Below, piece by piece: positions 1 through 64,000 of a stretch of DNA of 64,000 bases (its first letter is position 1; the number at the start of each line of letters is the position of its first letter). A program made the translations under genes and the position numbers. The notes under the pieces are model-generated. The model ran no database searches and had not been told where the DNA came from. It saw nothing but the letters and a program-made list of their open reading frames with translations. Source of the stretch: an uncultured Anaerolineae bacterium (lineage in GTDB: Bacteria > Chloroflexota > Anaerolineae > JACIWP01); NCBI GenBank assembly GCA_938049385.1, contig CALIBQ010000010.1, positions 1 to 64,000 on the forward strand, written 5' to 3'.

Positions 1-807
1 CATGGCATACAGCTCCGCCATGCGGGCACAGGTGCCCGTCCCACATGGGGAGCGATCCAGATTGCCGGCGCCGAAGATGACCGCGTTGCGGTAATCGGCG
101 CCGTTCTCGCCGGGCTGGGTGAACTCCACCAGGCTGATGGAGCGGATGTGCGGCTGGGTGGGGTGCTGGACGGGAAAAGCCGCGTTGGCCGCGGCCAGGA
201 TCTGCATCCCCACATCGCTCAGCCGGCGGGCATACTGCGGCTCCACCCGCAGACCCACCTGCTCCACCGGCACCACGGCGAAGAAGTTGCCCCCGAAGGC
301 GATGTCCAGCGTGATGGTACCGATGCCGGCCACCTCCAGCCGCAGGTCATGGGCATACAGGAAGCTGGGCACGTTCTCGAACCAGGCCCCACGCACCCGC
401 CCGTTCTCCACCACCACATGCGCCTCCACCACGCCGGCGGCGGTGTCGAAGCGGATGACCGTTTCCGGCTCGCGCGCCTCCACCATGCCCAACTGCACCA
501 GCGCGGTGGCGGTGCCGATGGTGCCGTGGCCGCACATGGAAAGCCAGTCCGCCGTATCGCAGAACAGCAGGCCGAAGTCGGCATCCGGCCGGCAGGGCGG
601 CACCAGCAAGGCACCGAACATATCGGCATGCCCGCGCGGCTCGCACATCAACAGCCGGCGCACGCCGCCCAGATTCTGACGCGCGTAGGTCCATTTCTCG
701 GCGATGGTCTCCCCCGGGATGGGGGGCAGGCCGGCCAGGATCAGCCGGGTCGGTTCGCCGGCTGTATGCGAATCTACCGTTTGAATCACCTTGCTGAATA
801 CCGCCAT
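1..807 (-). CDS. Proline racemase / hydroxyproline 2-epimerase family enzyme (3' partial)
   Basis: The reading frame opens at ATG 807 and runs off the left edge of the window after 269 codons. Residues 11-26 match the family signature D-x-H-x-x-G-E followed by R-L-I-L-A-G. Both catalytic cysteines are visible: Cys92 in MCGHGTIG and Cys255 in DRSPCGTGTCARM. In this family two cysteines indicate racemase or epimerase chemistry through a two-base mechanism, while the trans-3-hydroxyproline dehydratases carry Thr at the second site. The gene begins 18 bases after an MttB-family gene and is the third enzyme gene of a GntR-led operon. That suggests it acts on proline, hydroxyproline or a demethylated betaine product. 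Proline versus 4-hydroxyproline cannot be separated by eye. Confidence 0.88.
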   Translation of the reverse strand, partial: MAVFSKVIQTVDSHTAGEPTRLILAGLPPIPGETIAEKWTYARQNLGGVRRLLMCEPRGHADMFGALLVPPCRPDADFGLLFCDTADWLSMCGHGTIGTATALVQLGMVEAREPETVIRFDTAAGVVEAHVVVENGRVRGAWFENVPSFLYAHDLRLEVAGIGTITLDIAFGGNFFAVVPVEQVGLRVEPQYARRLSDVGMQILAAANAAFPVQHPTQPHIRSISLVEFTQPGENGADYRNAVIFGAGNLDRSPCGTGTCARMAELYAM

Positions 808-825
808 GTTCGCCCTCCCGAACGG

Positions 826-2256
826 TTATTTCCAGTGTGCGGTCATGCGGTCAAGCTCCCGCAGGACCTCCGCCGGCAGTGGCTTCGGCGTATGTGCCAT
901 GACCTTCTGCGTCGCTTCGCGCAGGCGTTCCTCGAACCGCTTGCCGCCCTTCTGTTTCCATTGGTCCAGCATCGCCCGGTCGAACAGCTCCGAGTACCAG
1001 ACCTCGCGGAAATGGCGCAGGGTATGCTCCTCGTTCAGGTAGTGGCCTCCCGGCCCGACTTTGTCAATGATGTCCACGGCCAGCGTCTCCTCGTTGACCG
1101 GCAGGCCCTTGAGGAACTGCCGCACCATGTACAGCACCTCGTTGACCAGCACCATATAGGCCGGCGAGGCAACCGAACCGTGGTCCAGCCAGCCGGAGTC
1201 GTGCACCAGGTTGGCGCCGGCCAGCGCCGAGCTGAGGCAGGAGAAGGCGGCCTCCGCCGCCGCCTGCGGGTCAGGGAATTTGGCATCGGTACAGCCGGCC
1301 GTCCCAAAGAAGGGCAAGCCGTAATACTGCGCCAGTTGGGCCATGGCCGCCGCCATCAGGGACATCTCCGGCGCGCCGTAGGAAAAGATAGTGGTAGACA
1401 TGTCCATGATGGTGGTGAAGGCGCCGTAGATGAACGGCGCGCCCGGCCGCACCAGTTGCGCCAGCACCAGCCCGCTCAGCGATTCGGCGCTCCCCTGCAC
1501 GATGACGGCCGCCAGGGTCGCCGGCGCGGTGCCGCCGGCCATCGGCGCCGGGTAGTAGACCAGCGGGATGCCCTTCTCGGCGCAGTATATCAGCTTCTCG
1601 ATGGCCGGGTCGTAATGGAGCAGGGGCGAGACCGGCTCGGAATAGTGAATGATGAACGGCGCTTTCAGAAAGGCCTCCTCACTGCCGGCGATGGCAATGG
1701 CCATCTCGTAGATGTCGCGCGTGCTGTTCACATCCTTACAGCAGAACACGAAGGGCTTCTCGCAGTTGGTCAGCACCTGCTTGGCGATGACCCGGTCGGC
1801 GATGTCCGCCGGCACGTCCGCCGCCATGCCGATGGTCATCACCCAGTCGTAATTGGGCAGAGCATCCGCCACCCGGGCGGTCACCGCACAGTCGGCGCTG
1901 GTGAAGGGCCGGCGTTCCTCAGTCACGGGGTCCAGGTAATCAATGCAGTCCAGGCTCGGTCCGAACCAGACCTTGTCCCCCTCCAGCAGGACAGTGCGCT
2001 GGCCGGCCCGCGTGCCCAGCACGACGCGATGAGGGGCCTTGCGCAGGGCATCTTCTACCATCCAGCTTGGGATGCGCACCCGGTCGCCGTTTACCCGCGC
2101 GCCGGCGTCGGCCAGTATCTCCTTGGCTCGCGGGTGGGTGATCTGCACGCCAGTGCGCTCCAGGACTTCCAGCGTCGCCAGGTGTATCTGTCTGAGCTGA
2201 TCATCGCTCAGCGTCCGCAGTGTCGGACGAAAACGCAAATCGGGATACCGCATCAT
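826..2256 (-). CDS. MttB-family (non-pyrrolysine) methyltransferase, copy 2
   Basis: This 476-residue protein belongs to the trimethylamine methyltransferase family (COG5598 type), which transfers a methyl group from a quaternary or tertiary amine to a corrinoid protein. The frame has no in-frame TAG, so it is a non-pyrrolysine member; characterised relatives act on glycine betaine (MtgB) and proline betaine (MtpB). A GTG at 2277 is possible, but ATG 2256 has the run GGGGG six bases upstream and is preferred. It is clearly paralogous to the gene just upstream (shared elements such as the GPGGHYLNEEHTLRHFREV / GPGGHFFTTEHTLRHFREV segment). The adjacent epimerase-type gene points to a proline-like substrate, but substrate identity is inference. 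No corrinoid protein gene lies in the visible part of the operon. Confidence 0.85.
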   Translation of the reverse strand: MMRYPDLRFRPTLRTLSDDQLRQIHLATLEVLERTGVQITHPRAKEILADAGARVNGDRVRIPSWMVEDALRKAPHRVVLGTRAGQRTVLLEGDKVWFGPSLDCIDYLDPVTEERRPFTSADCAVTARVADALPNYDWVMTIGMAADVPADIADRVIAKQVLTNCEKPFVFCCKDVNSTRDIYEMAIAIAGSEEAFLKAPFIIHYSEPVSPLLHYDPAIEKLIYCAEKGIPLVYYPAPMAGGTAPATLAAVIVQGSAESLSGLVLAQLVRPGAPFIYGAFTTIMDMSTTIFSYGAPEMSLMAAAMAQLAQYYGLPFFGTAGCTDAKFPDPQAAAEAAFSCLSSALAGANLVHDSGWLDHGSVASPAYMVLVNEVLYMVRQFLKGLPVNEETLAVDIIDKVGPGGHYLNEEHTLRHFREVWYSELFDRAMLDQWKQKGGKRFEERLREATQKVMAHTPKPLPAEVLRELDRMTAHWK

Positions 2257-2291
2257 CGTGTTCCCCCTTTCTTGCACTCCCTATTGCCGGC

Positions 2292-3743
2292 TCACGCATA
2301 TTTCTGGTCAGCTTCGGCAACGATGGCCTGCATGGCTTCCAATGCCTCCGGCGGGATCGGCGCCGGCTGATGCGACTCCAGGATGCGCAGTACCTTGGCC
2401 CGCACCCGGTCGGAAAGGGTCTTCCGTCCCTTCGCTTCCCAATCCTGATAGTTATCGCGCTCCTGAAGCTCCGGCTGCCAGAGCACCTCGCGGAAATGCC
2501 TGAGGGTATGTTCGGTGGTGAAGAAATGGCCGCCCGGCCCCACGCTGGCCACCAGGTCCACCGCCAGGGTCTCCGGATTGACCGGCACGCCTTGCAGAAG
2601 GTGCTTCACCATGCTGATGATCTCATCTGACAGCACCAGCATATCCAGTGAACCGGTCAGTCCGTACTCCAGGTAACCCACATCGTGAATCAGGTTGGCG
2701 CCGGAAAGGGCCGAGAAGAGGATGGAAAGGCCGGCCTGCAGAGCCGCCTGCCCGTCCAGCACCTTGGCGTCGCTGCAGCCGGCGGTGGAGAACATCGGCA
2801 GGCCCAGCCACTTGGCCATATCGGTCAGCGCGGCACTCAACAGAAGAAACTCTGGTGCGGCATAGGAGAAAATCATGGTCTTCATATCAATGATGGTGTA
2901 CACACCGCCCATGACGACCGCCGCCCCCGGCGAGCGGAGCTGGGCCATGACCAGGCCGGCCATCGTCTCAGCGATGCCCTGGGCCATGATGCCGGCCAAG
3001 GTCATCGGCGCGGTGAAGCCGGCGGTGGGCGCCGGCGTGTACACCATTGGGATGCCGTGGTCCGCGGCATAGAACAGCTTCTCCACCACTTCCTTGGAAT
3101 GCTGAAGGGGAGAGATAGGCTCGATGTAAATGGCGAACAGCGGGTTGCGGCGGAAGACATCCTCGCCGCCCAGCACGGCACAGGCCATGCGGTGCTGGTC
3201 CTCCAGCCCCTGACGGTCCACCGCAGTGATGATCATCGGTTTGCTGGTGCCGGTGATCATCGCCATGAACTGATGGCGGTCGTAGGTCTGCGCAGGGGCG
3301 TCCGATACCAATCCCAGCGACATGAAAAAGTCAATGTTGGGCAGGGCATCGGCGGTGCGGGCGGCATCATACACATCCTGGTAGACCGTTTTGCGGCGTT
3401 CGTCGGTGCGCGGGTCAATGAAGAACGGTGTGTCGGAGCCGGTGCCGTAGTAGATGCGGTCCTTTTCCAGCACGACCTTGCGGCTGCCGTCGCGGCCGGC
3501 CAGCACCACGCGGCTGGGCGCCAGATTCAGCGCGTGCTTGACCAGATAGCCGGGGATATGCACCAGGCCCTGACCGTCCACGGTGGCGCCGGCGGCTTCC
3601 AGCATGTCCACTGCCTCTTCGGAGTGGATGCGCATGCCCACCCGTTCCAGGATTTCCAGCGAGGCGCTGAAGATTTCCTCACACTGGTCAGGCGACAGCG
3701 TGGAAAACTGGACGGTAGCATTGACGCGATAATTGGTGCGCAT
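2292..3743 (-). CDS. MttB-family (non-pyrrolysine) methyltransferase, copy 1
   Basis: A 483-residue member of the same COG5598-type family as its downstream neighbour, with the usual family length and no amber codon in frame. The start ATG 3743 follows an AAAGGAGA ribosome site at six to seven bases. The gene lies 95 bases after the GntR gene and 35 bases before the second copy, so all are probably one transcript. Two tandem paralogues may demethylate different substrates (for example betaine and dimethyl forms) or form a hetero-oligomer; neither is shown by the sequence. The reaction would normally need a cognate corrinoid protein, an MtvA/MtgA-type partner and a corrinoid reactivase, which may lie beyond the left edge or elsewhere. 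Confidence 0.87.
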   Translation of the reverse strand: MRTNYRVNATVQFSTLSPDQCEEIFSASLEILERVGMRIHSEEAVDMLEAAGATVDGQGLVHIPGYLVKHALNLAPSRVVLAGRDGSRKVVLEKDRIYYGTGSDTPFFIDPRTDERRKTVYQDVYDAARTADALPNIDFFMSLGLVSDAPAQTYDRHQFMAMITGTSKPMIITAVDRQGLEDQHRMACAVLGGEDVFRRNPLFAIYIEPISPLQHSKEVVEKLFYAADHGIPMVYTPAPTAGFTAPMTLAGIMAQGIAETMAGLVMAQLRSPGAAVVMGGVYTIIDMKTMIFSYAAPEFLLLSAALTDMAKWLGLPMFSTAGCSDAKVLDGQAALQAGLSILFSALSGANLIHDVGYLEYGLTGSLDMLVLSDEIISMVKHLLQGVPVNPETLAVDLVASVGPGGHFFTTEHTLRHFREVLWQPELQERDNYQDWEAKGRKTLSDRVRAKVLRILESHQPAPIPPEALEAMQAIVAEADQKYA

Positions 3744-3838
3744 GGAACTCTCCTTTCCCCTGTGTGGATATCAGCGTATGTGGCTGGCCGCCCTGGCGGA
3801 TGGGCAGGCCAGATGGAACCCTGTAGGTGGCCGGCGGG

Positions 3839-4558
3839 TCAATCGAGGGAGCGAACGTAGCCGGCGCGCTTCAACAAATCCAGCACCTGCTGGAGTTGCT
3901 CTGCGGCCGCGGAGCCGGCGCGCTCCGGGTCATGCACAGCAATGGCCTCGTAGGTCTCCCACTGAAGCCGCAGGGCGTCCTCCTTAATACCGCGCAGGCT
4001 TACGACCTTTTCGATGACCTCGGTGAGCAGACTGCGCGAAACCTGGTAGAACTGCGCCAGCAGGTCATTATGGCTGGCGCGTGCGACGGCATAGTGGAAG
4101 CGCAGGTCTGCGGCGGTGAAGGCGGCATCATCGTCAATGGAGGCTTCCATATCTTCCAGCGCGCGGCGGATCTCATCCAGCTCTTCCGGGGTGGCGCGCT
4201 GCGCGGCCAGTTGCGTGAGGGGAATTTCGATGATTTGGCGGGCCTCGTAGACGGCGGTGGTGTGAATGGGGTCAAGAGGGCCGGCGAGCAGGGCGCTGGC
4301 CTGCAGGACCGCCAGCCCATCCGGGTTGACCGTAGTGCCCCGCCCCGGCTGAGAATCCAGGAGCCCGACCGCGCACAGTGCGGCGATAGCGCGCCGCACG
4401 GTTGCCACACCGACACCCAACTGGCGCGCCAGTTCGGGTTGGGTAGGGAGCATCTCGCCCGGTTGAAGCTGGCCAGAGAGGATCATGCGACGGATCTCAT
4501 GGATGACCTGATCGGTAAGTGTATCGCGCGGCAGTTTGCGAAAGGTGATTTCGGTCAA
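3839..4558 (-). CDS. GntR-family transcriptional regulator (FadR/FCD subgroup)
   Basis: A 239-residue regulator with an N-terminal winged helix (roughly residues 8-70, including LPTQPELARQLGVGVATVRR) and a C-terminal all-helical FCD-type ligand domain. A start at 4582 is also open, but TTG 4558 has a perfect AGGAGG exactly six bases upstream and lies 44 bases after the predicted transcription start, so I chose it. It is the first gene of the unit that continues into the two MttB-like genes and the epimerase-like gene, so it is the likely local, probably autoregulatory, repressor. The effector may be a substrate or intermediate of the pathway; this is inference. Confidence 0.85.
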   Translation of the reverse strand: MTEITFRKLPRDTLTDQVIHEIRRMILSGQLQPGEMLPTQPELARQLGVGVATVRRAIAALCAVGLLDSQPGRGTTVNPDGLAVLQASALLAGPLDPIHTTAVYEARQIIEIPLTQLAAQRATPEELDEIRRALEDMEASIDDDAAFTAADLRFHYAVARASHNDLLAQFYQVSRSLLTEVIEKVVSLRGIKEDALRLQWETYEAIAVHDPERAGSAAAEQLQQVLDLLKRAGYVRSLD

Positions 4559-4608
4559 GGCGGGCCTCCTTCCGGAAAACAATCGAAGATACGCGCTTTG
4601 CAGGTTTG

Positions 4609-4637
4609 ATTATAGCACGGAATGCGCCGGCCGTCAA
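4609..4637 (-). promoter_or_regulatory. Promoter of the gntR-mttB-mttB-epimerase operon
   Basis: On the minus strand TTGACG (4637-4632) and TATAAT (4614-4609) are separated by exactly 17 bases. The -10 box is preceded by TGC, an extended -10. The predicted start of transcription near 4602 leaves a leader of about 45 bases to the TTG start of the regulator. Confidence 0.75.
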
Positions 4638-4647
4638 CTGCCGTTCG

Positions 4648-5000
4648 GAGAGTGTTGAAAAAGTCCAAACATACAATCTGTGGAAGCGGCCTGGCGGCTG
4701 AAGCCACGGCAAACAACTGCGAAGCCGGCGCCGGCTTTGCAGATGCTGTCGCGGCGCATGAAAGTGATGGGGACTCTCTCCATCTGGCACTTCGCTTGGC
4801 TGAAGCACCAGGTTCATGAACCTGGTGCTTCAGCACCAGGCTTACAGTGCTAATCCCCGAAGGGGATTCGCTTCCTGAGCCGGCGGCTTCCAGCCGGCGA
4901 AAACCTCCGATAAGCGGATGACCGACCTCCTGGGCCAAGGCGAGAGCGACCAATGATGTGCTTGGGTACCACAAGCAGATAAGGTGCTTTTTCCACACCC
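4648..5000. repeat. Composite intergenic repeat (MITE-like family, type A ends)
   Basis: This gap starts with GTTGAAAAAGTCC and ends with a diverged inverse copy (CTTTTTCCACACCC). Its left 60 bases are the reverse complement of the right end of the repeat at 62876-63074. Its middle carries a perfect palindromic stretch around AACCTGGTGCTTCAGCACC and a module that recurs, inverted, at 13734-13853 and 20465-20874. I see no coding potential. Exact boundaries are uncertain and no clear target-site duplication was found for this copy. Confidence 0.65.
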
Positions 5001-5012
5001 TTACTGTACCTT

Positions 5013-5041
5013 TTGACAATCCATGAAGCCTGGATTATACT
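5013..5041 (+). promoter_or_regulatory. Promoter of the sat-AlkP / cysC operon
   Basis: TTGACA (5013-5018), a 17-base spacer and TATACT (5036-5041). Transcription should start near 5048, giving a leader of about 70 bases before the ATG at 5120. Confidence 0.75.
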
Positions 5042-5119
5042 GTATTGGGATTTCCATGATACATCAATGAAGCATCGTGGAAACGCCTATAACCGAAGCC
5101 ATTGAGGAGCAATACAGCA

Positions 5120-7711
5120 ATGTCCCTGCAGGAAACCATTCCCCCACACGGCGGCGTGCTGATTGACCGTCAACTGCGCGGCGTCCTGCGTGACGCCGTC
5201 CTGGAGCGCATCTATTCTCTGCCGCGCATCACCCTCTCCCCGACCAATGTGTCGGACCTGGAACTCATCGGCACAGGTGTCTTCAGCCCCTTGACCGGCT
5301 TCATGACCCGCCGCGACTACGAGAGCGTGGTGGAGCACATGCGCCTGGCCAACGGGTTGGTGTGGTCCATCCCCATCACCCTGGCGGTGGAGCGGGAGCG
5401 CGCCGATGCCCTGCGGGAGGGGCAGGAGATCGCCCTGGAGGAGCCGAACGGCAACATCCTGGGCATCATGACCCTGGAAGAGAAGTTCGAGTACGACAAG
5501 GAGCGCGAGGCGCGCCTGGTGTACCGCACCACGGATGATAAACATCCCGGCGTAGCGCGGCTGTACGCTCAAGGCGATGTTCTGCTGGGTGGGCCGATTT
5601 ACCTGCTGAACCGGCCGGCGGAGCGCCCCTTCCCGGAATTCCGCTTTGACCCGACAGAAACCCGCCGCATGTTCGCCGAGCGCGGCTGGAAGCGCGTGGT
5701 AGGTTTCCAGACGCGCAACCCTATCCACCGCGCCCATGAGTATATCCAGAAGACGGCGTTGGAGATCGCGGACGGCCTTTTCCTCAACCCCTTGGTGGGT
5801 GAGACCAAGGATGATGATATCCCGGCCGACGTGCGCATGCAGAGCTACCTGGTCCTGCTAGAAAGTTACTATCCGAAGGACCGGGTCATCCTGGGGGTCT
5901 TTCCGGCCGCCATGCGCTACGCCGGCCCGCGCGAGGCCATCTTCCACGCCATCTGCCGCAAGAACTACGGCTGTACCCATTTCATCGTGGGGCGCGACCA
6001 CGCCGGCGTCGGCAGTTACTACGGCACCTACGACGCCCAGTACATCTTCGACGAATTCAAGCCGGAAGAGCTGGGCATCACCCCGCTCTTCTTCGAGCAT
6101 GCCTTCTACTGCCGCAAGTGCGAGGCCATCGTTACCCCCAAGTCCTGCCCGCATGATAAATCGTTCCATGTCTCGCTGAGCGGCACGCAGGTGCGCGAGA
6201 AACTGCGCAACGGGGAGATGCTGCCGGCGGAATTCACCCGGCCGGAAGTATCGCGCGTGCTCATCGAAGGTCTGCGCCGCAAAACACAACAAGACGCCCT
6301 GGAAGCCGCCCGCTCCCAGGGCAAGGGTCGCCGGGTGCTGGTCATCGGGCTGGACTGCGCCGAGCCGAGCCTGGTCTTCGAGCAGTGGCGCCAGGAATTG
6401 CCCAACCTGAGCCGGCTCATGTCCCAAAGCCTGTACGGCCGCCTGCGCAGTACGGAACCACCCATCACCGTGCCGGCGTGGAGCTGTATGATGACCAGCA
6501 AAGACCCAGGCCAGCTCGGCATCTACGGCTTCCGCAACCGTGCCGACTACAGCTATGACAAACTCACCATCGCCAACTCGCGCGCCATCACGGTGGAAGC
6601 GGTCTGGGACATCTTGTCGCGGGAAGGGAAGCGCGTTATCCTCCTGGGCGTGCCGCAAACCTACCCGCCCAAGCCGGTCAACGGGTACGTGATCACCGAC
6701 TTCCTGACCCCCAGCACCCAGAGCCAGTACACCTATCCGGCCGAACTGCGGCAGGACATTGAGCGCTGGGTGGGTGAATTTATGCTCGATGTGCCGGACT
6801 TCCGCACGGAAGACAAGGACCGCCTTCTGCGCGATATCTACGAGATGACGCGCCAGCGATTCGAGGTCGCCCGGCACCTCATGACCGAGAAGCCATGGGA
6901 CTTCTTCATGATGGTGGACATGGGCATTGACCGCATCCACCACGGTTTCTGGAAATACATGGACAAAACCCATCCCAAGTATGAGCCGGGCAATAAATAT
7001 GAGAATGCCATCCGCGAGTATTACCGCTTCGTGGACGGGCAGATCGGCAAACTGCTGGAGCTGGTGGATGAGCGCACGGTGGTAATAGTGGTCTCGGACC
7101 ACGGCGCCATGAAGATGGACGGCGGCATCTGCATCAACGAATGGCTTATCAAAGAGGGCTATCTGACGCTGAAGCGCTATCCGGAGAAGCCGGCGCGCCT
7201 GCAGGAGCTGGAGATCGACTGGTCGCGCACCATGGCCTGGGGCGAAGGCGGCTACTACGGCCGGCTCTTCCTCAACGTGCGCGGCCGCGAACCGCAGGGC
7301 GTGATTGACCCCGCACAGTACGAGGCGGTGCGGGACGAACTCATCGCCAAGCTGGAGGCCATTACCGACCCCGACGGCCGGCCAATCGGCACCGTCGTGC
7401 TCAAGCCGGAGAAAATCTACCGGGAGACCCGCAACATCCCGCCCGACCTGATCGTCTACTTCGGCGGCCTGCTGTGGCGCTCCGTCGGCACCGTGGGCTT
7501 AGGCACCATCCACACCTTTGAGAACGACACCGGCCCGGACGACGCCAATCATGCGCCCTACGGCATGGCCATCTTTTATGACCCGCGGCAGTCCCTGGGC
7601 CGGCAGGTGCAGGACGGCTGGCAGATACTGGACATCGCCCCCACCATCCTGACGGCCATGGGGCTGGCGGTGCCGGCAGACATGGAAGGCAAGCCCATCA
7701 TCATCGGCTGA
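5120..7711 (+). CDS. ATP sulfurylase fused to an AlkP-superfamily phosphodiesterase domain
   Basis: One uninterrupted 863-residue frame joins two enzymes. Residues 1 to about 395 are an ATP sulfurylase (sulfate + ATP to APS + PPi): [12 protein letters not shown] near residue 196, [12 protein letters not shown] near 291, a Cys-rich [16 protein letters not shown] segment, and [12 protein letters not shown]. From about residue 405 an alkaline-phosphatase-superfamily domain (COG3379-like) begins, with metal ligand Asp412 in VIGLDC, a likely Thr450 nucleophile in [10 protein letters not shown], a D-x-x-H pair in [14 protein letters not shown] and a late NHAPYG histidine. The start ATG 5120 has GAGGAG ten bases upstream. 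A Sat-APS kinase fusion is familiar; a Sat-AlkP fusion is not one I know. The domain could hydrolyse a nucleotide or sulfate/phosphate ester connected with APS, but this is inference. Confidence 0.88.
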
Positions 7712-7745
7712 GGCACATCATACCTGCAAGCAGGGAGAGCGCATT

Positions 7746-8351
7746 ATGGAACATAAAGGCTTCACCATCTGGTTCACCGGGTTATCCGGCGCCGGCAAGA
7801 CCACCCTGGCGCGCGAGGTCGAGAAGCGCCTGCGCGCCCGCGGCATGAAGGTCGAGGTGCTCGACGGCGACGTGGTGCGGCAGAACCTCAGCAAGGGGCT
7901 GGGCTTCAGCAAAGAGGACCGGGACACCAACATCCGCCGCATCGGGTTCGTCTGCAAACTGCTGACCCGCAACAACGTGGTGGCCATCGCCGCCGCCATC
8001 TCCCCGTACCGGGATATCCGCGACGAAGTGCGGCGGGAGATCGGCAACTTTGTGGAAGTATATGTGGACTGCCCGCTGGAAGTGCTGGTGGAGCGGGATG
8101 TCAAGGGGCTGTATAAAAAGGCGCTGGCCGGCGAGATCACCAACTTCACCGGCGTTAATGACCCCTATGAGCCGCCGCTGAACCCCGAGGTCGTGGTACA
8201 CTCCGATCGCGAGTCGGTGGAAGAAAGCGTCGAGAAAATCATGCGCAAGCTCAAGGAGCTGGATTACCTTCCGCCGGCACCCGAAGACGTCTACTCCGAG
8301 GAGGAGGCGGAGGTAGTGGAGGAGCGCCTGCGCTCCCTAGGATACATCTAA
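7746..8351 (+). CDS. cysC: Adenylyl-sulfate (APS) kinase
   Basis: A 201-residue APS kinase that phosphorylates APS to PAPS. The P-loop [11 protein letters not shown] is at residues 14-24, followed by [21 protein letters not shown], the family hallmark for APS binding, and [21 protein letters not shown]. It starts 34 bases after the Sat-AlkP fusion with a CAGGGAGAG ribosome site and shares its transcript. Together the two genes make PAPS from sulfate; no PAPS/APS reductase or sulfotransferase gene is adjacent, so the use of the PAPS (assimilation or sulfation) is not resolved here. About 20 residues at the C-terminus ([17 protein letters not shown]) extend beyond the usual kinase end. Confidence 0.95.
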
Positions 8352-8403
8352 CCGGACGCGAGTGCCAAGCTAAAAATATGGGGAGGTTGCTCGCGCGGCA
8401 TGA

Positions 8404-8439
8404 GGTGCCATGCGGAGAACGCATGGCACCTTTTCTTTT
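8404..8439 (+). terminator. Rho-independent terminator after cysC
   Basis: An 11-bp perfect stem (GGTGCCATGCG / CGCATGGCACC) with a GAGAA loop is followed by TTTTCTTTT. It ends the sat-AlkP/cysC transcript and separates it from the next AlkP-type gene. Confidence 0.9.
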
Positions 8440-8453
8440 CCGTGCCCGTCCAT

Positions 8454-8482
8454 TTGTCCGAATGCTTTTCTGGTAGTATCAT
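8454..8482 (+). promoter_or_regulatory. Candidate promoter of the second AlkP-superfamily gene
   Basis: TTGTCC (8454-8459) and TATCAT (8477-8482) are 17 bases apart, directly after the strong terminator. The hexamers are imperfect, so this is a moderate call. Confidence 0.45.
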
Positions 8483-8533
8483 GTTGGCCCAGGCAGGACA
8501 TCTGCCCCACATTCACCGCATCAGGAGTGCGTC

Positions 8534-9895
8534 ATGGGCCTGTTCGACCGCAAAAAGCCGGCCAGCACCGCCCGCCGGCGCGTCTTTATGCTGGGCATTG
8601 ACGGCACGCCGTACACCTTCATCCAGCGCATGATCAACGAGGGGCGCATGCCGCATCTGGCCAAGGTCGTCGCCGGCGGCACGCTCCTGCGCATGAACTC
8701 CGTCCATCCCACCGTCTCTTCGGTAGCCTGGTCCTCCTTCATGACCGGCAAAAACCCCGCCAAACACGGTATCTTCGGCTTTGTGGACCGCGAGCCGGCC
8801 AGCATGAAGGTCTTCATCCCCACCTCCCAAGCCATGAAAAGCCCGACCCTGTGGGAAATCCTCAGCGCCGCCGGCAAGCGCGTGGTCGTCATCAACGTGC
8901 CGGTCACTTATCCCCCGCGCCCGGTCAACGGCATCCTCATCGCCGATTTCCTGGCGCCGAAGCTGGAGAAGGCGGTCTATCCGCCGGCGCTGGCCGGCAC
9001 GCTCCAATCCTGGGGCTACCGCATCGACACCGACCCCTGGCTGGGGCATGAGTCCAAGGACAAACTGCTGGCAGACGTCAACCTGGTGTTTGACCGCCGC
9101 GTGGAGGCCATGTTCCGCCTGATGCAGGGGGAGGAGTGGGACTATTTCCACTGCCATATCATGGAGACCGACCGCCTGTTCCACTTCCTCTGGGAAGAGA
9201 TGGAGACGAACGATCCGGTCTACGCGCCGCGCTTTTTCGCCTTCATCCAGAAGCTGGACGAGCTGATCGGGGAGCTGGCGCGCCGGCTGGACGAAGGCAC
9301 TGATTTGCTCATCATGTCTGACCACGGCTTCTGCACGCTGGAGAAAGAGGTATACGTCAATCACTGGCTGGCCGAAGAGGGCTGGCTGAAATTCGCGGTG
9401 CCGGCGCCCAAATCGGTGGCGGACATCAGCGAGGAGACCATTGCCTACAGCATGGATCCCGGGCGCATCTTCATCAACCTGCAGGGCAGGGAGCGCGAGG
9501 GGCGTGTGCCGCCGGCGGAGTACGAGCGCTGGCGCGAGCGCATCATACAGGGTGCGTTGGCCCTGCGCGACCCCGACTCAGGGAAACCCTTTTTCCGCGC
9601 CGCCCTGCGGCGCGAGGAAATCTACCACGGGCCCCTGATCCAGCAGGCGGCGGATATTATCCTGGTGCCGTACGACGGCTTTGACCCGAAGGGTTCGGTG
9701 AACAAGGGGCAGTTGACGTACAAAGGGCCGGCGCTGGTCGGAATGCACACGTACGATGACGCGGCGCTGGTGGTCGCCGGCCGGCGCATCGCGCCGGCAC
9801 GCACCCCGTGGGTCGCCGATGTGATGCCGGCCATCTTGGAGCTGATGGGCGCGGCGGACCCCGGGGACCTGGATGGACTGTCTTTGCTGGACTGA
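8534..9895 (+). CDS. AlkP-superfamily phosphodiesterase/phosphohydrolase (COG3379-like)
   Basis: A 453-residue stand-alone enzyme paralogous to the C-terminal half of the upstream Sat fusion. Asp23 in LGIDG is the first metal ligand, TVSSVAWSSFMTG carries the nucleophile region, ETDRLFHFLWEE gives the D-x-x-x-H type pair, and SDHGF plus a late GMHTYDD histidine complete the metal site. Aligned by eye on the shared A-W-S, the position of Thr450 in the fusion is a Ser here. No signal peptide is visible, so it should be cytoplasmic. CAGGAG sits six bases before the ATG. The pair may share a substrate class, but none can be assigned from sequence alone. Confidence 0.82.
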   Translation: MGLFDRKKPASTARRRVFMLGIDGTPYTFIQRMINEGRMPHLAKVVAGGTLLRMNSVHPTVSSVAWSSFMTGKNPAKHGIFGFVDREPASMKVFIPTSQAMKSPTLWEILSAAGKRVVVINVPVTYPPRPVNGILIADFLAPKLEKAVYPPALAGTLQSWGYRIDTDPWLGHESKDKLLADVNLVFDRRVEAMFRLMQGEEWDYFHCHIMETDRLFHFLWEEMETNDPVYAPRFFAFIQKLDELIGELARRLDEGTDLLIMSDHGFCTLEKEVYVNHWLAEEGWLKFAVPAPKSVADISEETIAYSMDPGRIFINLQGREREGRVPPAEYERWRERIIQGALALRDPDSGKPFFRAALRREEIYHGPLIQQAADIILVPYDGFDPKGSVNKGQLTYKGPALVGMHTYDDAALVVAGRRIAPARTPWVADVMPAILELMGAADPGDLDGLSLLD

Positions 9896-9908
9896 GCCGT
9901 ATAAAGAG

Positions 9909-9934
9909 AAGGGGCTCCTTTTGAGGAGCCCCTT
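9909..9934. terminator. Bidirectional terminator between the AlkP gene and the pilin gene
   Basis: AAGGGGCTCC / GGAGCCCCTT form a 10-bp stem with a 6-base loop. T-rich stretches follow on both strands, so it can end both the plus-strand AlkP gene and the minus-strand pilin gene. Confidence 0.8.
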
Positions 9935-9975
9935 TCTTCACGTCCGCAGTGTCTGCTGTGTTGCGCCTGTCGTCC

Positions 9976-10125
9976 TTAGCTCAGCGCGCTCACGATCTGG
10001 CTGAACACGTTGCCGATGGTCGGGCCGAGCACCATGAGAATAGCGATAACAACGATAGCAACCAGAACAAGAATCAGTGCGTACTCGACCAGCCCCTGGC
10101 CCTCCTCACGAGGAAGAAACAACAT
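9976..10125 (-). CDS. Flp/Fap-type pilin subunit (49 residues)
   Basis: A short gene with all the marks of a Flp-family type IVb pilin. The protein begins MLFLPREEGQGLVEYALIL, with the characteristic GQG(L)VEYA(L)I segment: a Glu five residues after the predicted G/Q processing region, then a hydrophobic helix of about 20 residues and a short tail ending VSALS. A perfect AGGAGG lies nine bases upstream of ATG 10125, and its own promoter is visible. Flp pilins are cleaved by a TadV-type prepilin peptidase and assembled by Tad machinery, none of which is encoded in this window, so it is an orphan here. It lies downstream of rpoD on the same strand. Confidence 0.88.
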   Translation of the reverse strand: MLFLPREEGQGLVEYALILVLVAIVVIAILMVLGPTIGNVFSQIVSALS

Positions 10126-10159
10126 CGCCGTTCACCTCCTTTCTTTGTGGTTTCGATTG

Positions 10160-10228
10160 CTGAGTTTCCACTCAGACCGCCGTCCTATTTTCTGGTTTCA
10201 TTGTATTTCATAAAATGTCGAGTTTCAA
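10160..10228 (-). promoter_or_regulatory. Promoter and leader hairpin of the pilin gene
   Basis: TTGAAA (10228-10223) and TACAAT (10205-10200) are 17 bases apart on the minus strand. The leader then contains a small stem-loop, CTGAGT / ACTCAG, at 10160-10175, about 35 bases before the pilin start. Confidence 0.65.
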
Positions 10229-10251
10229 TAGTACTTGGGTACCATACCAGC

Positions 10252-11511
10252 TCACAGGAGATAATCCCGCAGTTTGCGGCTCTGGTCCAGGTGCCGCAGT
10301 TTCTCCAGCGCTTTAATTTCAATCTGGCGGATGCGCTCGCGCGTTACTCCCAGCTCCTCTCCCACTTCTTCCAGGGTATGGGGCTCTCCATCTGCCAGGC
10401 CAAAGCGCAGTTCCAGCACCTGACGCTCCCTGTCCGTGAGATCCGTCAGCACCTCCTGCATCTGCTCCCGCAGGAGATTGCGCGCGGCGACATCCACTGG
10501 AGCCTGGACGACGCGATCCTCGATGAAGTCGCCTAGAGAGGAATCCTGGTCTCCATCCATGGGGGTTTCCAGGGATAGGGGTTCTTGAGAAACCTGGATA
10601 ATCTGGCGGACCTTGCTGACAGCCTTGTAAAAGCGCCTGCTTAGCTCCGCCGGCGGCTCCGCTCCCCTGGCGCGGTAATGCTGGACAGCCTCCAGGTCGC
10701 CGGCGCTGAGAAAGCCCATAGCGACCGCAATTTCCTCTGTGGTCGGCTCATGCCCCAGCTCCTGCAGAAGCTGACGCTGGACCCGCAGGAGCCGGTTGAT
10801 GCTCTCCACCACATGCACCGGCACACGGATGGTGCGCGCCTGATCGGCGATAGCGCGGGTGATGGCCTGACGGATCCACCAGATGGCATAGGTGCTGAAC
10901 TTGTTCCCCATGTCGGGATCGAAGCGTTCCACCGCCTTCAGCAGGCCCATATTCCCCTCCTGGATCAGGTCCAAGAGGGACATCCCGCGTCCCACATAGC
11001 GCTTCGCCACGCTGACCACCAGGCGCAGGTTGGAGAGAATGAGCCGGCGCTGGGCGATATCGCCGGCGCTGACCATTTGTTCCAGCGTCTGGCGTTCCTC
11101 TTCGCCCTGGTACTGTTTCCTCCGCAAGCGCTTTTCCGCCTCCTGGCCGGCACGTATCGCAGTGGCCAGCGTGATCTCCTCTTCCGCGTTCAGCAGGGGT
11201 ACCTGGCCAACCTCCTGGAGATACATGCACACTGGGTCCTCACTGCCCTCCAGCCAGGCCTGCCGGCGCAGTTCCTCCGCATCAAACTCCTCCTGCTCGA
11301 CCAGCAGTTCCGGAGCCTCCTCTTCCGGATGGGAACTCGTACGCGCCGAGCCGGGGCGCGTGTTGCGAGGAGCATGCTGGCCGGCATGCTGGCCGGCGGG
11401 GGAAGAAGCGGATGCACCAGGTTTCTGGGCTGAACGGCGGGTTGCGCTTGCTTGGAAGGACCGAGCGGGCGCGAATGCCGGCGAATATGTGCGGTAACGA
11501 CGTGCCTTCAT
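10252..11511 (-). CDS. rpoD: Primary-type RNA polymerase sigma-70 factor
   Basis: A 419-residue sigma factor. After a basic, low-complexity N-terminus of about 90 residues come region 1.2 ([16 protein letters not shown]), regions 2.1-2.4 ([47 protein letters not shown]), region 3, and region 4.2 with [18 protein letters not shown]. The frame is open to 11628, but ATG 11511, preceded by GGGGGAA, begins the basic [11 protein letters not shown] segment and leaves a gap of 64 bases to dnaG. The dnaG-rpoD order is the classic macromolecular-synthesis arrangement. Chloroflexota often carry several RpoD-like factors, so this may be one of a set. Confidence 0.93.
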
Positions 11512-11575
11512 GAATTTCCCCCATCCTGCTGGGATGTACGGCTCTTTAGGGGCTGGAATATCATCCCCTGAGTTC

Positions 11576-13525
11576 CTACACCACGTCCCGCTTCCCCCGC
11601 AGGGAAAGCCGATACAAAGCCTGGTCAATCGCCCCCAGGGTCACCGAGTACTGCTGGATCAGCCGGGCAAAATGGCCGGCCTGCTCTCCATCCCCGGACT
11701 GTTCCGCCTCTTCCAGCAGAAAGCGCAGGGAATTCAACTGCTGGCGGATGCCGCGTCCCTTCAGGGAGAAGGCACTGCGCGACAGGTCCTGGAGGATCCC
11801 ATCCTCGTCCAACCCTTCCAGCGGGATTTCGCTCCGCTCCAGAAGCTCCTGGAGGTAGCCGGCCAGGGGGGCCGGCAGTTGGCCGGCCAACAGGGCCGGT
11901 TCCGTCAACTGCCCCTCCTCGGCGGCCCGCTGAATCTGCTCAAAAATGTAGCGGTTCTCCGGCCGCTGGAAATCCTCGGGCGCCAGGAAAGGCACGCCGG
12001 CCTCGGCAAAGGCAAACGACAGCGGATGAATGGTCCGGGGATAGCGCAGGAGATAGAGCAGGCACAGCTCCTCCAGCGCCAGCTCGCGCCGGCCGGCCGG
12101 CTGGGGCCTCTGCTCATCCGTCGGGCCGGCTTCCGGCGCCGGCGCACCCGGCCGGCGCCCGCGGCTGGGCCGGGCTTTGGGCCGTGCCGCCCCCGCGCCA
12201 ACGACCTCGCGCTCCACCACGTGCTCATCCAGCATCAGCCGGCGGGCCAGCCGCTGAATATAGTGATAGCGCTCGATGTCATCCTGAAGTTCCAGCAGGA
12301 TGGGCTTCATCTGGCGCACGGCGGCGGCCTTCTGCAGAGGGTCGCGCAGGTCCACATCCCGCAGGATGTACGCCATCATATATTCCACCAACGGCTGGGC
12401 GTGCGCCACCAGCTCGTTCCAGCGGGCGATATCCTGGCGGATCAGCTCGTCCGGGTCCATGCCGGCCGGCAGGGTCAGGATGCGCAGGTCAACCGCCAGG
12501 CGCTCCTCCTCCGCAACAGTGCCGTCAGGGCGCAGGGTCGGCACGCGCCGCCGGCCAATGCTCTGGCGGGCCAGGTTCAGGCCGCGCAGGGTCGCCTGGT
12601 CGCCGGCGGCATCCGCATCCAGCGCCAGCACCAGCCGCGAGGCCAGCCGCGCCAGAGCGCGCAACTGCTCCTCCGTCAGCGAAGTGCCCATCGCCGCCAC
12701 GACGTTGGTCACGCCGTGCTGATGGGCCATCATTACATCCATATAGCCCTCGACGATAATGGCCTCACTGCGCGCCCGGATGGTCTTGGCGGCCCGGTCC
12801 AGCCCGAACAGCACGGCACCCTTGTCGAAAATGGGCGTTTGCGGTGAGTTCAGGTACTTGGGCGGCGTATCGTCCAGGGCACGCGCCCCAAAGCCGATGA
12901 CCTGGCCGCGCAGGTCGCGGATGGGGATCATCAGCCGGTTGCGGAAGCGGTCATAATGGCCGCCCTCCTCGCGGGCGATGATCAGGCCGGCCTCCAGCAG
13001 TTCGGGAACGGTGTACCCCTGCGCCGTCAGGTGGCGCGACAGCGCCTCCCAGTCGTTGGGCGCATAGCCCAGCTCGAAGGACTGGATGGTCTCCTGGGAG
13101 AGATGGCGGCCGGCGAGATAACGTCGGACGAATTCCGCCTGCGGCGAATGCAGGAGCAGTTGGTGGAAAAAGGCGGCCGCCGCGGCGTTGGCCCCGCGCA
13201 GACGGTCCAGCAGGTCCTGGCGCGCTTTCTCCTGCGGCCGGCGCTCTTCCAGCAGGACGCCGGCCTTCTCCGCCAGGATGCGCAGGGCCTCCCCGAAATC
13301 CACTTTCTCGATCCGCATGATGAAGGTGAAGATATCCCCGCCGGTGCCGCAGGCCCCAAAACAGTGCCACGTGCCGGTCTCCGGGAACACGACAAAGGAG
13401 GGCGTCTTTTCGGCGTGGAACGGGCAAAGCCCTTTGTACGTGCGCCCGGATTTTCTCAGGGGCACGTACGCGGAGACCACATCCACAATGTCGAGGCGGT
13501 CTTTGATCTGGTCAACAACCGTCAT
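11576..13525 (-). CDS. dnaG: DNA primase
   Basis: A 649-residue replicative primase that makes RNA primers for the lagging strand. The zinc-binding domain has Cys34-x2-His37 and Cys55-x3-Cys59 (CPFH ... CFGAC), so the second half-site is C-x3-C, one residue longer than the textbook C-x2-C. The catalytic TOPRIM core follows, with [16 protein letters not shown] and [15 protein letters not shown]. The C-terminal 150 residues are helical and would bind DnaB. It is transcribed with rpoD from a clear promoter about 140 bases upstream. Confidence 0.96.
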
Positions 13526-13661
13526 GAGCGCCGCTCATTGCCGGCCATCATATCCCTGGCCCGGGAATACCATCCGACAGCGGCCACAGCGCACGATACT
13601 GTAGGGGAAGGGTGCACGCTGTCCCGCATTACCAGCACGACGCATCCGATGTGCACGGCAT

Positions 13662-13690
13662 AATGTAGACCGAGATGACATTTTTGTCAA
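13662..13690 (-). promoter_or_regulatory. Promoter of dnaG-rpoD
   Basis: TTGACA (13690-13685) and TACATT (13667-13662) on the minus strand with a 17-base spacer. The leader to dnaG is about 130 bases. Confidence 0.65.
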
Positions 13691-13733
13691 AAGGGTCACG
13701 GCCTGGCCCAAGCTGGTACCCCATCCTCAGCCC

Positions 13734-13853
13734 CGCCGGCTTAGGAAGCGAAGCCCCGCAGGGGGCTTGGCACCACAAGCCTGGTGCTTCAGCGCCAGGC
13801 GAAGTGTTCGCAAACACCGCCGGCGTTTCAACTGCCAGGCTTTTTCAACACCC
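13734..13853. repeat. Dispersed intergenic repeat module
   Basis: About 120 bases nearly identical to 20641-20750: GAAGCGAAGCCCCGCAGG, the palindrome GCCTGGTGCTTC/AGCGCCAGGC, GCGAAGTGTTCGC, then CAACTGCCAGGCTTTTTCAA. It ends with the family's terminal CTTTTTCAAC. It fills the gap between the divergent dnaG and rpsT promoters and has no coding potential. Confidence 0.75.
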
Positions 13854-13862
13854 CGGCCAGAA

Positions 13863-13892
13863 TTGGACAAAACTGCCTATTTCATGTATAAA
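13863..13892 (+). promoter_or_regulatory. Candidate promoter of rpsT
   Basis: TTGGAC (13863-13868) and TATAAA (13887-13892) with an 18-base spacer. The leader to rpsT is about 150 bases, room enough for autoregulation by S20, which I cannot show. Confidence 0.55.
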
Positions 13893-14048
13893 GGTTTCTC
13901 GCGATGCCAGAAAAGCACACCCGTTCGCCAAGGTGAGAGAAAGTTCGCATCGCCCGGATGTTGCGGAGCCAAACGGCTGGTACGCGCTCGCCGGCCGCAG
14001 GAACCCCCATCCATATCAGTTCGTTCGTGTGGTCTGAGGAGGATACCG

Positions 14049-14345
14049 TTGCCCAATACCAAGTCTGCCTTGAAACGCATGCGCCAGGCGGAGAAGCGCC
14101 GACTGCGCAACCGCTTTTACCGTTCCACCGCGCGCACTTATGTGAAGCGCGCCCGCGCGGCCATCGCGGCCGGCGACCTGGAAGCCGCCAAAGAGGCTAT
14201 TAAGCAGGCTGTCAGCGCCCTGGACCGCGCCGCCGAGAAAGGCGTCATCCATAAGAACAACGCGGCGCGCCGCAAGTCGCGCTTGATGAAGGCATTCAAC
14301 GAGGCACTGCGCGCGGCCAGCGGCCCGTCTGCGCCGGCATCCTGA
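14049..14345 (+). CDS. rpsT: 30S ribosomal protein S20
   Basis: A 98-residue, strongly basic protein that binds 16S rRNA early in 30S assembly. It begins MPNTKSALKRMRQAEKRRL and contains KGVIHKNNAARRKSRL, both hallmarks of S20. The start is TTG at 14049, fixed by a perfect AGGAGG six bases upstream; the frame extends further upstream but without S20-like sequence. A TTG start is also known for rpsT in other bacteria (UUG in E. coli). It is a single-gene unit closed by a strong terminator. Confidence 0.95.
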   Translation: MPNTKSALKRMRQAEKRRLRNRFYRSTARTYVKRARAAIAAGDLEAAKEAIKQAVSALDRAAEKGVIHKNNAARRKSRLMKAFNEALRAASGPSAPAS

Positions 14346-14378
14346 ACCAAGCCGCTCACCGTTTCCTGCTCGCAAGAA

Positions 14379-14418
14379 AGGGCCTATGCCCCTGCACCGG
14401 CATAGGCCCTCTTTGTGT
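14379..14418. terminator. Strong bidirectional terminator after rpsT
   Basis: A 12-bp perfect stem AGGGCCTATGCC / GGCATAGGCCCT with an 8-base loop, followed by CTTTGTGTTT. The other strand has TTTCTTG after the stem, so it also serves the converging gene at 14432. Confidence 0.9.
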
Positions 14419-14431
14419 TTCCCCCAACCGC

Positions 14432-17227
14432 TCAGCGCAGTTCCGCCCAATCCAGCGCCGCGGACAAGGTGCGGGCATCCGGATTGCTCCCTACCCTCAA
14501 CCAGGACTGGCCGGCCTGCCACACCTCGGCCGCGCTGCCGGCCGGCGTCCCCTTCACGCCAATGAGTGCATGCGCCCGCGCCGGGTCCTGGCGCGGGTCC
14601 ACGCCGGACCCGATGCTCCGCAGGGCCTGCACCGCCTCATCGGTCAGGAAATCGGCGCCGCGGCCGCGCACCGCCCCGACCACGATGTAGCCCGCCGGCA
14701 CACTCTCCAGAAACTCCGCCATCTTCTGCGCCTCATAGGCGCTGGCGGCGGTGTCAAAAGCGGCCTTCTGCACCAGCCGGCCAGTGCGCGGCTCCAGCAC
14801 AGCGAAATTATAGCCGCGCCGATGGGTCGAGCCATCCACCCGACTGCGCTCATCGCCGATGGTGATGTACGCGAAATCGCCGGCAGTTTCGTCAGCGCTG
14901 TTGACCTCGATATCTACCGGCGTCTCCACATCGGTTGTGCCGATCGCGCGCTGGGCCGGCAGGACCTGCCGCGGCGCGTCAAAGCGGGAGAAGGTCAGGG
15001 AGACGACGTTCAGGCCAAGCCGCTGATAACCCGCCGGCACGTCCCACGCATATTCCTGCCACCCCGAGGCCAGCTCGCGCGCCGGCGCCAACAAATGCCC
15101 ATTGATCCGCACCTCCACCTTCTGCGGGGCCGCGCCGGGGAAATCAAAGGGGAGCAGGCGCAAGGTCAGCCGGCGGTCTTTCGCCTCGCGCAGGGGCAGG
15201 AAGAGGCGCGCCGGCGCTCCCGTCGCCCATACGGCCGTCGCGCCGCCGATCTCCTCGTTCCGATCCCATCCCTCGCCGCGATAGATTTCCCAGCCGGCCG
15301 CGCCGGCATCCACGCCAAACCCATCCTGCGCCGGCGGCTGAAGCACCCGGTAAACCCGCATGCCGTCCTGGTCATACACCGGCGTCGGGTCCAGCGGCAT
15401 CGTCTGCAGGACGAACTGCTCCGCCTCGTCCCAGGTATCGGAATAGGGCGGCCGGCCGGGAACCGGCGGATGCACCACCACATAACGCAGGTCATAGAGA
15501 TAGGCCAGCGCCGGCGCCTGTTCCAACGCCTGCTGGACCAGCTCCGGCTCGGCCGGCTGATACAGCTCGATGTCGGTCAGCGCCTTGAAGAAGGGGATGG
15601 AGGCGTAATAGTCGGTCTTGGCAGGCTCATGCCGGCCGGAATTGCCGCTCAACAGCCGCTTATGGTGCACCGTCTGGTAATACTGGGTGCGGGTGTCCTC
15701 CGCGCCCAGCACACCGAAGCTGTCGCGCCAGCCCAGCGGCAGGGTGAGGATGGTGAAGTCGCCTGGCTCCTGTGCGAGCTGATGATAAAAGGGCGGCACG
15801 CGGGCATCGGTCAGCGGGAGCGGCACGGAGAGGTGCTCCACCAGCAGGCCGGCACACAGCAGGAGGGAAAGGGCCGGCGTTACCCAACGCTTGCGCCGTC
15901 TGCTCTCGGCACGCTCCAGAATCCAGGCGACCGCAAAGCCCACCAGCACCGCCACCGCCAGCATCAGGATGACACTGTTGCGGTTGGGAGCGCGGTTGCC
16001 CTTGGCAATGGGGATATAGTGCAGGATGATAAAGGGCAGGGGCACCGTCGTCTGCAGGCCGTCCAGGTCGAACAGATACCGCCCGTTGATCTGGAGCAGT
16101 GGTCCCAGACAGAGCACCGCGAAGGTGATTGCACTGGCCAGCCAGGCGCGCACGCTCCGCCGGAAGGCCACGCCGGCCAGCAGGCACAGCAGGATGGCGG
16201 CGACGCCCACCACCACGGTGTTCACGTCGGAGAAGCGGGATATGCCCTGCTTGACGGCCGCCAGCTCCGCCGGCCAATTGTTGCCAAAGATAGGGTTCAA
16301 CTTCGTCGGGGTGATGAAGCTGAACAAATCGGCCGAGAGGATGAGCGCATCGCCCCAACCGCTGAGGAGATATCCCTTGCGCATTTCCCGCAGGATGAAG
16401 ACCAGCATCGGCGCATACAGGACGCCGGCGCTGAGCGCCAGCAGTCCCAGCCGTCCCAGCAGAGAGACCCATTCCCGCCGGCCGGCGCGCCACCACTCCT
16501 TCAGCGGCCGCTCGAAAAGCCACAGCACCAGCGCCAGGATGGCCAGGAAGACACCGAAGATCATCTCGCACAGCATGGCGAAGGCGGCGAAGATGCCGGC
16601 CAGGAGCGGGTGGATGCGCCGGCGCTCCCGCAGGGTCTTCAGGAAGAAGAGGGCGAAGAGCGGGAGCCACTCGGTGCTGACCATGTCATAGTGCCCCAAT
16701 GCCAGGTAGACGAAGCGGTTGCCGGCGAAGGCGTACAGCGCCCCGCCGACCCATGCCGCCCACCAGTATGCGGCAGGCGAGAGCCGGCCGGCGCGCCGGC
16801 GCTCCGCCAGCAGATAGCGCAGAAGAAGGAAGACCCCGAAGCCGCTCATGATGGTGGAGAAGAGCATGATCAGGTTGCTGGTCAGCGCCAGGTTGAAATA
16901 GGGCTGGAGAGGCAGGGAGAGCGCGGCGTTGAAGATGGTGTAGGTGTACAGGACGAAATTGATGCCCACCGGCACCCAGATATAATCGGAATACAACGGG
17001 TTGGTGCCCAGGTCCAGCAGGGCGTATTTGAACCACCACTGGTTGTACACGAAGGTGTACTCGTCAAAGGCCCATGTCTCGCTCCCCGGCACATGCGTGC
17101 TTAGGCGCAGGACCAAAGGGTAGGTCAGTAGCAAGCTCAGGAACATATACGCGGCCAGGGCAGTCAGCGCCGGCCCATACCGGCGCCAGCCGGCCGGCGC
17201 TGTGGGTCTGTCCGAAGCTCGGCGCAC
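14432..17227 (-). CDS. Large multi-pass membrane protein, GT-C glycosyltransferase-like
   Basis: A 931-residue protein with about a dozen predicted membrane helices in its first 480 residues and a large soluble region after that. Early acidic positions in the first outside loop (ETWAFDEYTF) resemble the D/E motif of GT-C lipid-dependent glycosyltransferases; the rest is not recognisable by eye. The GTG start at 17227 lies three bases after the stop of the radical SAM gene, and its AGGAGG (17234-17239) overlaps the end of that gene, so translation is coupled. As the last gene of the arsA-like operon it may place a modification at the membrane, but the function is unknown. Confidence 0.7.
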   Translation of the reverse strand: MRRASDRPTAPAGWRRYGPALTALAAYMFLSLLLTYPLVLRLSTHVPGSETWAFDEYTFVYNQWWFKYALLDLGTNPLYSDYIWVPVGINFVLYTYTIFNAALSLPLQPYFNLALTSNLIMLFSTIMSGFGVFLLLRYLLAERRRAGRLSPAAYWWAAWVGGALYAFAGNRFVYLALGHYDMVSTEWLPLFALFFLKTLRERRRIHPLLAGIFAAFAMLCEMIFGVFLAILALVLWLFERPLKEWWRAGRREWVSLLGRLGLLALSAGVLYAPMLVFILREMRKGYLLSGWGDALILSADLFSFITPTKLNPIFGNNWPAELAAVKQGISRFSDVNTVVVGVAAILLCLLAGVAFRRSVRAWLASAITFAVLCLGPLLQINGRYLFDLDGLQTTVPLPFIILHYIPIAKGNRAPNRNSVILMLAVAVLVGFAVAWILERAESRRRKRWVTPALSLLLCAGLLVEHLSVPLPLTDARVPPFYHQLAQEPGDFTILTLPLGWRDSFGVLGAEDTRTQYYQTVHHKRLLSGNSGRHEPAKTDYYASIPFFKALTDIELYQPAEPELVQQALEQAPALAYLYDLRYVVVHPPVPGRPPYSDTWDEAEQFVLQTMPLDPTPVYDQDGMRVYRVLQPPAQDGFGVDAGAAGWEIYRGEGWDRNEEIGGATAVWATGAPARLFLPLREAKDRRLTLRLLPFDFPGAAPQKVEVRINGHLLAPARELASGWQEYAWDVPAGYQRLGLNVVSLTFSRFDAPRQVLPAQRAIGTTDVETPVDIEVNSADETAGDFAYITIGDERSRVDGSTHRRGYNFAVLEPRTGRLVQKAAFDTAASAYEAQKMAEFLESVPAGYIVVGAVRGRGADFLTDEAVQALRSIGSGVDPRQDPARAHALIGVKGTPAGSAAEVWQAGQSWLRVGSNPDARTLSAALDWAELR

Positions 17228-17230
17228 AGG

Positions 17231-18319
17231 TCACCTCCTGATGGTGTTGATAAGATGCCGGGCCACGCGCCCCAGGGTGGGAGGATGCAGGAGCATGTTG
17301 GCATAGCTGGCGTTGGCCATGGGGCAGGCGCATTCGCCGGCGGCAATGCTCCGCCGCAGTCGGCCGGCCCCCTCCCCGAACCAGATGCGCCGCAGGTCAT
17401 AATCCGCTCTGCGCAGGTTGCCAATGGGTTCGGCGCGGATACAGCAGGTCCACACATCCCCGTCGGGCGCGATGTGTCCGCTGGCCCAGCCGGCGTAGCA
17501 TGGGATGACCTGCCGGCGCTCGAACAGGATACGCTGGGCCAGGCGGTAGTATTCGGCGCGAAACGCCTGCGTGATGCGGGCAAAGCCGCCGAAGCGGTGT
17601 TCCGCCAGCCGCTGGATGAGGAACTCCGCCGCCCGGGCATATTCCTGCGGCGCTGGGGTGATGGGCAGTCCGACGGTGCCCAGTTCCCCCCGCTCCTCGG
17701 CGATTTCCGTGATGTATGAGTCCGGCTCCAGCGCCATCAGCCCCTCGTAGATGCGGGGGATTCCCCCCACGTTGAAGGTGGAGATGACGGTGTGAATGCT
17801 GATGGTCAGGTTGGGGTGGTCCAGGGCTTTCAGCCGGCGGTAGGTCTCCATGGCGCGCTGCCAGTTGCCCGGCACATTGCGGATGCGGTCGTGCCCCTCA
17901 CCCACATCGTCCAGGGAGAGGTTGATGCCGATCTGGGCCTTGGGTGCGGCGCGGGCAATGGCATCGGCGCCGGCCGCCACCCGTTCGGTCAGCAGGCCGT
18001 TGGTCGGGATGGTGATGACCGCTGGCCGGCACAGCTCATAGGCACTGCGGACGATCTCGACCAGATCATCCCGCAGGAACGGCTCTCCGCCGCTGAAGGT
18101 CATGTAATACGGTGTCTTCCCCAGATGCGCAAAGACACGCCGCCACTCCTCCAGGCTCAACTCATCTGCTTCTCTCTGCCAGACCTTACAGGTGCTACAG
18201 CGGGAGTTACAGCGGTAGGTAACGCTGATGACCAGGCTGAAGGGAAGCAGTCGCGGCCGGCCGAAGCGCCGGAAGAGCCAATATGCAGGCAGTCGAGGAA
18301 GCAGGCACGCCAGGGACAC
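17231..18319 (-). CDS. Radical SAM protein with C-terminal SPASM-like cysteines
   Basis: A 362-residue radical SAM enzyme. Cys37, Cys41 and Cys44 form the CxxxCxxC motif ([13 protein letters not shown]) that holds the 4Fe-4S cluster, followed by [11 protein letters not shown] and TIPTNGLL, the SAM-binding elements. The C-terminus has further cysteines ([33 protein letters not shown]), as in SPASM-type proteins that bind a second cluster and act on peptides or carbohydrates. The GTG start at 18319 lies nine bases after the methyltransferase gene. Substrate unknown. Confidence 0.87.
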
Positions 18320-18328
18320 TGCGAGACA

Positions 18329-19180
18329 TTACCTCGCTTTCACGGCTATGAGATAGCGGTGATGTGCCCATACGGCCTTGAGCGGCCAGGGCAGAGGCGC
18401 CCGGTCCAGGAAAGCGTACTTCATGACGCGGGTGCGCAGGTCCGGCTGGCGCCCGAGATAGTATTCCATGATGTTCCAGGACCAGGATGTGCCGGTGAAG
18501 CGGCGTTCCAGACGTTGGGAGCGGATGCCCAGCCGGCGCAGGACCTCCGCCGCCGGCATGACTGTATCGGGCCAGGGAGGCACATCCAGCACTCCCTGCG
18601 CCGTGATGCGCAGGCCGGCTTCCTCCAAGGTTCGGCGGATGCGGCCCATATCCGCCCAGCGCTCATCCACACAGCGCACAAATTCCGGCTCCAGCACATG
18701 TTTGCGCAACCAGTACCCGACCTGTAGGTTGTTGGGCATGGCGACGAAGACCACCCGCCGGCTCAGCCGCGCCAGCTCGCGCAGAAGGCCGGCGGGGTCG
18801 GACAAGTACCACAGTCCCGCCCACTCCCAGCACAAGTCAAAGGATTCATCTTCAAAGGGAAGATGCGCCCAATCCCCGACGGCCACCAGCCGGACGGGCA
18901 GTCCCAGCTCGCCCCAAACGCGCTGGACGCCGGCCAGCCGCGCGGGGTTATCGTCGGCCAGGGTAACCTCACAGCCGGCCTGCGCCAGGGGCGCGGAATT
19001 GATGCCGGTGATGCCGGCCATGCCGTAGATCGGCGCCTCCAGCACCGTCCGGATGGGATACTGCTTCAGGAGGTCCAGCAGGAAGTCGTTCAGCACGAAG
19101 CGCTCATAGACCAGGCCAAGGCCCTCGTTGTAATCGCGCAGGTGCTGTTCCCAGGCCGGTTGAGCGGGCATATGGGTCAC
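18329..19180 (-). CDS. Class I SAM-dependent methyltransferase-like protein
   Basis: A 283-residue protein with a Rossmann-type SAM fold: TVLEAPIYGMAGITG replaces the common E/DxGxGxG loop, then EVTLADDNPARLAGVQRVW, LPFEDESFDLCWEWAGLWYLSDP, and a strand with RRVVFVAMPN. Because motif I is unusual the activity is less certain than the fold. Its ATG overlaps the stop of the arsA-like gene by four bases (19177-19180), so the two are translationally coupled. Confidence 0.75.
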   Translation of the reverse strand: MTHMPAQPAWEQHLRDYNEGLGLVYERFVLNDFLLDLLKQYPIRTVLEAPIYGMAGITGINSAPLAQAGCEVTLADDNPARLAGVQRVWGELGLPVRLVAVGDWAHLPFEDESFDLCWEWAGLWYLSDPAGLLRELARLSRRVVFVAMPNNLQVGYWLRKHVLEPEFVRCVDERWADMGRIRRTLEEAGLRITAQGVLDVPPWPDTVMPAAEVLRRLGIRSQRLERRFTGTSWSWNIMEYYLGRQPDLRTRVMKYAFLDRAPLPWPLKAVWAHHRYLIAVKAR

Positions 19181-20367
19181 TTCTCCTGTGCGGTGTGCTG
19201 GGAATTCTCGGCGAAGGTGACGGTCAGGACGTTATCGGCGTACTGGGCGCCCAGCACCTGCCGGCCGGCCAGCACTCTCGGCAGTAACAGGGTGCGCTTG
19301 AAATTGCCGATGTGGATGACCAGCTCACGCACGCCGGCGAGGAGCTGGATAGCCTCTTTGGGCGCCAGCGCCAGGGGCAGGCGCAGGTAATAGCGGTCCT
19401 CATCCTTTTCCACCGTCTGGGTGCGCCCCTGGAAATACAGCTTGGTCGGGTCATCGTCGCCGTAAATGCGCTCCGCCATGCGCCGGAGCATCTCCAGGCC
19501 GACCACCTCGTCCTCGAACATGGGGACCAGGCGCATGGGAAGGGGCGAGAACATTTCCTCGACCATCTGGAGGTAGCGCGCCTGGGTCTGGCGCCAGGTG
19601 TCGAAGTAAGGGCCGGCGGCATCGGCCGGCAGTACCCGGTTGACGACGACCAGGTCCACCGAGTAGCCGTAGAGGTTGAGATAGGTCAAGGCACGCTGGG
19701 CTTCCTTGATGACCATCTTCTCCGGGTTCAGCACAATGCGCGCCGAGGACAGCGCGGGGTCAGTCAGCAGTTGATGCATGCGTTCCAGCTCGCGGATCAA
19801 CTGCTCGATAGTGCGGAAGAAATGGTCCTCCGGGATGGGCATGTCGGTTACAGCCCGCAAGATAGGGCGTGAGAGCTGGATCGCCTTGGTCTGGATAGGA
19901 AAGATGCGGTCCAGGTACCAACGCGCCATTTCCGGGAAGGCCAGGAGCTGAAGCGTCGCGCCGGTGGGGGCACTGTCAATGATGATGACATCGTAATTGC
20001 CCGTGTCATGCAGGTAAACGATCTGCAGGAGGCTGGCCAGCTCCTCCATGCCGGGCAGGACAGCGGTCTCCTCCGCCAACAGTTGGTCCAGCCCGCGCCA
20101 GGCCAGCAGGGCGGAAAGATACTCCTGCACGGTGCCCCAGTATTTCTCCATTTGATGGAGCAGGTCAATCTCCTGCCCCCACAAGTTATCGGTGATAGGG
20201 GTAGGCTCGGCCCCCAGCGGCATATCAAAGGAATCGGCCAGGCTGTGGGCGGGGTCCGTGCTCACCACGATGGTACGGTAGCCCAGGTCAGCACAGCGGA
20301 GCGCCGTGCTGGCCGAGACGCTGGTCTTGCCCACGCCCCCCTTGCCCGTGTACAGCAGAATGCGCAT
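19177..20367 (-). CDS. ArsA/Get3-family ATPase with C-terminal HSP20-like domain
   Basis: A 396-residue single-domain ATPase of the ArsA/Get3 family. The deviant Walker A is GKGGVGKTSVS (residues 9-19), switch I has STDPAHSLADSF and switch II IIIDSAPTGATLQLL. The last 80 residues (YYLRLPLALAPKEAI ... VLTVTF) look like the ArsA-HSP20 beta-sandwich found in many bacterial homologues. Only one cysteine (Cys25) is present, so the arsenite site of true ArsA is missing and arsenic resistance is unlikely. It leads a four-gene operon with a methyltransferase, a radical SAM enzyme and a membrane protein. A targeting or chaperone role is plausible but unproven. Confidence 0.88.
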   Translation of the reverse strand: MRILLYTGKGGVGKTSVSASTALRCADLGYRTIVVSTDPAHSLADSFDMPLGAEPTPITDNLWGQEIDLLHQMEKYWGTVQEYLSALLAWRGLDQLLAEETAVLPGMEELASLLQIVYLHDTGNYDVIIIDSAPTGATLQLLAFPEMARWYLDRIFPIQTKAIQLSRPILRAVTDMPIPEDHFFRTIEQLIRELERMHQLLTDPALSSARIVLNPEKMVIKEAQRALTYLNLYGYSVDLVVVNRVLPADAAGPYFDTWRQTQARYLQMVEEMFSPLPMRLVPMFEDEVVGLEMLRRMAERIYGDDDPTKLYFQGRTQTVEKDEDRYYLRLPLALAPKEAIQLLAGVRELVIHIGNFKRTLLLPRVLAGRQVLGAQYADNVLTVTFAENSQHTAQEK

Positions 20368-20422
20368 GATGGTGCTTTCAACCTCTCAGCCCCGCGCCGG
20401 CGGGGAAGTTTTCGGTCCCAAC

Positions 20423-20451
20423 ATTATACCATGCTCACCCGCGCTTGCCAA
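20423..20451 (-). promoter_or_regulatory. Promoter of the arsA-like operon
   Basis: TTGGCA (20451-20446) and TATAAT (20428-20423) on the minus strand, 17 bases apart. The leader contains a GC-rich hairpin (CCCCGCC / GGCGGGG). Confidence 0.7.
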
Positions 20452-20464
20452 TTCGTTCGCCGAG

Positions 20465-20874
20465 GGTATTGAAAAAGTACTGTGGGTGGCCATGGCCCGA
20501 AACACCCCACCCCCCACACCCCTTCCTCGTGTACGGGGAAGGGGACGGGAGTTGGGGCTTCAGCACCTTCTTGGCCGCTCTCGACTTGGCCCAGGGGGCG
20601 ATCACCCGCTTGTCGCCAGTTCGCCGGCGGCTGGAAGCCGCCGGCTAAGGAAGCGAAGCCCCGCAGGGGCTTGGCACCGTAAGCCTGGTGCTTCAGCACC
20701 GGGCGAAGTGTTCGCGGACACCGCCGCCGTTTCAACTGCCAGGCTTTTCCAACGCGGCCTGGCGGCGGAAGCCACGGCAGTAACTGCGAAGCCTGCGCAG
20801 GCTTCGCGAAGTCGGCCGGCGCCGACTTCGCAGGCGCAGCCGTAGTTTCCACTGCCAGGCTTTTTCAACACCCG
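20465..20874. repeat. Composite intergenic repeat block
   Basis: About 410 bases of non-coding repeats between two divergent promoters. The ends are GGTATTGAAAAAGTAC and CTTTTTCAACACCC. Inside are a hairpin around CCTTCCTCGTGTACGGGGAAGG, the 120-base module shared with 13734-13853, and palindromes GCGAAGCCTGCGCAGGCTTC and GAAGTCGGCCGGCGCCGACTTC that also occur at 62876-63074. It looks like two or more elements inserted in or beside one another. Confidence 0.75.
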
Positions 20875-20885
20875 CAAAATCGCCC

Positions 20886-20914
20886 TTGACTTTCCTGCCG
20901 GGTCATGCTATAAT
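20886..20914 (+). promoter_or_regulatory. Promoter of the transporter-operon gntR gene
   Basis: TTGACT (20886-20891), 17 bases, TATAAT (20909-20914) with an upstream TGC making it an extended -10. The predicted transcript starts near 20921. Confidence 0.8.
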
Positions 20915-20950
20915 ATTCATAGTTGTATGATGACCTGATGAGTATATCAC

Positions 20951-20960
20951 ATGACGTCAT
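20951..20960. promoter_or_regulatory. Palindrome, candidate GntR operator
   Basis: The perfect 10-bp palindrome ATGACGTCAT lies between the predicted transcription start and the ribosome site of the GntR gene, where a repressor would block elongation. GntR-family operators are short palindromes of this kind, but the match is not diagnostic. Confidence 0.4.
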
Positions 20961-20979
20961 ATGTCAGGGAGGTGTACAG

Positions 20980-21705
20980 GTGCAAGAACTGCTGATGGCC
21001 CCCGTGAAGCGACAGCGCCTCCACGAAATCATCGCCGACCGCCTGCAGGAGATGATCGTGCGCGGGGAGTACCGCGCCGGCGAGGCCCTCCCTACCGAGA
21101 ACGAGATGGCCGAGCAGTTCCAAGTCAGCCGCACCGTCGTGCGCGACGCCATCCGGGTCCTGGCCACCAAGGGCTTGGTGGAAATCCGCCACGGCATCGG
21201 CACCTTCGTCACCCAAAGCGGGCGCGACCGCCTGGCGGAAGCCATCGCCCTGTCCGTGCGGCGCGGCGATTACACCCCCTGGGAACTCTACCTGGTGCGC
21301 CGCGCCCTGGAGCTGGTCGTCATCGAAGAGGCCATCCACAACGCCACCTCCGAGCACATCGCGGCCATGCGCCAGGCCATGGACGATTACGAACAGAACG
21401 CCTTTGACGCCCAGAAAGCGGTTGAAGCCCATATCCGCTTTCATAGGATCATGCTGGAATCCACCGGCAAGCGCATCCTCATGGACCTGCTGGAACCCAT
21501 CACAGTCTTCCGCATCCCATACGAGTGGGGCACCGAAAAGGGCGAGGTGCCGGACCCACAGCGCTATGCCGCCGGCCACCGCCGCATCGTGGATGCCATC
21601 GAGGCGCGCGACCTGGAACGCGCCCGACAGGCCATGCTGGACCACCTGGCCGACCTGGAGCGGCGCGCCCGCCGCGCCATGGAAGCTAGACAGCCGGCTG
21701 AATAA
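20980..21705 (+). CDS. GntR-family transcriptional regulator (FadR/FCD subgroup)
   Basis: A 241-residue regulator with an N-terminal winged helix (LPTENEMAEQFQVSRTVVRDAIRVLATKGLVEIRHGIGTFV is its recognition part, split here across residues of about 35-75) and a C-terminal FCD helical domain. A frame is open from 20923, but GTG 20980 has AGGGAGG seven bases upstream and lies well behind the predicted transcription start. It is 127 bases before the substrate-binding protein gene and is probably the regulator of the uptake operon; acidic sugars or their derivatives are common effectors for this subgroup. Confidence 0.87.
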   Translation: MQELLMAPVKRQRLHEIIADRLQEMIVRGEYRAGEALPTENEMAEQFQVSRTVVRDAIRVLATKGLVEIRHGIGTFVTQSGRDRLAEAIALSVRRGDYTPWELYLVRRALELVVIEEAIHNATSEHIAAMRQAMDDYEQNAFDAQKAVEAHIRFHRIMLESTGKRILMDLLEPITVFRIPYEWGTEKGEVPDPQRYAAGHRRIVDAIEARDLERARQAMLDHLADLERRARRAMEARQPAE

Positions 21706-21832
21706 TCAGGCCTTTGCTCATCCCAGCGCATCAACATCTTGGATTGGAAAGGAGGGTGACCCAGAACAAAAAGATTCGCGTTTGCCTCGAAAAACCGTAA
21801 CACATTCTAATCTTCAGTAAGGAGGGAGTACT

Positions 21833-23638
21833 ATGCGTCGGTTGTCGTATGCGTTGCTGGCCATCCTGGTCATCGTCATGATGCTGACCGCCTGCGCTCC
21901 CGCCACCCCGCAGGTCGTCGAAAAGGTGGTGAAGGAGACCGTGGTAGTCAAAGAGACCGTGCCCGTCAAGGAAACGGTCGTGGTCAAGGAAGTGGTCACC
22001 CCCACCCCTGTGCCTCCGCCCATCAAGAAAGGCGGCCCGGTGTTCATCGGCACGGGCGGCATGACCGGCAAACACTTCAACCCCATCTGGATGACGTCCA
22101 ACCCGCAGTTCCTGGCCTTCCCGCTGATCCTGCCGGCCCTCACCTGGTTCGATAACAATGTCCAACCTATCCCCCACCTGGCTACCTCTATTGACGTCAA
22201 TGAAGATGCGACCGAGTACATCTTCCACCTGCCAGAGAACGCCAAGTGGAGCGACGGCACGCCACTCACCGCCGATGATGTGGTCTTCACCTATCACCTG
22301 GCCATTCACCCCGTCGTCGGCCAGGCGGTCTGGGCCAACAACTTCTCCAGCGTGAAGGGCGCCACCGAGTACCAGAAGGGCGAGGCCGACAAGATCGAGG
22401 GTATCCAGGCGGTAGATGCCCATACGGTGCGTTTCGAGCTGAAACAGCCCAACGCCGCTTTCCTGTTCAACACCTACCTGGGTATTCTGCCCAAGCACAT
22501 CCTGGGCGAGGTGCCGCCGGAAGAGCTGGAGAAGCACCCGTATGTGGATGCCCCCACGGTGACCTCCGGCCCGTATGATTTCGTGGAATTCGTGCCCGAG
22601 CAGTACATCCACCTGAAGAAGAAGGCCGATTACTGGGGAACGCCGGCCACGCTGGATGAGGTCTACATCAAGCTCTTCGAGTCCACCGCCACCACGCTGG
22701 CCCAGTTGGAAGCCGGCGAGATCGACGTTGCCCTCATCCCGCCCGAGGAATTGGAGCGCTTCGAGGGACTGCCGTACATCGAGGTCGCCAAGGTCAAGGG
22801 CATCGGCTACTACGTCACACATTTCGACTTCCGCAACGCGGAGCAGATCGCCCAGCTCAATAAGCCCAAGGATCAGGGCGGCAAGGGCTACAGCATCACC
22901 AAGACGCCCAAGCCCTACCTCCAGGACAAGCGCTTCCGCCAGGCCCTGGCCTATGCTGTGGACGCCAATGCGGTCATCCAGGTGGTCGCCGGCGGTGAAG
23001 CCACCCCCATCTACAGCTCCATCTTCGGCCCGGAATGGGCGGTCAACCCGAACCTCAACAAGTACGACCGCGATATCAACAAGGCCAAGGAGCTGATGAC
23101 CGCGGCCGGCGTCACGTTCGACGAAAAGGGCACTGCCCTGTGGGAAGGCAAGCCCATCACCCTGGTCTACTTGTCCAACACCTCCGAAGAAGCGCGCAAG
23201 CTCGGCGAGGTGCTCCAGCAACAGCTCAGCGAAGTCGGCATTCGGCTGGACATCAAACTGGTCACCAGCTCGGCCTTCCTGAGCGCGGCCATCAACGGCG
23301 AAGGTGACCTCATCCGCAACGCCGGCGGCCGCTTTGGCGCCGACCCCAGCGTCTCCTCGCTGTATTACACCTGCAAGGCCGGCTGGGCAGAGCTCGTCAT
23401 CGGCTTCTGCAACCCCCGCTTCGACGAGCTGATGAGCCAGGGCGTCGCCACCAGCGACATCAAGGAGCGGCAGAAGATTTACTGGGAAGCCAGCGCCATC
23501 CTGAACGAGGAGCTTCCCAGCCTCTTCTTCTACACGCCCAACGTCTTCTTCGGCATCAACAAAGGCCTCAAGGGCCTGAAGCCCAGCGCCGACCCAGGCT
23601 ACTTGACCTGGAACATCATCGAATGGTATTTTGAGTAA
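21833..23638 (+). CDS. ABC transporter substrate-binding lipoprotein, family 5
   Basis: A 601-residue lipoprotein of the oligopeptide/nickel/sugar binding-protein family (SBP_bac_5). The signal peptide ends in a lipobox LTAC with Cys21 as lipid anchor, followed by a Val/Lys/Glu-rich, coiled linker of about 35 residues (VVKETVVVKET) and a TP-rich hinge. The mature domain has family elements such as WSDGTPLTADDVVFTYH and VDAHTVRFELKQPNAAFL. AAGGAGGG precedes the ATG by six bases. Family 5 proteins bind peptides, but in neighbourhoods with glycosidases they often bind oligosaccharides; a sialidase-type gene lies in the same operon. Confidence 0.93.
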   Translation: MRRLSYALLAILVIVMMLTACAPATPQVVEKVVKETVVVKETVPVKETVVVKEVVTPTPVPPPIKKGGPVFIGTGGMTGKHFNPIWMTSNPQFLAFPLILPALTWFDNNVQPIPHLATSIDVNEDATEYIFHLPENAKWSDGTPLTADDVVFTYHLAIHPVVGQAVWANNFSSVKGATEYQKGEADKIEGIQAVDAHTVRFELKQPNAAFLFNTYLGILPKHILGEVPPEELEKHPYVDAPTVTSGPYDFVEFVPEQYIHLKKKADYWGTPATLDEVYIKLFESTATTLAQLEAGEIDVALIPPEELERFEGLPYIEVAKVKGIGYYVTHFDFRNAEQIAQLNKPKDQGGKGYSITKTPKPYLQDKRFRQALAYAVDANAVIQVVAGGEATPIYSSIFGPEWAVNPNLNKYDRDINKAKELMTAAGVTFDEKGTALWEGKPITLVYLSNTSEEARKLGEVLQQQLSEVGIRLDIKLVTSSAFLSAAINGEGDLIRNAGGRFGADPSVSSLYYTCKAGWAELVIGFCNPRFDELMSQGVATSDIKERQKIYWEASAILNEELPSLFFYTPNVFFGINKGLKGLKPSADPGYLTWNIIEWYFE

Positions 23639-23721
23639 GCGGGCTTCGGCCCAGGCGGCACAGCAGGTCGGGGTTCCCCCGGCCTGCTGTGCCCTACCAT
23701 CACAGCGATCAGGTCGGGAAC

Positions 23722-24681
23722 ATGAGCAAATACATCATACGCCGGCTCCTCATCTCCATCCCTGTACTGCTCGGCATCACGGTCATCGTCTTTCTGCTCA
23801 TCCATTTCGCCCCGGGCGACCCGGTCATGGGCATGATTGACCCCACCCAGGGCAGTTTCAGCGCCGAACTCATCGAGCGCGAGCGCGCCCGCCTTGGGCT
23901 GGACAAACCCCTCCCCGTCCAGTATGTCATGTGGCTGGGGCGCGTCCTGCGCGGCGATCTGGGTTATTCCCTTATTACTCATAAACCAGTGGCCAAACTG
24001 ATCGGTGAGCGCATTTGGCCCACGGTCCAGCTCACCCTCTCCGCCCTGCTCCTGAGCATCGTCGTGGGCGTAACGATCGGTATTATCTCCGCGGTGAAGC
24101 AATACTCGTGGATCGACTACCTCACCACGCTTTTCTCCTTCGCCGCGGTGAGCGTGCCGGGCTTCTTCCTAGCCCTCGGTCTAATCTTCATCCTGGCCCT
24201 GAAACTCCAGTGGCTCCCCACCTCCGGCATGCAGACACTGGGACAGCCCTTTTCGGTGGGGGACCGCCTGAAGCATATGATTATGCCAGTGATGGTGCTA
24301 TCGGTGACCATCACGGCGCCCTTGGTGCGCTACGCCCGCTCCTCCATGCTGGATGTACTGCGTCAAGATTACGTGAATGCCGCCCGGGCCAAAGGACTGC
24401 GCGAATGGGTAGTGATTCTACGGCACGCCCTGCCCAACGCGCTCATCCCGCTGGTCACGGTCGTCGGACTGCGCCTGCCGGCCCTCTTCGAGGGCTCCGT
24501 CATCGTCGAGCAAATCTTCCACTGGCAGGGCATGGGCTCACTCAACATTTGGGCGGTGATGAACCAGGACTACACCACCCTGATGGGGCTGAACATGTTC
24601 ACCGCCATCCTGGTGCTGGGCGCTAACCTGCTCACCGACATCGCCTATGCTATCGTTGACCCACGCATCAAGTACGAGTGA
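23722..24681 (+). CDS. ABC transporter permease, DppB/OppB type
   Basis: A 319-residue integral membrane permease with about six helices. The start MSKYIIRRLLISIPVLLGIT is typical for this family, which decides ATG 23722 over the ATG at 23689. The EAA loop (DYVNAARAKGLREWVVILRHAL) that docks with the ATPase is intact. It forms the channel with the second permease at 25885. No ATP-binding subunit is encoded between here and the end of the operon. Confidence 0.93.
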   Translation: MSKYIIRRLLISIPVLLGITVIVFLLIHFAPGDPVMGMIDPTQGSFSAELIERERARLGLDKPLPVQYVMWLGRVLRGDLGYSLITHKPVAKLIGERIWPTVQLTLSALLLSIVVGVTIGIISAVKQYSWIDYLTTLFSFAAVSVPGFFLALGLIFILALKLQWLPTSGMQTLGQPFSVGDRLKHMIMPVMVLSVTITAPLVRYARSSMLDVLRQDYVNAARAKGLREWVVILRHALPNALIPLVTVVGLRLPALFEGSVIVEQIFHWQGMGSLNIWAVMNQDYTTLMGLNMFTAILVLGANLLTDIAYAIVDPRIKYE

Positions 24682-24688
24682 GGCCGGC

Positions 24689-25798
24689 ATGGGCAAAGGC
24701 ACGCAACCAGACGGGCTGAGGCTGTGGTGCGGCATCGGCGGGGTCTATTATTACCCCCGGCCGGCCCAGAAGCCGGCCATCCGCGGCTTCCTGGACCAGT
24801 GTGCCGCGGCCGGCATCCGCACCCTCCTGCCCTACTTCAGCTTCTTCCATTCGGGAGAGCCGGCCGTCCTGCGCTTCGAGCACGGCCGCCGGCCGTGGGA
24901 CCCGCGCGCCGTGCTGGCCCCCCTGCACTTCTACGCCGACCTGGGGTGGGACCCCCTGGCGTTTTTCACGGACGAGGCGCGCCGGCGGGGACTGCAGGTC
25001 ATCCCCTACACCGCGCCGGACATTGACGGCTCCTGCTTCCCCAACTGGCACTCACCGGTGGGCGAGAAACTGCCCATCCTGACCGTGACCGCCTTCGCCA
25101 ACGAACACCCGGAGATGTGGGCACGCACCGCAGTGGGCGAGGATTCCCTGGCGGCCGCCGGCTGTGTGCGGATGAGCTTCGGCTTCGCTGAGGCGCGAGC
25201 GTACCGCGCCGGCCAGCTCGCCGCCCTCGTGCGCCGCTGTGGGTGCGCCGGCATCGAGCTGGAATTCCTGTGCGGTAGAGAAGCGGCCAGTCCTTTCGGG
25301 TTCGAAGCGCCCATCGTGCGGAGCTTTGAGGAGGCCTATGGCCGAACGCCGGCCGGCGCCGAGGATGAGGAATGGCTGAGGCACCGCGCCAGCTTCACCA
25401 CCCGCTTCATCCGCGAACTGCGCCAGGCCCTGCCCGCCGGCACTATCCTATCCGCGGCAGTTTCCGGTGAGCCGGATACGGCATCCCGCTGGGGCTATGA
25501 TTGGCCGGCCTGGGCGCGGGAAGGCCTCATGGATGCCGTTACCCTGCGGCTGATGACCAATGACATCGAGTCCATCGCCGGCCAGGTGCGCGCCGCTCGG
25601 CAGGCCATTGGAGATGCGGCCCTCCTGGTGGCGCAGTTATGCTGTTGGGGCGAGCGCCGCCTTTCCACCATGGACGATATCCTGGGCGCGGCGCATGCGG
25701 CGAGAGAGGCCGGCGCCGATGCCGTCGGTGTTTACCGCGCCGACAGTGTGCAGGCACTGGAGCTGTGGCCGGCCTTGAAAACGCTGGCCGGCGAATAG
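24689..25798 (+). CDS. TIM-barrel, glycoside-hydrolase-like protein of unknown function
   Basis: A 369-residue soluble protein without a signal peptide, read seven bases after the upstream permease gene. Its pattern of strands and acidic ends (IRTLLPYFSFFHSG, GLQVIPYTAPDIDG, CAGIELEFLCG, GTILSAAVSGEPD) resembles the putative glycoside-hydrolase-like TIM barrels, with Glu residues of IELEF in a catalytic-like position. I do not recognise a named family. Its position between two permease genes of one importer suggests it processes the imported compound in the cytoplasm. The start ATG 24689 is chosen over 24647 because the latter overlaps the permease. Confidence 0.6.
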   Translation: MGKGTQPDGLRLWCGIGGVYYYPRPAQKPAIRGFLDQCAAAGIRTLLPYFSFFHSGEPAVLRFEHGRRPWDPRAVLAPLHFYADLGWDPLAFFTDEARRRGLQVIPYTAPDIDGSCFPNWHSPVGEKLPILTVTAFANEHPEMWARTAVGEDSLAAAGCVRMSFGFAEARAYRAGQLAALVRRCGCAGIELEFLCGREAASPFGFEAPIVRSFEEAYGRTPAGAEDEEWLRHRASFTTRFIRELRQALPAGTILSAAVSGEPDTASRWGYDWPAWAREGLMDAVTLRLMTNDIESIAGQVRAARQAIGDAALLVAQLCCWGERRLSTMDDILGAAHAAREAGADAVGVYRADSVQALELWPALKTLAGE

Positions 25799-25809
25799 TA
25801 ACGAAATTC

Positions 25810-25836
25810 TCCTTTTCCCCGTGCACGGGGAAAGGA
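25810..25836. repeat. Palindromic hairpin in the transporter operon
   Basis: CCCCGTGCACGGGG is a perfect 14-bp palindrome with CCTTTT / AAAGG arms. It resembles the CCTTCCTCGTGTACGGGGAAGG hairpin inside the repeat block at 20465-20874, so it is probably another small dispersed repeat. There is no T-run, so it is not an obvious terminator. Confidence 0.6.
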
Positions 25837-25884
25837 GGCGGGGCACCTTGACCCTGAACGATACTACGCAATGGGGAAGCTGAC

Positions 25885-26787
25885 ATGGCAGTACAGGGAA
25901 CACAAACAGTGAACGTGAACTGGCGGGCGATGCGCCAAGAAAGCATGGGACAGCGCATCCTGCGCAGATTCCTGCGCCATCGGCTGGCGGTCGCCGGCGC
26001 CGTCGTCATTATCATCCTGGCCCTGGTGGCCATCCTGGCGCCCTATGTGGCCGGCCAGGACCCCTATTACCAAGATTACTCGGCTATCAGGACGCCTCCG
26101 TCCCGCGAACACATCTTGGGGACCGATCCGCTGGGCCGCGATGTCTGGGCACGCCTGGTGTATGCCACACGGGTCTCCCTCTCGGTGGGCCTGGTGGCCG
26201 TCATGATTTACACCATCATCGGCACGATACTGGGCGCACTGGCCGGCTACTACGGCGGCGCGGTGGACACCTTTATCATGCGTATCACCGACGTCTTTAT
26301 GTGCTTCCCACTGCTCATCATCATTATCACGGTGGTGGCGCTGGTCGGTGCCAGCCTGTACAACATCATGGCCGTCATCGGCCTGCTGGCCTGGCCCAGC
26401 ATCTGCCGGCTGGTGCGTGGGCAGTTCCTCAGCCTGCGGGAGCAGGAATTCATCACCGCCGCCCGCTGTGTGGGAGTGCCAGGCGGCCGGCTCATCCTGC
26501 GCCACCTCCTGCCCAACTGCGTCGGCCCGATCACGGTGGCCGCCACCTTCGGCATGGCCGGCGCCATCCTGACCGAGGCCAGCCTCAGCTTCCTGGGACT
26601 GGGTGTCCCGCCGCCCCAGCCGAGCTGGGGACAAATGCTCACCGATGCCCAGAAGCTCACCGTGCTGTCGCGCATGCCGTGGCTGTGGGTGCCACCGGGC
26701 ATCATGATTGCCCTGACCGTGCTGTGCGTCAACTTCGTCGGTGACGGTCTGCGCGACGCGCTGGACCCGCGCATGCGGATCGATTAA
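25885..26787 (+). CDS. ABC transporter permease, DppC/OppC type
   Basis: A 300-residue permease with an N-terminal cytoplasmic tail (about 30 residues), a first helix (LAVAGAVVIIILALVAIL), the family motif ILGTDPLGRDVWARLVYATRVSLSVG near residues 76-100, and an EAA loop (QEFITAARCVGVPGGRLILRHLLPN). It pairs with the DppB-type permease at 23722. Having the hydrolase-like gene between the two permease genes is uncommon. Confidence 0.93.
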   Translation: MAVQGTQTVNVNWRAMRQESMGQRILRRFLRHRLAVAGAVVIIILALVAILAPYVAGQDPYYQDYSAIRTPPSREHILGTDPLGRDVWARLVYATRVSLSVGLVAVMIYTIIGTILGALAGYYGGAVDTFIMRITDVFMCFPLLIIIITVVALVGASLYNIMAVIGLLAWPSICRLVRGQFLSLREQEFITAARCVGVPGGRLILRHLLPNCVGPITVAATFGMAGAILTEASLSFLGLGVPPPQPSWGQMLTDAQKLTVLSRMPWLWVPPGIMIALTVLCVNFVGDGLRDALDPRMRID

Positions 26788-26823
26788 CCCGGCCCTATCA
26801 CCCCGCCTATAAGGAGCTCGCGT

Positions 26824-27897
26824 ATGGAACACATTATCGTGTACAAGGACGAAGGGGCCTACTCCTGTTTTCCGGGCCTTGCCCGACGGCGCAGTGGAGA
26901 GCTATGGCTGGTCTTCCGCTATGCCGGCGCCTTCAGCGTCCAAGCCGTCCGCCTGGGCAAATATGACCACGTGGACAAAGGCGCTCGCATTGCCTATTCC
27001 CGCTCGCTGGACAACGGGCGCACCTGGAGCCCCATCACCATCCTGCCCCCCAGCGACCCAGAATGCGGCGAGCAGGACTGTTCCATCACCGAACTGCACG
27101 ATGGCACGCTCATGATCAACTTCTTCCGCTGGCGGGTGGTGCCGGAGGCGGAAAAAGATCGGCTCCCCTTCCCCGCATACCACCTGTACGACGGCTCCTG
27201 GGCAGATGTGGAGGGGCCGTGGGTCATCCGCTCACGGGATGATGGAAAAAGCTGGGAACCGCCGGTGCGCGTGGACAGCTCCCCCTTGCCGCGCGCCGGC
27301 ACCGCCGACGCCGTCCTGGAACTGCCGGACGGCACCCTGCTGATGGGCATTTACGGCGCGCATTATCCCTCGCGGGTGTGCGCGGCATATGTGGTGCGTT
27401 CAACAGATGGGGGGAAAACCTGGGGGAATGCCGGCCTCATCGCGCGCGACCCGGAGGAGCGCATCAGCTTCGAGGAGCCGGCGCTGGCGCTGACGCCCGC
27501 CGGCCATCTCATCGCCGTCCTGCGCGCCGGCGAACCGCGCAACTACCAATACCTTTACCGCGCCTTCTCATACGACGGGGGGCTGACCTGGACGGAGCTG
27601 GAGCAAACGCCCATGTGGGGCCATCCGGCGCATGTCCTGCCGCTCGCCGACGGGCGCCTGCTGTGCACCTACGGCTACCGCCGGCCGCCCTTCGGGGTGC
27701 GCGCCTGCCTGAGCGAAGATAACGGCCGCACCTGGGACATCGAACATGAGATCGTCCTGCGGGACGACGGCGCCTCGCGCGATATCGGCTACCCTACTTC
27801 CGTACAGCTCCCGGACGGCACTATCCTGACCGCTTATTACATCCATGGAGAGGACCTGATCCGGCACATCGCTGTAACGCGCTGGGTGGCGCCCTGA
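26824..27897 (+). CDS. BNR-repeat sialidase-like protein
   Basis: A 357-residue protein of the sialidase/neuraminidase superfamily. Five Asp-box (BNR) motifs of the S-x-D-x-G-x-T-W type are visible: SLDNGRTW, SRDDGKSW, STDGGKTW, SYDGGLTW and SEDNGRTW, consistent with a six-bladed propeller. There is no signal peptide, so it would act inside the cell on imported material. Many such proteins are not true sialidases, and the Arg triad cannot be assigned by eye. It is the last gene of the transporter operon; AAGGAGCTCGCGT precedes the ATG. Confidence 0.8.
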   Translation: MEHIIVYKDEGAYSCFPGLARRRSGELWLVFRYAGAFSVQAVRLGKYDHVDKGARIAYSRSLDNGRTWSPITILPPSDPECGEQDCSITELHDGTLMINFFRWRVVPEAEKDRLPFPAYHLYDGSWADVEGPWVIRSRDDGKSWEPPVRVDSSPLPRAGTADAVLELPDGTLLMGIYGAHYPSRVCAAYVVRSTDGGKTWGNAGLIARDPEERISFEEPALALTPAGHLIAVLRAGEPRNYQYLYRAFSYDGGLTWTELEQTPMWGHPAHVLPLADGRLLCTYGYRRPPFGVRACLSEDNGRTWDIEHEIVLRDDGASRDIGYPTSVQLPDGTILTAYYIHGEDLIRHIAVTRWVAP

Positions 27898-27910
27898 TTA
27901 TGGGCGCCAC
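27886..27910. terminator. Shared hairpin holding both stop codons of a convergent pair
   Basis: GTGGCGCCC (27886-27894) and GGGCGCCAC (27902-27910) form a perfect 9-bp stem. The 7-base loop TGATTAT contains the TGA of the plus-strand sialidase-like gene and the TAA of the minus-strand gene. Without a T-run it is a weak terminator candidate. Confidence 0.5.
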
Positions 27911-30069
27911 GCCGGCGCTTGGCTGTTGACATCGGCCGGCGAGATGCGCGTTACCTCGCTTCCATCTATGCGCATGACGTAAATGCCCCATTCCCCATCG
28001 CGGTTGGAGCAGAAGGCGATGCGCGTGCCGTCCGGCGACCAGGCCGGCCAGTGGTCGTTGGCCCTGGGCAGGCGCGTCAGATTCTGCTGTTGCTCTCCAT
28101 TGGCCAGCATGATGTAAATCTCGGCGTTGCCGTCGCGGTTGGACTCGAAGGCGATGTAGCGGCCGTCGGGCGACCACGCCGGCGACAAGTCACTGCCCCG
28201 CGCGTTCGTCAATTGCTTGACGTTCTGCGCGGCGCGGTCCATCACGTAAATATCCCAATCCCCATCCCGCTTGGAAGCGAAGGCGATCCACTTGCCGTCG
28301 GGCGACCAGGCCGGCGCGATATCCGCCTCTGGGTCGTTCGTCAGCCGCATGGGATAAGAGCCGTCGGACCACATGACGTAGATTTCCCAGTTGCCGTCCC
28401 GCATGGAGGAGAAGGCGATCTCCGTGCCGTCGGGTGACCAGGCCGGCGTCCAGTCATCGGCAGGATCGTTCGTCAGGTTGCGGACCCCCGTCCCATCAAT
28501 GTTCATCACGTAAATTTCCTTGTTGCCGTCGCGGTCCGAGACGAACGCCAGCCGCTTGCCCTCCGGCGCCCACGCCGGGGAAGTATTCTCCCCTTCACCA
28601 GTGGTCAGGGCTGTCGGCAGACTGCCATCCGCCCCCATGACCCATATCTGCCACTTTTCTTTGCCCTGCTTGCTCATATAAGCGATGGCCGGCAGGGAGC
28701 GCGCCAGCACCAGCGGTTTGGTCGGCGTGGCGGTCCAGGTGGGGGAAGGAGTGATTGGCGGGAGAGAGGCAGGCGCAGGGGTGCCGCGGTTCGCCTCGCC
28801 GGCCAGCATGGCCGCCAGGGTTGCCAGACCTGGGGTGGGCGTCGGAGCCGCCGGCGGGGACGCGGCCGGCGGGCGCAAAAAAACCATCAGGGTCACCGCG
28901 GCCAGCAGGACCATCAGGGGCACCAGCAAGGCCGCCGTCCATGAGCGATGAGGCGCCGGCGCGGGGGTTCCCTTCTCCACCGGCCGCGGCCGGCGGGGAT
29001 TCCAGCGCAAGCGCGCCAGCACCTGCGCCGGCGGGTGCTGAACCTTCAGCCAATGGCGGAATACCTCCACCACCGGCCGATAGCTGTGCGCGCCCAACTG
29101 CTCCAGCGCGCCGGCCTGCTCCAGTTGATCCAGCTCCGCCAGGATATCCGGGAAGGCGGCCTCGATGCCCTCGGCGCGCAGGGCCACCGCCATCTGCGCC
29201 GGCGTGATGACCTCATGCTCCCCGCGCAGCGCGCCCATCAGGCTGAGGAGAATCTTCCCCTCGCCAGAAGCCCGCTCCCATATCTGCACAAAGATGGGCA
29301 GGGAGCGCTGTGCGATGGCCTCCAGTGCTGGGTCAATGTCCACCAGGCCGGCTCGGCCGGCTTCCGCCCGCCGTGCAAAGATTTCAGCGCACAGGAGCTG
29401 GATGAAGTAGGGCCGCCGGCTGGTCAGCTCGTCAATCCGCTCCAGTGCCTCGTATTCATACTCCAGCCGGCCCTCCGCCGGCACGCGGATCAGCCGCATC
29501 GCCTCGGCACGGCTGAGCGGCTCCAGCCGGCGCGCCGGCGCCCGGCCAAAGGGAAGCTTGTCCAGCCGGCGCAGATATTCCGCAGAACACGCCGCACACA
29601 CAATGAACAGGCGCGGGAAACGGTCCCAAAGAACCGCCAGGCGGTCCAGGAACGCCCAGGCAGTGCCATCCTGGTCCTCCCGAAGCCGGCGGTCCAGGTC
29701 ATCCAGCAGAACCACCAGCCGGCCCTGCGCGTTCCAGGCCGGCAGAATTTCCGCCAGCTCCTCCACGTCAGCGTTTGGGGGGATGGCCTGTCCGGTCACT
29801 GCGCTCAGCGCTTCCAGCAGGGCCGGCCAGGGATCGCGCCGGCGTTCGGCGAGGGAGAAATATACCGCTGTGTACGGCTCCTCTGCCTCTTGCGCCAGGC
29901 GCAGTAAGAGGGAGCTTTTGCCTATGTACGGTTCGCCCTCGATGAGGAGCAAGCGCTCCCCGTGTTCCAGGGCCTGCCAGGCCCATGCCATGACCTCGCG
30001 CCGGCCGACGAAAAAGCCGTGCGCCGGCACCGGGCCGTCCACATGGTAGGGATTGCCAGGCACAGACAA
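27898..30069 (-). CDS. AAA-type ATPase - transmembrane - TolB-like beta-propeller protein
   Basis: A 723-residue three-part protein. Residues 1 to about 330 form a P-loop ATPase of the AAA/STAND kind, with Walker A GEPYIGKSSLLLRL, Walker B LVVLLDDLD and a helical region with an HTH-like look. A single membrane helix (TAALLVPLMVLLAAVTLMVFL) lies near residues 375-400, then a Pro/Thr linker, then about six PD40/TolB repeats (AWSPDGTEIAF, SxRDGNWEIYVM) to the end. So an internal ATPase is joined to an external propeller, suggesting a signalling or scaffold role. A start at ATG 30105 is open, but it overlaps the -10 box; TTG 30069 has GGAGGAG six bases upstream and is preferred. Confidence 0.8.
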   Translation of the reverse strand: MSVPGNPYHVDGPVPAHGFFVGRREVMAWAWQALEHGERLLLIEGEPYIGKSSLLLRLAQEAEEPYTAVYFSLAERRRDPWPALLEALSAVTGQAIPPNADVEELAEILPAWNAQGRLVVLLDDLDRRLREDQDGTAWAFLDRLAVLWDRFPRLFIVCAACSAEYLRRLDKLPFGRAPARRLEPLSRAEAMRLIRVPAEGRLEYEYEALERIDELTSRRPYFIQLLCAEIFARRAEAGRAGLVDIDPALEAIAQRSLPIFVQIWERASGEGKILLSLMGALRGEHEVITPAQMAVALRAEGIEAAFPDILAELDQLEQAGALEQLGAHSYRPVVEVFRHWLKVQHPPAQVLARLRWNPRRPRPVEKGTPAPAPHRSWTAALLVPLMVLLAAVTLMVFLRPPAASPPAAPTPTPGLATLAAMLAGEANRGTPAPASLPPITPSPTWTATPTKPLVLARSLPAIAYMSKQGKEKWQIWVMGADGSLPTALTTGEGENTSPAWAPEGKRLAFVSDRDGNKEIYVMNIDGTGVRNLTNDPADDWTPAWSPDGTEIAFSSMRDGNWEIYVMWSDGSYPMRLTNDPEADIAPAWSPDGKWIAFASKRDGDWDIYVMDRAAQNVKQLTNARGSDLSPAWSPDGRYIAFESNRDGNAEIYIMLANGEQQQNLTRLPRANDHWPAWSPDGTRIAFCSNRDGEWGIYVMRIDGSEVTRISPADVNSQAPAWRP

Positions 30070-30103
30070 GCTCTTCTCCTCCTCCGGCCAGGGTGCTGGG
30101 TGC

Positions 30104-30109
30104 ATTATA
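30104..30109 (-). promoter_or_regulatory. -10 box of the AAA-TolB gene
   Basis: TATAAT on the minus strand (30109-30104) directly overlaps the most upstream possible ATG, so transcription should begin near 30097. This supports the internal TTG start at 30069. A matching -35 is weak (TTTGTC, 19 bases away). Confidence 0.5.
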
Positions 30110-30206
30110 GCACAGGGGACAGCGCGGGGACAAAGCGCGCGCCGCGAGGGTGGGGGAAGCCTATGCGGGTGCCAGTCATCCGAGGGAAAAGGGTCTTCAA
30201 ATTACA

Positions 30207-30241
30207 GCGCGGGGATGAGGTAGTGACCGTCATCCCCGCGC
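30207..30241. terminator. Hairpin between the large secreted protein gene and the AAA-TolB gene
   Basis: GCGCGGGGATGA and its perfect complement form a 12-bp stem around an 11-base loop. After the stem on the minus strand comes TGTAATTTG, only weakly T-rich. It probably ends the long transcript from 35487. Confidence 0.5.
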
Positions 30242-30261
30242 CGTGGCGCTGATGGGAGGAG

Positions 30262-33200
30262 CTATGGCACCATGTACGTGATTGTAAGCCGGGGCCGTGC
30301 GCTCACGTTCGCCCAATCCGACGAGAAGAGGTCATAGCGCACGCCGGCACTGCCCACTCCCTTCAACAACATACCGTAATTGCCCTCCGGCCAGCGCACC
30401 CAGTCCTGCACCAGCGGGGTAATATCCCATTCCACCCAGGTCTGCACGGCGTTAAGGGTGGCGCGGGCCGCATAGTCCGCCGCGACATCCACGCCGGCGG
30501 CCTTGGCGCCCGGCTCCGCCCACGGCACACCGTTCATCGCCTGGTTCCAATTCACCTCGGCTTCCCTCCACGGGCGGAGCAGGCGGTGCACCTGCACATC
30601 CATGCTGTAGCTGTTACTGCGGGTATCCACGAACATGCCCAGCACCGCCCGTTTGACCACCGCGTTCTCCGGTATGCCGCTCAAGTCGAAGCGCAGGATG
30701 CCCTCCACCCACTCGCCCGAGCGGATGTAAATGCGGGTCAGACTGCCGTACAGCAATGTCGGATCCCAGCCACTCATGGTGCTGTCCGCGACACCAGTAT
30801 AGCCGTTCAGGCCGCGCTGGAGCACTACCGTGACTTCCTGTCCGCCGGCGGACGGCGGGGTGGCTGTCGCCGTCGGCGTGGGGGTCGCGGTCGCTGTGGG
30901 AGCGGCCGATGTGGGTGTGGCGGTGGCTGTCGCGGTGGGCGTCGGCGTCATGGTGGGCGTCGGCGGGACGGGCGTCCAGGTGCAGGTCGGCGTGGGCGTG
31001 GCCGGCACCGGCGTCGGGGTGCTGGTGGGTGCCGCCGGCGCGCCGGCTGTGTAGCGGATGGTCAGGCGCGGCCGTAACGTCACATTCCCCGACTCTGAGG
31101 AGAGGATGTTGTACTGCACGCCGGCCAGGTCAAAGCTCTTCACGAGGACGCCGAAGTTGCTCGTCGGCGCCGCCAGCCAGTCCCGCACGGCAGAGGTGAT
31201 GTCGAACTCCACCCAGGCCGAGATGGCGCTGACCGTCTGCCGGCTCAGCGGCTGGCCGTCCAGGTCCGTGCCGACCGCCTTGGCGCCCGCTGTTCCCCAG
31301 GGTGTGCCGACGCGCGCCAGGTTCCAGGTGGCTTCCTTTTCCGCCCAGGCTCGGCGCAGGCGGTAGACCTCCATGGTGATAGCATTGCTGTTGCTCCGGC
31401 CGCTGACGTACAGGCCCAGCGTCGCCTGCTGAACGGCGGCGCCGGCCGGCAGGCCGCTCAAATCAAAGCGCAGGAGCGCCGACATCCATTCCCCGGAACG
31501 CACGAGGAGCTGGATGTTCGTGCCGTAATTGGTGTCCACCGACCACCCGTTGATGAAGGTGTCATCCACGCCGGCATAGCCGCCGACCCCTTCCTGCAGG
31601 ACGATGGTCTGCACGTCGCCGGCCGGCGGAAGGGGCACCGGGGTAAAGGTACTCGTCGCCGTCGGCGTCGGGGTAGGTGTGGATGGCGCCGGCGTATTCG
31701 TCCGGGTCGGCGTAGCGGTTGGCGTGAAAGTGCGCGTTGGTGTCGCGGTGGGCGCCGGCGTGTTCGTGCGCGTCGGGGTGGCGGTCGGCCCTGCCGGCGC
31801 CGGCACCCAATAGGTCACGATGAGGCGCGGATGCTGAGATGCCAGTTCCTGGTGATCGGAAGAGACGAAATCGTACTGGGTATAGGTCTCGCCGGTGGCA
31901 TAGAGCATGACGCCGTAGTTCTGGGATGGCGTCCTGACCCAATCCTGCACCATGCCGGTGACGTCGAAGCTGTACCAAGTATTGAGCACCTCCACCGCCT
32001 TGCGGTCGCTGTAGGTGCTGGCGCGGTCATTGGGACCGCTGGCGCCGGCCGCCTGCCACGGCTGGCCGCTGGCGGCGTTCTGCCAAGTGGCCTGCGACAC
32101 ATTCCACGGCCTGAGCATCTTGTAGGTCTGCACCCAGATATAGCTCGGGTTGCTCCGCTGATAGGTATACACCTCCAGACGAGCGTTTGTCACCACCGCG
32201 TTGGTCGGGATGTCGCTGATGTTGAAGTACAGCAGGGAGGCCATGACGTTGTCTTCTTTGGCCGTGCGCACCGCCAGGTTGGCATCGCGCCCGAAGTTCG
32301 TGGTGGGGCTGTTGGCACTGATATAGGTATCCAGGGCGCTGTGCTGGTACTGGCGGGTGATGGGAGTACTGCCGACCGTGGGCGTAGGCGTGATGGTCGG
32401 CGTCGGTGTGGAGGTGGGCACCGGCGTGGGCGTCGGGCCGGCGGCCAGCCGGTACACGATCGTCAGCTTCGGCCGCAGAGCCACCGTCGGATAATTGGAG
32501 GACACGAAGTCGTACTGCACCGAGCGGTTGATGTAGCCCTTGATGGTCAGGCCGTAGTTCAGGTTCGGCTGGGCCACCCAGTCCCGCACGGCGCGGGTGA
32601 TGTCGAAATCGTACCAAGCGCCGGTGCGGGTCAGTATCTTCTGATCCAGCGGTGTGGGATCGCGGTCGGTAGTGGTATCGTTGGCGCCGCCGGCGCCCCA
32701 CGGATGGCCGGCGGAGGCCAACTGCCAGGTCGCCTCCTGCTCCACCCACGGCCGGCGCATGCGGTAGACGCTGGCCACAATATCATCCGCGATATTGCGG
32801 TAGGTGGTGTACAGGCTCAGGGTCGCCGATTCCACCTGGGCGTTGCGCGGGATACTGCTCAGGTCGAAGCGGATGAGCGACGCCACAATCTCGTTGTAGC
32901 TGTAATGGATGGGTAGGGTGATCTTGGTGGCGAAGTTGCTGGTCGGATACCAGAAGTTGATGCAGGTGTCCTGCACGCCGGCGTAGCCGTTGACGCCCGG
33001 CTGGAGGGTCACGGTGATAGGTGTTCCGATAGGCGCCGGCGTCGCTGTCGGTGTGGCCGGCGCGGAGGTGGGTGTGCGCGTGGGCGTCTGCGTCGGTGTA
33101 GCAGTAGCCGGCGGGTTGGTCGGCGTGCGCGTGGGCGTCGGGGTAGCCGGCGCGTTTGTAGGGGTCGCAGTGGCGGTCGGCGCCGTCCCGTCCAGCCGGT

Positions 33201-35487
33201 AGCGGATCACCAGCTTCGGCCGCAGGGAGGCATCGCTGTACTCGCCCGAGGCCAAGCGGTATTCCACGCCGGCGCCCCCTTTGGCGCCCTTCAACACCAA
33301 TCCGTAATTGGCCGCCGGATTGGCCGCCCATTCGCGCACCATGGCAGTGATATCGAAGCTCATCCAGACGCCGGTGCTGGCGAAGAGCTGATGGTCCGCC
33401 GGCGTCCCATCGCGGTCCATCGTGGTGTCGTTGGCGCCGGGCGCGCCCCAAGGTTGATTGGTGCGCGCCTGCTTCCATGTCGCCTGGCCGGCCAGCCACT
33501 CGCGGCGCATCTTGTAGGCAGACACGTCCACCGTGTAAGAATTGGAGCGCCCCTCGATGTACACCTGCAGGGTCGCGCCGGTGATGTAGGCATTGGCCGG
33601 CAGTGTGCTAAGGTCAAATTTCAGCAAGGAGGCCATCCAGTCATCGGAGCGCACGATCAGGCGCGTATCGCTCCCATAGTTGCTGTCCACCGACCAGCCG
33701 TTGATCCAGGTATCCACGGCGCCAGTATAGCCGTTCAGCCCGCGCTGGAGCACCAAGGTGAAATCACTGCCGGCCGGGGTCGGGGTAGGCGTGGCCGGCG
33801 TGTTGGTCGGCGTGCGCGTGGGCGTCGGGGTAGCGGTGGCGCCGGCCGGCGCCGTGGGAGTGGGCGTCGGGTTCGGTGCGCCGCCGGCGCGTATCACCTG
33901 CACGAAGTGGATATATTCGTCCCCATCTCCGCGGCAGTCAATGCGGAAATCGGAGCCGCCGGCCTGGCTGTTGGCGAAGCGCGCATCCGTCAGCAGGAAC
34001 TCGCGCGTCAGCCAGCGGCCGGTATTGGTCTTCTGCACCACGCCGGCGCTCTTATAGGCGCTGGAGACCGAGTCGTACTGCAGTTCCCAGGTATCGGTCC
34101 CCTGGTCGTAGTATGTCACCCGCACGGTGGCGGTGTTCGTGCCGCCGTATAGATAGCCGTCGTCAATCTTGAAGTACATGTAGCGGTTGCCGGTGCCCTG
34201 GTCGGTGCGGCGGGTATAGCGGCCGTATTTATAACTGCTGACGTTCCACGCCGGCACCGTCCGGCCGCCGGCGACCGCATCGTCCTGGATCAGCCAGAAA
34301 TCGAAGTTGCCGCGCTGGGGCATCCAGGTCTGTTCGGTTTCCCGCAGGGCCACCCACACGCTGGGGGTATTGGCCAGCGTCACACCGGTGTGCTGGTTCA
34401 CAAAGCGCAGGAAGTCCAGGTCCCCGGTCTCGGTGATCAGGTTGGCCTGCAGGTTGAAATAATCGGGGTGCTTGTTGAGGCCGCCGATCAGGCCCCAATA
34501 TTCCAATGTGTCGTTAGTCAGGTAGACGGTGCGGTACGTCTCCCAGGCGGTGGGCACCTCGCGCCAGTGGGCGAAGAAGGGGTCCCACTGGCCGCATCCG
34601 ACGGAGGAGGCCGGCGGCACGATGACCGCTGGGTCATCGTCCACGCGCAGGCCGTTGTGCTTGATGCCCACCCCCACCTGGGCCGCATAGTCAGTGGTCC
34701 ACTTCCGCTCGCACGCATGCTTAAAGGTCGGGGCAAACTGCAGGAGCACGGCCTTGTTCCGAAAGGCGCGGGCGTACATGTCGGTGATGAGCTTGACGGT
34801 TCCGACCCAGACGCCGGAGGGGTCTGCGCCGGGGAAATCCTGACTCATGGCGGCTTCCACACAGGCATCATGCTCGTCTATCGAAGGCTGGTTCTCGCCG
34901 TAGATGCCCGTGCCGATCTGAATCCACTCGACGCGCGGGTCATTGTCATAGCGTGCCGCCAGCGCCTGGACGAAGTGCTCCAGTTTGGCGAGAAAGACGG
35001 AATCCCAGTATTTGGGGATGCGCCAGCCGTTGCAGGTGATAGTCTGGGCGCCGGCATTGAAGACCCAGTCCGGCACCGTCTCTCCACCCCATTCCATCAG
35101 ATGCACCCCCAGGGCGACGGCCTTGCCCTCGCTGTAAACGGTCTGCACCCAGTTGTCCACCAGCGACCAGTTGAAATAACCCTCGGCCGGCTCGATCTGC
35201 TCCCAGGTGAAGTGCAGATGTCCGCCGACAATGATGCCGGGGTACTGGTTGGGGTTCATGTGGTGGAAGTCGGTGAGGATATAGATGCCCGGCCGGCGCA
35301 CGCTGGCCTTGCCGGCGGCCGCCGGCGACACGCTTACCGCCGGCTGATCCACCGCCAGCTTGACCCCGTCGGGCTGTCCCGCCGGCCCCTGCGCCAGGGC
35401 CGGCACGGCCGCCAGCGCCCATAGCGCGAGCAGTGCCAGCAGTAGGCCGGCGATCCAGATACCCTTCCAAGGATGCGAATACCTCAT
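30262..35487 (-). CDS. Very large secreted hydrolase-like protein with five DNRLRE-type modules
   Basis: A 1741-residue exported protein. A signal peptide (basic KGIW, then a long Leu/Ala core ending PALAQG) covers about residues 1-33. Residues of about 45-545 resemble a TIM-barrel glycosidase: HFTWEQIEPAEGYFNWSLVD, and GTGIYGENQPS with a possible catalytic Glu. Five DNRLRE-like modules follow at roughly 574-766, 824-1012, 1042-1227, 1290-1480 and 1550-1740, each with a Y-x-G-x-x-D-x-x-I-N start, an R-W-x-x-x-x-A-T-W centre and an RPRLTI(R/T)Y end, separated by TP-rich linkers. This kind of module is found in carbohydrate-binding (CBM96-like) contexts. AGGTGAG precedes ATG 35487. The protein is probably cell-surface or extracellular and polysaccharide-directed. 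Confidence 0.85.
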   Translation of the reverse strand: MRYSHPWKGIWIAGLLLALLALWALAAVPALAQGPAGQPDGVKLAVDQPAVSVSPAAAGKASVRRPGIYILTDFHHMNPNQYPGIIVGGHLHFTWEQIEPAEGYFNWSLVDNWVQTVYSEGKAVALGVHLMEWGGETVPDWVFNAGAQTITCNGWRIPKYWDSVFLAKLEHFVQALAARYDNDPRVEWIQIGTGIYGENQPSIDEHDACVEAAMSQDFPGADPSGVWVGTVKLITDMYARAFRNKAVLLQFAPTFKHACERKWTTDYAAQVGVGIKHNGLRVDDDPAVIVPPASSVGCGQWDPFFAHWREVPTAWETYRTVYLTNDTLEYWGLIGGLNKHPDYFNLQANLITETGDLDFLRFVNQHTGVTLANTPSVWVALRETEQTWMPQRGNFDFWLIQDDAVAGGRTVPAWNVSSYKYGRYTRRTDQGTGNRYMYFKIDDGYLYGGTNTATVRVTYYDQGTDTWELQYDSVSSAYKSAGVVQKTNTGRWLTREFLLTDARFANSQAGGSDFRIDCRGDGDEYIHFVQVIRAGGAPNPTPTPTAPAGATATPTPTRTPTNTPATPTPTPAGSDFTLVLQRGLNGYTGAVDTWINGWSVDSNYGSDTRLIVRSDDWMASLLKFDLSTLPANAYITGATLQVYIEGRSNSYTVDVSAYKMRREWLAGQATWKQARTNQPWGAPGANDTTMDRDGTPADHQLFASTGVWMSFDITAMVREWAANPAANYGLVLKGAKGGAGVEYRLASGEYSDASLRPKLVIRYRLDGTAPTATATPTNAPATPTPTRTPTNPPATATPTQTPTRTPTSAPATPTATPAPIGTPITVTLQPGVNGYAGVQDTCINFWYPTSNFATKITLPIHYSYNEIVASLIRFDLSSIPRNAQVESATLSLYTTYRNIADDIVASVYRMRRPWVEQEATWQLASAGHPWGAGGANDTTTDRDPTPLDQKILTRTGAWYDFDITRAVRDWVAQPNLNYGLTIKGYINRSVQYDFVSSNYPTVALRPKLTIVYRLAAGPTPTPVPTSTPTPTITPTPTVGSTPITRQYQHSALDTYISANSPTTNFGRDANLAVRTAKEDNVMASLLYFNISDIPTNAVVTNARLEVYTYQRSNPSYIWVQTYKMLRPWNVSQATWQNAASGQPWQAAGASGPNDRASTYSDRKAVEVLNTWYSFDVTGMVQDWVRTPSQNYGVMLYATGETYTQYDFVSSDHQELASQHPRLIVTYWVPAPAGPTATPTRTNTPAPTATPTRTFTPTATPTRTNTPAPSTPTPTPTATSTFTPVPLPPAGDVQTIVLQEGVGGYAGVDDTFINGWSVDTNYGTNIQLLVRSGEWMSALLRFDLSGLPAGAAVQQATLGLYVSGRSNSNAITMEVYRLRRAWAEKEATWNLARVGTPWGTAGAKAVGTDLDGQPLSRQTVSAISAWVEFDITSAVRDWLAAPTSNFGVLVKSFDLAGVQYNILSSESGNVTLRPRLTIRYTAGAPAAPTSTPTPVPATPTPTCTWTPVPPTPTMTPTPTATATATPTSAAPTATATPTPTATATPPSAGGQEVTVVLQRGLNGYTGVADSTMSGWDPTLLYGSLTRIYIRSGEWVEGILRFDLSGIPENAVVKRAVLGMFVDTRSNSYSMDVQVHRLLRPWREAEVNWNQAMNGVPWAEPGAKAAGVDVAADYAARATLNAVQTWVEWDITPLVQDWVRWPEGNYGMLLKGVGSAGVRYDLFSSDWANVSARPRLTITYMVP

Positions 35488-35671
35488 GTTCTCACCTCAC
35501 CCCAGAATAATATACCACCTGCTTCCCATCCCCGTCCATGCCGCACCCGCCGCACGCGAACGATATCGTCCTGTTACATGGATATCACTCACTACCTCAT
35601 TATCAGGCTAGCAGAGCCTCTGCATCTGGTCAATAGTACCTTCAGACCACGGCGGCAGTTGAGGGGCCAAA

Positions 35672-35713
35672 TGTCACATTTTTTCACAAAATTCTTGACA
35701 ATTTCACAAATTG
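35672..35713. promoter_or_regulatory. Candidate Rex operator region
   Basis: TTCACAAA occurs at 35683-35690 and again at 35703-35710, 20 bases apart (two helical turns), with a related TGTCACATTTT at 35672. The second copy lies in the perfect inverted repeat CAATTT-CAC-AAATTG (35699-35713) in the -35/-10 spacer. TTGTGAA/TTCACAA half-sites are typical for Rex-family repressors, so autoregulation is likely. A full canonical palindrome is not present. Confidence 0.55.
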
Positions 35714-35723
35714 CGGTTATTAT
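35695..35723 (+). promoter_or_regulatory. Promoter of rex
   Basis: TTGACA (35695-35700), 17 bases, TATTAT (35718-35723). The leader to rex is about 65 bases. Confidence 0.75.
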
Positions 35724-35793
35724 GGCAATAGCATGTAATCATTTACACATTCTTGTGGGGCCAGGTCGGGTTCATATCAGGAGGACATGCGAG

Positions 35794-36426
35794 ATGATGC
35801 CGCCGAAGAACAAGATCGAAGTGCCCGATATCGTCGTCAGCCGGCTACCGCTCTACCTGCGCGCCCTGAATTTCTTAGCGGAAGAGGGGGTGGAGACCAT
35901 CTCCTCCGCCGAGCTGGCCCAGCGGCTGGGCATCAGCTCGGCGCAGATCCGCAAGGACCTATCGTTCTTCGGGGAATTCGGCAAGCAGGGCACGGGTTAC
36001 AATGTGGAATTCCTGCGGAAAAAGATCAAGGAAATCCTGAACCTGACCCGCATTTGGGATGTAGCGCTGGTGGGCGCCGGCGACCTGGGGCATGCCCTGG
36101 TGCACTACGGCGGCTTTCTGGGCCAGGGCTTCCGCATCAGCCTGGTGTTCGACAACAACCCACAGAAGATCGGCCAGGAGATCGCCGGCCTCATCATCCA
36201 GCCGGCCAGCCGCATGAAGGAACTTATCCGCCAGCACGGCATCCAGATCGCCATCATCGCCGTGCCGGCCTCCGCCGCCCAGAAAGTAACCGATGAGCTG
36301 GTGGCCGCCGGCGTGCGCGCCATCCTGAACTATGCGCCCATCACCCTGAAAGTGCCCCCGGATGTGCATGTGCAGTACATTGACCCGGTCACCCGCCTCC
36401 AGCACATGACCTACTATCTGAAGTAA
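35794..36426 (+). CDS. rex: Redox-sensing transcriptional repressor Rex
   Basis: A 210-residue repressor that senses the NADH/NAD+ ratio. The N-terminal winged helix (about residues 15-80) contains SSAELAQRLGISSAQIRKDLSFFGEFG, nearly diagnostic for Rex, followed by GKQGTGYNVEFL and a Rossmann domain with VGAGDLGHAL and FDNNPQKIGQ. The C-terminus carries the domain-swapped helix. An upstream frame is open, but ATG 35794 has AGGAGG nine bases before it. Rex represses fermentative and respiratory genes when NADH is low; candidate operators lie in its own promoter. Confidence 0.95.
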   Translation: MMPPKNKIEVPDIVVSRLPLYLRALNFLAEEGVETISSAELAQRLGISSAQIRKDLSFFGEFGKQGTGYNVEFLRKKIKEILNLTRIWDVALVGAGDLGHALVHYGGFLGQGFRISLVFDNNPQKIGQEIAGLIIQPASRMKELIRQHGIQIAIIAVPASAAQKVTDELVAAGVRAILNYAPITLKVPPDVHVQYIDPVTRLQHMTYYLK

Positions 36427-36430
36427 CGAA

Positions 36431-36463
36431 AACGGGCGCCTGAGGGAATCTCAAGCGCCCGTT
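36431..36463. terminator. Bidirectional terminator between rex and mreB
   Basis: AACGGGCGC-TGAG and CTCA-GCGCCCGTT form a 13-bp stem with one mismatch. The minus strand continues TTTTCGTT, and the plus strand GCATTTGTCTT, so it can end both converging genes. Confidence 0.75.
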
Positions 36464-36482
36464 GCATTTGTCTTGCCCGATA

Positions 36483-37490
36483 TCACGCCGGCGCGGCCTG
36501 ATACCGCCGCATGATGCTGTAACTGCTCAACGCCTTGCCGGCGCCGATGGCGGTGCAGGCAATGGCATTCTCCGCTACATAGCACGGGACACCGGTAACT
36601 TTCGTCAGCAGGCGGTCAATATTGCGCAGTAACGCCCCGCCGCCCGTCAGGATCATACCGCGGTCGATGATGTCGGCCGCCAGCTCCGGCGGCGTCTTCT
36701 CCAGCACGCTCCGCACTACTCCCACAATCTGGCTGAGCGGCTCAGCGATGGCCTCCGTCACCTCGCCGGAAGTGATCGTGATGGTCTTGGGCAGGCCGGC
36801 GACCTGATCGCGACCCCGCACCTCCATCCGCAGTTCCTCTTCCAGCGGAAGGGCACTGCCAATGGCGATCTTGATCTCCTCAGCGGTCTGTTCGCCGATC
36901 AGCAGGTTGTACTTCTTGCGGATGTAGCTGATGATGGCCTCGTCAATTTTCATCCCGCCGACCCGCACCGACGAGGCTACCACGATATCGTTCATGGAAA
37001 TGACTGCCGCCTCGCTGGTACCGCCGCCGATATCCACCACCATATTGCCAGTGGGCGCGCTGATGGGCATATTGGCGCCCAAGGCCGCCGCCAGCGGTTC
37101 TGGGATGAGGTAGGCCTCTCGGCCGCCGGCCTGGATGGCGGCATCATGCACCGCACGGCTCTCCACGCTGGTAACTCCCACCGGCACACTAACCATGATG
37201 CGGGGGCGGAAGATGCGCAGGCGTCCGCAGATGCGCTGGATGAAATAGCGTAGCATGGCCTCCGTGACCTGGTAATCGGCGATAACGCCGTCCTTCACCG
37301 GTCGGGCCACCTCGATGCTCTCTGGCGCTCGGCCGAGCATGGCGCGCGCCTCTTCACCCACTGCCACAATCTTATTGTCATTGATGGAAATCGCTACGAT
37401 GGAAGGTTCCTGGAGGACGATGCCCTTCCCTTTGACCCACACCAGCACATTGACCGTGCCCAGGTCTATCCCGATATCGCGTCCGAACAT
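36483..37490 (-). CDS. mreB: Rod-shape actin-like protein MreB
   Basis: A 335-residue bacterial actin that polymerises under the membrane and guides cell-wall synthesis. Phosphate-1 loop [18 protein letters not shown], phosphate-2 loop [17 protein letters not shown] and the adenosine motif [14 protein letters not shown] are in place. The frame extends to 37613, but ATG 37490 matches the family start exactly and the upstream extension would precede the predicted transcription start. No mreC, mreD or RodA genes are adjacent, so it stands alone, perhaps one of several MreB/Mbl paralogues. Confidence 0.94.
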
Positions 37491-37593
37491 AGGGGTGATT
37501 CCGCTCCTCGTTTCTGGAGTCCGAGTCCTGGCACTGCCAGGGGCTAATAACAAGATGGCCGGCATACCGCCGGCAGCATCCTGTGCCTCCGTC

Positions 37594-37621
37594 ATTATAT
37601 GCGATTTCGGCAAAGTTTCAA
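37594..37621 (-). promoter_or_regulatory. Promoter of mreB
   Basis: TTGAAA (37621-37616) and TATAAT (37599-37594) on the minus strand with a 16-base spacer. It is back to back with the riboswitch promoter, whose -35 begins at 37623. Confidence 0.65.
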
Positions 37622-37622
37622 A

Positions 37623-37650
37623 TTGACAAACTCACCGCCGCGCCTATAAT
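37623..37650 (+). promoter_or_regulatory. Promoter of the riboswitch/cation ATPase unit
   Basis: TTGACA (37623-37628), 16 bases, TATAAT (37645-37650). The transcript begins near 37657, exactly at the first bases of the aptamer. Confidence 0.8.
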
Positions 37651-37657
37651 GATTTCT

Positions 37658-37750
37658 GCATGGGGAGTAGCCATCCTGCGCAAGCAGGTCGGGCAGTCGT
37701 CAAGACGGAGGTACCTCCCGGCTGTCTGGTAAAGCGGCGAGACCATTGCT
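37658..37750 (+). ncRNA. yybP-ykoY (Mn2+) riboswitch aptamer
   Basis: The sequence has the conserved parts of the manganese riboswitch in order: P1 5' strand GCATGG leading into GGGGAGTAG (L1), a P2 hairpin CCTGC-GCAA-GCAGG, the L3 stretch CAGTCGTCAAGACGG, a short stem GGAGG-TA-CCTCC, CCGGCTG closing the helix, and CGAGACC followed by the P1 3' strand CCATTGC. GGGGAGTAG, CGTCAA and GAGACC are the hallmark elements. The aptamer starts at the predicted transcription start and is followed by a terminator and a P-type ATPase gene, a known regulatory target. Recognition is by motif memory, not by covariance search. Confidence 0.9.
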
Positions 37751-37775
37751 CAGCGAGAGCGGTGGTCTCGTTTTT
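37738..37775 (+). terminator. Riboswitch expression platform (intrinsic terminator)
   Basis: CGAGACCATTGCTC pairs with GAGCGGTGGTCTCG (14 bp, two G-U pairs) over a 5-base loop, followed by TTTTTGTTT. Its 5' strand uses the GAGACC and P1 strand of the aptamer, so Mn2+-stabilised aptamer and terminator exclude each other. That predicts transcription ON with Mn2+. Confidence 0.88.
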
Positions 37776-37892
37776 GTTTGGCGACAAGTGCATGAAACCG
37801 CCGGCAGGTGTATAATAGCCGGCGAATGTCCGAGCACCACCCGCTCATCCTTAGACTCGTGCACATCATTCGCGGTGGGAGCAGGGAGAGCC

Positions 37893-40661
37893 ATGTCAGA
37901 AGAGCGGAACGACCCAAAAGGTATGCTGGAACATGCCTGGCATACCATCACAGCAGAAGAAGCGGCGCGCCTGTTGGGGACGGACCTCCAGCGCGGTCTC
38001 ACCCAGGAGGAAGCGGCGCGCCGGCTCGCGCAGTTCGGCCCCAATGCGCTGGCGGAAAAGCCCCGCCCCAGCATCTGGGCGCTACTGCTGAGCCAGTTCA
38101 ACAATTTCCTCATCATCATCCTGCTGGTCGCCAGCGTCATCTCGATTTTGCTGGGCGAGTTCATTGACGCCGGCGCCATCATCGCCATCGTTATCCTGAA
38201 TGCCGTGCTGGGCGTCATCCAAGAGTCCAAGGCGGAGGAGGCGCTGGCGGCGCTGAGAAAGATGGCCGCGCCGGAAGCGCACGTCATCCGCAATGGGCAT
38301 CTCATCGCCATCCCCGCCGGCGAGGTGGTGCCTGGGGACCTGGTGGTGCTGGAGACCGGCAACTACGTGCCGGCGGACGTGCGCCTGGTGGAGAGCGTCA
38401 ACCTGCGTGTGGAGGAAGCCTCGCTGACGGGGGAGTCAGTGCCGGTCAAGAAAGACGCCGGCGCGATACTGCCGGCGGATGCCCCTCTGGGCGACCGCCT
38501 GAACATGGCATTCATGAGCACCCTGGTTACCTACGGCCGTGGGCGCGGGGTAGTGGTGGCCACCGGCATGCAGACGCAGATCGGGCGCATCGCCGCCATG
38601 ATTCAGGAAGTGGAGGAGGGACCTACGCCGCTCCAGCAGAAGCTGGACCAGTTGGGGCGCTGGCTGGGCATCGCCGCCTTGGTCATCTGCGGCATCGTCT
38701 TCCTGGTGGGCGTTCTCCGGGGCATCCCCATCCTCGAGATGTTCATGACGGCAGTGAGCCTGGCTATCGCGGCGGTGCCGGAAGGACTGCCGGCGGTGGT
38801 CACCATCTGTCTGGCGCTGGGCATGCAGCGCATGATCCAGCGGCATGCCCTGATCCGCCGTCTGCCGGCGGTAGAAACCCTGGGCAGTGCCACCACCATC
38901 TGCTCCGATAAAACCGGCACCCTGACCCAGAACGAGATGACCGTGGTCCAGGTCTGGGCGGACAACACCCTGCTGAATGTCACAGGTGAGGGCTATCGTC
39001 CCGAGGGCGAGTTCATGGACCGCAGTACAGTGGTGAACCCGCGGGAGTATCCTGCGGTGGACCTGCTACTGCGCGGCATGTTGTTGTGCAATGACGCCCG
39101 GCTGGAAGCAGTCGAGGCCAGCGATAACGGCGGCCGGCCGAGCTGGCGCATCGCCGGCGACCCCACCGAAGGTGCACTGGTGGTGCTGGCGGCCAAGGCC
39201 GGCTATTGGAAAGAGGAGATGGAGCGTCTCCAGCCGCGCCTGACGGAGATACCCTTTGACTCCGGGCGCAAGCGCATGACCACCATCCATCCCAACGAGC
39301 GTGGAGGCTATATCGCCTTCGTTAAGGGGGCACCGGATATCGTCCTGCAACATGCCGCATATATTTACGTGGACGGCACAGTGCGGGAGCTGACCGATTT
39401 CGACCGGGAGCGCATTCTAGAGGTTAATGCGTCCTTGTCCAGCAATGCCCTGCGCGTGCTGGCGCTGGCCTATCGCGAGCTGGATGAACTGCCGGCGGAA
39501 CCGACGCCGGAGCTGGTGGAGAAGAACCTGGTCTTCGTCGGCCTGGTGGGGATGATTGACCCGGCGCGGGCCGAGGTGCGGGATGCGATTCGCGTCGCCC
39601 GGCGGGCCGGCATCCGACCAGTGATGATCACCGGCGACTATCCCAACACAGCGGTGGCGATTGCCAAAGACCTGCAACTGCTCCGCCCCCAGGGCAAGGT
39701 GCTCACCGGTGCCGAACTGGACCGCATGTCGGACGAGGAATTTGTCACCATCGTCGAGGATGTGGATGTCTTTGCCCGCGTCTCGCCGGAGCACAAGGTG
39801 CGTATCGTCGAGGCACTGCGCAAGCGCGGCCATATTGTCTCCATGACGGGTGACGGTGTGAACGATGCGCCGGCGCTGAAACGGGCCGACATCGGCGTCG
39901 CCATGGGCATCACCGGCACCGATGTCTCCAAGCAGACGGCGGACATGGTGCTGACCGACGACAACTTCGCCAGCATTGTGGCGGCGGTGGAAGAAGGCCG
40001 CATCATCTACTCTAACATCCGCAAGTTCGTCTTCTTCCTGCTGTCCTGCAACGTGGGGGAAATCCTAGTCATCTTCTTGGCCACCATCGCCGGCCTGCCC
40101 CTGCCCTTGACCGCCATCCAACTGCTGATGCTGAACCTGCTGACCGACGGCGCGCCGGCGCTGGCCCTGGGCATGGAGCGCGGCGACCCGGACATCATGG
40201 AAAGGCCGCCGCGTCCGGTGGATGAGCCGGTCATCAACCGCGAGATGCTGATCGGCATTGCCGTGCAGGCGATTGCTATCACTATCGCGACCCTGTCCGC
40301 TTTCCTTATCGGACTGCGCGCCTTCCCCGACAACCTGGCCGGCGCCCAGACCATGGCCTTCGCCACCCTATCACTGTCGGAGCTGTTCCGGGCGTACACA
40401 TCGCGTTCGGAGCGGCACTCCGTATTTTCCATCGGCCTGTTCAGCAACAAATACATGCAGTACGCTTTCCTGCTATCGCTGACCATTTTGTTGGCCATCA
40501 TCTATGTGCCGCCGCTGGACCCAATTTTCGACACCGCGTTCCTGGGATGGGAGCATTGGGCGGAGATACTGCCGCTGGTGCTCATCCCGTCCATCGCGGC
40601 GGAAATCACCAAGTGGTTCCTGCGGCAGGGAGACCGCCGGCGCCGTCCTGTGACGGCGTAA
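37893..40661 (+). CDS. P-type cation ATPase (P2A, Ca2+/Mn2+ type)
   Basis: A 922-residue P-type pump. Order: N-terminal cation ATPase domain (GLTQEEAARRLAQFGPNAL), actuator with SLTGESVPVKK, TM4 with PEGLPAVVTICLALG as in SERCA-type pumps, phosphorylation site CSDKTGTLTQNEM, hinge MTGDGVNDAPALKRADIGVAMG, and four C-terminal helices. The start ATG 37893 follows GGGAGAG; the frame is open upstream through the terminator but that part is not coding. The PEGLP type pumps Ca2+ and often Mn2+, and the Mn2+ riboswitch upstream strongly suggests it exports manganese from the cell. Confidence 0.93.
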   Translation: MSEERNDPKGMLEHAWHTITAEEAARLLGTDLQRGLTQEEAARRLAQFGPNALAEKPRPSIWALLLSQFNNFLIIILLVASVISILLGEFIDAGAIIAIVILNAVLGVIQESKAEEALAALRKMAAPEAHVIRNGHLIAIPAGEVVPGDLVVLETGNYVPADVRLVESVNLRVEEASLTGESVPVKKDAGAILPADAPLGDRLNMAFMSTLVTYGRGRGVVVATGMQTQIGRIAAMIQEVEEGPTPLQQKLDQLGRWLGIAALVICGIVFLVGVLRGIPILEMFMTAVSLAIAAVPEGLPAVVTICLALGMQRMIQRHALIRRLPAVETLGSATTICSDKTGTLTQNEMTVVQVWADNTLLNVTGEGYRPEGEFMDRSTVVNPREYPAVDLLLRGMLLCNDARLEAVEASDNGGRPSWRIAGDPTEGALVVLAAKAGYWKEEMERLQPRLTEIPFDSGRKRMTTIHPNERGGYIAFVKGAPDIVLQHAAYIYVDGTVRELTDFDRERILEVNASLSSNALRVLALAYRELDELPAEPTPELVEKNLVFVGLVGMIDPARAEVRDAIRVARRAGIRPVMITGDYPNTAVAIAKDLQLLRPQGKVLTGAELDRMSDEEFVTIVEDVDVFARVSPEHKVRIVEALRKRGHIVSMTGDGVNDAPALKRADIGVAMGITGTDVSKQTADMVLTDDNFASIVAAVEEGRIIYSNIRKFVFFLLSCNVGEILVIFLATIAGLPLPLTAIQLLMLNLLTDGAPALALGMERGDPDIMERPPRPVDEPVINREMLIGIAVQAIAITIATLSAFLIGLRAFPDNLAGAQTMAFATLSLSELFRAYTSRSERHSVFSIGLFSNKYMQYAFLLSLTILLAIIYVPPLDPIFDTAFLGWEHWAEILPLVLIPSIAAEITKWFLRQGDRRRRPVTA

Positions 40662-40691
40662 GGCCGGCGGGAAATTATCGAAGCCCAGCGC

Positions 40692-40720
40692 TTGACAAGA
40701 TGGGCCTCCTTCAGTACAAT
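40692..40720 (+). promoter_or_regulatory. Promoter of the tRNA operon
   Basis: TTGACA (40692-40697), 17 bases, TACAAT (40715-40720), about 12 bases before the first tRNA. Confidence 0.8.
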
Positions 40721-40732
40721 ATATGTGCCAGT

Positions 40733-40808
40733 GCCAAGGTAGCTCAGGTGGTAGAGCACTTGACTGAAAATCAAGGTGTCCCCAGTTCGAGTCTGGGCCT
40801 TGGCACCA
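40733..40808 (+). tRNA. tRNA-Phe (GAA)
   Basis: Acceptor stem GCCAAGG / CCTTGGC, D arm GCTCAGGTGGTAGAGC, anticodon stem CTTGA / TCAAG with loop CTGAAAA (anticodon GAA), T arm CCCAG-TTCGAGT-CTGGG, discriminator A and an encoded CCA. It is 76 bases long. Confidence 0.98.
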
Positions 40809-40812
40809 GCAA

Positions 40813-40884
40813 GCGGAAGTGGCTCAGCGGTAGAGCATCTCCTTGCCAAGGAGAGGGTCGCGGGTTCGAATCCCGTCTTCCGCT
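40813..40884 (+). tRNA. tRNA-Gly (GCC)
   Basis: Acceptor stem GCGGAAG / CTTCCGC, anticodon stem TCTCC / GGAGA with loop TTGCCAA (anticodon GCC), T arm GCGGG-TTCGAAT-CCCGT and discriminator T. CCA is not encoded, unlike the neighbouring tRNA-Phe. Confidence 0.97.
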
Positions 40885-40899
40885 CTGCGTGTCAGGTGA

Positions 40900-40971
40900 G
40901 GCGACGTAGCCAAGTGGCAAGGCAGGGGTCTGCAAAACCCTCATTCGCCGGTTCGAATCCGGCCGTCGCCT
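40900..40971 (+). tRNA. tRNA-Cys (GCA)
   Basis: Acceptor stem GGCGACG / CGTCGCC, anticodon stem GGGGT / ACCCT with loop CTGCAAA (anticodon GCA), T arm GCCGG-TTCGAAT-CCGGC and discriminator T, as usual for Cys. CCA is not encoded. Confidence 0.97.
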
Positions 40972-40978
40972 CCTGATG

Positions 40979-41013
40979 GCCGGCAATTCTCCCAGGTTGC
41001 CGGCGCTTTTGTT
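40979..41013 (+). terminator. Terminator of the tRNA operon
   Basis: GCCGGCAA (40979-40986) and TTGCCGGC (40997-41004) form an 8-bp stem followed by GCTTTTGTT. Confidence 0.75.
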
Positions 41014-41078
41014 GGTATGTTTCCCCTTTTTGCCTCATTTATATAACTTCTACTGCCTCACCCCGACACCAGAAGGCT

Positions 41079-41250
41079 GACCGAATTCAGGGCTTTTCAA
41101 TACTATAACATTCTGGGCGACCGGAAGTCGCGGCTACAGTTGCGAAGCCCACCTGCATGGGCTATACCAGTCGGCGCCGGCCCACTTCGCAGTCGTTGGT
41201 GCAGTTTCAACTGCCGTTTGTTAGAACATTGAAAAGCCTTGGACCGAATT
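41079..41250. mobile_element. MITE (type B) with perfect 9-bp target-site duplication
   Basis: The element itself is 41088-41241 (154 bp). Its ends are imperfect inverted repeats of about 23 bases beginning CAGGGCTTTTCAATA on the left and CAAGGCTTTTCAATG (read inward) on the right. It is flanked on both sides by GACCGAATT (41079-41087 and 41242-41250), a perfect 9-bp duplication. It has no coding potential and is homologous to the copy at 62681-62835. A full-length transposase partner is not in the window; the 9-bp duplication and the GGGCTTTTTCAAC-type ends resemble DDE-type elements of the IS4/IS5 kind, which is only a suggestion. Confidence 0.88.
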
Positions 41251-41259
41251 TGCAGTATA

Positions 41260-41288
41260 TTGACGGCCAAACCATACGGCCTTATAAT
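41260..41288 (+). promoter_or_regulatory. Promoter of mntA-hepT
   Basis: TTGACG (41260-41265), 17 bases, TATAAT (41283-41288). It lies just 10 bases downstream of the MITE's target-site duplication. Confidence 0.78.
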
Positions 41289-41342
41289 GGGATGCGAGGG
41301 AGCATTGTACGCTGAGGGGATTGTGGGCGCGAGAGGATCACG

Positions 41343-41639
41343 ATGATGAAAGAGCTGGTATTGGATACCGATGAATTGATGGCCTTGTGCCGGCGGTACG
41401 GAGTACGGCGTATCGCTGTCTTTGGCTCTGCCGCACGAGGAGAGACTACGGAAGCCAGCGACATTGACCTCCTGGTAGAATTTTCCCGTCCGATTAGCCT
41501 GCTTCAGATGGTGGCGCTGGAGAGACAGCTCTCCGAAGCCCTGGGACGCAGGGTCGATCTGCTCACCGAGGCCGCCATCAGCCCCTATCTTCGTGATCGG
41601 ATCAAAAAAGACCTCCGGGTGATATATGAAGCGCGATGA
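41343..41639 (+). CDS. mntA: MntA-type nucleotidyltransferase antitoxin
   Basis: A 98-residue minimal nucleotidyltransferase. Gly28-Ser29-x10-Asp40-x-Asp42 gives the exact GSX10DXD motif, and Asp72 in RRVDLL is the third metal ligand. In MntA-HepT modules this enzyme AMPylates a tyrosine of HepT and so neutralises the toxin. All catalytic residues look intact. GAGAGG lies six bases before ATG 41343, and its 3' end overlaps the hepT start by 14 bases. Confidence 0.9.
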   Translation: MMKELVLDTDELMALCRRYGVRRIAVFGSAARGETTEASDIDLLVEFSRPISLLQMVALERQLSEALGRRVDLLTEAAISPYLRDRIKKDLRVIYEAR

Positions 41640-41993
41640 TTCGATTTATCTGCACCATATCCTCGAGGCTGTCCTTAACTCGAGGCTGTCCTTAAAGTGG
41701 AGTCCTATCTGGCAGGCAAGGACGAGGAGGCCTTTCACCGGGAAAATCTTTTACAGGATGGGGTGATCCGCCAAATCGAGATCATTGGTGAGGCCGCTAA
41801 GCACCTATCTGCTGAATTGCGGACAAAATACGGGCACATCCCTTGGCAGGATATTGCGGGGATGCGTGATAAGCTCATTCACGATTACTTTGGCGTAGAC
41901 ATTGGCCAAGTGTGGTTGACAGCGACACAAGATTTGCCGGCCTTGAAATCCGAAATAACAGCGATACTGGCGGAGCTGGAAAGCGGAGTTTGA
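41626..41993 (+). pseudogene. hepT: HepT-type toxin gene, frameshifted by a 17-bp tandem duplication
   Basis: The gene starts at ATG 41626 (MKRDDSIYLHHILEAVL) and then runs into a second copy of the preceding 17 bases, which shifts the frame by two and leads to a stop soon after. Removing one copy restores a continuous 116-residue HepT, the normal length, with the motif Arg75-x4-His80-x-Tyr82 (RDKLIHDYF), the RNase and AMPylation site. The 3' part alone (from GTG 41697, residue 19 onward) keeps this motif but lacks the first helix. As it stands the toxin is probably inactive. See the duplication entry. Confidence 0.88.
41662..41695 (+). repeat. Perfect 17-bp tandem duplication in hepT
   Basis: CTCGAGGCTGTCCTTAA occurs at 41662-41678 and again at 41679-41695 without a mismatch or gap. 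Seventeen is not a multiple of three, so it breaks the frame; loss of one copy by slippage would restore it. Confidence 0.97.
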
Positions 41994-42003
41994 CCATTCC
42001 CTG

Positions 42004-42038
42004 GCCGGCAACTGCCCCAGGCTGCCGGCACTTTTGTC
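42004..42038 (+). terminator. Terminator after the hepT pseudogene
   Basis: GCCGGCA (42004-42010) and TGCCGGC (42023-42029) with ACTTTTGT following. It resembles the terminator after the tRNA genes. Confidence 0.65.
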
Positions 42039-42059
42039 GCTCCGTTCTCCCTAACCCCC

Positions 42060-45056
42060 TCATAACAGCGAGACCGGATCAATGTCCAGCCGCCAGCCGG
42101 CGGGGAGCGGGAATCCTCTGAACACCTCCGACGGCTCGCGCGCCTTCACGATAATTTGCCAGCGGTACGCGCCGCGCACTCGGGCGAAGAAACAAGGCAC
42201 CGGCCCCGACAGCTCCACATCGTGGAAGCCCTGCCGGCGCAGGTAATCCCCCAGCAGGCGGTGCACCCGCTCCGCCTCCGCCTGCGCCCTGCCGGCATCG
42301 CGGTGGGCAAAGCGCAGGACCGCCAGCCGGCAGAAAGGCGGATAGCCCTGTTGCTGTCGAAACGCCAGCTCCTCGCGGTAAAAGCCGGCGAAATCGTGCT
42401 CGGCGGCGCGCTGGATGCTGTAATGCTCAGGCGTATAGGTCTGCACGATGACGCGGCCGCCCAGGATACTGCGGCCGGCGCGGCCGGCCACCTGCACCAG
42501 GAGCTGGAACGTGCGCTCCGCCGCCCGAAAATCGGGCAGATAGAGCGCGGTGTCTGCCAGCACCACCCCCACCAGCGTCACCAGCGGCAGGTCCAGTCCC
42601 TTGGCAATCATCTGGGTGCCGATGAGCACATCGGCCCTGCCGGCGCTGAACTGGTCCAGGATGCGTTCGTGGGCGCCTTTGACGCCGGTCACATCGCGAT
42701 CCCAGCGCAGGGTTCGCACGTCGGGGAACAGCTCCTGCAGGGCGCTCTCGAGACGTTCCGTGCCCATGCCCAGATAGCGGATGCGCCGGCTCCCGCAGGA
42801 AGGGCATTCCGCCGGCGCCGGCATGCGGTGGTTGCAATGATGGCAGATGAGCAGTCGGCTCCCCTCGTGATAGGTCATGGGCACACTGCATCGCGCGCAC
42901 CGCACCACGTAGCCGCAGTCGCGGCAGGAGACGACGGTGGCCATGCCGCGCCGGTTGAGGAAGAGGATGGCCTGCTCGCCCCGCTCCAGCACCTGGCGCA
43001 GGGCTTCCTGGAGCCGCCGGCTGAAGATACTGCGGTTGCCGGCGCGCAGCTCATGGCGCATGTCAATCACCTCGACCTGCGGCAGTTCGATGAGGCAGGC
43101 TTCCTCATATTCCGGGCCGAGGGGATGGGCGCGGGTGCGCTCGGGCGGGATATGCAGGCGCTCCCGCTGTTCGGCGATCTGGCGGGCATGGCCCATGACC
43201 CGCTGGGGCAGTTCCAGCAGGCGAAATTCGCCCTGTAGGGCGCGGTAGTAGCTTTCCAGGCTGGGGGTCGCCGAGCCGAGGATGAGAGGGCAGTTTTCGA
43301 TGGCGGCGCGCTGGAGCGCCACATCGCGGGCGTGGTACGTGGGCATAGGCTCCGCTTTGTAGGCGGCCTCATGCTCTTCGTCCATGATGATGATGCCCAG
43401 GCGAGGCAGGGGCGCAAAGACCGCCGAACGGGGGCCGATGACGATGTCCACCTCGCCGTCGCGGATGCGGCGCCACTGGTCGTAGCGTTCGCCGGCAGAC
43501 AGCTCGCTGTGCAGGGTCGTCACCCGGCCAGGGAAGCGCGCCGAGAAGCGGCGGATGGTCTGCGGCGTCAGCGATATCTCCGGCACCAGGACGATAGCCT
43601 GCCGGCCGGCCTCCAGCACCTTCGCCAGGGCGCGCAGGTATATCTCCGTCTTGCCACTGCCGGTTACACCGTGAAGCAGAAAGACCTCCCGCCGGCCGGC
43701 CTCCAGCACCTCCTCGACCTCGCGCCAGACGCGCTCCTGGTCCGGCGTCAGGCGCGGCGGCTGATCGGGGGACAGCGCCATCCCCGCCATAGGGTCGCGC
43801 CGGCGCTCCTGCTCCTCCATCTGGATCAGGCCGGCCTCCGCCAGTTCCCGCAGGATGCCGGCGTTCGCGCCGGTCTCCGCATACACCGCCCCAACCCAGA
43901 CCGGCTTCCCCTCCCGCGCCAGAAACTCCAGCGCCGGCAGATATTTCCGCAGGCCCCGCAAGTCCAGCAGGGCCTCTTCTGCCGCCTGTGCATCCACCGC
44001 CAGCACCGCGAGCGCCGGCTGTTCGATGATGGTCACCAACCCGCGCTCCGCCAGCCGGCGCAACTGCGGACGCGTCAGCCCGGTGAGCTGACAGGCTTCT
44101 GCGATGGGCAGGGGAGAGGCCGGCTCCGGCCGCTGGAGCAGGGCCTGCATCCCCTTCACCATTTGGGGGCTTCGCAGAGCCGATGTCCAGTCTGCCGGCA
44201 GATGCTCGGCGGGAGCCGGCCGGACCAAGGTTTGCGCCGGCAGGATGCGTACCAGCCCCTTCTGCTCCAGGGAGCGAGCGACCTGAGAGGTACAGCCGGC
44301 CTGCCCGCAGATGGTCTCCAGCTCCGGCAGTGGGTCGGGCGATGCCAGCAGGGCCTGCAGGAAGCGCGCCGGCGCGCTGTTCCGCCCCAGCGAGGAAGAC
44401 AGCAGTGCCTGACGGGGGTTCTGCACCTTGGTGCAAACCATGCGGTCAAACACGGGACGCACGCGCGGCGGCGCGAGCTGAACGCCGGCATAGACCAGCC
44501 CGCGCGAGGCCAGGGATGCGGCCGCCCGCCGCCACTGCGCCTCCGGGATATGCCGGCTCAGCTCCTCACTGCTCAGCTCGCCCTGCTCCCGCAGAATCTC
44601 GGCCAGCCGGCGCTCCGCCGGCCGCAGGTCCGGCGGCAGTTCGTCCGCTCCGGTCCACCGTACCCGGAGGCGGGCGCGCTGCGGCAGGCCAGGGGGGAGC
44701 ATCAACTGCAGGGCGGCAAAGAGGGGCACGAGGTATTCCTGGCTGATCCAGCGCGCCAGGGCGATCTGGGCCGGCGTCACCGCCGGCTGTTCCTCAAGGA
44801 TCGCTGTCAGGTAGCGGGTCTCCGGCACCGGCGACGAATCGGCCAGCGCCACCACGATGCCCTGGGCCGGCCCCTTGCCAAAGGGCACCTGTACCAACTG
44901 CCCAGGCCGCAGACGCCCTTCCCATTCCGTGGGAACTGCGTAATGGAAGGTGCGCTGAAGCCGCTCGCGCACGTCGGTCGGGCTTTCGCCCGCGATCTCC
45001 TGCTTCCGCCCGTAGGGATAGATGGGGACGTTGACCGCTACCTCGGCATAGCGCAT
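42060..45056 (-). CDS. priA: Primosomal protein N' (replication restart helicase PriA)
   Basis: A 998-residue helicase that recognises stalled forks and reloads DnaB. The N-terminal DNA-binding domain (YPYGRKQE..., VQVPFGKGPAQGIVV) is followed by a long central wing, then Walker A GVTGSGKTEIYLRAL, DEEH box IIMDEEHEAAYK, and the eight-cysteine zinc region beginning CRDCGYVVRCARC and ending CPSCGSRRIRYLG. At nearly 1000 residues it is longer than the E. coli protein (732), the extra being in the central domain. AAGGTGA precedes ATG 45056. It is read after the MEMO-family gene. Confidence 0.95.
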   Translation of the reverse strand: MRYAEVAVNVPIYPYGRKQEIAGESPTDVRERLQRTFHYAVPTEWEGRLRPGQLVQVPFGKGPAQGIVVALADSSPVPETRYLTAILEEQPAVTPAQIALARWISQEYLVPLFAALQLMLPPGLPQRARLRVRWTGADELPPDLRPAERRLAEILREQGELSSEELSRHIPEAQWRRAAASLASRGLVYAGVQLAPPRVRPVFDRMVCTKVQNPRQALLSSSLGRNSAPARFLQALLASPDPLPELETICGQAGCTSQVARSLEQKGLVRILPAQTLVRPAPAEHLPADWTSALRSPQMVKGMQALLQRPEPASPLPIAEACQLTGLTRPQLRRLAERGLVTIIEQPALAVLAVDAQAAEEALLDLRGLRKYLPALEFLAREGKPVWVGAVYAETGANAGILRELAEAGLIQMEEQERRRDPMAGMALSPDQPPRLTPDQERVWREVEEVLEAGRREVFLLHGVTGSGKTEIYLRALAKVLEAGRQAIVLVPEISLTPQTIRRFSARFPGRVTTLHSELSAGERYDQWRRIRDGEVDIVIGPRSAVFAPLPRLGIIIMDEEHEAAYKAEPMPTYHARDVALQRAAIENCPLILGSATPSLESYYRALQGEFRLLELPQRVMGHARQIAEQRERLHIPPERTRAHPLGPEYEEACLIELPQVEVIDMRHELRAGNRSIFSRRLQEALRQVLERGEQAILFLNRRGMATVVSCRDCGYVVRCARCSVPMTYHEGSRLLICHHCNHRMPAPAECPSCGSRRIRYLGMGTERLESALQELFPDVRTLRWDRDVTGVKGAHERILDQFSAGRADVLIGTQMIAKGLDLPLVTLVGVVLADTALYLPDFRAAERTFQLLVQVAGRAGRSILGGRVIVQTYTPEHYSIQRAAEHDFAGFYREELAFRQQQGYPPFCRLAVLRFAHRDAGRAQAEAERVHRLLGDYLRRQGFHDVELSGPVPCFFARVRGAYRWQIIVKAREPSEVFRGFPLPAGWRLDIDPVSLL

Positions 45057-45082
45057 GCTGTCACCTTCGCGCCGCCTCCTCG

Positions 45083-45922
45083 TCAGCGCAGGATAACGCC
45101 GGCCGCATAGCCTACCACGCGCGTGAAATCACCGGTCACGTCGCCCGAGTTGGCGTAATGCAGGATGCGCGCTTCTCTAGCGCCCAGGAGCTGGCAGGCG
45201 GTCATCACCGTCATGACCGGGCCGGCGCCGCAGGCTTCCGTCTTCCCTTGGCTCACGGCGTAGGCCATGCCCGGCACATCATAGGCCTCGACATAGCGGA
45301 TGAAGGTCTGGTCCAGCACGCGCGCCGTGCGGTCGTGATAGAAATGGGACAGGTCGGTGCTGGCCACGAACAGGACACCGCCGGCGTCTTTCCCGACCGT
45401 TTCGGCCAGCGCCTGCCCCAAGTCTTGGCAAAAGACGAGGGATTGGTCCGCCAACATAATGGGCACCAGGTGAAATGAGGATAGGATCACCTGCAGGAAA
45501 GGGAGCTGTATCTCCAGCGAGTGCTCGTCATCATCGCGCAGTAAGCCGAGGGGGATGCGGTCCGCCAGCCGGCGCAGGAATCCCACGTCCACGGGAATAT
45601 CTCCCAGGGGCGTGCGGTAGTATTCCACCGCCGTGACCACCGCTTGCGCGCGGGCGATGTAGGCGCGGTGCACGGGGGAGATGACGATGACGCGGTCATA
45701 CTGCCGGCCCTTGACCTGGCGGTAGGCATAGGCCGCCACCTGACCGGAGTACATATAGCCAGCATGAGGCGCAATCAACCCAATGATCTCCCCCGCCAGC
45801 GTCTGCGCCGGCACCCGGGATAGGTAATCCTCGATGGTCCGGCGCAGGGCCGTCGGGGAGCCGGGGTACCAGGTGCCGGCGATGGCCGGCTCACGCACAC
45901 CATGAAACTCCATCACCGCCAT
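45083..45922 (-). CDS. MEMO1-family protein (AmmeMemoRadiSam system protein B)
   Basis: A 279-residue MEMO-family protein. It opens with REPAIAGTWYPGSP and contains GLIAPHAGYMYSGQVAAYAY, VISPVHR, ASTDLSHFY and a C-terminal GAGPVMTVM, all usual for the family (a non-haem iron dioxygenase-like fold). The frame is open upstream to 46084, but ATG 45922 has AGGAGG six bases before it. Its radical SAM and AMMECR1 partners are not adjacent, and function is unproven. It sits between gmk and priA on one strand. Confidence 0.9.
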   Translation of the reverse strand: MAVMEFHGVREPAIAGTWYPGSPTALRRTIEDYLSRVPAQTLAGEIIGLIAPHAGYMYSGQVAAYAYRQVKGRQYDRVIVISPVHRAYIARAQAVVTAVEYYRTPLGDIPVDVGFLRRLADRIPLGLLRDDDEHSLEIQLPFLQVILSSFHLVPIMLADQSLVFCQDLGQALAETVGKDAGGVLFVASTDLSHFYHDRTARVLDQTFIRYVEAYDVPGMAYAVSQGKTEACGAGPVMTVMTACQLLGAREARILHYANSGDVTGDFTRVVGYAAGVILR

Positions 45923-45971
45923 GTTCACCCTCCTGTACTGCGCCCGCACGTGCCGGTGCCGGCGCATGCGG

Positions 45972-46697
45972 TTAAATCTGGAAGCGGCGCTTACGCACCC
46001 GGCACTTCTCGGCGATGATAATAGCTCGGATTTGCTCGACGGTCTCATCCAAGTGGCAGTCGCTGTTGACCACCACGTAGTCAAACTCGTGGATGCGCTC
46101 CATCTCTTGTCTGGCGGTGGCGATGCGGGTCGCCAAGCCCTCGGGGGTCTCGGTCTTGCGCTGTTCCAGCCGGCGCACCAGCTCCTCCTCCGAGGACGGC
46201 ACCAGGAAGATCAGCACCGCATCCGGCATGAGCTTGCGTATCGTGGCCGCGCCCTGCACGTCCAGGCGCATGATCACATCCAGGCCGCTGGCCAGCGCCC
46301 GCCGCACCTGTTCCTTGGGAATGCCCTTGTGCTCGCCGTAGACGATGGCGTGCTCCAGCAGTTCGTCCTGCTCCAGCAGTTCCTGGAACTGCTGGTGGGT
46401 CAGAAAATGGTAGTCCACGCCGTCCACCTCCCCCGGCCGGCGGGGGCGGGTGGTGGCGGTGACCACAAAGTGGAAGGGCAGTCCCAATTCCTTCATGCGC
46501 CGCACAGTGGCGTCCTTGCCGACGCCAGAGGGGCCGGAGATGACCACCACCAGGGGTTGGGGCTGGGCGGCCAGGGCGAATGGATCGTCGGCGGGCGGGT
46601 CCTGCCGGCCCGGCTGAAGGGCGGCCGGCAGAGCGAACTGTTCCTCTCCCTTGCCGACACACGGGGGCCAATCGTTATTCTCCGTTGTCGTTGCCAT
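45972..46697 (-). CDS. gmk: Guanylate kinase
   Basis: A 241-residue enzyme converting GMP + ATP to GDP + ADP. P-loop GPSGVGKDATVRR (Asp at the position where Thr/Ser is common), GMP-binding TATTRPRRPGEVDGVDYHFL, and LDVQGAATIRKLMPDAVLIFL. The first 45 or so residues form a low-complexity extension not found in shorter homologues, so an internal start cannot be excluded. It overlaps remA by 23 bases, the conserved remA-gmk order. Confidence 0.93.
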   Translation of the reverse strand: MATTTENNDWPPCVGKGEEQFALPAALQPGRQDPPADDPFALAAQPQPLVVVISGPSGVGKDATVRRMKELGLPFHFVVTATTRPRRPGEVDGVDYHFLTHQQFQELLEQDELLEHAIVYGEHKGIPKEQVRRALASGLDVIMRLDVQGAATIRKLMPDAVLIFLVPSSEEELVRRLEQRKTETPEGLATRIATARQEMERIHEFDYVVVNSDCHLDETVEQIRAIIIAEKCRVRKRRFQI

Positions 46698-46968
46698 GGG
46701 TCAGCACACCATTGTTGGTAAGTTCACGCAGTCGGCCGGCGATGGTCCCCGGATGCAGAGCTACGAGGGCCACATGGCCGGTGTCCATCAGGATCGCGGT
46801 CCTGGTCCTGCGCCCGCAGGTCAGGTCAATGGCGCGCCCCTCCTCCTTGGCCTGGCGAACCAGCCGGCGCGTCGGCGCGGATTCGGCGGCCAGCACTGCA
46901 ATAATGCGGTGAGCGGCGATGATGCTCCCAAATCCCACATTCACAAATGCCAGTCCGGTTCCGTTCAT
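46675..46968 (-). CDS. remA: RemA/DUF370-family regulatory protein
   Basis: A 97-residue protein of the RemA (YlzA/DUF370) family, a DNA-binding regulator of matrix and osmoprotection genes in Bacillus. FVNVGFGSIIAAHRIIAVLA and RAIDLTCGRRTRTAILMDTGHVAL are the conserved core. It is directly upstream of gmk, as in many bacteria. GGGGGAAAC precedes ATG 46968. Confidence 0.9.
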   Translation of the reverse strand: MNGTGLAFVNVGFGSIIAAHRIIAVLAAESAPTRRLVRQAKEEGRAIDLTCGRRTRTAILMDTGHVALVALHPGTIAGRLRELTNNGVLTHGNDNGE

Positions 46969-47027
46969 GTTTCCCCCACTGCAGACAAGTTTGCGGCGGT
47001 GTACCCCCTTTTGAAGCCAGCATGTTG

Positions 47028-47178
47028 AGAAAGTCGAGATTGTCGTTCATCACAAGTGTTGGTGCATCGCCTGACAGTGCAAACCGGGGACTGCACCTGC
47101 GAAGTCAGCCTGCGCAGGCAGGTTTCGCAATCATAGACAGTGACTTCCGGCGCCCAGCAAATTCCCCAACACTCGCAA
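47028..47178. repeat. Diverged type A MITE-like repeat
   Basis: ATGTTGAGAAAGTCGAGATT and the following GTCGTTCATC match the left half of the repeat at 62876-63074, and the middle has the palindrome-like CTGCGCAGGCAG. The right end (CCCCAACACTCGC) is a diverged inverse of the left end. The rest of the gap between remA and fmdB holds only the fmdB promoter. Confidence 0.6.
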
Positions 47179-47186
47179 GACCGGAT

Positions 47187-47216
47187 TTGCCGCCGGCCCT
47201 GTCCTTTCGGTATAAT
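47187..47216 (+). promoter_or_regulatory. Promoter of the FmdB-like gene
   Basis: TTGCCG (47187-47192), 18 bases, TATAAT (47211-47216). Confidence 0.65.
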
Positions 47217-47254
47217 CCCTATGCAGTACTCTTCGGCGAAAGGAGTCGGTTGCC

Positions 47255-47665
47255 ATGCCCATCTATGAATATATCTGTCATGACTGCCGGCGGCGCGTCA
47301 GCATTTTCTGGCGCACTTTCTCCGAAGCGGAATCCGCTACCCCCCAGTGCCCCCGCTGTCATGGCACACGCCTGACGCGCCTGGTCTCCCGCGTCTCAGT
47401 GGTGCGGTCCGAAGAGAGCCGGCTGGATGACCTGGCCGACCCGAGCAATCTGCCCGACCTGGATGAGAACGACCCCCGCAGTATCGCCCGCTGGATGCGC
47501 AAGATGAGCAGTGAGCTGGGTGAAGACCTAGGCCCTGAGTTTAACGAAGTGATTGACCGGCTGGAAGCCGGCCAAAGCCCCGAAGAAATCGAACAGGCCC
47601 TGCCCGATCTGGGTGCCGGCGCCGATGACTCCGCCGGCCTCTCCGACGGCCTGGACGACCTCTGA
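47255..47665 (+). CDS. FmdB-family zinc-ribbon protein
   Basis: A 136-residue protein with the FmdB/CxxC-CxxC regulatory zinc ribbon at residues 1-45: MPIYEYICHDC, then CPRCHGTRLTRLVSR. The rest is an acidic, helical tail (DLDENDPRSIARWMRKMSSELGEDLG) of unknown role. AAAGGAG precedes ATG 47255. It converges on darA with no spacing between stop codons. Members are of uncertain function. Confidence 0.9.
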   Translation: MPIYEYICHDCRRRVSIFWRTFSEAESATPQCPRCHGTRLTRLVSRVSVVRSEESRLDDLADPSNLPDLDENDPRSIARWMRKMSSELGEDLGPEFNEVIDRLEAGQSPEEIEQALPDLGAGADDSAGLSDGLDDL

Positions 47666-47995
47666 TCAGAAGCGGTAAAACTCGTGTACATCCATGACGA
47701 AGACTGTAGCGCCGCCAACCTGCACCTCCACCGGCGCCGGCATGTACAGCTCGCCGGGTTCCATCACCGGCGGCAGGGGATTCACGAATTGGGTGCGGGT
47801 GTGACAGCTCTCCTTGATGAGCTGAAGCACCTCCGGCACCTTTTCATCTTCCGCGCCCACCAGGATGGTGGCGTTCCCCTCGCGCAGGAACCCGCCGGTC
47901 GTGCTGATGACCGTGGCGCGATATCCGTGCCGCAACAGGGTGTCGATCAAGGCGTTGGAGTCATCTCGGTTGACGATGCTGAGGATAAGCTTCAT
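47666..47995 (-). CDS. darA: Cyclic di-AMP receptor (DarA/PstA, PII-like)
   Basis: A 109-residue PII-like protein of the DUF970/DarA family that binds c-di-AMP in Gram-positive bacteria. MKLILSIVNRDDSNALIDTL, GYRATVISTTGGFLREGNATILVG, and a final VGGATVFVMDVHEFYRF are characteristic. The frame is open to 48040, but ATG 47995 starts the family sequence. It lies downstream of tmk, a conserved neighbour pair. Confidence 0.93.
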   Translation of the reverse strand: MKLILSIVNRDDSNALIDTLLRHGYRATVISTTGGFLREGNATILVGAEDEKVPEVLQLIKESCHTRTQFVNPLPPVMEPGELYMPAPVEVQVGGATVFVMDVHEFYRF

Positions 47996-48064
47996 GATCT
48001 CCAATCCCTCCCATGAATAGGTGATGCCGCCGGCCAACATACTGCCGCCGGCGTCGTGACCGAT

Positions 48065-48712
48065 TCAGCGCGCCGTGCCATGCTGGACCGCCAGCCGGCG
48101 TTCCATCTCCCGCACCACCTGCATGTGGACGGCTTCGATGCTTCCGCGGGCGTCAATCAGCACCCAGCGGGCAGGCTCCGCCGCGATCAACTGCCGGTAT
48201 CCCTCCTGCACCCGCTGGTGATAGGCCAGCTCCCGCTGGTCCAAGCGGTTCCATTCGGCCTTGCCGGCCTGCGCCTTGCGCCGCAGACCTTCTTCCACCG
48301 GGATGTCCAGATAAAACGTGATGTCCGGCGTCAGGCCGGCGGTGGCAAAGGCGGTGATGATGCGCAGGACATTCAGGTCCAGGCCGTGACCGTAGCCCTG
48401 ATAGGCCAGCGTGGAGTCCGCGAAGCGGTCGCACAGGACGATGCCGCCTCGCTGAAGGTGGGGGATAATGACCTCATGCACAATCTGGGCACGGGCGGCG
48501 GAGAAGAGCAGTATCTCCGCCGCCGGCACCATTTCCGTATGCGCAGGATTCAGCAGGATGGCGCGGATCTGTTCGCCAATACGCGTGCCCCCGGGCTCGC
48601 GCGTGGCCAGCACGTCGTAACCCCGGGCGCTCAGCCACTCCGCCAGCAGGCGCACCTGGGTGGTTTTGCCGCACCCTTCTGGCCCCTCAAAGGTCACGAA
48701 CAGCGCCGGCAT
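48065..48712 (-). CDS. tmk: Thymidylate kinase
   Basis: A 215-residue enzyme phosphorylating dTMP to dTDP. FVTFEGPEGCGKTTQVRLL is the P-loop, TREPGGTRIGEQIR the dTMP-binding DR/PGGT motif, and VLCDRFADSTLAYQGYG the DRY-like motif; a lid follows with LRRKAQAG. The ATG at 48712 lies nine bases after the stop of the R3H gene. Confidence 0.96.
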   Translation of the reverse strand: MPALFVTFEGPEGCGKTTQVRLLAEWLSARGYDVLATREPGGTRIGEQIRAILLNPAHTEMVPAAEILLFSAARAQIVHEVIIPHLQRGGIVLCDRFADSTLAYQGYGHGLDLNVLRIITAFATAGLTPDITFYLDIPVEEGLRRKAQAGKAEWNRLDQRELAYHQRVQEGYRQLIAAEPARWVLIDARGSIEAVHMQVVREMERRLAVQHGTAR

Positions 48713-48721
48713 GGCGGCTTC

Positions 48722-50389
<1,668 letters not shown>

Positions 50390-50476
50390 GTATCGTGTGT
50401 GTAATCCTCTTCCTTTGTTTCAATGTAATCCTACATGTATTTTCGCCCAAGAATTGGGCGCTGAATGTACGCCGGC

Positions 50477-51481
50477 TCACGCATGGGGCAGGACCGTCGG
50501 CGTGACGGACACCTCGGCGCGCGGCTCGACGCGTGCCGCATGTGCCGACGCCGGCACGTACACCCTCCCCAGCGTCGAGAAGACGGCCAGCTCGCGCCGG
50601 TCGAACTCGACGAACCCGCGAGCCAGCAGAGCCGGCTTCAGGAATCCTTGGTACGTGCGCACCGGACAGTACACCGGCCGGCGCGGCCATCGCGCCAGGA
50701 GCAGAAGGCTGGCATCCACCAGCGTCTGCGCCCTGGCGGCGGCCTCCGGATGCAGGGCCAGCTCCAGCCAGTAGCCCAATCTCCCGCGCACGAGCTGCGC
50801 GTGCCCCAGGATTTCGCCGGCCTGCTCCAGCACATAGCCTTCGGCGCCGGCAATCTCCCATTCCAAGCCGCCAGACCGCCCATTGTTGTTGCGCGCCCAG
50901 GCCCCCTCCACCTGCTTCACGCCCATAGGCAGGAGGGCGCCGTACAGCCGCTGGAGCGCCCATCCGTCCTGGTCGCGCTGGGGGCGAAGGGCCGGCGGGT
51001 TCCCGGCCGGCGGGGCCGCTTCTCGGTGGAACAGGATGTCCTCGCGAGCGAAGATGATAAAGCCGGCGTTCAGGAACGGGATGGCATCCTGCGATTCCGC
51101 CGGCAGGCTGGCGAAAATGCGCTCAATGCCCCACTGCCCAGCGTCCAGACAAGCGGCGGTCAGGAGCTGGGTCCACAGTTCCGTGGCGGCCGGCGAGCGT
51201 CCCAGCGCCGGGGCGATAAAGGCCACGTCGGCCAGCCGCGGGTCATGCGGCCGACAGCGGAGCTGTACAAACCCCAGGTCACGGCCTGGCTCCACATCCG
51301 CGCGCGCTATATATGTGTGCGCCGAAGGACAGGTGAACGCCAGCGGCGCGCGCAGAGCCGCCCGCAGTGGGTCCTGCGGCTGAATCAGGCTCCGCTTGGG
51401 GTCCAGAGGGACACCCTCGGACTGCAAACGGGCCAGCATCGGCAAATCCATCAGCCCTAACGGTCGGATCAAGACTTTCAT
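50477..51481 (-). CDS. GNAT-like protein of unknown substrate
   Basis: A 334-residue cytoplasmic protein. The first half looks like a GNAT acetyltransferase fold (VLIRPLGLMDLPMLARL at the start, RPHDPRLADVAFIAPALGR, then WTQLLTAACLDAGQWGIERIFASLP), and the second half may be a second, degenerate unit (GEILGHAQLVRGRLGYWLELALHPEA). No diagnostic acetyl-CoA motif is clear. It has its own promoter and lies 87 bases before the R3H ATPase gene on the same strand, possibly co-transcribed. Confidence 0.6.
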   Translation of the reverse strand: MKVLIRPLGLMDLPMLARLQSEGVPLDPKRSLIQPQDPLRAALRAPLAFTCPSAHTYIARADVEPGRDLGFVQLRCRPHDPRLADVAFIAPALGRSPAATELWTQLLTAACLDAGQWGIERIFASLPAESQDAIPFLNAGFIIFAREDILFHREAAPPAGNPPALRPQRDQDGWALQRLYGALLPMGVKQVEGAWARNNNGRSGGLEWEIAGAEGYVLEQAGEILGHAQLVRGRLGYWLELALHPEAAARAQTLVDASLLLLARWPRRPVYCPVRTYQGFLKPALLARGFVEFDRRELAVFSTLGRVYVPASAHAARVEPRAEVSVTPTVLPHA

Positions 51482-51549
51482 CCTCCCGGGACAACTGCTG
51501 TGCTCACAGTACCAGCACGCGCGCCATGATCCATGCGAATCTACTTATT

Positions 51550-51578
51550 ATTATATGGTAAAAGAGCGAGAAACACAA
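51550..51578 (-). promoter_or_regulatory. Promoter of the GNAT-like / R3H / tmk / darA unit
   Basis: TTGTGT (51578-51573) and TATAAT (51555-51550) on the minus strand, 17 bases apart. The surrounding sequence is strikingly AT-rich for this genome. Confidence 0.65.
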
Positions 51579-51625
51579 ATAAAATACGGCGCAAATCGCT
51601 TGAAATCTCGCTAAAACGGGGGATA

Positions 51626-54541
51626 TCAAGGGCGGAGGCGCGGAACCTGCGGCAGAAAGGTCCGGGCGCCGGCCGGCAGACCCACGGCCGGCCAGTTGAT
51701 GGTCAGCATCGCGCCGGCGGGCTGCGCGGTGAAACATTCGGATCGCGGGCCGAAGCCAGCCGCCAGCGCCGCGAAGCAGTAGCGCCGGCCGGCGGGCAGA
51801 GAAGCGGTAAAATGCCAGCTCGCGCCGCGCGCCGGCGGCACTACCAGACCGCCGTTCTCCACCATGAACCACATGCGCGCATCCTCCAGCGCCGGCTCCC
51901 CCTCATCCCAACTGCCATCTCCATCTACGTCGCCAAAGAGTGCCTGCACCGTGAAGGACAGGGAAACCTGGCCGGCGGCCGGCGTCGCCGTCGGTGTCGG
52001 TGTAGGGGTAGGCGTAGGTGTGCGTGTGGGAGTCGGCGTCGGGGTGGGGAATGTGAGGGTGATGGTCAGCGGCTGGTCAGGCGACAGGTTGCCGGCGGCA
52101 TCGGTCAGCCGCGCATAGACCACATGGGTGCCGGCGGTCGAGGGCAGTTCCCAGGAAACGGTGCTCTGGGGGTAGGTGATGGGTATGGGATAGCCGGCGA
52201 TCATGACCCGGTCGAAATAGAGATTGGCGATGCCGGCGAAGGCCACCCGGAACTCCAGCCCGCTGGTCCCCGGCGCGGGGCTTCCCGGCTGTGGATACCA
52301 GAAGTCCACGGCGAATTCCTGATAGGCGCCGGCCTGGCGGAAGTCTATGCCGCGCACTGGGCGAATGCCCAACAGGGCGGCGCCGGCATTGTCCACCACA
52401 TCCAGCACGGCGATGGGGCGTGTGTCGGTGATGGCATCGGTCTTCAGGCGGAAGAGGGCGCGGTAGGCGCGGAAGGCCGGCAGTGTCTTCGTGTACGGGC
52501 CGAACCAGGCACCGGCCCGGTCCACGCCGGCGCGCCCCAGCCAGGCCTGGCCGTTCCAGGCCGCGCTGTCAGACACGACGACGCCGGTACCGCTTTCATG
52601 GTACAGCGACTCCCCCTCCCATATCCAGCCGTTGCTGAGCAGAAGACCGGTGGAGCCGCTGGCATCAGGCGCGCTCAAGGCCACCGTAACCGGGATGGTG
52701 GTCGTGAACACCTGTGCAGGGGTCGTCACGACACCCGCCGGCGCCTGGCGGTCAATGCCGAAGGTGATGGGGCTCAGCTCGGACTGCCGGCCGCCGGCGT
52801 CCCTCACCGTGCCCAGGATGCTCGCCCCGCCGGCGGCCAGCGGCTGATCAGGAAGGGTCGAGACATCCCAGAGGCAGTACCAGCCGTCGCCGGCCGGCGC
52901 AGCCGTCCCTAGAGAATATTCGACGAGATTCCCCTCGCCATCGCGCAGGCGTGCCGCCAGTTTCACGTCGGCGTCCCCGTCTGCGTCGCTGATGTTGACC
53001 CGTACGAGGATGCGGTCGGCGTTCAGGTGGAATCCCTGCCAGGGCTTCACCACCGCCCCCACCGGCAGAGCCGGCCAGGACGAGCCGTTGGCCGGCAACT
53101 GCAGGGTGACCCCCGTGTAATAGTGCATGAGCATCTGGGCATAGCTCCAGCCGTACCAGGCGGCCCAGCGCCGGCTCCCCACCTGTGACATTCCCCGGCC
53201 GTGACCGTTGCGCACTTCGCCGAAGCAGACGGGGTCATCTACCGACCGCAGATAAGGGAAACTCGGATCAGGGCTGGAGACAGAACCGCGCGGCAGGGTG
53301 GGACTGCCGTTCTGGGCGCTGTACTCCGCCAGGATGACGTCCTCCCCATAGGCCAGGTACTGACCAGTGGTCGCTTCCACTGCCGCGTTGGTGGCGGGAT
53401 AGGTGTTAGGCCCCATGACCTGATAGTCTGTCCAGTCGGTGACGTCGAAGTCCCAGGCGGTATGACGCAGGACGAACCACCAGGCATAAGTGCGGGCGGA
53501 AACCGCCTGCGCTTTCAGTGCCTCCGCCGGCCAGGAGGCCGGCATCTCATACGGCACCACGCGTTTCACATATTCCTCAAAGGGGAATATATCTATTTGT
53601 CCGGGCGGCACATCGGAGCGGTAATAGTTATTGGGGCTGTGTTTGACCCGGATAACCGCCGGCGGCGTGAGCTGGCCGGCGGACCGCACCGCGCGTTCCG
53701 CTGGCATCTGCACCGGGGGAAGCGCGGAGGTCAGTGCGCCGGCGCCGGCCTCCCATGACCACACCCAGACCCCATCCGGCCGCCAGAAGGCCAGCCGGCG
53801 CCCGTCCGGCGACCAGAGGGGATGCTGGCCGACGGTCAGGCGCTCTTCTTTTCCGGTGGCGGCATCAACGATAATGATTTCCCCGACCTCCCCCGTGCCG
53901 GGCGGGATGCGGGCATAGGCGAAGCGCCGGCCGTCGGGGTGCCAGCTCGGCCGGCTGAGGAACCAGCGCTCGTTCTGGAACAGCGCGCGCCGCCCTTCTG
54001 GCCCCTCCAGCCAGAGGGTAGCGGAGGGGCCGGCGCCCATCTCGGCCTGCAGACGGTATTCCCCTGCCGGCGCGGGGATATCCCAGCGCGGAGCCGCCGC
54101 GGCCGTGACGCTCAGTTTGTTCCAGCGGGCGCTCCCCCCTTCCTGCACCCTCCCGCTCTCCAGCGACAGCGTCATCTCCTGCCATATATCGCCCTGCCGA
54201 TGGGAGAGGAAGGTGATGCGCCGGCCGTCCCCGGCAAGGCGCGGCCGGACGCCGTTGTCGGTCAGGCGCCGGGCCGGCGTGCCGTCCAGCGGCACCAGCC
54301 ACAGCTCCTGACGCTGTAACCCCTTCCCATCGGCCAGGGGAACGGTTTCCCCCGGCCGGCTGACGATGAGCGCTGAGCCGTCCGGGAGCCACAGCTCCGG
54401 AAAGCAACCGGCCGGCGTAAGGCGGGTTGGCGCGCTGGTGCCCTGCGCAGGATGCGTCAGGACGAGCAGTATCAGCAGCGCGCCGGCGAACGCGGCGGTA
54501 CCTCCCTTGTATGTCCAGCTCGGCTTGTGCGGCATGCCCAC
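51626..54541 (-). CDS. Secreted SpoIID/LytB-domain protein with TolB-like N-terminus
   Basis: A 971-residue exported protein. A signal-type segment (AAFAGALLILLVLTHPAQG) is followed by a TolB-like half-propeller (LWLPDGSALIVSRPGE, WHPDGRRFAYARIPPG, LWSPDGRRLAFWRPDG), then a SpoIID/LytB domain near residues 280-470 with EEYVKRVVPYEMPASWPAEA, LKAQAVSARTYAWW and GRGMSQVGSRRWA. The C-terminal half has beta-rich modules, a TP linker and a last domain (SFTVQALFGDVDGDGSWDEGE). SpoIID is a peptidoglycan lytic transglycosylase; here it would remodel the cell envelope. The combination with propeller repeats is unusual. GTG 54541 (GAGGGG nine bases before) or ATG 54535 may be the start. Confidence 0.85.
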   Translation of the reverse strand: MGMPHKPSWTYKGGTAAFAGALLILLVLTHPAQGTSAPTRLTPAGCFPELWLPDGSALIVSRPGETVPLADGKGLQRQELWLVPLDGTPARRLTDNGVRPRLAGDGRRITFLSHRQGDIWQEMTLSLESGRVQEGGSARWNKLSVTAAAAPRWDIPAPAGEYRLQAEMGAGPSATLWLEGPEGRRALFQNERWFLSRPSWHPDGRRFAYARIPPGTGEVGEIIIVDAATGKEERLTVGQHPLWSPDGRRLAFWRPDGVWVWSWEAGAGALTSALPPVQMPAERAVRSAGQLTPPAVIRVKHSPNNYYRSDVPPGQIDIFPFEEYVKRVVPYEMPASWPAEALKAQAVSARTYAWWFVLRHTAWDFDVTDWTDYQVMGPNTYPATNAAVEATTGQYLAYGEDVILAEYSAQNGSPTLPRGSVSSPDPSFPYLRSVDDPVCFGEVRNGHGRGMSQVGSRRWAAWYGWSYAQMLMHYYTGVTLQLPANGSSWPALPVGAVVKPWQGFHLNADRILVRVNISDADGDADVKLAARLRDGEGNLVEYSLGTAAPAGDGWYCLWDVSTLPDQPLAAGGASILGTVRDAGGRQSELSPITFGIDRQAPAGVVTTPAQVFTTTIPVTVALSAPDASGSTGLLLSNGWIWEGESLYHESGTGVVVSDSAAWNGQAWLGRAGVDRAGAWFGPYTKTLPAFRAYRALFRLKTDAITDTRPIAVLDVVDNAGAALLGIRPVRGIDFRQAGAYQEFAVDFWYPQPGSPAPGTSGLEFRVAFAGIANLYFDRVMIAGYPIPITYPQSTVSWELPSTAGTHVVYARLTDAAGNLSPDQPLTITLTFPTPTPTPTRTPTPTPTPTPTATPAAGQVSLSFTVQALFGDVDGDGSWDEGEPALEDARMWFMVENGGLVVPPARGASWHFTASLPAGRRYCFAALAAGFGPRSECFTAQPAGAMLTINWPAVGLPAGARTFLPQVPRLRP

Positions 54542-54570
54542 CTATCTCAACCCCTCGATGTCCCTCTTGT

Positions 54571-54599
54571 ATAATAGCGGAGGATGGCATATGCGTCAA
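54571..54599 (-). promoter_or_regulatory. Promoter of the SpoIID-domain gene
   Basis: TTGACG (54599-54594) and TATTAT (54576-54571) on the minus strand with a 17-base spacer. Confidence 0.75.
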
Positions 54600-54674
54600 G
54601 GCCGGCCAGGAGATCGGATTCCCGCCCCTTGTCCTGTTGGCAGTCGCCTGACGCATTCCCTCGCCGGCTGTTAC

Positions 54675-54703
54675 TTGGCGAAGCGGCCCGGCTGTTGTAA
54701 AAT
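54675..54703 (+). promoter_or_regulatory. Promoter of the methyltransferase gene
   Basis: TTGGCG (54675-54680), 17 bases, TAAAAT (54698-54703). Confidence 0.6.
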
Positions 54704-54750
54704 AGACGTGAGACAGATGAGGAACGTTGCGGAAAGGGGGGAACAAAATC

Positions 54751-55515
54751 GTGCCATCAACGCCGCCAATCGTATTGGAAGAGGATAAGCACTGGTGGTT
54801 TGCCACGCGCACCAGGGCGTTGTACAGCGTGCTAGACCCGGTGCTCCTACCGCATCGGGAGGGCCGGCGCGTGCTGGATGTGGGCTGTGGGGCCGGCAAT
54901 ATGTTCCATCACCTGGCCCGCTACGGCGAGGTGGAGGGCATTGACAACAATCCCAAACCCCTGGCGGTAGCACGCGCTCGCGGCTATCAGGTGGTGGAAG
55001 GGCGCGGCGAATCCATGCCCTTCGAGGACAACCGCTTTGACCTGGTCGCCGCGCTGGATGTGGTGGAGCATGTGCCGGACGATTTGACCATGCTCCGCGA
55101 ATGCTGTCGGGTCTGCAAACCGGGCGGGTATTTCGTCACGACGGTGCCAGCCTTCCAGTGGCTGTGGAGCCACAACGACGAAATCAATCAGCATCAGCGG
55201 CGCTATTCCAAACGACAGCTCGGCCAGCGCCTGGAGCAGGCCGGCTTCGCCGTGCGCCGCATGACCTTCGCCTATTTCAGCGTGTTCCCGATGGCCGCGG
55301 CGCTGCTCGTACTGCGGCGGATGCTGAACAGAAAGCCGGCGCTGGCCGCACCCACCACCGACGAGGACGCCTATCAGGTCGAGATGGAGCCAGTTTCGCC
55401 GGGGCTGAACGCCCTGCTGAGCGGCATCGGAGGGATAGAGGCTTGGTTCCTGCGCCAGGTGAACCTGCCGGTCGGCACCACCCTGATTGCCCTGGCGCAG
55501 AAACCCGCCGGCTGA
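54751..55515 (+). CDS. Class I SAM-dependent methyltransferase
   Basis: A 254-residue methyltransferase of the Methyltransf_11 kind. Motif I is VLDVGCGAGNMFHHLARYG, followed by VEGIDNNPKPLAVARARG, FEDNRFDLVAALDVVEHVPDD and LKPGG-like VCKPGGYFVTTVPAFQWLWS. The last 80 residues contain a hydrophobic stretch (FSVFPMAAALLVL) that may touch the membrane. GTG 54751 is preferred, with GGGGGG about ten bases before; a TTG at 54727 precedes that site. Related proteins sit in cell-surface polysaccharide loci, but the target here is unknown. Confidence 0.85.
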   Translation: MPSTPPIVLEEDKHWWFATRTRALYSVLDPVLLPHREGRRVLDVGCGAGNMFHHLARYGEVEGIDNNPKPLAVARARGYQVVEGRGESMPFEDNRFDLVAALDVVEHVPDDLTMLRECCRVCKPGGYFVTTVPAFQWLWSHNDEINQHQRRYSKRQLGQRLEQAGFAVRRMTFAYFSVFPMAAALLVLRRMLNRKPALAAPTTDEDAYQVEMEPVSPGLNALLSGIGGIEAWFLRQVNLPVGTTLIALAQKPAG

Positions 55516-55545
55516 ACGCCATGCTTCCCCATACGGAGGTGAATG

Positions 55546-55797
55546 ATGGCTGAGAAAGAGACGACCCGCAAGAAACCGGAGGAGTTCTCCTTCACCGATT
55601 GGCTGGTGGAAGGCATCGAGGGCATCACCGCCAAGGGCAAGTCGGCGGCTTTCCTGCCGCAGGAGTTCCGCTCCCATGTGAAAGCCGCCAACCGGGAAGC
55701 ACTGCTGGCCCTGCGCAGTCTCCTCGACAAAGCCATCGAATGGTTCGAAGAGGAAGAGAAGACCGAGAAAAAGGTCACCAAGATCAAGGTGGAATAG
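55546..55797 (+). CDS. Small conserved-looking protein of unknown function
   Basis: An 83-residue, highly charged protein, read 30 bases after the methyltransferase gene and likely co-transcribed. It starts MAEKETTRKKPEEFSFTD and ends in a Glu/Lys-rich helix (WFEEEEKTEKKVTKIKVE), giving a helical, soluble, perhaps coiled-coil protein. GGAGGT is five bases before ATG 55546; the ATG three bases earlier is too near. I do not recognise a family. Confidence 0.75.
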   Translation: MAEKETTRKKPEEFSFTDWLVEGIEGITAKGKSAAFLPQEFRSHVKAANREALLALRSLLDKAIEWFEEEEKTEKKVTKIKVE

Positions 55798-55803
55798 CCG
55801 GCT

Positions 55804-57522
55804 CTACGGCCGCGGCGCTACCGCGATCGTCGTCTCGTGGCGGTAGTAGACCTGGCCCGGCCGGCCGCCCGGACGCCGGCGCACATGCCGGCACAGGGTA
55901 TAATCCACCAGCACTCGCGTGTCCTGGCGCGCACTGGAATAATATGCGGCCAGCTCCGCGGCGCGCTGGATAGCGGCCGGCGTGGGCGTCCTGCCGGTAG
56001 TGCGCAGGATCACGTGCGCACCGGCGGTGCCTCGTGCGTGAAACCACAGGTCCTCCCCTCGCGCCAGCGTAAAGGTCAGGTAATCATTCTGCCGGCTGTT
56101 GCGCCCCACCAGAATCGGGAACCCATCCGGTCCTTCCACGGTGAGGGGCGCCGCCGGCGCAGGTTTGGCATGCGCCTTTTTGGCCGGGGCGGGCACATAT
56201 CCCCACTGCATCAGCTCCTGCTCCAGCGCGTCCAGTTCCGCGCGATTGCCGGCCAGCCCCACATCCAGGCGAAGCTGGTCCAGGAAAGCCAGCTCCTCTT
56301 CCACCTGTTCGAGCAGTGCCGGCACAGCCTCCGCCGCGCGCTTGGCCTTGCGGTAGCGCTCGAAATAGTGCTCGGCGTTCTCCGTCGGCGAGAGCGCTGG
56401 GTCCAGCGCGATGCGGAGCGTCTCTCCGTCCCCCAGGTCCACCTCCAGGGTCTGCTGTCCCGGCCGTGTTTGCCAGCCAAAGGCGAGGATGTACTCGCCG
56501 GCCTGCCGCAGTGCCTCGACCTTTTCCGCCGGCATCATTTGCTCCAAGAGCTGATCCCGCCGGCGTTCCAGCCGGCCGGCGGCCTCCGCCAGTATACCCC
56601 ACAGCCGCTCGCGCGCCGCGCGGTACGGGTCGCGCGCCTGCCGCTGTGCGTCCTCCAACCAGCGCTCTAACGCCTGGCTGATGGATGGGGCCGGCTCCCA
56701 GCGGGCGCAGTGCGTCAAAGGGTACGGCGCGAAACAGCTCGCCGGCGCCTCCTCGTCGGGGGAATCATAGCCCAGCGACGGCCGCCAATCCCCGTTCGTC
56801 AGGGGCGCCAGCAGTTCGGAGAGTACTGCGAGGAGCGCGGTCGGCTCTGCAACCTCGCCGCAGGGGATATCGCTCCTGCCCCAGGCGCGAAAGCACAGCT
56901 CTCGCGCCAGTAGAGGGCTGACGCCCTGGATTGATTCCACCAGCGCCTTCCAAGCCGGCGTCCCGCCGGCACGTCCCTGCAGGATGGACGCCGCGTCGTC
57001 CGCGGTGAGCCGGTCCGGGGGCAGTTTGGCCTGCGCCGGCGGAGGGACATAAGGCAGGCGGGGCAGGAGCTGACGGTAGCGGTTCACCTCCGGGCCGATG
57101 CGCTTGACGCACTCCAGGATGGTACCCATGTCGTCTAGCAGGAGGATGTTGCTGTGCCGGCCCATGCACTCCAGCACCAGCAGGCTCTCGCCCTCCCGCG
57201 GATGGCGGAAGCGCAGGTGCACGATGCGCTCGAAGGCCGGCTGAGCTACCTCCATCAGCCGGCCGCCCCGCAGGCGCTTGCGCAGGAGCAGTAGCAGGGG
57301 CGGCGGCGTCTCAAGACCGCGCCGGAGTGGGATGCTGGAGAGGTGAATGCGCGCCCACTGCGGGTGAGCGCTGAGGAGCAAATAATGCCGGCGGCCGCCG
57401 GCGTACACCTCCAAGCCCAGGCTCAGCGCATCCACCGCCAGCACGTCCTGGACCCGTCCCCCCAGCAGATGGCCGCGTATCTCCGCCGTCAGGGCGCTCA
57501 GCGCCAGCGCATCCACAGACAT
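55804..57522 (-). CDS. rqcH: Ribosome quality control protein RqcH (NFACT family)
   Basis: A 572-residue NFACT protein. The N-terminal NFACT-N domain (MSVDALALSALTAEIRGHLLGGRVQ, CMGRHSNILLLDD) is followed by a helix-hairpin-helix and coiled-coil region (REERLWG... QLLEQMMPAEKVEALRQAGEYILA) and the NFACT-R domain DGFPILVGRNSRQNDYLTF, DLWFHARGTAGAHVIL. In B. subtilis RqcH binds split 60S-like 50S subunits and adds C-terminal Ala tails to stalled chains. It converges with the small gene upstream and follows the polysaccharide deacetylase by three bases. Confidence 0.92.
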   Translation of the reverse strand: MSVDALALSALTAEIRGHLLGGRVQDVLAVDALSLGLEVYAGGRRHYLLLSAHPQWARIHLSSIPLRRGLETPPPLLLLLRKRLRGGRLMEVAQPAFERIVHLRFRHPREGESLLVLECMGRHSNILLLDDMGTILECVKRIGPEVNRYRQLLPRLPYVPPPAQAKLPPDRLTADDAASILQGRAGGTPAWKALVESIQGVSPLLARELCFRAWGRSDIPCGEVAEPTALLAVLSELLAPLTNGDWRPSLGYDSPDEEAPASCFAPYPLTHCARWEPAPSISQALERWLEDAQRQARDPYRAARERLWGILAEAAGRLERRRDQLLEQMMPAEKVEALRQAGEYILAFGWQTRPGQQTLEVDLGDGETLRIALDPALSPTENAEHYFERYRKAKRAAEAVPALLEQVEEELAFLDQLRLDVGLAGNRAELDALEQELMQWGYVPAPAKKAHAKPAPAAPLTVEGPDGFPILVGRNSRQNDYLTFTLARGEDLWFHARGTAGAHVILRTTGRTPTPAAIQRAAELAAYYSSARQDTRVLVDYTLCRHVRRRPGGRPGQVYYRHETTIAVAPRP

Positions 57523-57525
57523 CGC

Positions 57526-58623
57526 TTACCAGTCCAGCTCCAGCTTTCGGCGGAAGGTTTCCAGAGTGTCGGCGCGCCGCACCCGGATGCGCGACAGGGT
57601 GAACAGCCCATCGCTGGTGTGGGTGGCGCCCTGTTCCGCCGTCACCGCACACCAGTAGTGGGCAGAGCGCAGGACGTCTATGACGTGCTGGTCGTAGGCG
57701 CCAGAGGGATACGAGAAGGTGCGCACGGGCGCCGGCAGATGGGCTTCCAGCGTCTGCTTGGGGCCCAGAATCTGCCATACGAGAAAGTCGTAAGATTTGC
57801 GGCGCAAGTCGGGGTGATCGCGGCTGTGCGCGCCGAACTCCATGCCAGCGGCATACATCTCCTCAATCTGCGGCCAGGTCAGATACGGGGTCAGCCCACG
57901 ATCCACGAAATCGGTGATGACGTAAATGGTGGCGGTAAAGCCGTATTTCTGCAGGAGCGGGAAGGCGTGGGTGTAGACATCGCCATAGCCGTCATCAAAG
58001 GTGATGATGACCGGCTTGGGCGGCAGGGGTGTGCCCAGCGTCAGGTGATAGACCAGGTCCACCATAGTGATGGATTGGTAGCCAGCTTCGCGCAGGTAGC
58101 GCAACTGCTCCTCGAAGCGCGCCGGCGAAACCGAGAGGTCGCGCTCCACGGCCTTGGCGCCGGCCGGCGGGTCGGCAATATGATGATACATCAGGATGGG
58201 CACGCGCACGGTGCGGTGCACGCCGTCCGGCGTGGGCTGGGGCGTTGGTGTACAGGTAGCAGTCGCCGTCGGCGCGGCCGTGAACGTGGGCATCGGCGAT
58301 GACGTGGCGGTAGCTGTATGTGTGCGGGTCGGCGTCGGGGTCACCGTCGCCGTGTGGGTCGCGGTAGCCGTATGCGTGGGGCTGGCGGTGATAGTAGCCG
58401 TTGACGTGGGTGTGGCGCTGGGAGCTAGGAGGTACGGTAGGGGGAAGCTGGCCAGCCCTGGTCGGCCAGCACCGGCCAGCATGGCCGCGGCCAGCAGGAT
58501 GCCGGCCGTGATGATGCCGCCGCGTAGAGCAGGGACAGCATCTGCCAGCGAGCGCTTTCCGAGCCGGCCCTTTGCCCAGCGTATGCTGTTTCGCACTGTG
58601 TGAAGCGCGCGCTCCCACATCAT
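57526..58623 (-). CDS. Membrane-anchored polysaccharide deacetylase
   Basis: A 365-residue protein with an N-terminal membrane anchor (GGIITAGILLAAAMLAGAG, about residues 34-52), a long Thr/Pro linker, and a NodB-type deacetylase domain from about residue 143. The domain has VPILMYHHI, ITFDDGYGD (catalytic and metal Asp), the zinc pair in GAHSRDHPDL (H-x3-H) and FSYPSGAYD. It removes N- or O-acetyl groups from an envelope polysaccharide. Its ATG overlaps the stop of the upstream gene by four bases (ATGA), so the two are coupled. Confidence 0.92.
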   Translation of the reverse strand: MMWERALHTVRNSIRWAKGRLGKRSLADAVPALRGGIITAGILLAAAMLAGAGRPGLASFPLPYLLAPSATPTSTATITASPTHTATATHTATVTPTPTRTHTATATSSPMPTFTAAPTATATCTPTPQPTPDGVHRTVRVPILMYHHIADPPAGAKAVERDLSVSPARFEEQLRYLREAGYQSITMVDLVYHLTLGTPLPPKPVIITFDDGYGDVYTHAFPLLQKYGFTATIYVITDFVDRGLTPYLTWPQIEEMYAAGMEFGAHSRDHPDLRRKSYDFLVWQILGPKQTLEAHLPAPVRTFSYPSGAYDQHVIDVLRSAHYWCAVTAEQGATHTSDGLFTLSRIRVRRADTLETFRRKLELDW

Positions 58624-60026
58624 GTGTCCGAAGCGGTCTCCTGCATCGCATGCGCCGGCTCCACCCCGTCATCCGCCAGCAGGCCGATGGTCAGCAGGGC
58701 GGCGATGAAGCCGACGTAGTTCTCGTTGAAAAAGCGGGAGAAGAAGGCGTAGACGAACAGCAGGATACCTGTGTGCAGGGCAATGCCGGCCGGCCCCCGC
58801 AAACGCCCGACCTGCCGCCGCACTAGGAGGACCAGCAGGGGCGCGCAGACCAGCAACTGCGGTATCCAGAAGGGGAAGTAGCTCAGCCGGCTTTCCACCA
58901 GCCCCAGCGCCAGCACGAAATTGGCAAATCCCCAGCCGCGAATCTGATAGGGCGTAGCGGAGGTGCCGCTGGCCCACTGCCAGATGTCGTCCATAAACGC
59001 CGCCGGCGACCAGAGGAAATACGGGCCGGCCAGCACCACGAATGCCGTCAGCATGGGCAAGGAACGCTGCCACCAGCGCGGCGAAATGCTCCAGCGCCGG
59101 CCCTCCCGGCCCACCTCCCACAGCGCCAGCAGATGGAAGGGGAGCATGAACCAGGCCGTAGGTTTGGAGGCCAGCACCAGGCCGGCGGCCGCCGAGGACG
59201 CCAGATAGCGCCATTCCTGCCGGCGCTCCCCCTCCGCGCGCGGCAGGAACCACCACGCCAGCACCATCCAGAAGAGCACGAAGATGTCGTTCTGCCCGAA
59301 AATCACGTCGCTTCCCATGATGGGGTTCAGCCCCAGCGCCATCACGAGCATCAGGCGGTGCGCGGGCCGGCGCGCCAGCCGCAGGCTCATCAGCAGGGTC
59401 AGCATGAACAGGAGGAGGTAGACCAGGCGCGCATCGAAATAGCCCCATACCGCCTGGGACAACAGGTAAAAGGGTGCGGAAAAGACGAAGGTCCAGGGCA
59501 AATAGGGGTAATGATAGAGCGCCGAGCGCAGGTCCAGCCCCCATTCTGCCAGCGGCGTGTTCAGGTAATCCTCGCTATAGGGATTGCGGCCGGCCAGGAA
59601 GAGCTTGACGGCCTCTTCCGTCTGGATGACGCCGCCGTCGTGGCAGTAGGAGGCCGGCCCGTTCATCTGGCGCAGGGCGATGAGCTTGGCTGAGCCGGCG
59701 AGCACCGTCGCCGCGATGATGAGCCAAATAATGGCCAGCTTGGCCGGGTACAGCTTGGCCTCGCCCCAGCGTTCCTGTGCCAGGTCCGCCAAGAGGTACA
59801 GGAAGAAGCCGGCGAAAGCGATGCTGATAAGTACCAGCGAAAGGGGGTCGGTCAGCCAATCTTTGAGCAGTTCCTGGACATGGGGGGAGAACAGCCTCTG
59901 CACCAGCGGTAGGCGTGCCACGTCCTGGTGGCGGGCCGGCAGGACCATATCCGCCAGGGTATCAATGCGCACCCTGGCCATCAGCAGGAGAAAGAGCAAC
60001 CATAGGTCCAGGCGTCTCTGGCTCAT
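58620..60026 (-). CDS. Multi-pass membrane protein, GT-C/GT87 mannosyltransferase-like
   Basis: A 468-residue integral membrane protein with about ten helices. Early loops carry DGGVIQTEEAVKLFLAGRNPYSEDY, a pattern found in polyprenol-phosphate-dependent sugar transferases of the GT87/DUF2029 group; GQNDIFVLFWMVLAWW is another typical element. It forms a coupled pair with the polysaccharide deacetylase and could build the glycan that this enzyme trims. A TATAAT lies only seven bases before ATG 60026, so the transcript may be leaderless. Confidence 0.7.
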   Translation of the reverse strand: MSQRRLDLWLLFLLLMARVRIDTLADMVLPARHQDVARLPLVQRLFSPHVQELLKDWLTDPLSLVLISIAFAGFFLYLLADLAQERWGEAKLYPAKLAIIWLIIAATVLAGSAKLIALRQMNGPASYCHDGGVIQTEEAVKLFLAGRNPYSEDYLNTPLAEWGLDLRSALYHYPYLPWTFVFSAPFYLLSQAVWGYFDARLVYLLLFMLTLLMSLRLARRPAHRLMLVMALGLNPIMGSDVIFGQNDIFVLFWMVLAWWFLPRAEGERRQEWRYLASSAAAGLVLASKPTAWFMLPFHLLALWEVGREGRRWSISPRWWQRSLPMLTAFVVLAGPYFLWSPAAFMDDIWQWASGTSATPYQIRGWGFANFVLALGLVESRLSYFPFWIPQLLVCAPLLVLLVRRQVGRLRGPAGIALHTGILLFVYAFFSRFFNENYVGFIAALLTIGLLADDGVEPAHAMQETASDT

Positions 60027-60032
60027 AGGGCC

Positions 60033-60062
60033 ATTATAGCGGGAAGGGCGCCGGAAGGGAAA
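60033..60062 (-). promoter_or_regulatory. Promoter of the GT-C-like/deacetylase/rqcH unit, possibly leaderless
   Basis: TATAAT at 60038-60033 ends seven bases before the ATG, so transcription would begin at or within a base or two of the start codon. The -35 (TTTCCC, 18 bases away) is weak, and no Shine-Dalgarno sequence precedes the ATG. Confidence 0.5.
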
Positions 60063-60080
60063 TATGTGCCGGCGGCATGG

Positions 60081-62564
60081 TCACGGGCCGGCCGGCGCGA
60101 ACAGCTCAGGGCGGTAGTTCCCGGCGGCGTTCCAGAAGCACCATCCCCAGGCGCCGGCGTCCTCCGCCGCCTGCCGCTGGAGGGCCTGCTGTTCCAGCGA
60201 GTACCAGTAGGCCTGGAGCCAGGGCCGCACCCGTACATGGGCCGGCAGTCGGCCGGCGGCCTGAATCACACTGCGGTATATCACCTCATACGGGTAGTCC
60301 GCGGGAACCTCATATCCCAGGTTCCCCGGCCCGAATGTGGAGGGATAGATCATCGGGCAAAGGTAATCGAGATACGGCCCGATATCCTTGACGCGCTGGC
60401 CGATGCCCATGTCCGAGTCTGGCACCACCCAGATGGTCAGCCCGAAGACGTCGGCGGAGACGAACACATCGTAAGGCTCCAGGGCCGCGGTCACTTGTTC
60501 CATGAACGTCCGGATGGCAGTGGTGCGCGTTTCAAGAGTATTTTCCTGTGCGTAGACGATGCTCCCCACATCTCCATCCGATGGGAAGCGCAGGTAATCG
60601 AACTGTATCTCATCGAACCCCAGCTCGGCGACCTCTTTCGCCAGGGCGATGTTGTAATCGCGCACTTCCTGTAGGAATGGGTTGGCCCAGCCCAACCCCT
60701 CCCGGTCCAGCCAGACACTGCCGTCGGCTCTCACGGCGGCCCATGCCGGCCGTGCATGTGCCAGGGGGTTGTCTTTGAACACCACCATACGGGCGATGGT
60801 GTAGATGCCGGCCTCTCTGCATTCTCGCAGAAACTCGCGGATGTCCACAATGTCCCTGCGCAGGACGCCGAACTCCTGCGCCAGCGGGTGGGTGCTCTGG
60901 AAGCCCAGGAAGCCGCGATCACTTTTCATGTCAATGACCACGGCGTTCAGCTCGGTGCTCTTGACCAGCTCCAGCAGTTCCTGCAGGCGGTCGGGGCGTG
61001 TCAGCAGGCCAAAGGGGACGTAAATGCCCTTGGCGCGGAACGCCGGCAGTGCCAGTTCCAGCGCGACAGCCTCGCTGTCCGCGGCGCGGGCAGAACGCAG
61101 GCAGGGCCGGCGCTCCTCGGTGCACCACAGCTCTGGATTCAGGGTCAGGGTGAAGCGGCCGTAGCCGGCCGCTCGCACCGTCAGGGACTGCATCGGGTTC
61201 CAATCCTCCAGCACGAAGGCACCCTCGCCGGCCGGCGGGATAATCTGCCCGACTGCTTTCAAACGCACGCCGGGGATCGGTTCGCCGGTGTCCGCGTCCA
61301 CCACCTGCAGGATGACTTTGTGCGGTGCCAGCAGTATCTCCAGGGGATTACCGCCGGCATATGCCAGGCGCACGGAGGCGTAGTGTGGGGCGCTGGCCTC
61401 CAGCTCCCGTCCGGTCAGAAGGCCGACAACGGTGACGGACCCGCTGTCGTCGGTCATATAGGTGCGGTTGGCAAAGCGCAGGAGCGCGCCGGCCAGGGGC
61501 CGGCCGCTCAATGCATCGCGCACTGTCGCCGGCACCTTGATCTGACGCAGGGTGATGTCCAGCGTTTCCTGGCCAGCATAGGTCAAGGTGGTGCTGAAAT
61601 AGTCCTCCGCGAAGATGGTGATGGGCATGCCGGCCTCCAGCGCCCGCAGGCGGAACGCGCCGTCGGTGCCCGATTCCGCGCGCTGCAACGCGGTTTGCAC
61701 CACTGCGCCGGCCACCGGCAGATGGGTGTCCGCATCGCGGGCGATGCCGGCCGTCCAGATGGGCTGGAGGGGAATTTCGAGGGAGGCTGGTTGTTCCAGC
61801 CATGTCTCCTCGATGAGAGGGCCGCGGTACGGCAGATAGCCCGCCCGTTCCACCCGGAGCTGAAACGGCACGGGGACGCGCAGGAGTTCAAAAATTCCAG
61901 CCGAGTTGGTGAGGGACCAATCGCCGCCGGCCCAGGCGCGAGCGCCGGCCAGCGCCTCACCCGTGTCCGCGGCCGTCACCCGGCCGCGGATGCGCACCGG
62001 CTGTAAGAGGACTTCAAAGACCCGTTCCCCCGTGAAATACGCGGTATCGGCCGCCTCGCCCTCCCAGCGGAGATAGCCCGGCGCTTCGACGGTCAGGTGG
62101 GCCGGCCGCGCCACCCGCTCGATGACGTACTGGCCGTTGTTCAGCATACTCATGGTGCGGTCGTTCGCCAGGACACGCGCCGCCGGCACCCTGTATGTTG
62201 GGTCCAGCGCGTCGGTCAGACGGACGGTCAGGCGCCAGGGGACCAGCCGCGTCTCACAGCGGTACGCGCTCCACTGGAAGCGAGGCGGAGAGCAGGTGAG
62301 CTGGGCGGGAATGTAGCCGGCGGCTTCTACCGCCAGCATATTATCCCCCCGCGGTAGGCGCGCTCGAACGCGCCCGCCCACCGGGGTGACGCGCTCGGGG
62401 CCGGCAGGCAGGGCGATGCGCGCGGCCGGCACCGGCGCGCCCGTTTCTGCATCCACCACAGCCAGCGTCACCGGTGCCTGGTAGTAGGTCAGAAAGATGC
62501 CGGCGATGCAGGCGCTGATGATCAGTGCCGGCAGAAGAACCTGGAGAGCGAACGGTTTCATCAT
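60081..62564 (-). CDS. Exported DUF4015-type glycoside-hydrolase-like protein with regulatory beta repeats
   Basis: An 827-residue protein. A signal or anchor helix (ALQVLLPALIISACIAGIFL) is followed by about six carboxypeptidase-regulatory-like beta units (VVDAETGAPVPAARI, VTAADTGEALAGARAW, VRDALSGRPLAGALLRF, VVDADTGEPIPGVRLKAV). Residues of about 510-827 are a DUF4015-type putative glycosyl hydrolase TIM barrel: ELNAVVIDMKSDRGFLGF, YTIARMVVFKDNP, GFDEIQFDYLRFPSDG and CPMIYPSTFGPGN. The substrate is unknown. ATG 62564 is chosen because an ATG 81 bases upstream would precede the predicted transcription start. Confidence 0.85.
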   Translation of the reverse strand: MMKPFALQVLLPALIISACIAGIFLTYYQAPVTLAVVDAETGAPVPAARIALPAGPERVTPVGGRVRARLPRGDNMLAVEAAGYIPAQLTCSPPRFQWSAYRCETRLVPWRLTVRLTDALDPTYRVPAARVLANDRTMSMLNNGQYVIERVARPAHLTVEAPGYLRWEGEAADTAYFTGERVFEVLLQPVRIRGRVTAADTGEALAGARAWAGGDWSLTNSAGIFELLRVPVPFQLRVERAGYLPYRGPLIEETWLEQPASLEIPLQPIWTAGIARDADTHLPVAGAVVQTALQRAESGTDGAFRLRALEAGMPITIFAEDYFSTTLTYAGQETLDITLRQIKVPATVRDALSGRPLAGALLRFANRTYMTDDSGSVTVVGLLTGRELEASAPHYASVRLAYAGGNPLEILLAPHKVILQVVDADTGEPIPGVRLKAVGQIIPPAGEGAFVLEDWNPMQSLTVRAAGYGRFTLTLNPELWCTEERRPCLRSARAADSEAVALELALPAFRAKGIYVPFGLLTRPDRLQELLELVKSTELNAVVIDMKSDRGFLGFQSTHPLAQEFGVLRRDIVDIREFLRECREAGIYTIARMVVFKDNPLAHARPAWAAVRADGSVWLDREGLGWANPFLQEVRDYNIALAKEVAELGFDEIQFDYLRFPSDGDVGSIVYAQENTLETRTTAIRTFMEQVTAALEPYDVFVSADVFGLTIWVVPDSDMGIGQRVKDIGPYLDYLCPMIYPSTFGPGNLGYEVPADYPYEVIYRSVIQAAGRLPAHVRVRPWLQAYWYSLEQQALQRQAAEDAGAWGWCFWNAAGNYRPELFAPAGP

Positions 62565-62633
62565 TGAGGCAGGATTCCGCGTGCCTTGAAGCTGTTTGCC
62601 CAATCCTGGGGTCCATCCAGTGTAGCAAATACA

Positions 62634-62662
62634 ATTATAAATCATGCAATATGAATTGGCAA
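62634..62662 (-). promoter_or_regulatory. Promoter of the DUF4015-type gene
   Basis: TTGCCA (62662-62657) and TATAAT (62639-62634) on the minus strand with 17 bases between. The leader is about 63 bases. Confidence 0.75.
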
Positions 62663-62671
62663 TCCGCTCTC

Positions 62672-62844
62672 ACATGGGAGCAGGGCTTTTTCAACGCTAT
62701 AACATTTTGGGCGGCTGGAAGTCGTAGCAACGATGGCGAAACCTACCTGTGTGGGCTTGTCAGTCGGCGCAGGCCGACTTTGTAGCCGTTGGTGCAGTTT
62801 CAACTGCCATTTTGTTAGAATATTGAAAAGCCCTGACATGAGAG
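62672..62844. mobile_element. MITE (type B), second copy, 8/9-bp target-site duplication
   Basis: The element (62681-62835, 155 bp) begins CAGGGCTTTTTCAACGC and ends with its near inverse GTATTG-type TATTGAAAAGCCCTG. It is homologous along its whole length to 41088-41241. Flanks are ACATGGGAG (62672-62680) and ACATGAGAG (62836-62844), an 8/9 match for a 9-bp duplication. No coding potential. Confidence 0.85.
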
Positions 62845-62875
62845 TGATTTGGGCTTTTCCGATAATCCCATGGCG

Positions 62876-63074
62876 GAGGGTGTTGAAAAAGTCAAGGTTG
62901 TCATTCGATTTGCGGGTATTGGCTCATCGCCTGGCAGTTGAAACTGCGGCTGTGTTTGCGAAGTCGGCCGGCGCCGACTTCGCGAAGCCTGCGCAGGCTT
63001 CGCAGTCGTTGCCGCGGCTTCAGCCGCCAGGCCGCTCTTCCACAGATTGTATGTTTGGACTTTTTCAACGCCCG
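62876..63074. mobile_element. MITE-like repeat (type A)
   Basis: About 199 bp with inverted ends GGGTGTTGAAAAAGTC and GACTTTTTCAACGCCC. Inside are the palindromes GAAGTCGGCCGGCGCCGACTTC and GCGAAGCCTGCGCAGGCTTC, which would fold into strong hairpins. CATGGCG occurs on both flanks (62869-62875, 63075-63081), possibly a worn target duplication. The right 60 bases are the inverse of 4648-4710. Confidence 0.75.
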
Positions 63075-63086
63075 CATGGCGCGCTG

Positions 63087-63115
63087 TTGTCAAAATTTAT
63101 CATTTACGTTATAAT
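63087..63115 (+). promoter_or_regulatory. Promoter of the truncated secreted protein gene
   Basis: TTGTCA (63087-63092), 17 bases, TATAAT (63110-63115). Confidence 0.75.
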
Positions 63116-63146
63116 TGTTTCTTGCATTTTACGGCGAGCATGGAAC

Positions 63147-64000
63147 ATGACATTATTGAGACGCTGTCTGACACTGCTGATACTGCTGATTTTGGGCACG
63201 GCCCTCGCTGTCCGGGCGCAGACCCCGGTGCGTCTGGACGAAATGTCGGTTGCCCTCTGGCCGGAATATGATAAGCCCGGTGTGCTCGTCATTTACAGCG
63301 GGACGCTGGCGGAAGACGTACCGCTTCCGGTAACCATTACCTTCGCGATGCCGGCGGCTGTGGGCACCCCCAGCGCCACCGCCGGCGTGGATGATCTGGG
63401 CAATTTCCGCTACCGCAAGTACGAACTGCGCGCCCAGGGCGATACGGTCTTGGTCAGCTACAGCCTGCCGTACCGCCGCTTCCAGATGGAGTACTACATT
63501 GACCTGCTGGCCGGCCAGGGAAGTGACCGAGAGTTCACCTTCACTTATCAGGCCGACTACCCGGTGCGCGATTTCCGGTTCGAGGTGCAGGAGCCGCTGG
63601 CGGCCAGCGCCTTCCAGATCGAGCCGGCGGCCGGCAGTGTGATCACCGAGGCACAGCTACCCCTGCACCTGATCCCAGTGGGCGCGCTGGATCAAGGACA
63701 GTCGGCCAACGTCACGGTGCGCTATCACCGGGAGGAGCGCCGGCTCTCCGCCGAAATCCTCGGCCTCCCCACACCCGGGCCGGCGGAGTTCGAGGATGCA
63801 CCGCGCGCCGGCGGAGGCATACCTACCTCCACCGCCGTTATCCTGGCTGGCGCGCTGGCCGCAGTCGGCTTGGCGGTAGGTGCATGGATATGGACGCGTG
63901 CCCAGGCTTCCGCCGGCACCAGCCGGCAGGCCCGGCGCTATGCGGAGCGGCGCAAGAAGGACCGAGTGCCGCCGGAGCCGCCGCGCCGGCCGGCCGCGGC
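63147..64000 (+). CDS. Secreted, C-terminally membrane-anchored protein of unknown function (3' partial)
   Basis: The frame from ATG 63147 runs off the right edge after 284 codons. A signal peptide (MTLLRRCLTLLILLILGTA, cut after AVRAQ) leads to a beta-rich extracytoplasmic domain of about 190 residues, then a low-complexity hinge, a membrane helix (TAVILAGALAAVGLAVGAW) near residues 225-245, and a basic cytoplasmic tail (RRYAERRKKDRVPPEPPRRP). The opening resembles proteins that end in a zinc ribbon, but the end is missing. No family recognised. The ATG at 63140 is in another frame. Confidence 0.7.
   Translation, partial: MTLLRRCLTLLILLILGTALAVRAQTPVRLDEMSVALWPEYDKPGVLVIYSGTLAEDVPLPVTITFAMPAAVGTPSATAGVDDLGNFRYRKYELRAQGDTVLVSYSLPYRRFQMEYYIDLLAGQGSDREFTFTYQADYPVRDFRFEVQEPLAASAFQIEPAAGSVITEAQLPLHLIPVGALDQGQSANVTVRYHREERRLSAEILGLPTPGPAEFEDAPRAGGGIPTSTAVILAGALAAVGLAVGAWIWTRAQASAGTSRQARRYAERRKKDRVPPEPPRRPAA

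Follow-up and report, generated by a model that had tools for sequence, protein, structure and literature searches.

Short ISAs1-type elements of an uncultured Anaerolineae bacterium lie in a fixed register upstream of predicted promoters

Target choice by DNA transposons of bacteria has mostly been described as a weak sequence bias. A fixed distance to promoters has been reported for TnGBS/ISLre2 elements (p-MULT 3) and for the ISKra4 group (p-MULT 4), elements with Mutator-like transposases whose insertions precede the -35 boxes of sigmaA promoters by 13-17 bp; for TnGBS, the authors proposed a contact with the polymerase initiation complex (PMC3942029). The ISAs1 family is not mentioned in that study (PMC3942029), and no report of promoter targeting by ISAs1 was found in the open-access literature.

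The window analyzed here is a 64,000-nt stretch of the genome of an uncultured Anaerolineae bacterium (G000; 3.37 Mb in 85 contigs). The initial annotation had described a 154-bp non-coding element with 23-base inverted ends between perfect 9-bp duplications, next to the promoter of mntA and to tRNA genes, as well as a homologous second copy at 62681-62835 whose flank duplication matches at 8/9 positions. Both copies were confirmed, including the coordinates, and the first one is indeed bordered by a predicted promoter (41260-41288) and lies near tRNA-Cys (40900-40973). The features around copy 1 are as follows.

41079..41087, no strand: left target-site duplication of copy 1, GACCGAATT (sequence)
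41088..41241, plus strand: miniature inverted-repeat element (MITE) copy 1, ISAs1-type ends, 154 bp (own-genome copies, inverted ends, terminal pattern)
41088..41110, plus strand: left terminal inverted repeat, CAGGGCTTTTCAATACTATAACA (end complementarity and terminal pattern)
41219..41241, minus strand: right terminal inverted repeat, read inwards from its end, CAAGGCTTTTCAATGTTCTAACA (end complementarity and terminal pattern)
41242..41250, no strand: right target-site duplication of copy 1, GACCGAATT (sequence)
41260..41265, plus strand: -35 box TTGACG, starting 18 bp from the end of copy 1 (sequence; predicted promoter)
41283..41288, plus strand: -10 box TATAAT, spacer 17, on the copy 1 side (sequence; predicted promoter)
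41343..41639, plus strand: MntA-like nucleotidyltransferase gene downstream of this promoter (PF01909)
41697..41993, plus strand: HepT-like gene, partner of the MntA-like gene (PF01934)

The 23-nt inverted ends of copy 1 are complementary at 83% of positions, and its flanks are identical 9-mers, for which the chance of a perfect adjacent match is about 4e-6. No open reading frame of at least 80 aa is listed in its interior. A search of Rfam returned tRNAs only, with no described RNA family covering the element, and single-strand folds were only moderately better than those of shuffled sequences (z about -2.5); no RNA claim is made. Being short, non-coding, multi-copy, and equipped with inverted ends and target duplications, the element has all the features by which MITEs are recognized. 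The segment 41015-42055 was unmatched in both genomes of the same genus (G001 and G002), and the MntA-like/HepT-like pair (41343-41993) may therefore be a recent arrival.

The second copy is accompanied by a predicted promoter on its other side.

62634..62639, minus strand: -10 box TATAAT, spacer 17, kept without the element in G001 and G002 (predicted promoter)
62657..62662, minus strand: -35 box TTGCCA, starting 18 bp from the end of copy 2 (predicted promoter)
62672..62680, no strand: left target-site duplication of copy 2, ACATGGGAG (sequence)
62681..62835, plus strand: MITE copy 2, 155 bp (sequence and own-genome copies)
62836..62844, no strand: right target-site duplication of copy 2, ACATGAGAG, matching the left one at 8/9 positions (sequence)

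This minus-strand promoter (62662-62634) precedes a long open reading frame (60081-62645). A gene matching this frame directly follows tRNA-Cys, in the same direction, in G001 and G002; here, across 41015-62680 of the window, 21 kb separate the two, which point in opposite directions, and each border is marked by a MITE. Exchange between the two copies was considered as the origin of this local rearrangement and rejected because each MITE retains its own target duplications.

A search for further copies, suggested in the initial annotation, yielded 24 matches in the own genome with 80-100% identity over most of the element's length, besides a group of shorter matches restricted to element positions 37-128. 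The two-end terminal pattern (at most 3 mismatches) was found at 39 ends, nearly all of which belong to these 24 copies, versus 0 for the reversed control. The 9-bp flanks of the 24 copies had no mismatch in eight cases and one mismatch in seven (15 in total). The terminal motif is CAGGGCTTTTCAA with four T in most copies, whereas the five-T form quoted in the initial annotation is peculiar to copy 2. No longer element with ends of the copy 1 type was seen in the own genome.

The exact terminal pattern had no match across all GTDB species genomes or in viral contigs. When 3 mismatches were allowed, the end pattern was detected in 35 of 396 genomes of the class (reversed control: 2 hits), and some of these ends enclose a transposase gene. 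In G218 (locus L065), TAGGG...CAGGG ends enclose 1217 bp with two frames that match NF033564 (transpos_ISAs1) and PF13808, the two halves aligning to NF033564 positions 2-161 and 159-314; in G061 (L068), such ends enclose 1226 bp with ISAs1-like frames and a 9-bp duplication, GCTCGAGGG. Both loci belong to genomes other than the own one. In other ISAs1 subgroups, too, full-length elements begin with CAGGG or TAGGG, and several are flanked by perfect duplications of 8-10 bp. Thus, the transposase between matching ends that the initial annotation had proposed to look for exists in other genera, as full-length ISAs1 elements. ISAs1 genes were detected by NF033564 in 43 of 249 class genomes; the own genome had no match to NF033564 or PF13808, although its 85-contig assembly could miss a collapsed repeat.

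The inverted repeats of the window element start with CAGGG, and its duplications of 9 bp (perfect in copy 1, 8/9 in copy 2) fall within the 8-10 bp of ISAs1. An autonomous partner is missing from the same genome, which a MITE does not require. The window element is best classified as an ISAs1-family MITE with no resident partner, and, as such ends enclose ISAs1 genes in other genera while none was detected in the own genome, the copies appear to be orphaned MITEs. In other class genomes (L052 and L059), ISAs1-type MITEs carry a different palindromic cargo, GGTGACAGTCACC, which resembles sequence beside the own copy L006.

Descent from an element outside ISAs1 (IS5, IS4, or the Mutator-like ISKra4/ISLre2) would have the attraction that a spacing of 13-17 bp to a downstream -35 box is likewise known from Mutator-like insertions (PMC3942029). 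However, CAGGG ends (CAGGGCTTTTCAATG being the ends in question) and 9-bp duplications fit ISAs1, ISKra4 genes are absent from the own genome and the two same-genus genomes, and the ISAs1 and ISKra4 profiles do not align with each other (probability 0.1%), which makes such a parent scarcely credible.

The surroundings of the insertions were compared by reading the flanks outwards from the element ends, 48 in the own genome and 172 in 32 other genomes of the class, part of the latter lying at contig ends; with 12 similar pairs among the 220, not all flanks are independent. Promoters were predicted from consensus, using a sigma70 matrix of E. coli type. An outward TTGAC started at 18 nt in 7 of 48 own and 23 of 172 other flanks, followed in frequency by 17 and 16 nt, and outward TATAAT peaked at 39-41 nt from the element end; the reverse motif GTCAA was flat in the same flanks. 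With the E. coli matrix, the predicted-promoter score at 17-18 stood above that at random offsets (own genome, z = 11.4; other genomes, z = 20.5), and 20 of the 32 other genomes contributed to the register. Promoters facing the element gave no signal in the own set (z = -0.5). At least one side had a predicted promoter at 16-19 bp (mode 18) in 21 of 22 own copies, versus 0-4 copies for every other 4-bp window up to 59 bp. About half of the class flanks had no strong promoter, as expected since one side suffices for each element and some ends are eroded. In two class elements with 10-bp duplications (L181 and L191), TTGAC starts at 19, so that the gap between the duplication and the -35 box is about 9 bp there, as it is with the 9-bp duplications. 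The initial annotation had noticed the neighboring promoter of copy 1; the constant distance across copies had escaped it, and the family had not been named.

One explanation of this register would be random insertion followed by selection sparing only intergenic, promoter-upstream insertions. The copies do tend towards intergenic positions, and the cell should tolerate insertions by which the core promoter is left unharmed; however, any upstream distance would then be tolerable, yet the peak at 16-19 bp holds for 21 of the 22 own copies and recurs in many genera. Such a sharp register excludes selection as the sole cause, and we consider this explanation very unlikely.

A register that belongs to the element itself, through a promoter or UP element borne by it, would account for a promoter distance that is nearly always fixed, but each copy has its promoter outside the target duplication, within sequence that no other copy shares. 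The two same-genus genomes also argue against it. Neither G001 nor G002 has a copy of the element, and both contain the empty sites for which the initial annotation had advised a search. When flanks joined without the element were used as the query, the alignment crossed the insertion point at L004, L005, L006, L010, L015, L017, L019, and L020, several of them being gapped nearby. The -10 box is kept at empty sites, among others at L005 and L017, and at L017 and L019, TTGACC and TTGACA are retained as well. At the copy 2 locus, the alignment covers the promoter side, and both relatives have this promoter immediately behind tRNA-Cys and no element. Since the relatives have orthologous promoters without the element, the promoters predate the insertions; an element-borne promoter is thereby refuted and may be regarded as practically untenable. 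Together with the further copies, the empty sites also uphold the original view that the flank duplications reflect mobility. At L019, corresponding to locus L302 of G002, an element of a second MITE family (B, described below) is present in G000 and G002 and an element of the present family (A) in G000 only, indicating that B is the older at this site.

When the sites were aligned, positions 0-17, which include the duplicated 9-mer, had at most 0.2 bits each, and TTGACA at 18-23 and TGnTATAAT at 38-46 stood out, the TTG of the -35 box being the strongest part. The promoter is faced by the right end of the element in 13 cases and by the left end in 9, so both orientations occur. The offsets of the -35 and -10 boxes are equally variable (sd 1.33 and 1.37), and the data therefore fit either box as the docking point.

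We consider it highly probable that these copies are ISAs1 MITEs mobilized in trans by a transposase that chooses targets upstream of promoters, guidance by RNA polymerase being the inferred part. The gene of this ISAs1 transposase would have been lost from the genome or be absent from the assembly. The transposase would recognize the complex of sigmaA/sigma70 RNA polymerase with a promoter instead of a DNA motif at the cut, and would make a 9-bp staggered cut at about -53/-45, centered about 49 bp upstream of the transcription start, so that the outer edge of the duplication comes to lie 18 bp upstream of the -35 hexamer. The region of about -53/-45 is where the alpha C-terminal domains bind, and these domains, sigma region 4, or upstream DNA are possible contacts. 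Docking on the polymerase-promoter complex is probable because a strong motif is missing at the cut and nothing but the promoter as a whole is constant. Such an insertion would spare the core promoter and replace the DNA upstream of about -54, likely a low-harm spot in open, transcribed regions.

The main rival is direct recognition, in which the transposase would read the DNA of the -35 box (and the -10 box) with no involvement of RNA polymerase. The constancy of the motif, with its strong TTG, is in line with this idea, and the data, which do not separate recognition of polymerase from that of promoter DNA, call for no protein partner. Nevertheless, what would have to be read is a two-part promoter including an extended -10, reaching about 46 bp and with a spacer varying between 15 and 18 bp, which is much DNA beyond the cut site for a transposase of about 400 aa; by analogy, the contact with the polymerase initiation complex proposed for TnGBS (PMC3942029) would also speak for a protein partner. 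Direct recognition thus appears possible but rather unlikely.

The register is not confined to this class. Among 80 ISAs1 relatives taken from GTDB genomes, 35 had their ends set and full flanks; their duplications are mostly 10 bp, and a promoter signal was present at about 8 or 9 bp beyond the duplication (z = 5.7; 0 of 5000 permutations), with examples in cyanobacteria, Syntrophobacteraceae, Methylobacter, Riflebacteria, Clostridium, and Planctomycetes. In other phyla, the signal is weaker, in fewer than half of the elements, perhaps due to the E. coli matrix. Whether ISAs1 transposases of several phyla dock on promoter-bound RNA polymerase holoenzyme, so that promoter-directed integration would have evolved a second time and independently in bacteria, in a family without relationship to the Mutator-like one, is to us an evenly balanced proposition.

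The second MITE family has a copy close to copy 2.

62876..63075, plus strand: family B MITE copy with ends GAGGGTGTTGAAAAAG and a core partly in common with family A (sequence; promoter 11 bp from the right end)

Its ends were also observed near 4648, 13855, 20462, and 20875 of the window (loci L026-L045 and L356-L369), and the own genome has 41 of them; among 298 class genomes, the terminal pattern was confined to the own genome, apart from one single match with 3 mismatches elsewhere. TTGAC lies 10-11 nt from the end in 12 of 48 flanks and TATAAT at 33-34 (z = 10.4). ISKra4 was not supported as the parent of family B, as the ends mismatch and the gene is absent from the own and the two same-genus genomes. 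With its register of 10-11 bp, family B may represent a third promoter-directed system. The two families differ in their ends, yet four palindromic modules make up a core common to both, GGCGGCTGAAGCCGC, GAAGCC..GGCTTC, AGTCGGCGCCGGCCGACTT, and GGCAGTTGAAACTGCC, which corresponds to element positions 37-128 (e.g., 41124-41215 and 62933-63021 of the window).

The register explains why these copies are found upstream of genes, and insertion sites of this kind could mark real promoters in uncultured bacteria that have no transcription data. Since the elements alter what precedes -54, a region bound by regulators, they may rewire regulation while leaving promoters unbroken. A widespread family that marks promoters within a base or two would also offer a testable system of contact between transposase and polymerase.

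Compared with described elements, the window copies share CAGGG ends and 8-10-bp duplications with ISAs1 insertion sequences (NF033564; PF13808 and PF01609), and in other genera of the class, ISAs1 transposase genes are enclosed by these 23-bp ends; the window element, in contrast, has no transposase gene, and no ISAs1 gene was found in its genome. With other bacterial MITEs, they have in common a short non-coding body, inverted ends, target duplications, and tens of copies, whereas one promoter register for nearly all copies is a feature of this family. In yeast, the Ty3 and Ty1 retrotransposons integrate ahead of start sites, at a set distance from them, via contact with the transcription machinery; the set distance is similar, but elements and polymerase are unrelated, and the contact demonstrated there is an inferred one here. 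The p-MULT elements (TnGBS, ISLre2, and ISKra4) also keep a fixed register upstream of sigmaA -35 boxes (PMC3942029), of 13-17 bp compared with 16-19 bp (mode 18) here; their transposases are Mutator-like, whereas those of ISAs1 have PF13808/PF01609 domains and showed no profile similarity in the comparison with ISKra4, and most p-MULT 3 insertions have one orientation, in contrast to the ISAs1-type copies, which occur in both. Promoter targeting is therefore a known behavior, and what is new is its occurrence in the widespread ISAs1 family, with a slightly different register and no fixed orientation, the fixed register suggesting that the transcription machinery of the cell leads these elements to their targets.
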